IMG/VR virus record: IMGVR_UViG_3300020468_000075 | Span: 1-23,768 of that record | Source: a virus | Length of the DNA: 23,768 bases | Strand: one strand, 5' to 3' | Part shown: piece by piece, positions 1 to 23,768 of the stretch | Layout: every line of letters begins with the position of its first letter | Numbering within the stretch: position 1 is the stretch's first letter | Program-made: the position numbers and the translations under genes | The notes under the pieces: generated by a model | Seen by the model: the letters and a program-made list of their open reading frames with translations, nothing else | Told to the model about the DNA's origin: nothing | The model's database searches: none

Positions 1-46
1 TCAATTAGTATATGTCGATGGAACCATCGGCTGGTTCGAAATTTAG
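1..46 (+). CDS. C-terminal end of a tail fibre protein (partial, runs off left edge)
   Basis: The first 46 bases are the last codons of a gene that begins outside the window; the frame ends in TAG at 44-46. The visible residues (QLVYVDGTIGWFEI) are the same C-terminal signature found at the ends of the fibre genes ending at 2382, 3945 and 5647. This is therefore the tail of another member of that family. At the DNA level it is closest to the gene ending at 5647: bases 5-24 match 5606-5625 exactly. The AGGAG that follows overlaps the stop codon and is the ribosome binding site of the next gene. Confidence 0.85.
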   Translation, partial: QLVYVDGTIGWFEI

Positions 47-55
47 GAGATATAG

Positions 56-853
56 ATGGCAGTTTTAGGAGCAAGTGCAGCAGGAGCACTACCTCAGATA
101 GCGATAACAAATTCAGTAAACTGGACTCCTCCGCAGGACGGTACTTGTGTTTTTCATTTAATTGGAGGAGGCGGTGGTGGCTCTTGTGATAATTCTGGAA
201 GTAACGTAATGGGCGGTGGCGGTGGCGGCTACTCTAAAAAAACGTATGCAGTTACTACGTCTCAAACTTATGCAATTGTAATTGGGGGTGGAGGAGTAGG
301 AGGAGGTTATAGTGGTACCAGAGCAGGGGCTGCAGGTGGACACACTACCATGACTTTAAGTGGAGTTGGTCCTACGATTACTGCAAACGGAGGAGGTGGA
401 GGCACAACAAATGGTTCAGCTTCTGCTGGTGGTGCTTCATCCAATGGTGATGTTAATCGTACAGGAGGAGCTGGAGCATTTTATGGTGGAGGCGCTGTAG
501 GTATTCATGGAACCGGTAACGCTGCTAGAAATAATGTAAATGATAATGGTGGTGCTGGTGGAGGCCATTCAGATGCTATTGCGCCAGAGGGATGGTCTGG
601 TTTTGGTGAAATTACTGGAGGGAAGGGCGGTATAGCTTTTGTAGGGCAAGATAACCGTCATTGGGCAGGTTATTCGTCAGCTGCTCCTGCGTTAGCAGGA
701 GGAGGCTCAATATCCCATAACCCGGAATCACATAATGCTGGTGGGCAACATGGAAGCATAGGCGGTGGCGGTGGCGGAGCTAAGAATTATAATGGACTAA
801 TGTCTGCAGGAAGTGGGGGAGATGGTATAGTACTTATTCAATATACCGCATAA
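56..853 (+). CDS. Glycine-rich phage tail adhesin-like protein (265 aa)
   Basis: The protein is dominated by glycine runs (GGGGGG near residue 38, GGGGGGY near 53, then repeated GGxGG motifs to the C-terminus). Early in the protein is an NWTPP motif followed by a hydrophobic strand leading into the first glycine run, and the C-terminus is of the form GGDGIVLI. The genes at 2392 and 3946 share this plan. In characterised phages such as Salmonella phage S16, glycine-rich tip proteins (gp38) form polyglycine-II sandwiches with receptor-binding loops; a similar receptor-binding role is inferred here. The gene directly follows a fibre gene, with an AGGAG site overlapping that gene's stop. It has no signal peptide or membrane segment and should sit at the distal end of a virion fibre. 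Confidence 0.7.
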   Translation: MAVLGASAAGALPQIAITNSVNWTPPQDGTCVFHLIGGGGGGSCDNSGSNVMGGGGGGYSKKTYAVTTSQTYAIVIGGGGVGGGYSGTRAGAAGGHTTMTLSGVGPTITANGGGGGTTNGSASAGGASSNGDVNRTGGAGAFYGGGAVGIHGTGNAARNNVNDNGGAGGGHSDAIAPEGWSGFGEITGGKGGIAFVGQDNRHWAGYSSAAPALAGGGSISHNPESHNAGGQHGSIGGGGGGAKNYNGLMSAGSGGDGIVLIQYTA

Positions 854-864
854 AGGAGAAAAAA

Positions 865-1188
865 ATGACAACATATGTAATAAAAGAAAGTAATGGAACA
901 ATTATCAATCCAGGCGTAAAAGGCGATCTTGATTTTTGCAAGATAGCTTTTCCGGGAAAAGTCATAGAAGAGCTTAAAGCTCCAGAGCCGAGTGCAGAAG
1001 AAAAAACTGCAAGAGCAACAGCAGAAGAGCGAATATGGAGAGATGCAGAACTTACAAGAACTGATTCTCTTTCACTTCTAGCAGATTTTCCAAAGAAAAC
1101 TGAACTCACTGCCTATCGAAAAGCATTGAGAGACTGGCCTGCGTCTGCAGATTTTCCAACTGAAAGTAAAAGACCAGTGATGGGGTAA
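865..1188 (+). CDS. Phage tail assembly chaperone-type protein (107 aa)
   Basis: The C-terminal half (about residues 57-100) has the pattern W-R-x-A/E-E-L-x-x-T-D ... F ... Y-R-K-x-L-R-D-W-P, typical of the small Phage_tail_APC family of tail or fibre assembly chaperones. The N-terminal half is a short strand-rich segment. A strong AAGGAG site lies 7 bases before the ATG. The same C-terminal domain recurs in the gene at 7904, where the sequence also ends LRDWP.. ADFP, so the two are paralogues with unrelated N-termini. Its place directly after an adhesin-like gene suggests it helps fold or attach that cassette's fibre; this is inference. Its last codons (GTG ATG GGG TAA) also supply the purine-rich stretch ahead of the next ATG. 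Confidence 0.72.
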   Translation: MTTYVIKESNGTIINPGVKGDLDFCKIAFPGKVIEELKAPEPSAEEKTARATAEERIWRDAELTRTDSLSLLADFPKKTELTAYRKALRDWPASADFPTESKRPVMG

Positions 1189-1191
1189 ACT

Positions 1192-2382
1192 ATGCCGTTT
1201 CTAGGAACAACTCCGGGTACTAAAGAAGCAGATTTTAGTATCAATACGATGACAGGCGACAATAGTGATACTACTCTATCATTATCAAAAACGCCTGCCA
1301 ATGAAAACTTTGTGCAAGTATACTATGATGGAGTATATCAGCACAAAGATACTTTTAGTGTTTCTGGAAATACAGTAACGTTTAGCACTGCACCCGCTAC
1401 GGGTGTGAAAGTCGAAGCGATTGTAATGTCGGAAGTTGTTGCTTCAAGTGTTACAACTATTAATGATGATGCAGTAACAACCGCAAAAATATTAAATGCA
1501 AATGTTACAACAGCAAAAATTGCTGACGATGCGATTACAAGTGCGAAGATTGCTGATGATGCAATTACAAGTGCTCTTATCGCTGACGATGCCATTACAA
1601 GTGCTCTGATAGCGGATGATGCGATTACAACTGCACTCATCGCTGACGATGCGGTAGCCGCAGCTCAAATCGCTGATAATTCAGTCGATATTGCTCGGTT
1701 AAATGTATCTGACGGTAGCAATGGACAGTTTCTTCGAACAAACGGCAGTGGAACACTATCTTTTGCGACAGTTTCATCAGAAAAAGCTTACAATGATTGG
1801 GCAGTAAAAACAACTGCTTATACTGCTTCGAATCGAGATCAACTTATTGCAAATGGCGGATCTTCAGTTGCAAAAACATATGCAGTAACAGTAGCAGGCG
1901 GAGTATTTTATCTTGATGGTGTTGCTCAACCAGTAATAACTCTTACAAGAGGAGTAACCTATACATTTACACAATCAGACGGTACGAACAATGGTCATCC
2001 AATTGCATTTAAAGACTCTGGTGGAAGCTCCTATACAACAGGAGTAACTTCAAGTGGAACACCGGGAAATGCGGGCGCAAATACAGTTTTAGTTCTTGCA
2101 GCAAATGCACCTGTTGCAGGATTACGATATTACTGTACTGTGCATGGAAACGGTATGGGAAATACAATCAATGTAGTTGACGATGATTTTACAATTACAC
2201 TACCAGCAGGTTCTGCAGGAAATACAGTAATTATAAAAGCAACTGGTGGTGGTACAACAGTCACTATTGGAAGAAACGGCAGCCAAAAAATTAACAGCGT
2301 TGCAGCAGACGCAACTTTATTTAGTGGTAACGGTGTTCAATTGGTATATGTTGATGACACTGTAGGCTGGTTAGAAATCTAG
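1192..2382 (+). CDS. Tail fibre protein with decapeptide repeats and inserted cupredoxin-like domain (396 aa)
   Basis: Domain order: residues 1-85, a strand-rich N-terminal domain (VYYDGVYQ, FSVSGNTVTFSTAPA) of the kind that attaches fibres to the virion in many phages; residues 91-170, eight ten-residue repeats of consensus ADDAITSAKI; residues 171-192, the segment NVSDGSNGQ..TNGSGTLSF shared with the other fibres here; then a C-terminal module ending in QLVYVDDTVGWLEI. Between DQLIANGGSS and FTITLPAGSAGNTV the module is interrupted by about 105 residues resembling a cupredoxin. The repeats are expected to form an elongated trimeric shaft. It is the only fibre seen here with the long N-terminal domain, so it may be the one directly anchored to the tail, with the shorter genes encoding accessory or alternative fibres. 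Only three bases separate it from the chaperone-type gene before it. Confidence 0.78.
   Translation: MPFLGTTPGTKEADFSINTMTGDNSDTTLSLSKTPANENFVQVYYDGVYQHKDTFSVSGNTVTFSTAPATGVKVEAIVMSEVVASSVTTINDDAVTTAKILNANVTTAKIADDAITSAKIADDAITSALIADDAITSALIADDAITTALIADDAVAAAQIADNSVDIARLNVSDGSNGQFLRTNGSGTLSFATVSSEKAYNDWAVKTTAYTASNRDQLIANGGSSVAKTYAVTVAGGVFYLDGVAQPVITLTRGVTYTFTQSDGTNNGHPIAFKDSGGSSYTTGVTSSGTPGNAGANTVLVLAANAPVAGLRYYCTVHGNGMGNTINVVDDDFTITLPAGSAGNTVIIKATGGGTTVTIGRNGSQKINSVAADATLFSGNGVQLVYVDDTVGWLEI
1462..1701 (+). repeat. Eight tandem 30-bp units encoding fibre decapeptides
   Basis: In-frame units of 30 bases encode ADDAITSAKI-like decapeptides (residues 91-170 of the fibre). The amino-acid repeats are nearly identical in the middle four units, while the codons differ: Asp as GAC or GAT, Ala as GCG, GCA or GCC, Leu as CTT, CTG or CTC. 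The last unit (ADNSVDIARL) is the boundary unit that recurs in the two later fibre genes. The pattern fits a repetitive fibre shaft. Confidence 0.85.
1867..2184 (+). other. Cupredoxin-like domain inserted in the fibre C-terminal module
   Basis: This part of the fibre gene encodes about residues 226-331. Visible type-1 copper-site candidates are His269 (NNGHPIAF), Cys315 (YYCTVH), His318 and Met322 (GNGMG). In plastocyanin the ligands are His37, Cys84, His87 and Met92. The first spacing here is 46 residues against 47, the Cys-His spacing is 3 in both, and Cys-Met is 7 against 8. The strand pattern before Cys (VAGLRYYC) and after Met (NTINVVD) also fits the fold. The flanking sequence is continuous in the paralogous fibres without it, so it behaves as an inserted domain. 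Actual copper binding is not shown. Confidence 0.62.
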
Positions 2383-2391
2383 GAGATATAA

Positions 2392-3357
2392 ATGTCAATT
2401 GTAGGAAATAACACAGCAGGAAGAGCCTTACCAAATATAGGACTTTTTGGCTCACAATCATGGACTCCAGCTTTTAGTATGCAAGCCTATGTATATGTGA
2501 TTGGAGGAGGAGGTTCTGGTGCTGCTAGCGATGATAATACAAATCGTTCTGGAGGCGGAGGTGCCGCAGGATGTGCGATAAGCTTTTTAACACTTTTATC
2601 TTCTGTTACTTATACCGTTACTATTGGAGCAGGAGGAGCACAAAAAACTCCTGATAATGCAGGAGCCAATGGTGGTAATTCTTCTTTATCTGGTTCAAAT
2701 ATAGCAACTATGACGGCCAATGGTGGTATTGGTGGAGCCCAATCAACAAATTCAGCTATTACAGGCGCTGCTGGTGGTGCTGCATCTGGAGGTACTATTT
2801 GTAATAATACAGGCGGAGCAGGAGGCGATGTTCCAAACACAGGAGGAATGGTATCAGGTGGAGGAGCAGTTGGTATATGGGGAACTGGAAATAAAGCTGA
2901 AGGTGGAGGGTATACGGCGTATACTTCTTACCTTGGAGGATCACTAAACTACCCCAACGGCTTTTTTGCTGCTGGTGGTGGTGCATATGGAGGTACAGAT
3001 TATGGCACAGCGGGTAGAGAAGCAACAGCTCCACCGCCCGTATTAGCTCCTTTTGAAGTATTATCTACCTATACTTCAGTAAGCTATGAACTTAATAATT
3101 ATAGAAGAGATACAACACAAATTCAAGTTACTGCTGGTCACGGTGGATATGCTTTTGGGCAAGGTTCAAATTATGGAACATCTGTTTCTGGTCCTTTTTG
3201 TGGAGGAAATGGTTTTTATGGTGCTATTAATGTTAAAGGTACAGCAGGAGGTGGAGGACTTGGAGCCGGAGGTGGAGCGATATTTGGAAACAGTAATTCA
3301 AGGTCTGGTGAGGGTGGTTATGGTGCAGTATTAATATTTCCAGTGGATATGGGGTAA
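2392..3357 (+). CDS. Glycine-rich phage tail adhesin-like protein (321 aa)
   Basis: This has the same plan as the adhesin-like proteins at 56 and 3946: a short lead with a SWTPAF motif, a hydrophobic strand (AYVYVIGGGGSG), a conserved block with TYTVTIGAGGA and GGNSSLSG, then many GGxGG motifs. The C-terminus is GEGGYGAVLIFP. Between glycine motifs, about residues 208-240 form a non-repetitive proline- and tyrosine-rich insert (APPPVLAPFEV ... YELNNYRRD) that has no match in the sister proteins. Such variable inserts between conserved glycine strands are what a receptor-binding tip would show. Its ribosome site (AGGAG) overlaps the stop of the preceding fibre gene, so the two are likely co-translated as a fibre and tip pair. 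No catalytic motif is visible. Confidence 0.7.
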   Translation: MSIVGNNTAGRALPNIGLFGSQSWTPAFSMQAYVYVIGGGGSGAASDDNTNRSGGGGAAGCAISFLTLLSSVTYTVTIGAGGAQKTPDNAGANGGNSSLSGSNIATMTANGGIGGAQSTNSAITGAAGGAASGGTICNNTGGAGGDVPNTGGMVSGGGAVGIWGTGNKAEGGGYTAYTSYLGGSLNYPNGFFAAGGGAYGGTDYGTAGREATAPPPVLAPFEVLSTYTSVSYELNNYRRDTTQIQVTAGHGGYAFGQGSNYGTSVSGPFCGGNGFYGAINVKGTAGGGGLGAGGGAIFGNSNSRSGEGGYGAVLIFPVDMG

Positions 3358-3360
3358 ATT

Positions 3361-3945
3361 ATGGCATCAACACTTATCACAACAAATGTAATCTCGGATG
3401 ACGCAGTAACGGCAGCAAAGCTAGCAAGTAGTGCCGTAGTTACAGCTTCAATTGTTGACGACGCAGTAACAGCAGCAAAGATCGCAGATAATTCTGTTGA
3501 TATTGCACGTTTAAATGTGTCAGACGGTAGCAACGGACAAGCACTTACTACAAACGGTAGTGGTACTCTTTCTTTTGCTTCAGTTGGTGCTGCTGACGGT
3601 AGTATTACAACTGCAAAACTTGCAGACGATGCTGTAACCGCTGCAAAAATAGCAGACAGTGTATCACTTGGAGCTTATACAGCCTGGTCTATTAAAACAG
3701 GCAACTATACTGCAGTGCATAAAGATCAATTGATTGTAAACTCTGGAAGTACAGTCACAATTACACTTCCTTCGAGCCCGAGTGCCGGAGATACAGTAGT
3801 TATAAAGAATGTTGGTGCAGGATCAGTGACAATTGCAAGAAATGGATCAAATATCGAGAGCGCAGCTCAGGACGGTAGCCTCGCATCTACAAAAGCAATG
3901 CAAGTAGTATATGTGGACGGTACTTTAGGATGGAAGGAGATTTAA
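3361..3945 (+). CDS. Short tail fibre protein with decapeptide repeats (194 aa)
   Basis: It lacks the 85-residue N-terminal domain of the 396-residue fibre and starts almost directly in the repeats: residues 12-51 hold four units, ending with the shared ADNSVDIARL. Then follow the shared NVSDGSNGQ..TNGSGTLSF segment, two more repeat units (about 80-101), and the C-terminal module (DQLIVNSGS, TVTITLPSSPSAGDTVVIK, VVYVDGTLGWKEI) without the cupredoxin insert. The protein is likely an elongated oligomeric shaft ending in a beta-rich knob that joins the adhesin encoded next. Without a recognisable anchor it may attach to another fibre rather than the baseplate; that is inference. It follows the previous gene by three bases through the junction ATGGGGTAAATTATG, nearly the same as the junction before the 396-residue fibre. 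Confidence 0.75.
   Translation: MASTLITTNVISDDAVTAAKLASSAVVTASIVDDAVTAAKIADNSVDIARLNVSDGSNGQALTTNGSGTLSFASVGAADGSITTAKLADDAVTAAKIADSVSLGAYTAWSIKTGNYTAVHKDQLIVNSGSTVTITLPSSPSAGDTVVIKNVGAGSVTIARNGSNIESAAQDGSLASTKAMQVVYVDGTLGWKEI
3394..3663 (+). repeat. Two blocks of 30-bp decapeptide-coding repeats in the short fibre
   Basis: Bases 3394-3513 encode four decapeptide units, and about 3597-3663 encode roughly two more. They are separated by the conserved NVSDGSNGQ..NGSGTLSF linker. The units match those at 1462-1701 in protein sequence, but the codons vary. Confidence 0.8.
3535..3560 (+). repeat. Exact 26-bp direct repeat, copy 1
   Basis: These 26 bases, starting ggacaagcac, recur without change at 5147-5172 in the next fibre gene. 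They encode the shared linker GQALTTNGS. Exact identity in otherwise synonymously diverged paralogues marks either recent exchange or a potential recombination point. Confidence 0.85.
3718..3751 (+). repeat. Exact 34-bp direct repeat, copy 1
   Basis: These 34 bases, beginning cataaagatc, are identical to 5420-5453 and encode HKDQLIVNSGS at the start of the C-terminal module. It is the longest exact match I found between the two fibre genes, and it sits exactly where the cupredoxin domain is inserted in the third paralogue. Confidence 0.88.
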
Positions 3946-4914
3946 ATGCCATATGTTTTTGGTGGTGGTGGTGGCGGTGCAGGAGCAAATCTGCCGATTA
4001 TTGCTTTTAAAGACTCAGTAACTTACGTACCTGCATGGACATCAGAAGTAATTGCTTATGTAATTGGAGCAGGCGGAAGTGGAGGTGCTGCACGAGATTC
4101 AAGTGATTGGAGTGCTGGAGCATCAGGAGGAGGTGCAGGTGGCACAGCAATCAGTCGTTTAACTTTAACAGGAGGAGTTAGCTATACCATAGCGATTGGA
4201 GCAGGCGGAGCACGAAAAACTACAACGACTACTCCACAAACAGTAGCAGGAGCTGCTGGTGGAAACTCAAGTTTATCAGGATCTGATATATCCACTATGA
4301 CTGCAAATGGTGGTACTGGTGGTACTGCAAGTACTAGTGCCTCTACTGCAGGAGGAACTGGAGGTTCTGCGTCTGGTGGAAATATTGCAAACTTTACGGG
4401 CGGAGCTGCTGGTGCTGCAAATGGTGCTAGTTATCATTCTTCGGGAGGCGGTGGTGTAAGTCTTTTTAATGTTCCAGCGACGACTACTAGTATCGGAGGT
4501 GCTCCTGCGGGAGGATCTAGTTTTTTGAATTCAACTACCACAACTGCCACAGATGTTACAGTAATGGGTTCAGGGCCGGGTGCAAACACTGATCAAGGAT
4601 ATATCGCTCCTTTTCCTTTTAATATTTCAAATCTTCATCAGAATTATATGCATGATGTTTATCATTTTGGAGCATATGAACTTCCTGCAGGATCTTTGGG
4701 TCATTTAGTACGGAATACTTCATATAGCCATCCTGGCTCTCCTTTTGCTGGAGGGGCTGGAGATGGCTTTGGTCAGACTACAGGTGCTTATGCAGGTGCG
4801 GGAACTTTTGGTTCAGGAGGTGGTGGAGCAACGGTAACAGCTTATTCCACTAATGCGAACAGCGGAGCAGGTGGAAATGGAATAGTCTTCTTTATAACAC
4901 AGACTATCTCCTAG
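3946..4914 (+). CDS. Glycine-rich phage tail adhesin-like protein (322 aa)
   Basis: It opens with an unusual poly-glycine head (FGGGGGGAG at residues 5-13), then LPIIAFKDSVTYVPAW and the strand AYVIGAGGSGG. The conserved block (YTIAIGAGGARK, GGNSSLSG, STMTANGGTGG) is close to that of the 321-residue adhesin. About residues 212-265 form a glycine-poor insert rich in His, Tyr, Asn and Phe (FPFNISNLHQNYMHDVYHF), different from the insert of its sister. The C-terminus is GAGGNGIVFFI. The ATG immediately follows the TAA of the fibre gene, with AAGGAG overlapping that gene's last codons, a strong sign of coupled translation. A receptor-binding tip role is inferred from composition, position and the S16 gp38 analogy. 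Confidence 0.7.
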   Translation: MPYVFGGGGGGAGANLPIIAFKDSVTYVPAWTSEVIAYVIGAGGSGGAARDSSDWSAGASGGGAGGTAISRLTLTGGVSYTIAIGAGGARKTTTTTPQTVAGAAGGNSSLSGSDISTMTANGGTGGTASTSASTAGGTGGSASGGNIANFTGGAAGAANGASYHSSGGGGVSLFNVPATTTSIGGAPAGGSSFLNSTTTTATDVTVMGSGPGANTDQGYIAPFPFNISNLHQNYMHDVYHFGAYELPAGSLGHLVRNTSYSHPGSPFAGGAGDGFGQTTGAYAGAGTFGSGGGGATVTAYSTNANSGAGGNGIVFFITQTIS

Positions 4915-4924
4915 GAAATAAATT

Positions 4925-5647
4925 ATGGCATTTTCAAAAGCACGAAGATTAGCAAATTTGATGAGCACTGGGTCGAATGAAGTTCCAGCGTCAAAACGAA
5001 CACTTGCAGCGGGATCAATTGCAACAGCAGCACTTGCTGATGATGCGATTACCTCTGCAAAAATTGCTGATGATGCGATTATCGCTGCACTTATCGCGGA
5101 TAATTCCGTAGATATTGCACGCCTTAACGTATCCGATGGTAGCAATGGACAAGCACTTACTACAAACGGTAGCGGTACGCTTTCTTTTACTTCAGTTGGT
5201 ACTGCAGACGGTAGTATTTCAACTGCAAAGATCGCAGATGATGCTGTGACAAGTGCGAAGATCGCTGATGATGCTGTGACAACAGCGCTTATAGCAGACA
5301 ATGCAGTTACAACAGCACTTATAGCCGACGATGCTATAACTGCTGCAAAAATAGCAGACAGTGTAGAGCTTGGAGCATATAAGGCTTGGGCAATAAAAAC
5401 TAGTGGGTATACTGCTGTACATAAAGATCAATTGATTGTAAACTCTGGAAGTAGCGTTACAATTACACTTCCTTCAAGCCCTTCTGCTGGCAATACAGTT
5501 ACAGTTCACGCTGGAGGTGCAGGTGCGGTAGTCATTGGGCGAAATGGAAGTAATATTAATTCAACGGCTGACGATGGAAGCCTCGCATCAGGTTCCTCCA
5601 CTCAGTTAGTATATGTCGATGGAACTATCGGCTGGAAGGAGGTTTAG
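4925..5647 (+). CDS. Tail fibre protein with decapeptide repeats (240 aa)
   Basis: The protein has a short basic head (MAFSKARRLANLMS), a first repeat block (about residues 31-67) ending in ADNSVDIARL, the shared NVSDGSNGQ linker, and a second block of about five units (97-146) of consensus ADDAVTTALI. The C-terminal module runs from AYKAWAIKTSGY to TQLVYVDGTIGWKEV. It resembles the 194-residue fibre with more shaft units. The head MAFSKARRLANL is a type of leader seen on phage structural proteins and differs from the starts of the other fibres here. Its end is closest in DNA to the truncated fibre at the left edge of the window. A very strong AAGGAGG site overlapping its final codons serves the large gene that follows. 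Confidence 0.76.
   Translation: MAFSKARRLANLMSTGSNEVPASKRTLAAGSIATAALADDAITSAKIADDAIIAALIADNSVDIARLNVSDGSNGQALTTNGSGTLSFTSVGTADGSISTAKIADDAVTSAKIADDAVTTALIADNAVTTALIADDAITAAKIADSVELGAYKAWAIKTSGYTAVHKDQLIVNSGSSVTITLPSSPSAGNTVTVHAGGAGAVVIGRNGSNINSTADDGSLASGSSTQLVYVDGTIGWKEV
5015..5362 (+). repeat. Two blocks of 30-bp decapeptide-coding repeats
   Basis: Bases 5015-5125 and 5213-5362 encode ADDAIxxAxI-type decapeptides on either side of a conserved linker. Neighbouring units in the second block are more alike in DNA than those at 1462-1701 (for example two units reading gatgatgctgtgacaa), which suggests more recent unit duplication. Confidence 0.8.
5147..5172 (+). repeat. Exact 26-bp direct repeat, copy 2
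   Basis: Identical to 3535-3560; it encodes GQALTTNGS of the conserved linker between repeat blocks. Confidence 0.85.
5420..5453 (+). repeat. Exact 34-bp direct repeat, copy 2
   Basis: Identical to 3718-3751; it encodes the start of the shared fibre C-terminal module. The bases on either side differ between the two copies. Confidence 0.88.
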
Positions 5648-5649
5648 AA

Positions 5650-7893
5650 ATGCCAGTTAAATTAGGCGGAAGCAGTGGTGGCGGTAATCTTACGTTCACG
5701 GAAACGACAGGCACGGCATTAGAAACGCTTGTTGCAGGCGATCAGGTTGAGTTAACGAAGGACGGTGGTTTTGTCAAGAACGCCGATAACTCACGCCCCT
5801 ATTATAGGAATCAAATAGGTGGGAACGGCAGCACCTTCAACACTTGGATTGGGGAAGAGGACGGCACGATTGGCACCGGATCGACTAGCGGTAATTATTA
5901 TATAACCGCAAGTTTTGAAAATACTTCATATCGGAACAATACGTTTTTTGGCGCTCTAAGCAACGGATGGGGAATTGTGTCTTTCAACACAAATAATCAG
6001 AGCTGGACGCAAAATTATTACTATCTAAAAACCTTCAATATGGCGACGGGTGCTTTACAGACATGGTCAGGTGGACACGTCCGTTTGTATCACTATTCTT
6101 ACATCGATAACTGGGGCTGGAAAGAGTTAAAAAACGATGGGACATACACATGGGCTATCGGATGGAATCAAAGGAAGCAGAATACTGGAACAAAATTTTC
6201 CGGTTGGTGTGTAGTGAAGGTTAAAAACAGCAATGGCTACATCGTCGGTGCTCACAGCCCCACAAGCGGCGCAACTTGGGCTTCAAATCTCATACAAGCT
6301 GAGACTCGCAGCATGTCTCCATTTTCGACTATGGCGTGTATTGCTGAAGATATTGTGTGCGTTCCCGATCTGTCAGGCGGCAATCATAGCGCATATGTAA
6401 CGTATAACTTTCATCGAATTCACTTAGACGCAGCAGATACAAGCTCTCAAATAACCAGTTTTAATCAAACCGAAAATTACAATATTCACCAAGAATATGC
6501 ACAGACAGGCTATGCGTATTCTATTCAGCAACATCAAGTCTTCGTCCTAAATTCGTCTACTCGCACTTTCATGTTTGTGCGCCGACTGAACAACACATAC
6601 AACAATACAAACAACCGTCTTCAGTACAAAATCGTTAGCTTTGCAGCAAGTGGAACAACCGTTACCACAAATGTCGATTGGACAACGCTCACAGGCTCAG
6701 ACGAAGGTGGAAATTTAGCTGTCGATAAAATGTATAAAGGCAAGCTGGTTCGCATTAGCAACAATAATTTTGCGGCTATCAACTCAGCATCAGCGACAAC
6801 AACAGAAGTTCAAAAGTTTACTTGGAATGGTTCAGCCATTGCCGAGAATGGTTCTAAATATACAATCACTCATGCGACTAACTACCAGTTCAACGCAGGA
6901 GATAATCTTAGTGGCAACCTTGCCAGCGCATTTTGTGACTGTACAAAAGGCAACGGTGATCAGATTTACTTAATGGCAAGCTCAGGCGCTCAATCGACTG
7001 CGGACTATGGATCTTTTCGATATATTTCAAAACTTGATTTAATTAACAATACTCTTACCGTGATGGACACCAATGATGTCAATGGTGCTGGCACTTATGG
7101 CGATGCGAATGTCAACAGCACTCAAATCGTGGACGGGGCTTTGTATTTCGCGGAACCTACTACGACTAACACGGATCTCAGTTCCAGTGCGGCTTATATT
7201 ACTAAATACCACTCTTGGCATTTCGACATTCAAAGTGGAGTATCAGCCGCAAAAGCCGGAGAAGTAAGTACGGGTGCTGCTCAAGGCGGTACTGCGACAG
7301 TTCAGTTATTTCAAGGCATCAGTTCCGGTTCTGCGCTAAATCCTGCGTACTACGCCACAAAAGAAAATATGCAGTACCTTATGAATGTGGATGGTGCGCC
7401 ACCAGCCGCTGGCGGAGTTGTCTATCCAACGATCAACAAGGTGAATGTTGCGCTAGTAAATCACAATACAACCTGGTATAGCGTTGTTGGAAGCAATATG
7501 TATTCTACCAAGACGGCCAGTATTTACCATACAACCACAACGGATTTTGAGCTTCTTGCCGTGCAGGGGGCGGGGTGTGTAAACGAATGCCATTGGGGAT
7601 TTACGGATACAGGTAGTGTCAGTCACCACACGCAAGTGTTGATCGATGGTGTCATCGTGTACGGCACACAGGCCGCTTATGACAACTACAACTCTGGTAA
7701 TAAACCTAACCATGATCGAAATTATGCATGGTCGTTGAGTCCAGCAACTCTTTACAATCAGACACAGGTAAGCGGCACTTTGTCGCATCCAATAACATTC
7801 AAAAGAAGTTTTGTAATAAAAATCATGGCTCCACCAGCAAATAAATCTTGGATCTGCCGTGCAAGTATTACGAAGTTTGCCACGTTACCGTAA
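5650..7893 (+). CDS. Large phage tail protein, probable distal or receptor-binding subunit (747 aa)
   Basis: I do not recognise a named family. It occupies the slot after a fibre gene that elsewhere holds a glycine-rich adhesin. It keeps only a brief glycine head (LGGSSGGG) and then diverges completely. Residues 20-45 (TTGTALETLVAGDQVELTKDG) look like a small beta domain. About 225-480 show repeated strand units with WNGS, KLDLINNTL and VRISNNNFAAINS motifs, suggestive of a beta-propeller. From about 578 a separate beta-rich C-terminal domain ends in FVIKIMAPPANKSW. It is rich in Tyr, Asn and Thr, with no signal peptide, membrane helix or catalytic motif seen. Base composition looks somewhat more GC-rich than the fibre genes to its left, hinting at separate origin. 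A virion receptor-binding role is inferred from context. Confidence 0.6.
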   Translation: MPVKLGGSSGGGNLTFTETTGTALETLVAGDQVELTKDGGFVKNADNSRPYYRNQIGGNGSTFNTWIGEEDGTIGTGSTSGNYYITASFENTSYRNNTFFGALSNGWGIVSFNTNNQSWTQNYYYLKTFNMATGALQTWSGGHVRLYHYSYIDNWGWKELKNDGTYTWAIGWNQRKQNTGTKFSGWCVVKVKNSNGYIVGAHSPTSGATWASNLIQAETRSMSPFSTMACIAEDIVCVPDLSGGNHSAYVTYNFHRIHLDAADTSSQITSFNQTENYNIHQEYAQTGYAYSIQQHQVFVLNSSTRTFMFVRRLNNTYNNTNNRLQYKIVSFAASGTTVTTNVDWTTLTGSDEGGNLAVDKMYKGKLVRISNNNFAAINSASATTTEVQKFTWNGSAIAENGSKYTITHATNYQFNAGDNLSGNLASAFCDCTKGNGDQIYLMASSGAQSTADYGSFRYISKLDLINNTLTVMDTNDVNGAGTYGDANVNSTQIVDGALYFAEPTTTNTDLSSSAAYITKYHSWHFDIQSGVSAAKAGEVSTGAAQGGTATVQLFQGISSGSALNPAYYATKENMQYLMNVDGAPPAAGGVVYPTINKVNVALVNHNTTWYSVVGSNMYSTKTASIYHTTTTDFELLAVQGAGCVNECHWGFTDTGSVSHHTQVLIDGVIVYGTQAAYDNYNSGNKPNHDRNYAWSLSPATLYNQTQVSGTLSHPITFKRSFVIKIMAPPANKSWICRASITKFATLP

Positions 7894-7903
7894 GGAGAAA
7901 TAA

Positions 7904-8191
7904 ATGGAAATTGTTAGAAATTATACGGCCCCTGAGCGGCTAGAAAACCCTCAAGCTGGGGATCGGGTGAGATATATCGATCATCAGGGTTTTGTCGTTG
8001 ACACTGGATATATGCCGCCTCCCACTGAAGCAGAAGAAGCGCGTCAATGGCGGAATGAGGAGCTTACAGGAACGGACAAATGGATGGCTGTGCCAGATCA
8101 TCCAAAGTTTGAAGCGTATAAAACTTATCGTAAAAAACTACGAGACTGGCCTTCTACTGCGGACTTTCCGAAGACTCGTCCAACTCTTTAA
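7904..8191 (+). CDS. Phage tail assembly chaperone-type protein (95 aa)
   Basis: The C-terminal half (about residues 44-92) carries the Phage_tail_APC-like pattern W-R-N-E-E-L-x-x-T-D-K ... Y-R-K-K-L-R-D-W-P followed by S-T-A-D-F-P. It matches the paralogue at 865-1188 closely in this half only. The N-terminal half (RVRYIDHQGFVVDTGYM) is unrelated to that paralogue's. A TAAGGAG site lies just upstream. It closes the late operon and likely assists assembly of the preceding large tail protein; that pairing is inference. Its last 38 bases are overlapped on the other strand by a small gene, so both proteins constrain that DNA. Confidence 0.72.
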   Translation: MEIVRNYTAPERLENPQAGDRVRYIDHQGFVVDTGYMPPPTEAEEARQWRNEELTGTDKWMAVPDHPKFEAYKTYRKKLRDWPSTADFPKTRPTL

Positions 8192-8312
8192 GCTGTCTCT
8201 CAGCTTCCGCACGTATTTTCAATATCAGTTCCATACTCATCTCAGCGGGCAGTTTACCTAACCCGCTGAGAATAGTATTCACCTCTTGTATTTCAAGTTC
8301 TAGTGTTATCAT
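8154..8312 (-). CDS. Small conserved-looking phage protein (52 aa)
   Basis: The ATG at 8312-8310 overlaps the TGA of the outer-membrane protein gene (ATGA), and the frame ends in TAG at 8156-8154. The product begins MITLELEIQEVNTILSGLGK and continues LPAEMSMELILKIRAEAE. Short proteins with this layout (strand, then EVN.IL..LG.LP, then an amphipathic helix with KI.A.A) occur near tail genes in many marine phages; I recognise the pattern but know no function. There is no clear ribosome site, so translation probably depends on termination and restart at the ATGA. It overlaps the last 38 bases of the + strand chaperone-type gene in antisense. Confidence 0.72.
   Translation of the reverse strand: MITLELEIQEVNTILSGLGKLPAEMSMELILKIRAEAERQLKELDESSESPQ
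8241..8270. terminator. Hairpin between convergent operons, possible bidirectional terminator
   Basis: A perfect 9-bp inverted repeat (ctcagcggg / cccgctgag, 8241-8249 and 8262-8270) flanks a 12-base loop. It lies where the + strand late operon and the - strand operon meet, 50 bases after the stop of the late operon. Neither side has the run of T expected of a classic intrinsic terminator, and the stem lies inside the 52-residue gene. Termination is therefore only a suggestion. Confidence 0.4.
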
Positions 8313-8923
8313 TCGAACGTTTTACTTATATACAATATATAAGAATCTTCTTCATCAGTTATTATTGCTGCTCCTCCAAGTTCAAGAGTAAGCCAGTCTC
8401 GACTAAAACCAACCTCTACATAATCCCCAGAGAAACCCTTTCCGAACTCTCCATACTTCACATAAACACCGTCATATGCCGCAGTCACAGAATAAAAATT
8501 GTAGTCTACACCACCATCTCCATCCCACTTACCCTGCGAATAATCACCATTGATGCTTGCACCCCAGAGTTCAAACCCTGCTCCTGCGTTTGCTTCTTTG
8601 TAGGTCTTGTCAAAGTTGCCAGTATAGCTATATACTGTACCACCTACATATGCGGAGAATCCCCAGACATCGAAACCAATGCTACCATAGGTATCAATCT
8701 CTGCACCATCTCCAACATCAGCAGCCCATCCGCCAACAGTTGCTTCTGTACCGAAGTAAGAAGGCATTGTAGCTTCTACACCAGCAAATGCTGAATTTTC
8801 TTTTTGATGAACTCCACGAAAGTGATAATCCGTCATATATCCAACAGTTGCTGATACATCGCCTTCAAAAGCGATAGCTGCAGGAGTGCAGAAAGCAAGT
8901 AAAAGTACTAATATTTTTCTCAT
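8309..8923 (-). CDS. Secreted outer-membrane beta-barrel protein, Gcw_chp-like (204 aa)
   Basis: Residues 1-18 form a signal peptide: MRK, a hydrophobic core LVLLLAFC, and a likely cleavage site after AIA. The mature protein begins with a strand and the motif VGYMTDYHFRGVHQ, typical of the proteobacterial Gcw_chp (TIGR02001) barrel family. It then alternates short amphipathic strands with Gly/Asp turns and ends YILYISKTFE, close to the aromatic C-terminal signature of barrel proteins. The expected site is the host outer membrane. It follows ribonucleotide reductase by 10 bases, with AAGGAAAAATAAATG as ribosome site, so it is expressed with early or middle replication genes, not with the virion genes. 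Possible roles are receptor masking, superinfection exclusion or altered permeability; none is shown by the sequence. It was probably acquired from a host. Confidence 0.75.
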   Translation of the reverse strand: MRKILVLLLAFCTPAAIAFEGDVSATVGYMTDYHFRGVHQKENSAFAGVEATMPSYFGTEATVGGWAADVGDGAEIDTYGSIGFDVWGFSAYVGGTVYSYTGNFDKTYKEANAGAGFELWGASINGDYSQGKWDGDGGVDYNFYSVTAAYDGVYVKYGEFGKGFSGDYVEVGFSRDWLTLELGGAAIITDEEDSYILYISKTFE

Positions 8924-8933
8924 TTATTTTTCC

Positions 8934-10814
8934 TTAAATTTCACAAGCGCCTCCGACGCAAGCGAGTTCTTGAGAACCAACTGTGTTGTCCTCGGTTTCT
9001 AACTGAGCCAAGTCTTCCCAGTTTATGTTTTGTGGCATTTCTGCTACAAGTTTTTTGTACTTCTCTTCGTCTATTTCTTCGTATGGAGCTTGCTGGTAAA
9101 CATGGTCACTGTACGGCAATAGTGAGATACCACTACATATGTCGAAATTATCCCAAATCCACTGAGCCACTTCTAAATACTCATCATCAGTGTAGTAGAT
9201 TGTAATGCTTGGTTTGTGTTCACACCAGAAATTTTGATAAGTTTTCCACAACTTTAGCTGTTCCATTGCTCCCACATCTTTTACTGTTACACTTGTACTT
9301 GGAGCTTTGACTGGAAAACTAAATACTAAAGATGCATCGCTCATCACATCATTTTCAACAGGAAAGCCTGCGTTTCTCATATAAACTGCAAGTGGGTCTT
9401 TCTTGTCACTACGTACGCGCCTAATATACCTGCTAGAAAAGCGGGGATGGATACCACTAGCACTATCAACAAGCTGACTAACAGTACCACTAGGCTTAAC
9501 GCAAGTAATAGCCACAGACTGATTAACTCCAAGCTTGTCAGCCCATTCTTTATTAGTTTTAATACTAACATTCTTCATCTCCGTCAGCCATTTTTCAAGG
9601 TCTGTAGTAGGCTTGCTGAGAAGATAATGATCCATAATACCTGTGAGACTTACACCTAACAATGCTTCCTCTTCGGTATTACGCTTCCAGCGCACCCGCA
9701 GGTACCTAAAGTCTGTGAGCGTAGACTGTAGAGTACCAATAATTGTTGCAATTTTTACTTTCTTCTTGAGAGAAGTCAAGTCATCTTTTTCTCGAACAAC
9801 TACTTCCGAAAGATTGCAAAATTGATTGCTTCGTAGTATAATTTCACTACATGGGTTTGTACCAAAATTGTGAGCTGGATCTCTTCGCCCATTTCTTTCA
9901 GCAATTTTCTTTGCCGCTACGCGACTAAAGATTCCTCGTTCACCGCACTTACTTTCATACAATGTTTGCATTTCCGAAATAAATGCAGAGAAGTCTGGTT
10001 TTTCTGTGTATGCAACAGAATTGTTTGCGAGTCGTCTCTGACCTTCATTCTCCCACCACTGACCTGCTTTGGCTTTTGCCATACGCTGATCGGAGAGATT
10101 TGAGAGACTGATAAGTGCAGAACGTCTTACTCCGCCCACAACTACAATATCTGCAATCTTGCAACATATATCGTGACACTCTATACTTGTAAGTTTACGA
10201 CCATGTGCTTTGCGAAATACTGCAACTGTAAAAACAAATAAATCATGTAACGGTTCTGGCCCCGATGCTCTTCCTCCAAATGTTTTGAGTCGTGCACCCG
10301 CAGGGCGTACTTTACGCATATCCCACTTTGGTACTTTGCCTGAGTATAGCAAACTAATTAACTCTCGATATGCACTTGCCCAGCCCATCTTTGAGTCAGC
10401 AACTACAATCGTTGTGTCTGTAGCATGCATACTCTCTGCGACTTCTGGAAGTTGATTGATAAAGTTTCTCTCAACACTAAACCCAACACCAGTTCCACAC
10501 ATCAATACATACATTAGCTCATCAAATGCTCGTACATGATCTATGTGTAGATAGCTACAATTAAATCCTGCAACATTGTCTCGCTTGAGAGCTTCTCCTG
10601 CCGTCATCATACATCGCATGGATGGCATGACTTCGAGGTTGTAGATAGCGTTGTATATTTCTTGTGTCTCCGTTGAATCTTTGTCCAACTGCTCTCGATC
10701 GATAAAAAAATCGATATATCTTTGTACTGTTTCTCCCCATGTTTCACGCCTTCCTTCGCTTTCTAGCCAGCGAGCATACCGGCTCTTGTGAATAAATTGT
10801 TGGTACTGATCCAT
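8934..10814 (-). CDS. nrdJ: Class II (B12-dependent) ribonucleoside-triphosphate reductase (626 aa)
   Basis: It reduces ribonucleotides to deoxyribonucleotides using adenosylcobalamin, feeding phage replication. Recognisable elements: NCSYL with Cys86 and FCNLSEVV with Cys333 (the redox pair), NPCSEI with Cys322 (thiyl radical site) and Glu324, CVKPSGTVSQLVDSASGIHPR (about 438-458), and a C-terminal CVGGACEI whose Cys619/Cys624 would relay electrons. The start (YARWLESEGRRETWGETVQRY) is typical of the monomeric RTPR type known from Lactobacillus leichmannii and many marine phages. At 626 residues it is shorter than the roughly 740-residue bacterial enzyme. No small subunit gene is seen or needed. 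The ATG overlaps the stop of the exonuclease gene (TAATG). No intein interrupts the active-site motifs. Confidence 0.9.
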   Translation of the reverse strand: MDQYQQFIHKSRYARWLESEGRRETWGETVQRYIDFFIDREQLDKDSTETQEIYNAIYNLEVMPSMRCMMTAGEALKRDNVAGFNCSYLHIDHVRAFDELMYVLMCGTGVGFSVERNFINQLPEVAESMHATDTTIVVADSKMGWASAYRELISLLYSGKVPKWDMRKVRPAGARLKTFGGRASGPEPLHDLFVFTVAVFRKAHGRKLTSIECHDICCKIADIVVVGGVRRSALISLSNLSDQRMAKAKAGQWWENEGQRRLANNSVAYTEKPDFSAFISEMQTLYESKCGERGIFSRVAAKKIAERNGRRDPAHNFGTNPCSEIILRSNQFCNLSEVVVREKDDLTSLKKKVKIATIIGTLQSTLTDFRYLRVRWKRNTEEEALLGVSLTGIMDHYLLSKPTTDLEKWLTEMKNVSIKTNKEWADKLGVNQSVAITCVKPSGTVSQLVDSASGIHPRFSSRYIRRVRSDKKDPLAVYMRNAGFPVENDVMSDASLVFSFPVKAPSTSVTVKDVGAMEQLKLWKTYQNFWCEHKPSITIYYTDDEYLEVAQWIWDNFDICSGISLLPYSDHVYQQAPYEEIDEEKYKKLVAEMPQNINWEDLAQLETEDNTVGSQELACVGGACEI

Positions 10815-11641
10815 TACTGTAGTCTCCTTTCGATCTCAGGTATTCCCTTCCCTATTGCCGCTTCACAAAAAGTCAACAAATCCATTAGCTCGTAGTTTTT
10901 GAGTATAACTTCTGGATTTGAATTTAACTCTTGAATATGTTTATAAGTTGAATTTATTGGAAGACTATCATAAATATCATAGGCACTTCCATACTCTTTT
11001 AACAGTCCTTCTGCTCGCTTTGGGCCAATACCTGAAATTCCAGGAATATTATCTCCTTTATCTCCGATTAAACACTTATAACAAGCATACTTTTCTTGGG
11101 GAACATTGTAATGATCACTCCAATTATCGATTGTTACCTCTTTACGTGTAACATATGAAAATCTCATCACTCCCTCTTGTATTAATAAGTCCCAGTCTTT
11201 ATCGCTAGAAACAAGAACAATATCCCCTATTTCATACTTATCTTTGTGTTTTACAAGGTAAGCTGCAATATCATCAGCCTCTACGCCTTGTACTCTTAGT
11301 AGTACATGATTTTTTTCTAACAATTCAAGAGTGTTTTCATACTCTTGAATAAATAACTTAAATGCTTCTTCCTCTGCTTCGGTTTGTTTTGCAAATTTAT
11401 CTTTTCTATTCTGCTTATAAGAAGGTAGAATCTCTTTTCTGTATTCGGACGAACCTTTATCTGCTGTAATAATTATTCTATCACACTTATAAGACTTTGC
11501 TAAGGATTGAACAGTTGCAACATACTCATGTCGAAAGTCTGTTCTTCCTTGGTGCTTCCACCGAAACGCTAGGTTTAGAGCATCTACTACGAGTGTTTTA
11601 TTTTCATCTGGTTCAATCAGATCATTGAAATTAAAACTCAT
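10814..11641 (-). CDS. 5'-3' exonuclease / flap endonuclease (275 aa)
   Basis: This is a FEN/PIN-like nuclease related to T4 RNase H, T5 exonuclease and the N-terminal domain of bacterial Pol I. Metal-binding acidic residues are visible at Asp20 (VVDALNLAFR), Asp61 (ADKG), Glu121/Asp123/Asp124 (EADD), Asp147/Asp149 (SSDKDWD) and Asp194/Asp197 (GDKGDN). A helix-hairpin-helix (GIGPKRAEGLL, about 204-214) binds DNA. It would remove RNA primers and flaps and perhaps degrade DNA ends. The DNA polymerase of this phage lacks a 5'-3' exonuclease domain, so this gene supplies that activity separately. The start overlaps the nuclease gene upstream by 11 bases, and the stop overlaps the reductase start. 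Confidence 0.9.
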   Translation of the reverse strand: MSFNFNDLIEPDENKTLVVDALNLAFRWKHQGRTDFRHEYVATVQSLAKSYKCDRIIITADKGSSEYRKEILPSYKQNRKDKFAKQTEAEEEAFKLFIQEYENTLELLEKNHVLLRVQGVEADDIAAYLVKHKDKYEIGDIVLVSSDKDWDLLIQEGVMRFSYVTRKEVTIDNWSDHYNVPQEKYACYKCLIGDKGDNIPGISGIGPKRAEGLLKEYGSAYDIYDSLPINSTYKHIQELNSNPEVILKNYELMDLLTFCEAAIGKGIPEIERRLQ

Positions 11642-12074
11642 CTATAAACTCCATATCTTCTTTGTCTAACCATTCTTCTGCTAACATTACATAACATTCG
11701 AGTACGCTAATATACATATAATCTACATGAAGCGGCTGATCTTCTGCAGCCACAAAGACGGGTGACCTGTTGTACTTAAAAAAGAGTAAAGGTTCTTGTA
11801 ATCCGCTCTCTGCTTGTGTGCACAACTTTTTCCACCAACGTATAAGATTATTTGTTTTTGGTTGAGTAAATATCTTGTCACTTAAAGGTGAATCTTGATA
11901 GTTTTTTACTTCTATACAGTATTTGTTCTTTGCGTGTGGTACGTAAATATCTCCTTTAAGATACTCGAGAGCGCCAGAGGCAGGTACTCTCTCAAAGCTT
12001 AATTTCGTGTGTGTTCTAAGCATATCACGAACTAAGTATTCACCTCTTGCACCTTTTGCTCTTGAATCTACCAT
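11631..12074 (-). CDS. PD-(D/E)XK nuclease, Holliday-junction-resolvase-like (147 aa)
   Basis: The first 60 residues carry the nuclease core: Glu12 (KGARGEYLVRDML), a VPASGA turn, Asp42 (KGDIYVP) and Glu55-x-Lys57 (CIEVKNY). This order and spacing resemble archaeal Hjc resolvases and related phage resolvases. The C-terminal half is strand-rich with no further motif. It would cut branched recombination or replication intermediates before packaging, in line with its position after a 46/47-like recombination pair. A VRR-Nuc or RecB-like nuclease is an alternative label for the same fold. The start overlaps the stop of the ATPase gene by 7 bases. Confidence 0.75.
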   Translation of the reverse strand: MVDSRAKGARGEYLVRDMLRTHTKLSFERVPASGALEYLKGDIYVPHAKNKYCIEVKNYQDSPLSDKIFTQPKTNNLIRWWKKLCTQAESGLQEPLLFFKYNRSPVFVAAEDQPLHVDYMYISVLECYVMLAEEWLDKEDMEFIDEF

Positions 12075-13864
12075 TCCAACGTACTCACATTTCCTTGTCT
12101 AACTACTTCTATTTTTTCTAACAATGGATGTGTCCAACCATGAGAAACAATATAAGTATTTAAGTTCTCTTCTTGTAGTAACACTTCTACGATCTTTTCC
12201 CTGCCTGTGTCATCTAATACATTGATGACTTCATCAAGAAATAATATATTGATTCTTGACTTTGAAATACTACTCATTAGCTTTCGAATCGCAATTAGCG
12301 TAGCGGTATTAACTCTCGCTAGTTCACCAGAACTAAGAGCAGTAATATCCACAACATTTCCATTATCAGTGATTTCCACATTAAGTTTGTCGTTGCTAAC
12401 AACGAACTGTAAAGTAAATCTACCGTCTGACAATTCTCCTAGATATTGATTTACTAGCCCTTCTAATTCTTTTACTAGGCTTTCTATCTTATAGGCAATA
12501 AGACCGTTTGTACTAAAAGATTTCTTTAATATTTCCAAATTTGTTTCAATGTTTTGTTGCTGCAACAGAGTCTTTTCGTAGTTTAGTCTTTCTTGTTGAA
12601 ACTCTTCAGTTTGTTCTTGAATAATTTGGATTCTTGTATTTCTTTTTGTTCGTCTTTCGTTTTCTGCTGCTGTTCCAGCCAAGCTGTCTTTAGACGACTG
12701 TATGTTTCCCTGTAGTTTTTGTATCCTACTCTCAAGCTCGTGCTTATCCAGAATATCTCCTTGGAGACTCTGGTCGATATTACGATATAAATCTTCCCAA
12801 GTCTTGACACCGCTCTGGGCTTTTGCAAATTCTGCATTCTCAGATTTAATGGATTTGATTTGTCTTTCCAACTCATTTGCATTCTCCTCCGATGTATTTG
12901 CTTTTTCAGCAGCTTGATTCATCATATCGTTTTTAACGTTAAAACTAATATGTTGTTCGCACGTTGGACAGTGTTGTCCAAGCACGTCTAATTTTTTTAT
13001 AAGTTTTCGATTTTGATTTACTTCTGCTTCATACGCACTTTGTTGTTTTAACAAATGGTCATATTCTTTTCTTTGAGCTGTAGAGTTCTGATACTGAGTG
13101 ATCGGTATATCATGCAACATCTTTTTATACTGATTATTTTGTAGAATTTTTTTATTTTTTTCAGAAATATTTTGAAGTTCTACCATTAAAGACCGCAAAA
13201 CTTTTTCATCTTTAGATGTATCAATTTCTAAATTTAGCATTGGAAGTATATTGGTATCTTCTAAAATATTATTTTCTAACCATTTTACTACAGTTGATAA
13301 CTTGCCCGAAAGAGTTGACCTATCATTGACTGCTGATCTATGAGCATTTTTGAAAATTTCAAATAAGTCAACATACTTTTCTAAGTGTAAAAGATCAATA
13401 AGAAACTTTTTACGATTAGCATCAGTAGCCGTTAAAAACTGTAAACTAGTATTCGTACTTTGATACACTAACTGAGAAAATGTTTTAAAATCAACTCCTA
13501 AAATATTCTGAAGAGTGCGATACGTATTTGTAGCAGTATGACTAGATATATCTTCACCTTCTTGTAGTAGCTTTAGTTTTACAGAACTTTTTCTGTTTAC
13601 AACTACTTCATACAGAAGATCGTCTTTTGTAAACGAAAGATATATTGTATAACCATTATTTACATAACGATTAGCAATGTCTGCTTTTTTAATTCCTTTT
13701 GAGTTTTTGTTAAAAAGAGCTTCTTCTATAATCAATGGAATAGAAGATTTTCCTGTGCCGTTTGTTCCTATGATTTGGGTAAGGGTTGTGGAACTTAAGT
13801 CTAACTCATTACCCTCACCATAGCTGAAACAGTTATCCCATTTCAATTTTTGAAGTGTAATCAT
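12068..13864 (-). CDS. Rad50/SbcC-like recombination ATPase, T4 gp46-like (598 aa)
   Basis: The ABC-type ATPase halves are split by a coiled coil: Walker A GTNGTGKS (33-40) near the N-terminus, long coiled coils, a zinc hook CPTC (299-302) at the apex, a second coil, then the signature LSSGELARV (510-518), Walker B ILFLDE (540-545) and an H-loop VSH (573-575). It partners with the Mre11-like nuclease encoded just upstream to process DNA ends for recombination-dependent replication. At about 600 residues it is close to T4 gp46 and much smaller than bacterial SbcC. The ATG lies 32 bases inside the upstream gene; the start MITLQKLKWDNCFSYGEG is right for the family, so the overlap is real. Confidence 0.92.
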   Translation of the reverse strand: MITLQKLKWDNCFSYGEGNELDLSSTTLTQIIGTNGTGKSSIPLIIEEALFNKNSKGIKKADIANRYVNNGYTIYLSFTKDDLLYEVVVNRKSSVKLKLLQEGEDISSHTATNTYRTLQNILGVDFKTFSQLVYQSTNTSLQFLTATDANRKKFLIDLLHLEKYVDLFEIFKNAHRSAVNDRSTLSGKLSTVVKWLENNILEDTNILPMLNLEIDTSKDEKVLRSLMVELQNISEKNKKILQNNQYKKMLHDIPITQYQNSTAQRKEYDHLLKQQSAYEAEVNQNRKLIKKLDVLGQHCPTCEQHISFNVKNDMMNQAAEKANTSEENANELERQIKSIKSENAEFAKAQSGVKTWEDLYRNIDQSLQGDILDKHELESRIQKLQGNIQSSKDSLAGTAAENERRTKRNTRIQIIQEQTEEFQQERLNYEKTLLQQQNIETNLEILKKSFSTNGLIAYKIESLVKELEGLVNQYLGELSDGRFTLQFVVSNDKLNVEITDNGNVVDITALSSGELARVNTATLIAIRKLMSSISKSRINILFLDEVINVLDDTGREKIVEVLLQEENLNTYIVSHGWTHPLLEKIEVVRQGNVSTLEW

Positions 13865-14792
13865 TAAACAGTCCTATTATGTCAGGTATTTTTTGTTCCG
13901 GTATCTCTAAAATATATTTTAGGTACTCGTGTAGTTCTTCTGTGATACTCATCTTTTTATCTAAAATTAAAGAAGATTCTGTACTTCTTACAACTACTTT
14001 CTTGTCAAGTAACTCTGAATTTTTTACTGCTGCCAAGTCCTGTATATCACCTTCTAACTCATAGATTGTATGATGAAAGTCTGTGGGAATCATCTCTGCT
14101 GGATCTGTTACAGTTTTTCTTATCAACTGTGGTAGCTTAAAACTGTTATACTCCCAAGCCCAGTCTTCTGTATCTTCGTGAATCAAAATGTATCCTGTAT
14201 CTACTTCATTACGATGAAAAGATGTAGTCATTGGACTTCCAGGATACACAATGTTTCTTTGGCAGTTAGTATGCGCATGAAGATCACCTGCGAACACAAC
14301 AGGAAAAGGAGCTAATAAATCAAGATCAATCTCTGGTTTTACATGAGGAGGAATCTCTCCACGCACATGAGTAAACAAAGGTTTGCTTTTGTCTATTTCA
14401 TTAAAAACAGTTTTTCTGTGTAATTCACAATATGGAAGTATTGTAAACGTTTCTGTTTCATATAGACTGTCTACTATCTGCACCAAAGGATTTATCTTCT
14501 CTGTTGCTTCTTTTAGATTTGAGAAAAAAGTTTTGTTTTTTCGTGTAGCTTCGTGATTGCCGTCAAAAATTATTGTCTCTACTGACGCATTCGATATGAA
14601 CTCAAAGTAAAGTTGAAGTTCTGGCATAGTTGGAAGACGATCAAAAAGATCGCCTCCAATTATATGCAAGTCAACTTCATCTTCGAGATCATGGACGTTT
14701 TCAAAGAATGTTTGATAACGTTCCATAGCCCATAAATAGGGAACATTTTTTTGTCCCAGTTTAATGTGCCAGTCTGCAGTAAATAAAATCAA
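13833..14792 (-). CDS. Mre11/SbcD-like nuclease, T4 gp47-like (319 aa)
   Basis: A calcineurin-like phosphoesterase. Metal ligands are visible at Asp7 and His9 (TADWHIKLG), Asp48 (IIGGDLFDR), Asn79-His80-Glu81 (DGNHE), and later in FAGDLHAHTNC with PGSPMTTSF following. It forms the nuclease half of the 46/47-like complex with the next gene. The start codon is TTG at 14792-14790, overlapping the TGA of the single-strand-binding-protein gene (TTGA). No ATG exists upstream in frame before a stop, and the next ATG (residue 23) would delete the Asp7/His9 motif. The TTG start is therefore well supported and may hold the nuclease below the level of its neighbours. Confidence 0.92.
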   Translation of the reverse strand: MILFTADWHIKLGQKNVPYLWAMERYQTFFENVHDLEDEVDLHIIGGDLFDRLPTMPELQLYFEFISNASVETIIFDGNHEATRKNKTFFSNLKEATEKINPLVQIVDSLYETETFTILPYCELHRKTVFNEIDKSKPLFTHVRGEIPPHVKPEIDLDLLAPFPVVFAGDLHAHTNCQRNIVYPGSPMTTSFHRNEVDTGYILIHEDTEDWAWEYNSFKLPQLIRKTVTDPAEMIPTDFHHTIYELEGDIQDLAAVKNSELLDKKVVVRSTESSLILDKKMSITEELHEYLKYILEIPEQKIPDIIGLFNDYTSKIEMG

Positions 14793-15409
14793 GAGAATTC
14801 GGCTTCCAGTTCTTCATCTACATTTTCGGACTTTGTTCCACGAATCCGATCAAGCAACTCTTTCTGCGCATCAGGAGTAGGACGAGTCATAACATCGTCC
14901 ATAGACTTGAGATTTGAAACTAACTCCATCTCGTCTTCTGATAGTGCTCGATGCTTGCACTTGAGTACCTGTAATTGATACTCTACATTGTACGGCAGAG
15001 GACCAGTCTTTACTCGCTTAAACTTTACATCCCAGCCATTTACGGGATCAGTTGGATCTCCTAAGTCTTCTGCGGCAGTAATAATCTGCTCCCACAGCTT
15101 CTTCTTTAGATTTACAACTTTTACTGCACCACCATCGATGCACTGAGTAGCATAGCTCCAGCCACACTTAAGATCGGGGTAGTACTCACGAACCCAATCT
15201 CTTTCTTTGTTGTTGAAACGCTCTTCGTTTCGGTCAAATGACAGACACTCAAGAGGAATGTCCTTGTCGTTTTCACCCTTTACCCAGTATACATACCGAG
15301 CAAGAATGTCTCCAACCAGACGAAACTCCATGTCTCCATCACGATACTGAAAACTGTTTATTGAGGACTTTTGAGCAGAGCCCTTCTGCTTATTAAATGA
15401 TATAGCCAT
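14789..15409 (-). CDS. Single-stranded DNA-binding protein, gp32-like (206 aa)
   Basis: The middle of the protein is a beta-rich core with aromatic and basic residues (MEFRLVGDILARYVYWVKG, KVVNLKKKLWEQII, GWDVKFKRVKTGPLPYNVEY), as in gp32-like proteins of T4-related marine phages. The C-terminus is acidic and ends DEELEAEFS, the kind of tail that SSBs use to recruit partner proteins. It would coat single-stranded DNA at forks and recombination sites. The ATG overlaps the upstream stop (TAATG), and the stop overlaps the TTG of the nuclease gene. Placement between an UvsW-like helicase and the 46/47-like pair supports the role. No cysteine/histidine zinc site like that of T4 gp32 is evident. 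Confidence 0.72.
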   Translation of the reverse strand: MAISFNKQKGSAQKSSINSFQYRDGDMEFRLVGDILARYVYWVKGENDKDIPLECLSFDRNEERFNNKERDWVREYYPDLKCGWSYATQCIDGGAVKVVNLKKKLWEQIITAAEDLGDPTDPVNGWDVKFKRVKTGPLPYNVEYQLQVLKCKHRALSEDEMELVSNLKSMDDVMTRPTPDAQKELLDRIRGTKSENVDEELEAEFS

Positions 15410-15810
15410 TAGTGTATACTCTCCCTAGGAACTTCTTCATATATAAAATTTACATTCTTACGATCTATACGAAGTAGTTTGTTATCGTTAATTGTGTCTA
15501 GTTCTACAGGTACTTTCAGTAGATCTAGTGTTATCTTTTTTGTTGCTCTATAATCTGCTATATTACGCATTGCTGCTAGTGCGTAATATATAGATACGTC
15601 TCTTTGATCATACCGATGAGCGTTGTAAAGAAGTACGTCAGGATGAACCAAAAAACAACGCCCTACAAAGTTCACATTTGAGAACTTGTATAGCGGGTCG
15701 AACTTGTTTCGAGGTACTTTCTTCTTTATAATCATTTCCATAATTTGATTACACGTAAAGATATTTCCCTCCGCGACTTCGTAGACTTTGCTCCAGTCAA
15801 AAAGTAACAT
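15409..15810 (-). CDS. Unknown protein (133 aa) upstream of SSB
   Basis: I do not recognise this protein. It is mixed alpha/beta, with a basic patch KKKVPRNK (residues 29-36), aromatic clusters and no membrane segment. It is the first gene after a consensus promoter whose -10 box ends only two bases before the ATG, so the predicted transcript start (about 15806) falls just inside the gene. Either it is translated mainly from longer read-through transcripts, or its real start is later (Met24 at 15741 is the next in-frame ATG). Its stop overlaps the SSB start (TAATG), implying coupled translation and perhaps a replication role. GGAGGG at about codons 13-14 is a ribosome-site-like stretch but lacks a suitable start codon after it. 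Confidence 0.7.
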   Translation of the reverse strand: MLLFDWSKVYEVAEGNIFTCNQIMEMIIKKKVPRNKFDPLYKFSNVNFVGRCFLVHPDVLLYNAHRYDQRDVSIYYALAAMRNIADYRATKKITLDLLKVPVELDTINDNKLLRIDRKNVNFIYEEVPRESIH

Positions 15811-15812
15811 AT

Positions 15813-15841
15813 ATTATACCAATATTTAATATTTTTGTCAA
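15813..15841 (-). promoter_or_regulatory. Consensus sigma-70 promoter upstream of the SSB operon
   Basis: Reading the - strand: TTGACA (15841-15836), 17-bp AT-rich spacer, TATAAT (15818-15813), matching both hexamers at all 12 positions. It sits in the 41-base gap between the UvsW-like helicase and the 133-residue gene. The predicted +1 at about 15806 lies just after that gene's ATG (15810-15808). Confidence 0.85.
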
Positions 15842-15851
15842 GAAGTATTTT

Positions 15852-17135
15852 TTAAATGTACTTCATTTCCCAACCCTGCTTCATGTAGTATCCAACTCTA
15901 TTGCTTGCTTGTCTTTTTGCAGTATTTCCAAGCAAATGAATATCTACAACAACAGGGCTTAGTTTCTTTTCTTGCTTTCGTATTACTCGGCCTATAAGCT
16001 GTGTTAAAAGCGGTTCATTATTTATAGGAGTACCAAGTATCAAGCAACTTAAATTATCAATCGAGATGCCCTCTGAGAAGATTGCCTGTGTTCCAAATAA
16101 AACATTTTTTGTTCCATGCAGTATTTGATTTGTTAGCGACTCTCTTTCTTCGTGTGGAACCTCTCCTGTTACGCATATTGTATCATCTCCTGTGAGTTGA
16201 GCACAATTTTTTAGAAACTGAACTCGATCACTGACCACTAACACTTTATGCCCTCTTGCGGCGTAGGCCGCTGCCAGCATGGATACAGTATGCATATACT
16301 CTTCATTCTGTGTCAATGCTGTAACTCTGTTTGCCCAAGGTATTCTAGTCCCGTCCATGAACCTTATACCCGAAGGCACTACATGAATGGTTGGAACCAT
16401 GTAGTTTTCTTTTGGTGGTTTAATTACATTGTGTCCAAAATAATCTCGAAAGACGACATGTTTACCGTCTTTTCTTTCGATAGTTCCTGATAACCCAATT
16501 TTATACCTAGCAAAACTACTATCAATAATACGACTGAAAGTAGGACTGCTGACGTGGTGCATCTCATCGAGAATAATTGTTCCAAAAGTTTTTTTAATTT
16601 TTTCAATATTACGGTACAGAGTCTGGGTATTTCCCACAACAATAGGCCCAGAGCAATCCCAACTACCGCTCCCAATAATACCACTACTGATTTCAAATAC
16701 TTTCTCTACTTCTTTTACCCACTGGTTTCTTAGCGGGACTGTATGCGTTACAATTAATGTTTTTTGTTTTAACTTGCTTGCAATCGCTAAGCCTGTGAAA
16801 GTTTTCCCCCAACTAACCCACGCATTAATAATTGCATTATCTTCAATTTCATCGTAAACTTTTTGTTGGCTGGGTCTCAAATCAAATTTAAACTCTGGAA
16901 AGTCTACTGGAATTAAATTGCGTTTATCCTTTATCTCATATCCTCTCGGTATGAGATCAGTTCTTCCTATCGGAATAGAAATTAGACCACTACGTATGAT
17001 TGCCATGTTAGCAATCACCTGAGGAGGGTCTGTAGGTTTGTGTGAAGGGATTAAATAAGTTAATTCTTTATCAATCTTATCTTGCACATCAGGAGTACAG
17101 TCCATGTAAATACGATTACTTAGGACTGCTTTCAC
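15852..17135 (-). CDS. UvsW-like superfamily 2 DNA helicase (427 aa)
   Basis: Helicase motifs in order: a Q-like RPSQQKV (87-93); motif I AWVSWGKT (105-112), where the usual leading Gly is Ala; motif II DEMH (190-193); motif III SGT (216-218); a C-terminal RecA-like domain with VLVVSDRVQFL and GTQAIFSEGIS; and motif VI QLIGRVIR (379-386). Domain order and length match T4 UvsW and related phage helicases, which unwind R-loops and branched DNA and switch replication from origin- to recombination-dependent mode. The start is GTG at 17135, overlapping the ThyX stop (GTGA). A consensus promoter follows its stop. Motif I retains the GKT needed for ATP phosphate binding, so activity is plausible. 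Confidence 0.86.
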   Translation of the reverse strand: MKAVLSNRIYMDCTPDVQDKIDKELTYLIPSHKPTDPPQVIANMAIIRSGLISIPIGRTDLIPRGYEIKDKRNLIPVDFPEFKFDLRPSQQKVYDEIEDNAIINAWVSWGKTFTGLAIASKLKQKTLIVTHTVPLRNQWVKEVEKVFEISSGIIGSGSWDCSGPIVVGNTQTLYRNIEKIKKTFGTIILDEMHHVSSPTFSRIIDSSFARYKIGLSGTIERKDGKHVVFRDYFGHNVIKPPKENYMVPTIHVVPSGIRFMDGTRIPWANRVTALTQNEEYMHTVSMLAAAYAARGHKVLVVSDRVQFLKNCAQLTGDDTICVTGEVPHEERESLTNQILHGTKNVLFGTQAIFSEGISIDNLSCLILGTPINNEPLLTQLIGRVIRKQEKKLSPVVVDIHLLGNTAKRQASNRVGYYMKQGWEMKYI

Positions 17136-17779
17136 TGAACAAATTCTTTTATCATAGGAAATACACTTGCGATTTCATTTGCACACGCTCGTGCAACATC
17201 CATGTGTTCTTTTTGTGTTCCAACTGTAGTTCGTAACTCTACGTAGTGTATCCAAGATCGTACTGTACCATTCATATACAGTCTACTCTTTGTAATTCCT
17301 TCAGGTAACACTGCTCTTGCTTGTTCTTTTGCAATACCGTTGTCGACTGCCCAAGCATAAGCACTAGAAGCAGCACCAATAACTCTTGCTTGCTGTGCTG
17401 CCCATTTCTGCTGTAACTGAACATTGTCTGTTTCAATGCTATTCTGACGATTTTTAGTATCTTGTAGCCTTGTCTCCTTTACTTCAAAAGGATATCCCAT
17501 TGTTTCTGGTTCAGCATATCTTTGACTAAACTCTTGAAAAGAAAAACTACGATGCCTTAGTATTTGTCGTGCAATATCTCTTGTGGTATCAATCTCTAAC
17601 ACTATGTTTGCCATCTCAAAAGGAGACCAGTGTTTGTGTTTAACTAAATATCTTATAAGTTTTTCATTCGTATCCACGTTGTCTTGGTTGTTTGGGTTGG
17701 ATACTCTTGCCATATAAGCAATGTCGTCCACTAGATTCTCGAACGGATGAGGAGTAGGTCTTATCAGTTTTACTTTCAT
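17132..17779 (-). CDS. thyX: Flavin-dependent thymidylate synthase ThyX (215 aa)
   Basis: It methylates dUMP to dTMP using FAD, NADPH and methylenetetrahydrofolate. The defining ThyX motif RHRxxSxxxxSxR is complete (RHRSFSFQEFSQR, residues 75-87). WSPFEMANIVLEID upstream matches the conserved N-terminal block, and ARAVLPEGITKSRLYMNGTVRSW the C-terminal substrate-binding block. Length is normal for the family. It pairs functionally with the ribonucleotide reductase of this cluster to supply dNTPs. The ATG overlaps the stop of the previous gene (ATGA), and its own stop overlaps the helicase GTG start, so the three genes are translationally linked. Confidence 0.95.
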   Translation of the reverse strand: MKVKLIRPTPHPFENLVDDIAYMARVSNPNNQDNVDTNEKLIRYLVKHKHWSPFEMANIVLEIDTTRDIARQILRHRSFSFQEFSQRYAEPETMGYPFEVKETRLQDTKNRQNSIETDNVQLQQKWAAQQARVIGAASSAYAWAVDNGIAKEQARAVLPEGITKSRLYMNGTVRSWIHYVELRTTVGTQKEHMDVARACANEIASVFPMIKEFVQ

Positions 17780-18369
17780 GCTGTGATTCTCTTTTCGTAG
17801 TCAGCGTAGTCTTCGTTCCACCAAGACGGCTTCTCTCGATACTTCCAACTTGCAAAGGTTGCTTTATCGAGGTGATAGTAGTCTCGATATGATTGAACTG
17901 GATTCTCATAGTCTTTCAACTCATCTGGCATTGCCAGTCCGAACGTGGTAAATCCAAGACGTTCCATTCTTTGTGGTAAAGGCAATCGATTAATTACTTC
18001 TACCGATTTGTGCACTTTACCATATCGATATGTGTATTCATCTCCGAGAGCATTTGCATAGCAGAATGTCCACTCGTAGTTATCAAGAGATGATCTTGCC
18101 CAAATCGTGCAAGGATGATTGTACATCATTGGCAGATATGGAGAAATAGGACGAGCTTCTTGAGGCAGGTGCTGTATTTCTTTCTTGATTGTATTGATGT
18201 AGTCTCTTTCACTCTTATCAAGTGCTCTTGGTATAAACCCAAGATGTTGATCAACCCACAGTGCTGTAGACAGTATCTGTGCTGCTTCAAGTGGCATCTT
18301 TACAATATGTTTGTCGACATGATACTCAGCACATCGATCTAAATCTTCATCTAAGTAAAATAAATTCAT
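17776..18369 (-). CDS. Conserved phage protein of unknown function (197 aa)
   Basis: Several blocks look like a family I associate with T4-like cyanophages, without known function: YHVDKHIVKMPLEAAQILSTA (16-36), HPCTIWARSSLDNYEW (about 90-105), DEYTYRYGKVHKS and a C-terminal SYRDYYHLDKATFASWKYREKPSWW. Conserved His, Lys, Asp and Trp in such blocks suggest an enzyme or nucleic-acid-binding role. The first gene after a consensus promoter, it has no leader: the -10 box ends six bases before the ATG, so the predicted +1 is the A of ATG. It overlaps thyX (ATGA), so a link to nucleotide metabolism or DNA repair is plausible but unproven. Confidence 0.8.
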   Translation of the reverse strand: MNLFYLDEDLDRCAEYHVDKHIVKMPLEAAQILSTALWVDQHLGFIPRALDKSERDYINTIKKEIQHLPQEARPISPYLPMMYNHPCTIWARSSLDNYEWTFCYANALGDEYTYRYGKVHKSVEVINRLPLPQRMERLGFTTFGLAMPDELKDYENPVQSYRDYYHLDKATFASWKYREKPSWWNEDYADYEKRITA

Positions 18370-18375
18370 GGGACT

Positions 18376-18404
18376 ATTATACTCTTTTTTTGGGTTGTTG
18401 TCAA
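18376..18404 (-). promoter_or_regulatory. Consensus sigma-70 promoter, predicted leaderless transcript
   Basis: On the - strand: TTGACA (18404-18399), 17-bp spacer, TATAAT (18381-18376), all 12 positions at consensus. The -35 box overlaps the TGA stop of phoH. Counting seven bases from the -10 box puts +1 at 18369, the A of the next gene's ATG. Confidence 0.85.
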
Positions 18405-19066
18405 GAATTGTTATCTAAATCGTGTTTTGCAGTTATGTAACTTTTTACAAACTCACTTCTTACTATATCTTCGACTCCAAACTCAATAAAATGAAATTCA
18501 TTCATCCATTCGAGTACGGCTAGAAAATCACCCATTCCATTGTTCTTTAGATCCGACTGACCAAAGTCTCCTGCAAGAATGACTCGGCAGTTTCTTCCTA
18601 CTCTTGTAATGATTGAGTCTAGCTCATGAAAAGACATATTTTGACACTCATCAATTATAATTACAGCATCTCGTAAAGTTATTCCTCTTATATAAGAAGT
18701 TGTCATAAACTCTACTAAACCTTTTGCTTTGAGAATCTGATATGCATCTCCTCTGCCAAAGATATCTACTGCTATATCTTTGTAAGGTTCTTCGTACACT
18801 GATGCCTTTTCTTTTTCAGTTCCTGGAAGAAATCCTATGTCTCGGGTAGGAACTGCACTTCGAATAATTACTAACTTTTCATACTCTTTCTTTGCCATGT
18901 CATCAAAAGCAAGATAACATCCAACAAAAGTTTTTCCTGTTCCTGCAACCCCGAAGAGCACTAAATGGCTTTCTGATTCAAATGCTGCTAACTGATTTCG
19001 TGTAAGGGGTTCTATTTGTTGTATTTCTAGGCCTGAGCCGTTGATAGTCTTTGATTTTTTTGCCAC
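18401..19066 (-). CDS. phoH: PhoH-like ATPase (221 aa)
   Basis: A P-loop ATPase with Walker A GVAGTGKT (39-46), the PhoH-type block IIRSAVPTRDIGFLPGTEKEK (about 68-88), Walker B AVIIIDECQN (134-143, with DE at 139-140) and a sensor segment RVILAGDFGQSD. This layout is diagnostic for the PhoH/RNA-helicase-like family, which is frequent in marine phages. The cellular role remains uncertain; RNA handling or phosphate stress has been proposed. The start is GTG at 19066, overlapping the stop of the previous gene (TAGTG). Its last codon and stop overlap the -35 box of the next promoter. Confidence 0.92.
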   Translation of the reverse strand: MAKKSKTINGSGLEIQQIEPLTRNQLAAFESESHLVLFGVAGTGKTFVGCYLAFDDMAKKEYEKLVIIRSAVPTRDIGFLPGTEKEKASVYEEPYKDIAVDIFGRGDAYQILKAKGLVEFMTTSYIRGITLRDAVIIIDECQNMSFHELDSIITRVGRNCRVILAGDFGQSDLKNNGMGDFLAVLEWMNEFHFIEFGVEDIVRSEFVKSYITAKHDLDNNS

Positions 19067-19560
19067 TATATTTTTCGCCTCGTATCCTTGAGCTGGGTTG
19101 TTGCATAGTCATATAACAACCAAGGTTCTTCATGTAAATGCAAGATTCCTACATACCGTACTTCATCTGGAGGAGGTCGCGGTATGACAAAGGAAGGCTT
19201 CCATCGATGTATAAATAGCAAAGATGCCCTGTCCTTTGGTACTATCTTTGCTATTTTTCTGTATTTTAGTCGTACCCACTTAGTTTTTTCATAAGTAAAA
19301 ATAAGACCAGTAGAATCAATATAAAATGATTTACTACGCTTTATGAGTCCAACTAAAGTATTGACACTACGTTTCAGTGGAAAGAGGTTTTCGTAGGGAG
19401 TCATGAGTCTACGTCTGCCCAAACTTTCTCCTTCCATGTTGTGATCGTCAACAAGCAGTCCGTCAATAGTAACTAAACCGTCAGCAACAACGTAGTTACT
19501 ACTGATTAGAGGAAAGACTGGAAAAGTAATTTTATCGCTTGTATTATACGTGATTACCAT
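19066..19560 (-). CDS. Unknown protein (about 164 aa) between DNA polymerase and phoH
   Basis: Function not recognised. The frame is open from 19596 (GTG, then ATG at 19593), but the ATG at 19560 gives a product starting MVITYNTSDKITFPVFPL and shortens the overlap with the polymerase gene from 53 to 17 bases, so I prefer it. GATAGG just before 19593 keeps the longer start possible. The protein is mixed, with basic stretches (GRRRLMTP, WVRLKYRKIAK), a proline run RPPPDE and a tyrosine/tryptophan-rich end, and no membrane segment. Its stop overlaps the phoH GTG. Position implies early expression with replication genes. Confidence 0.65.
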   Translation of the reverse strand: MVITYNTSDKITFPVFPLISSNYVVADGLVTIDGLLVDDHNMEGESLGRRRLMTPYENLFPLKRSVNTLVGLIKRSKSFYIDSTGLIFTYEKTKWVRLKYRKIAKIVPKDRASLLFIHRWKPSFVIPRPPPDEVRYVGILHLHEEPWLLYDYATTQLKDTRRKI

Positions 19561-21817
19561 ATTGTTTATCGTACTTACCCATTGAATAATCATCACCTAT
19601 CTCAAAGTCACAACCGATAGGTGTTCCAGGAATACTAATGCCTCTGTCTTTTTGTATATAATCTTGCAGAGCTTCGCAATAGTAATCAACTTCTTGAAAT
19701 GGAACTTCTGCGAGTATAGAGTCATGCACAAGAGCAAAGATTCTAGACTTGAATCCTCCCTTTTGTATATGCTTGTTCATCTCTATTGCCCCGAGAAGAT
19801 TGACGTCAGAAGCGGTAGACTGGACCAAAAAATTAAGACCAGAGCGAATGCTATGACTCTTGATGCCTTTATCTGTGCTGGCGACATTGGGTAATCTCCT
19901 TTTTCTTCCAAAATAGCTGTAAACAAAACCATTTTGTGCTATGAATTTTTGATTGTTTTCAATCCACTCTTTGAGTGCATAGAACTGTTTGAAGTAGTCA
20001 CTGATAACGCTTGCAGCTTCTTGTTGACTGAACAATTTGCCACTGTCTTTTGTAACTTGCTCACTGATCTTCTTCGGTCCTGCACCATACATAATACCAA
20101 AGGTTACTGCTTTGGCGGCTTGTCTTTGTGTTGTATAAAGCTCTGCTACCTCTTCTGCTTTGCATGGTAGGTTAAATACTCTCTTCGCAATTTGCGAATG
20201 AAAGTTACCTCCCTCTCGAAAAACGTTTTGTAGATTCTCGTCGCTCGCCAACACAGCCGCCACATAAACTTCTGCAGTAGTTAAATCCATTGCAACTATC
20301 TTGTGTCCCTCTGCAGCTTTAATACACCCTTTGACTATTGGATTATCCCGAGGCAGTTGTTGCATATTAAGTTTGCCGCTAGAAGACAACCGACCGCTAG
20401 TAGTGCCGTGCAAGTTAAAGCCTGTGCGCAGACGAGAGTCCATGTCAAGTTGCGGTATGATCTTGTCGAGATAGGTGTTTTTAATTTTTGAGTTTTTTCG
20501 TATATTGGAGATGAGTGCAGGAACAGGGGATTGCTTTCCAAGTTCTGCCAGTACCTCTGCATCTGTGCTGTCTGCGCCAGTGCCTGTCTTTTTTCCAGTC
20601 GGTACAAGGCCCAAGAAATCAAAGAACAACTGACGAAGCTGCACAGTGCTATTAGCATTAAAGTCTTTTCCATTTATTTTCTCGAATTGGGCTACTTCAG
20701 GATGAGAATATAAATCTTGTACTGACTTATCAATCTCATCTTGCATGAGCTCTTGTGCACCATATAACCTCTCCTTATTAAAAGGTACACCATTATCTTG
20801 AATATCCATTAGAAATCGAGTGCCAGGAATGAGTATATTATTGTATACTTTCTCTAGCTGTTTATTCTTTTTTATTCTTACAACTTTCTCGTACACTATA
20901 TAAGTTACCACTGCATCCATTGCAGCATAAGTTTTCATAATGTCAAAGGGAATTGTATCCCAAGTAAAGTTGCTTTTAAGTGTGCCTGTACGTTTACAAT
21001 AGTCTGCAATCCACTCGTACATAGGCTGTTCGTAGTCTCCATAGGGAGTCCACTTCATTGCAAGTTGTTTTAATCCGTGTGTTCCAGGAACCTCATCGAT
21101 AAGGTAGTGTAGCAGCATCGTGTCTTCAAACTGAGGAAACTCAAAGTTGAAGTGATACTCAAAGAATGCAATGTCAAACTTTGCATTGTGAAATACAACT
21201 GTTGTTTGATTAAACAGTAATTGCAATAATACTTCTGTTCTTACATTAAAACACTCTGTATCAATGTACACACCATTATGCCCGTCATAACAAAGACTAA
21301 TCCCAAGCATATGGCCGTCTCGAGGGTAGAGTCCGGTGGTTTCTGAGTCGAGTGCGATGTAGGCTGGCTTAGCATCAATGCAAGTACGTATCCATTCATT
21401 TGCTTCCTCCGTATCTTGTATGCCTCGTGCTTGCTCATCAGTTACGACTGTATCTTCTAACTGTCCAGAAATATAGTCGAGTATATTAGTTTTTGAACTT
21501 TCCCAAGTGGGCTTGGCTTCTGGTTTAAATGCAAGCATCGAAGGATTAATTATAGGTAAATACTTACCATCGAGTAATTTTCCAGAATATTCTGTGACTG
21601 AGTTTACTTTGGTATAATACTTCAAAGCGTCACTCCCTACGAGTATCACCCAGTCGTACTCATCTGGATTCATTTGTATATCCACGTCTCGTTTCAATAC
21701 TTTTTTGATATTTCTATCCGAACAAAGTTGATACTGATCAAACTCAATCTTGTGATCGAACTCTGTTTTAAAATCTGTTTTACTGTGTTTTGTCTCTACT
21801 AATGCGACGTTAGGCAT
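19544..21817 (-). CDS. polA: Family A DNA polymerase with 3'-5' proofreading exonuclease (757 aa)
   Basis: The phage replicase. An N-terminal region of about 140 residues of unclear function precedes the DEDDy exonuclease: Exo I ALDSETTGL (Asp157, Glu159), Exo II NAKFD (Asp215) and Exo III YAAMDAVVTY (Asp301). Palm and fingers follow: TTSGRLSSSGKLNMQQLPR (472-490); motif A around Asp511 and Glu516, reading DLTTAEVYV instead of the usual DYSQIELR; motif B RxxxKxxxFGxxYG at 565-578, with Phe573 at the position of E. coli Phe762; motif C VHDSI (His698, Asp699). There is no 5'-3' exonuclease domain; a separate gene supplies it. The ATG overlaps the primase stop by 8 bases. No intein or split is seen. 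Confidence 0.94.
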   Translation of the reverse strand: MPNVALVETKHSKTDFKTEFDHKIEFDQYQLCSDRNIKKVLKRDVDIQMNPDEYDWVILVGSDALKYYTKVNSVTEYSGKLLDGKYLPIINPSMLAFKPEAKPTWESSKTNILDYISGQLEDTVVTDEQARGIQDTEEANEWIRTCIDAKPAYIALDSETTGLYPRDGHMLGISLCYDGHNGVYIDTECFNVRTEVLLQLLFNQTTVVFHNAKFDIAFFEYHFNFEFPQFEDTMLLHYLIDEVPGTHGLKQLAMKWTPYGDYEQPMYEWIADYCKRTGTLKSNFTWDTIPFDIMKTYAAMDAVVTYIVYEKVVRIKKNKQLEKVYNNILIPGTRFLMDIQDNGVPFNKERLYGAQELMQDEIDKSVQDLYSHPEVAQFEKINGKDFNANSTVQLRQLFFDFLGLVPTGKKTGTGADSTDAEVLAELGKQSPVPALISNIRKNSKIKNTYLDKIIPQLDMDSRLRTGFNLHGTTSGRLSSSGKLNMQQLPRDNPIVKGCIKAAEGHKIVAMDLTTAEVYVAAVLASDENLQNVFREGGNFHSQIAKRVFNLPCKAEEVAELYTTQRQAAKAVTFGIMYGAGPKKISEQVTKDSGKLFSQQEAASVISDYFKQFYALKEWIENNQKFIAQNGFVYSYFGRKRRLPNVASTDKGIKSHSIRSGLNFLVQSTASDVNLLGAIEMNKHIQKGGFKSRIFALVHDSILAEVPFQEVDYYCEALQDYIQKDRGISIPGTPIGCDFEIGDDYSMGKYDKQYGNHV

Positions 21818-22637
21818 ATAATTTTCTCTTTAGTTTTAATATTTGAGATTCTGTGAGTGCTCCCGGATCTTTATCTTTGAGATGTATGTTCCGAGACGAG
21901 AGTCCAATACTCTCACACATTTCTTTTACTTTTGCTGCAGCAGACTGTCCTGCATCATCTCCATCGAAGAATATATCTAGTTGTGATACTCCTGCAATTG
22001 ACAGTACAGATAGCTTCTCTTCATTTATGTTCTTTGTTCCGAAAGAACACATTGCATTTGTCAAACCTTTGTCATGTAAGTTTATCATATCAAAGATACC
22101 CTCTACAAGCATAACGCACCCGTTGAGAGGTAGAACTTGTGGAAACAAAGGCATCTTTGCACCCGCAGGTGTTATCATATATTTTGGTACTCCAGTTCCT
22201 GTATGTCTGCCATTGACCGCAACAACTTTTCCTGTAATGTCCCGAACAGGAAAGTTGATACGAGAAACAAACAAAGGATCGGCATCTGTAAATGCTTCGA
22301 ATCGTTCATAAGTTTCGGGTTTTATTCCTCTCCAGTTTCCTCGATAAGGAGTTGCTTGAGAAGGAAGAGCCAAACCAGTACTTTCCGCCATCTTCTGTTT
22401 AATTAAGTTTTTAAGCTTTTCGCGTTGTAGTTGTAACTGGTTTGGCTTCTCACCAAACAATGTAAAGAGATTTCCCTTAAACTCACAGGAGAAACAGTTG
22501 AATATACCTGTTATTCGATCAATCCTCATACTAGGATTACGATCAGGATGGTCTGGATTGAGGCAACTTACCTCAAAGTCTGCACCCTTTGGAATATACG
22601 GAACATCTTGCTTAATTAATAATTCTTCTACGTTCAT
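21810..22637 (-). CDS. DnaG-type DNA primase (275 aa)
   Basis: It synthesises RNA primers. The N-terminal zinc-binding module has Cys25, His30, Cys48 and Cys51 (C-x4-H-x17-C-x2-C), followed by a linker. The catalytic TOPRIM domain has Glu179 (LVEGIFD) and the acidic cluster Asp225, Asp227 and Asp228 (FFDGDDAG). At 275 residues it is a compact primase with no fused helicase, unlike T7 gp4; the DnaB-type helicase is encoded as a separate gene at the right edge. The ATG overlaps the stop of the preceding gene (ATGA), and its stop overlaps the polymerase start, placing primase and polymerase in one coupled unit. Confidence 0.9.
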   Translation of the reverse strand: MNVEELLIKQDVPYIPKGADFEVSCLNPDHPDRNPSMRIDRITGIFNCFSCEFKGNLFTLFGEKPNQLQLQREKLKNLIKQKMAESTGLALPSQATPYRGNWRGIKPETYERFEAFTDADPLFVSRINFPVRDITGKVVAVNGRHTGTGVPKYMITPAGAKMPLFPQVLPLNGCVMLVEGIFDMINLHDKGLTNAMCSFGTKNINEEKLSVLSIAGVSQLDIFFDGDDAGQSAAAKVKEMCESIGLSSRNIHLKDKDPGALTESQILKLKRKLYA

Positions 22638-22936
22638 CTACCGATATCTTTGATGTTCTCTCTACTAATAACTTGGTAGGCTCCTTTGTTATAAGCAGGG
22701 GCTACCGTGTGACTGCTTGTATAATGTTTTGCTTTCTGTGTTTCTGCTGGGTTCGGATCACCGAGAGAAGCTGAAGGATATATTTTTCTATAGCTGTGCT
22801 TCCAATCTAACGGCTCTTGCTCTGTCATAGGTTCTGCTTTCTTCCAGTGCCAAACTTGTTGTCGTCGTTTTCTTTGTGCCTTGCTACTCACTTTCCTCCC
22901 GCAGGTTGTATACCGTAAGCTGCCTTGAACAATCAT
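22634..22936 (-). CDS. Unknown basic protein (100 aa) between helicase and primase
   Basis: Function not recognised. The N-terminal third is strongly basic (CGRKVSSKAQRKRRQQVWHWKK). The C-terminus (TVAPAYNKGAYQVISRENIKDIGR) looks like a folded conserved tail and resembles endings I have seen in small phage proteins next to replication genes. It is the first gene after a consensus promoter with a normal 27-base leader and an AAGGAAC ribosome site. Its stop overlaps the primase start (ATGA). Its charge and position suggest a nucleic-acid-binding or primosome accessory role; this is inference. Confidence 0.75.
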   Translation of the reverse strand: MIVQGSLRYTTCGRKVSSKAQRKRRQQVWHWKKAEPMTEQEPLDWKHSYRKIYPSASLGDPNPAETQKAKHYTSSHTVAPAYNKGAYQVISRENIKDIGR

Positions 22937-22969
22937 ATATGTTCCTTGTTATTTGAGTTTTGAATAAGT

Positions 22970-22998
22970 ATTATACTAAGATTAAGTTGAAAAGTCAA
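22970..22998 (-). promoter_or_regulatory. Sigma-70 promoter upstream of the primase-polymerase operon
   Basis: On the - strand: TTGACT (22998-22993; 5 of 6), 17-bp spacer, TATAAT (22975-22970; 6 of 6), in the 71-base gap after the helicase gene. The predicted +1 is near 22963, giving a leader of about 27 bases with AAGGAAC before the ATG at 22936. The sequence around the -35 (TTCTTGAC) is shared with the other two promoters. Confidence 0.85.
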
Positions 22999-23007
22999 GA
23001 ACTATTT

Positions 23008-23768
23008 TTAGATATCATTTATCTCTTCACCTGTCACATGGGATGTTGCCTCTTTCTCTTTCGGATTCATTGCTGTGTCTGGTCCGATTTTTAGAGTCTC
23101 CCAATTCATTGTTGAAGTGAAAGACTTTTCTGCGGCTGATCTCATTTTTACACAGTCGAGTGTAAGACAGGCGTCCTCTTGGCTCCAAGGATTGATTGTG
23201 TACGCTGCATCTGCAGCATCGAGTATACCTTTTGCAAACCTTGCTTCTCCACTCGCATCTGTTTGATACGGAGAGAAGATTGTAGTTTCATACTCTTGTG
23301 CCATTGCTTTCAAAGTTTTACTAACTTCTATCTGCTCTGCCCAATCATATTGACCAGCACGTGAAGGCATTGCAGAACGCTTGACTTGGTTTATGTAATC
23401 TACAATTACAATACCTACATTTCCCACTTTTACTTTCTTATCCAACTCTGCCTTTATCTTTGCGATTGTAAGAGAAGGATCATATATCACATCAATATGT
23501 TGGTCTGGTTTGATGAAGTCATTTACTTTCAAATGCTCATGAAATTTATCAAAGTTGCGTTCTGTTTTATACTTTAGCAAAGACGACTGACCATTTATAA
23601 AACGATCTGCCCACCAAGCAGCAACCTTCTCCCATTCTACTACACTAAGATTCTTAGTGCGTATGCGGGAGAAAGGTACTTCGGTTGCAATTGAACAGCA
23701 TCTTTGAAGTATTGATCTACTGTCCATTTCAATAGTAAAATAGATAGCAGTCTTGCCAGCTTCGTAAA
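23008..23768 (-). CDS. DnaB-type replicative helicase, C-terminal part (cut by right edge)
   Basis: The frame stays open to the window edge (upstream of Met 23727 it reads YEAGKTAIYFTIEMDSRS), so the gene begins outside. The segment AIYFTIEM corresponds to the strand and S-L-E-M motif that follows Walker A in DnaB; the GKT visible here is not the P-loop. Walker B is GIVIVDYINQVK, followed by EQIEVSKTLKAMAQEYETTIF and SPYQTDASGEARF (motif H3/H4-like), then an adenine-site-like DAADAAYTINP. It would encircle and unwind DNA at the fork, with the separate primase downstream. The last 30 residues are polar and acidic. A promoter lies immediately after its stop. Confidence 0.88.
   Translation of the reverse strand, partial: YEAGKTAIYFTIEMDSRSILQRCCSIATEVPFSRIRTKNLSVVEWEKVAAWWADRFINGQSSLLKYKTERNFDKFHEHLKVNDFIKPDQHIDVIYDPSLTIAKIKAELDKKVKVGNVGIVIVDYINQVKRSAMPSRAGQYDWAEQIEVSKTLKAMAQEYETTIFSPYQTDASGEARFAKGILDAADAAYTINPWSQEDACLTLDCVKMRSAAEKSFTSTMNWETLKIGPDTAMNPKEKEATSHVTGEEINDI

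Follow-up and report, generated by a model that had tools for sequence, protein, structure and literature searches.

The first 8.2 kb of the window, as we call the whole 23,768-nt stretch of viral DNA analysed here, consist of a repeated unit of shaft gene, tip gene and, in some units, chaperone gene. These 8.2 kb would form the 3' portion of an array devoted to host recognition. We consider it likely that the shafts serve as adaptors, that each tip is held by a short N-terminal docking peptide matched to the end of its adaptor, and that the remainder of the tip is exchangeable. The first-pass annotation had claimed at least four tandem fibre-plus-tip cassettes, and the gene layout bears this out: four shaft genes, one of them truncated where the contig ends, have a C-terminal domain in common (hereafter the platform), and each is directly followed by a distal gene, with spacings of 9, 9, 0 and 2 nt in cassettes 1-4. 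The features are as follows.

2..46, + strand: shaft 1, 3' end only (last 14 codons of the platform and the stop, QLVYVDGTIGWFEI); the remainder lies outside the contig
56..853, + strand: tip 1, 265 aa, glycine-rich, putative docking peptide MAVLG, predicted TNF-like and glycine-rich fold (Pfam Gly_rich_2, AlphaFold2, Pam3 gp24 match)
865..1188, + strand: chaperone 3' of tip 1 (Phage_tail_APC), 107 aa (PF16778, 41.2 bits, cut-off 26.6)
1192..2382, + strand: shaft 2, 396 aa, with ADDAI repeats, a cupredoxin-like insert at about aa 222-331 and platform end GWLEI
2392..3357, + strand: tip 2, 321 aa, glycine-rich, putative docking peptide MSIVG (PF21722, 50.4 bits)
3361..3945, + strand: shaft 3, 194 aa, platform end LGWKEI
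3946..4914, + strand: tip 3, 322 aa, glycine-rich, putative docking peptide MPYVFG (PF21722, 34.2 bits)
4925..5647, + strand: shaft 4, 240 aa, predicted-helical repeats, then a predicted XD1-type platform at aa ~150-240, end IGWKEV (AlphaFold2, fold matches)
5650..7893, + strand: tip 4, 747 aa, not glycine-rich, putative docking peptide MPVKLG (no family match; hhalign to profile A8)
7904..8191, + strand: chaperone 3' of tip 4 (Phage_tail_APC), 95 aa (PF16778, 38 bits, same cut-off)

Searches of this DNA for Rfam families and for tRNAs returned no match. The four shafts end in QLVYVDGTIGWFEI (nt 2-46), QLVYVDDTVGWLEI (end 2382), QVVYVDGTLGWKEI (end 3945) and QLVYVDGTIGWKEV (end 5647), and the 46-nt DNA ends of shafts 2-4 are 70-85% identical to the end of shaft 1. 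The shared terminus had been summarized as V.YVDGT.GW.E, which holds for the terminus in general but not for every letter: the second shaft reads YVDDT, and the V two places before Y occurs only in the third. ADDAI repeats of about 10 residues, also reported earlier, are present in all three complete shafts (396, 194 and 240 aa). With a profile built on the platform, 280 ORFs in 311 loci are retrieved at E <= 1e-5, so the resemblance of the shaft ends is not due to chance. In every one of the 280 ORFs of these related contigs the platform forms the C-terminus of the protein, with 0-4 residues remaining after it.

Structure models were obtained for two single chains, tip 1 and shaft 4. The platform of shaft 4, on which the fold comparison was made, is modelled with a pLDDT of 97-98 and best matches the XD1 domain of the CBA120 tailspike TSP4 (7rej_B, residues 78-175; Z 13.0, rmsd 1.7 Å, 90 residues); the docking domains XD2 and XD3 are absent from the matches, an absence compatible with likeness to them. 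T4 gp9 (1qex; Z 9.9, rmsd 3.9, 114 residues) and T4 gp10 (5iv5; Z 9.2, rmsd 4.1, 116 residues) also match, and the platform sequence profile aligns with 7rfv, 7rej and 7rfo at residues 100-174 (E 1.6e-5 to 3.6e-5). By these comparisons the shaft C-terminus is predicted to be a T4 gp9/gp10 XD1-type domain. The available part of the TSP4 report (PMC8825819) describes TSP1-4 of CBA120 as branched tailspikes, in which several receptor-binding proteins are joined via gp10-like domains, and calls the role of XD1 not fully understood. T4 gp9, T4 gp10 and TSP4 have a further domain after XD1 in the same chain, which in TSP4 (TSP4-N, PDB 7REJ), as described there, runs on to XD2 and XD3, whereas the window adaptors have none. 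The adaptor chain ends with the platform here, and what follows it, the tip, is a separate protein with a gene of its own. Sequence searches of the cupredoxin-like insert of shaft 2 against the PDB gave nothing useful, and no close relative in cultured phages came up for shaft 4 with tblastn over 50,697 phage records.

To compare shaft ends with tip beginnings, we used 196 dereplicated shafts, leaving out 12 (4 that run off the contig and 8 that lie too close to an edge). In 177 of the remaining 184 pairs the tip starts with the peptide that prevails for its class of shaft tail, and 7 pairs do not fit; both sets of classes are regular expressions written after the data were seen. The agreement is 73/73 for QGWVMS-SNFxDF, 50/51 for IGW[KE]EL-AIxLG, 20/20 for IGWFEI-VLG, 4/4 for LGWKEI-PYVFG and 6/9 for GWKEV-PVKLG, counts that are not independent because the loci are related. 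Normalised mutual information over 177 pairs reaches 0.92 between shaft and dock (shuffles at most 0.21), and 0.43 between shaft and tip body (shuffles 0.20 on average, at most 0.28). Otherwise unrelated tips thus carry a short conserved N-terminal peptide, as do the adaptor-bound, conserved-peptide RBPs of K1-5 and KP34, and many bodies that are not glycine-rich are found on the same docks.

Because the docking peptide and the platform are adjacent, their pairing could reflect DNA linkage alone: homology of glycine codons would guide recombination, and the tip would attach by its body, or not to this shaft at all. The coupled stretch is indeed contiguous on the DNA, and the breakpoints fall among glycine-rich codons, which would make recombination easy. 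Linkage alone nevertheless leaves unexplained why the platform is C-terminal in 280/280 ORFs, why the matching peptide stands on the next gene whatever its body (177/184), and why conservation in the tip is limited to roughly its 8-13 N-terminal residues. We regard it as an unlikely account of the pairing, and favour physical docking of the tip peptide on the platform.

Docks and bodies are shuffled relative to each other. Tips with the same dock and different bodies share 66-95% identity at residues 2-8 and no more than 21% from residue 14 on, and tips with the same body and different docks share 4-17% at residues 2-8. The junctions can also be read in the DNA. When tips from separate loci and with docks of different class were compared, 67 in-register DNA matches came up. 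Of these, 51 touch the flanks alone (9 in the shaft upstream, 42 downstream) and do not count as tip swaps; the other 16, which share partners, cover the tip body. In all 16 the match sets in 6-33 nt past the start codon, and in 15 it runs on for 140-311 nt beyond the tip stop, into or past the chaperone. The best example joins L283 (or L296) with L183, at 97.6% identity over 1039 nt and about 50% in the shaft upstream. The earlier proposal of several fibre-plus-tip cassettes that arose by duplication is supported, with recombination added and with the tips as exchangeable ends. The tip body and chaperone are probably exchanged as one unit onto adaptors with docking peptides.

The chaperones show the same association from the protein side. 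A chaperone gene follows 135 of the 158 tips that have enough downstream sequence and is lacking after 23; in the window, tips 2 and 3 have none behind them, and the two Phage_tail_APC genes within the array (865-1188 and 7904-8191) had been overlooked in the first-pass annotation. Among 34 pairs with different docks and the same body, the glycine-rich family excluded, the N-terminal part of the chaperone exceeds 40% identity in a fraction of 0.912; with that family included the fraction is 0.485 of 1465 pairs, and for the same dock with different bodies 0.217 of 722. The N-terminal part of the chaperone tracks the tip body. This modularity, with a variable N-part and a conserved C-part, is common with the chaperone gp25 of Pam3 in the available part of its description (PMC9608196). 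By sequence, the window-type chaperones gave no useful match to solved Tfa proteins, and their profile (A6) retrieved only 2kz6 (E 0.0031) and 2pfm (E 0.87) from the PDB.

Tips 1, 2 and 3 contain 29, 25 and 22-23% glycine and score 52.2, 50.4 and 34.2 bits with Pfam Gly_rich_2 (PF21722; cut-off 24.3), which agrees with their earlier description as glycine-rich paralogues. The single-chain AlphaFold2 model of tip 1 has a pLDDT of 88.5, with residues 1-8 below 50. It matches Pam3 gp24 (7ypx_A; Z 20.0, rmsd 2.4 Å, 193 residues; tip 1 only) and the Bxb1 tail tip (Z 16.1), so tip 1 is modelled as having the TNF-like and glycine-rich fold of both. The model contains no helix, and the N-terminal helical baseplate-docking domain of the Pam3 gp24 type was not found in it; tip 1 shares the gp24 domain, yet we do not class it as a gp24 orthologue. 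As described in PMC9608196, gp24 has its own N-terminal helical shaft; in the window its place is taken by a docking peptide together with an adaptor that has a gene of its own.

These folds also bear on the S16/T2-type fibre, a gp37-like trimeric shaft with a single gp38-like glycine-rich adhesin at its end; the array had earlier been likened to that of S16. The gene order is alike, with a glycine-rich tip gene directly 3' of the fibre gene. In detail the model gains no support: the platform has the gp9/gp10 XD1 fold, the best fold matches of tip 1 lie elsewhere, and tip 1 is modelled without a helix, where S16 gp38 has three short N-terminal helices in the available part of PMC9608196. S16 gp38 is absent among the fold matches listed for tip 1, an absence compatible with gp38 likeness, and relatives of the window system bear non-glycine-rich bodies on the same docks. 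We consider an S16/T2-type fibre quite improbable.

The fourth tip had been called unrelated to the others, which its docking N-terminus, shared with other tips, contradicts in part. Its body has no Pfam, PHROG or NCBIfam match, no PDB match by sequence and no internal repeats by self-comparison; tblastn against 50,697 phage records found nothing for it, nor for tip 3, its peptide patterns had no hits in viral contigs, and phmmer against all ORFs of the 311 loci returned only itself. The sole comparison giving a relative was that of its profile with A8 (hhalign E 4.5e-7, probability 92.6), by which tip 4 is probably a distant relative of body family 4. Sequence searches of the glycine-rich tip against the PDB gave nothing useful.

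Arrays of this kind also occur elsewhere. At least two platform-tip pairs are found in 40 loci; two records hold five platforms and two others four, and the platforms are consecutive in L191 (five) and in L035 and L244 (four each). Such longer arrays make it plausible that, as had been suggested, further cassettes lie to the left of the window. Repetition of the unit in 40 loci also argues against a single functional cassette with silent spares or decaying duplicates around it. Tips 2 and 3 have no chaperone gene and shaft 3 is short (194 aa), as spares might be, but all four tips, like the three complete shafts, are uninterrupted, closely spaced open frames, and we hold this explanation to be very improbable. 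The array was also considered as part of a conserved backbone of this phage and rejected as such: only 3 of the 20 long records that carry a related ribonucleotide reductase (RNR) contain a platform. Of the RNR loci, 50 extend for 3 kb or more past the gene, 29 others being too short and 1 lacking a readable RNR; in the 50, the region past the gene holds a platform in 2, one long fibre in 5 and other content in 43.

Several cassettes in one genome raise the question of how tips would be sorted. Docks are alike in 2/65 within-locus pairs against 13.9 expected; after collapse to 16 architectures, with window cassette 1 added, the figures are 3/35 against 4.8 (P = 0.27). The first five tip residues are identical within a locus in 0/68 pairs (P = 0.004 for all loci, 0.20 with one per architecture), and window cassettes 1 and 2 belong to the same coarse class. 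Within-genome orthogonality of docks, strong on all loci, is not significant once collapsed, and we do not take it as established. A docking code whose platform-peptide pairs are mutually orthogonal, so that each of several fibre types on a virion accepts only its own tip while body and chaperone modules move freely between codes, is a tentative and somewhat doubtful extension.

The scheme resembles that of K1-5, K1E and SP6, where an adaptor has docking hepta- and undecapeptides, and of the 'conserved peptide' RBPs of Klebsiella phages, which attach to a gp10-like adaptor via N-terminal peptides down to 7 residues (KP34: MALxxLV), as given in the available part of PMC6872550. We read the likeness as one of working principle, not of membership. 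There, one anchored gp10-like protein carries the other RBPs; in the system described here each tip has its own adaptor gene, with an XD1-like domain, a chaperone is often included, and as many as five copies of the unit occur. The Alteromonas phages A5 and V22 show a fibre and cognate chaperone common to distant marine phages of different families, but the receptor-binding head lies within the fibre chain, and the available part of PMC10579305 describes no separate tip or docking peptide. In the open-access literature, subscription papers being outside the scope, we found no tandem arrays of adaptor, tip and chaperone in which the docking peptides are matched.

Taken as a mechanism, each adaptor would consist of its own N-terminus, repeats of about 10 residues, which in shaft 4 are predicted to be helical, and an XD1-type beta-sandwich platform at the C-terminus, presumably in a trimeric assembly. 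The tip would begin with a docking peptide of 5-10 residues and a glycine linker matching the platform subtype, followed by an exchangeable, putatively receptor-binding body, and the chaperone would serve this neighbouring body rather than the dock. Crossovers in the codons of the glycine linker, and again within or beyond the chaperone gene, would swap body and chaperone while platform and dock stay, so that one virus could carry and exchange several binding specificities. All tips may be present on one virion, and the fibres may be branched or may be alternatives to one another. Tip exchange between fibres probably changes what the phage binds. The rule that the shaft tail predicts the tip start and the chaperone follows the body can be read from sequence and serves to find and pair receptor-binding proteins in uncultured phages, where natural tip swaps become visible with base-level breakpoints. 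The separation of several fibre types in one phage becomes testable with small purified domains. If the orthogonal code is true, it would be a natural plug-in system, by which a virus population may assort many receptor specificities with no remaking of the tail.

The fibre array occupies the left 8.2 kb of the 23,768-base window, which is one virus record in full, entirely on the + strand, and its gene layout confirms the tandem fibre-plus-tip cassettes that the first-pass annotation had placed in 1-8191, while revealing two chaperone genes missed there and a C-terminal motif that was slightly mistyped. Shafts are adaptor genes with ADDAI repeats and a C-terminal platform domain, and tips are the distal genes directly behind them.

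Genes of the fibre array
2-46, +, shaft 1, 3' end only
56-853, +, tip 1
865-1188, +, chaperone 1
1192-2382, +, shaft 2
2392-3357, +, tip 2
3361-3945, +, shaft 3
3946-4914, +, tip 3
4925-5647, +, shaft 4
5650-7893, +, tip 4
7904-8191, +, chaperone 2

The remainder lies on the - strand and is occupied mainly by a block of replication genes: ribonucleotide reductase, 5'-3' exonuclease, PD-(D/E)XK nuclease, SbcC-like and phosphoesterase proteins, helicase, ThyX, pyrimidine dimer glycosylase, PhoH, DNA polymerase A, primase and DnaB-like helicase. A small gene adjoining the array (8309-8923, -) has a signal-like start and a weak match to the TorF-family putative porin (24.8 bits, cut-off 47.15); its only relative among the 311 gathered loci (L-numbers) is L089:7460-8038.

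Searched against the PDB, a profile of 22 shaft C-terminal domains matches residues 100-174 of CBA120 TSP4 (E 1.6e-5 to 3.6e-5) and also the secreted protease CpaA (E 4e-4). Modelled with AlphaFold2 from 33 sequences, shaft 4 has a platform pLDDT of 97-98 and repeats predicted to be helical; the model aligns with TSP4 residues 78-175 (Z 13.0, rmsd 1.7 A, 90 residues), T4 gp9 (Z 9.9, rmsd 3.9, 114 residues) and T4 gp10 (Z 9.2, rmsd 4.1, 116 residues). Identification of the platform with the XD1 domain agrees with the TSP4 XD1-XD2 linker at residues 179-188 and with the XD1 relatives gp9, gp10, CpaA and StcE, as given in PMC8825819. As modelled, the shaft thus terminates in an assembly module that is already known; the chain continues past this domain in TSP4, gp9 and gp10, whereas the window shafts end there. 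Shaft 2 also carries a cupredoxin-like insert (residues 222-331, window 1855-2184; weak PF25489 match, 22.8 bits, below the cut-off of 27), found in 40 proteins from 36 loci, 25 of the proteins being platform shafts. Its CxxHx..M pattern, kept in 29 of 32 unique copies, could indicate that this phage fibre contains a metal site.

By structural alignment and Foldseek search, the tip 1 model (49 sequences; pLDDT 88.5, residues 1-8 below 50) matches the Pam3 fibre (Z 20.0, rmsd 2.4 A, 193 residues), the Bxb1 tail tip (Z 16.1) and ALK/LTK glycine-rich domains (Z 8-12). PMC9608196 describes the Pam3 counterpart as lying distally in a trimer, where it binds the receptor; the trimer and its chaperone associate in a 3:3 complex. 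Like tip 1, tips 2 and 3 are members of Pfam family PF21722 (Gly_rich_2). For tip 4, no close relative was found among 50,697 phage records, viral-contig peptide patterns and all ORFs of the 311 loci. A profile built from the large tips of L009, L010, L314 and L023 matches its first 45 residues (E 2.3e-6), and a second profile, made of three other large tips, aligns with it over 500 columns (E 4.5e-7, probability 92.6), each E-value referring to one comparison. In L027, an ADDAI-repeat shaft and a glycine-rich end are fused in single reading frames (2757-4286 and 6678-8345) on a contig that also bears split cassettes.

Merging loci with a common exact kilobase reduced the 310 loci and the window to 240 groups. 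The platform was found in 280 ORFs, C-terminal in every one; dereplication left 196 shafts, and for 184 of these the next gene could be read. In 177 of the 184 pairs, the last shaft residues and the first tip residues (the dock) are of corresponding classes. These classes were defined once the data had been seen, and the shuffle tests of shaft, dock and body classes hold them fixed and disregard relatedness. The misfits comprise three GWKEV, one IGW[KE]EL-class, one GWAVR and two of five IGFLEI shafts. An additional gene separates shaft from tip in the GWKEV misfits L014 and L016; it encodes a 2OG-Fe(II) oxygenase (L014:10452-11192; PF13640, 33.2 bits against a cut-off of 27 for the L014 copy) that might modify the fibre. 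The tip bodies behind the docks form 27 families, and ten of the eleven largest sit on at least two docks.

Exchange of bodies is recorded at the DNA level. Between tips of different dock class and different loci, 67 in-register matches reach at least 80% identity over at least 300 nt, and 16 of them cover the body; the same partners recur, so independent events number fewer than 16. All 16 start 6-33 nt past the start codon, at or within the glycine linker that follows the docking peptide; 15 of them stop 140-311 nt beyond the tip stop, in or past the next gene, usually the chaperone. The clearest swap joins L283 and L183 (97.6% over 1039 nt, a span that takes in most of the chaperone gene): their tips of ~300 residues differ only at the start, SNFSDFISGGGSEV versus AVTLGGAGGGSEV, and the upstream shafts are unrelated. 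A Phage_tail_APC-like chaperone gene follows 135 of the 158 tips with enough downstream sequence (22 further tips at an edge and four omitted lie outside this count). Its N-terminal part tracks the body, not the dock, as chaperone service to the body would predict; bodies and chaperones are also adjacent, so linkage contributes.

Each adaptor would probably project a tip, held via the tip's N-terminal peptide, and the chaperone would aid folding of the body. The principle is not new: according to PMC6872550, receptor-binding proteins of K1-5-like phages attach to a gp10-like adaptor by 7- and 11-residue peptides, and the same attachment has been proposed for Klebsiella phages. What is new is the arrays with one adaptor per tip and matched peptide types, together with a base-level swap record; the docking itself we infer.

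Comparable arrays reach five platforms per record (L191 and L193) or four (L244 and L035, as L099); on the L035 contig the array adjoins a reductase 81% identical to that of the window. At the corresponding place beside the reductase, L089, L093, L096, L098 and L105 carry one long fibre (1028-1521 aa) ending in RYWDGSQW. Three platforms (L314/L315) lie on the 19-kb contig CABYJX010000028.1 of an uncultured gammaproteobacterium genome (AG-333-E20), which hints at a host for the module. Most phages with the window-type reductase lack the array, and by this gene content the array is judged to be a movable host-recognition module.

Follow-up and report, generated by a model that had tools for sequence, protein, structure and literature searches.

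A predicted cupredoxin domain with a nearly invariant His-Cys-His-Met set inserted in the tip module of a marine phage tail fibre

The tail fibre gene at positions 1192 to 2382 (plus strand) of the window, the whole 23,768-nucleotide stretch of viral DNA analysed here, raises the question of whether a copper protein domain has been built into the tip of the fibre and what such a domain would do there. The gene was taken from the list of open reading frames, and its 396-residue product matched the PHROG tail fibre families phrog_892 (2.4e-23) and phrog_30742. Two paralogous fibres are encoded on the same strand at 3361 to 3945 and 4925 to 5647, and in both of them the C-terminal tip module is uninterrupted (an empty site). 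Alignment with these paralogues divided the module of the 396-residue fibre into a first part ending in DQLIANGGSS (1786 to 1863) and a second part running from FTITLPAG to GWLEI (2188 to 2379), between which the insert lies (1867 to 2184, approximately residues 226 to 331; all plus strand). The three-fibre alignment contained a single clean gap, reading DQLIANGGSSV-[~105 aa]-DDFTITLPAG in one fibre versus DQLIVNSGS(S/T)VTITLPSSPSAG in the two paralogues. Five related fibres on other viral contigs, which are 79 to 82% identical to the paralogue module, showed no interruption at the insertion point. An earlier note had claimed that about 105 residues interrupt the C-terminal module between DQLI.N.GSS and TITLP and that they contain His269, Cys315, His318, and Met322 with spacings of 46 (H to C), 3 (C to H), and 7 (C to M); the interruption was recovered in the alignment, and the residues and spacings were found in the open reading frame as described. 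With the residues in place, one clean gap relative to the paralogues, and five uninterrupted related fibres, we regard the insertion as real.

AlphaFold2, supplied with a 23-sequence family alignment, returned a model of the insert with a mean pLDDT of 92.7 and a pTM of 0.85. The top PDB match of this model was the N-terminal domain of the nitrite reductase from Hyphomicrobium denitrificans (2dv6; Foldseek E of 1.7e-4), which was superposed with a Z score of 9.6 and an rmsd of 2.8 over 99 residues (VIA-align). The further PDB matches, two-domain laccases (Z of about 9) and rusticyanin, were all cupredoxins as well. The strands of the model span residues 3-11, 14-17, 25-28, 32-37, 47-50, 61-64, 72-77, 87-91, and 95-105; in the same numbering, the first His is residue 45 (just before strand 47-50), Cys is residue 91 (at the end of strand 87-91), and the second His and the Met are residues 94 and 98. 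In plastocyanin, the ligands follow the same order and occupy the same places relative to the strands. In a model of the whole tip, the insert was again predicted with high confidence and the tip module scored under 60; therefore, we leave the relative position of the two unclaimed. A cupredoxin fold was one of the tests that the earlier note had set, and a confident model whose best PDB matches were all cupredoxins bears it out: the insert is almost certainly a cupredoxin, that is, a Greek-key beta sandwich, as far as prediction can tell.

A profile of the domain family recovered the insert at an E value of 1.5e-39 and nothing else in the window. Comparison with established cupredoxin profiles, likewise proposed earlier, had a divided outcome. 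Profile-profile comparison with plastocyanin-like bacterial proteins reached a probability of 79%, with Cys, His, and Met in register and the first His a few residues off, whereas the Pfam family Copper-bind (PF00127) matched none of the 23 family members. An azurin profile aligned with the family over the C-terminal strand pair only. The best Pfam match was PF25489 (At5g54830-like), which spans nearly the whole domain with 21.4 bits against a cut-off of 27 and matched just 5 of the 23 members. No Pfam or NCBIfam model that was tried reached its cut-off on the insert, and NCBIfam gave no relevant match. Because none of these models recognises the domain above its threshold, it is filed under tail fibre or hypothetical proteins despite being common in marine viruses. 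PDB sequence searches, whether with the single protein or with the family profile, returned weak antibody matches and other weak matches only; because the fold search gave cupredoxins, we attribute the antibody matches to chance similarity through a YYC motif.

The presumed copper ligands are encoded on the plus strand at 1996 to 1998 (His269, the first ligand, in a GHP motif just before a strand), 2134 to 2136 (Cys315), 2143 to 2145 (His318), and 2155 to 2157 (Met322, the axial ligand). Plastocyanin uses H37, C84, H87, and M92. On the model strands and by conservation, the order His, Cys, His, Met was found with the first His before a middle strand and the others in the last loop, as in a type-1 site. 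The ligand loop reads C-x2-H-x3-M in the fibre, and relatives in the ligand-blind survey described below have x3 or, in about half of them, x2; thus, neither the insert nor its relatives have the C-x2-H-x4-M loop of plastocyanin and pseudoazurin.

The earlier note had named joint conservation of the four residues in homologues as a point on which its proposal could fail. Our first homologue search used peptide patterns that included the ligands. Such patterns bias conservation counts, and the survey was therefore repeated with patterns and queries free of ligands. Across homologues from the ligand-including and then the ligand-free patterns, the tetrad was complete in 129 of the 129 domains that span its positions. 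For the ligand-blind survey, segments of 40 to 44 residues between the ligands served as queries, and the residues at the ligand positions were then scored in the flanking sequence at 160 loci. All four residues were present in 158 of these viral loci. A regular expression flagged 10 of the 160; inspected by eye, 8 were intact, and the other two were a locus that stops at the contig end (L230) and one in which the first His is replaced by Asp and the Met by Leu (L244). The 160 loci comprise 136 distinct sequences with a median pairwise identity of 57%. Among the distinct sequences, the first His was kept in 135 of 136, Cys and the second His in 136 of 136, and Met in 99.3% of 135. Of the 58 positions outside the query segment, only 6 reached 99% conservation, and the ligands account for four of them (counting probability, 3.5e-5). 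The number of independent events is smaller than these counts, since the loci have a common ancestry and some come from contigs of the earlier survey. Thus, the four residues are conserved together in diverse homologues, and the family profile match and the near invariance of the tetrad in the ligand-blind survey together make the insert more than a chance resemblance. Losses were coupled: besides the double replacement in L244, both His and the Cys are replaced in one flavobacterial protein (L189). Cyanophage P-SSM2 contains five matches, four with all four residues and one with none (in a 5195-residue protein; weak, E of 0.004). Ligand-free weak matches of this kind were seen in very large structural proteins of cyanophages P-SSM2 (80705 to 80971) and S-B68 (127862 to 128113); these are perhaps metal-free descendants.

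Relatives of the domain are widespread in marine viruses. Among the 600 pattern matches listed in a first survey of IMG/VR, 547 encode a relative, so that at least 547 exist; in a second survey, the figure was 573 of the 600 matches listed, a set that may overlap the first. Most of the carriers that have names are cyanophages; one is a pelagiphage, and the rest are other marine phages. When eight whole phage records were searched, each of them contained the domain. The tail fibre family phrog_30742 was matched by 58 of 60 distinct carrier proteins, a count that is partly circular because the domain is part of the profile of that family. A T7-type fibre N-terminus is present in five carriers. 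Carrier length ranges from about 220 to more than 1600 residues, and the domain is found near the start, in the middle, or near the end, sometimes twice in tandem; in one fibre (L198), it lies near the N-terminus and the tip module is uninterrupted. Within the Flavobacteriaceae, 13 of 199 genomes had a match. The clearest cellular carriers resemble lipoproteins and keep the H-C-H-M set, with the exception of L189. Some matches in one flavobacterial genome (G001) appear to lie on viral-looking contigs. Four of the lipoprotein-like flavobacterial proteins (L180, L181, L183, and L189) combine the cupredoxin-like domain with repeated modules that carry HPAHIH motifs, a combination which, judged from sequence, suggests metal-binding surface proteins as cellular relatives. 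The cupredoxin domain is thus a mobile module that occurs in fibres, other virion proteins, and flavobacterial lipoproteins.

The earlier note had held that a single fibre type is decorated. This is correct within the window, but a contig of about 99% identity (IMGVR_UViG_3300020349_000702) carries two domain-bearing fibre genes, at 1 to 1183 and 2323 to 3513. The two fibres are near-identical except for the C-terminal tip, and a glycine-rich protein and a tail assembly chaperone are encoded between them. Since the window begins just inside an array of this type, a second fibre copy probably lies upstream of it; the double fibre could, however, reflect a strain mixture in the assembly. In the window, positions 56 to 8191 hold alternating cassettes in the order glycine-rich protein, chaperone, fibre, glycine-rich protein, fibre, glycine-rich protein, fibre, a 747-residue protein without a family match, and a second tail assembly chaperone. 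This arrangement suggests that a repertoire of fibre tips was built by duplication. Beyond the array, a small protein is encoded on the minus strand at 8309 to 8923. Its N-terminus looks like a signal peptide, and it weakly resembles the putative porins of the TorF type (TIGR02001; 24.8 bits, cut-off 47), which would make it a phage-encoded outer-membrane protein, perhaps one for superinfection exclusion.

The Cys-His-His-Met set makes copper the most likely ion, and hundreds of marine viral relatives in which the four residues are almost never lost point to a probably working metal site on the exterior of the virus. From the alignments and the model, the four residues very likely form a metal site under selection, and the metal in this predicted site would probably be copper. 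The domain is thus most likely a metal-binding, probably copper-binding, cupredoxin that decorates fibres, with a site that may stabilise the domain or help it to stick. Taken as a whole, the explanation toward which we lean is that a cupredoxin module of about 105 residues, able to fold independently, was transferred whole into a loop within the beta module of the fibre tip, where the tetrad clamps one ion and the domain serves in adhesion or decoration. A single copper ion would sit between H269, C315, H318, and M322 and would pin the strand that follows H269 to the C-terminal ligand loop, having been taken up in the cell or after release into seawater. The result would be a rigid and stable knob beside the fibre tip, whose exposed His318 edge could make contact with the host surface. 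The main role would then be adhesion or decoration by a metal-stabilised domain rather than electron transfer; this putative role we consider evenly balanced. Electron transfer is an unlikely purpose, because the structural genes nearby include no evident redox partner. The cytoplasm in which phage proteins fold contains little free copper, which counts against a copper site, and the non-plastocyanin loop and the slightly displaced first His in the profile alignment speak against a type-1 reading.

The alternative that survives best, although we consider it unlikely, is a purely structural knob: a fold derived from a copper protein that is metal-free in virions and keeps the four residues for packing. 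Decoration domains of phages are often inert beta sandwiches, and some distant weak phage matches have none of the four residues while still residing in virion proteins. Packing would permit single substitutions, however, whereas the tetrad is near-invariant among sequences of 57% median identity and its few losses are coupled. This pattern is close to all-or-none in divergent relatives, as would be expected of a metal site more than of residues kept for packing; together with the near-invariant axial Met, it favours a real metal site.

Improbable, too, is a reading in which marine phages wear copper, with many type-1 centres on fibres and surface proteins, and use it at the host surface as a bait or redox docking partner, the copper or the His318 face being recognised by a copper-uptake or redox protein of the host. 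On this reading, seawater would also contain a store of copper bound to marine virus particles. The site is conserved across phages of different hosts, and an iron analogue, the Trojan-horse hypothesis, has been proposed for marine phage fibres (PMC11705849). By analogy with that hypothesis, a copper role in host recognition is possible but unsupported, and the same domain occurs in virion proteins that need no host contact and in cellular lipoproteins.

We very much doubt that the cupredoxin-like fold holds another ion such as zinc or iron. Cys and two His also bind zinc, but Met is a soft ligand typical of copper sites rather than of zinc or iron sites; in this family it is nearly fixed, and the best fold matches are copper proteins. 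Iron, for its part, has been proposed in other marine phage fibres (PMC11705849). An immunoglobulin-like phage domain whose YYC-x2-H motif resembles a copper loop by chance is scarcely credible: the family profile does match antibody domains weakly through YYC (E of 0.0017 at best), but cupredoxins came first in the fold searches (where absence from a match list does not by itself exclude an immunoglobulin fold), the required second Cys is absent, and the conserved His and Met would be left unexplained.

Respiration, photosynthesis, and oxidases are the settings in which type-1 copper centres are known, so that a copper ligand set that is complete and nearly invariant is unexpected in a surface domain of a virion. 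If these sites are indeed occupied, copper supply may affect the stability of the phages or their attachment to hosts, and copper would join iron among the metals borne by phage fibres. The closest solved folds, the N-terminal domain of 2dv6 and two-domain laccases, are only 10 to 20% identical to the insert and are parts of enzymes, whereas the insert stands by itself in a fibre. Plastocyanin, pseudoazurin, and amicyanin share its H, C, H, M order and C-x2-H; in plastocyanin the His-to-Cys spacing is 47 (46 in the insert), and x4 precedes the Met (x3 in the insert). In the insert, Pro comes directly after the first His, a feature shared with the type-1 His of multicopper oxidases and not with the small blue copper proteins, which are free electron carriers, as the insert is not. 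Proteins of the cyanophages and pelagiphage Syn1, S-TIM5, S-B68, P-SSM2, and EXVC032P Baldr contain the unnamed domain with the same four residues at other positions in the carrier, and their annotations go no further than tail fibre, virion structural, or hypothetical protein. The literature searched, which covered subscription journals thinly, contained no account of a phage fibre with a cupredoxin; the fold is already known, and its use in virions seems undescribed in that literature. A predicted metal site in a marine phage fibre does have a precedent in the iron-binding HxH domains of Alteromonas phage R22Y (PMC11705849). The HxH motif is absent from the 396-residue fibre, and the two cases, alike in placing a predicted metal site on a fibre, differ in motif, fold, and metal.
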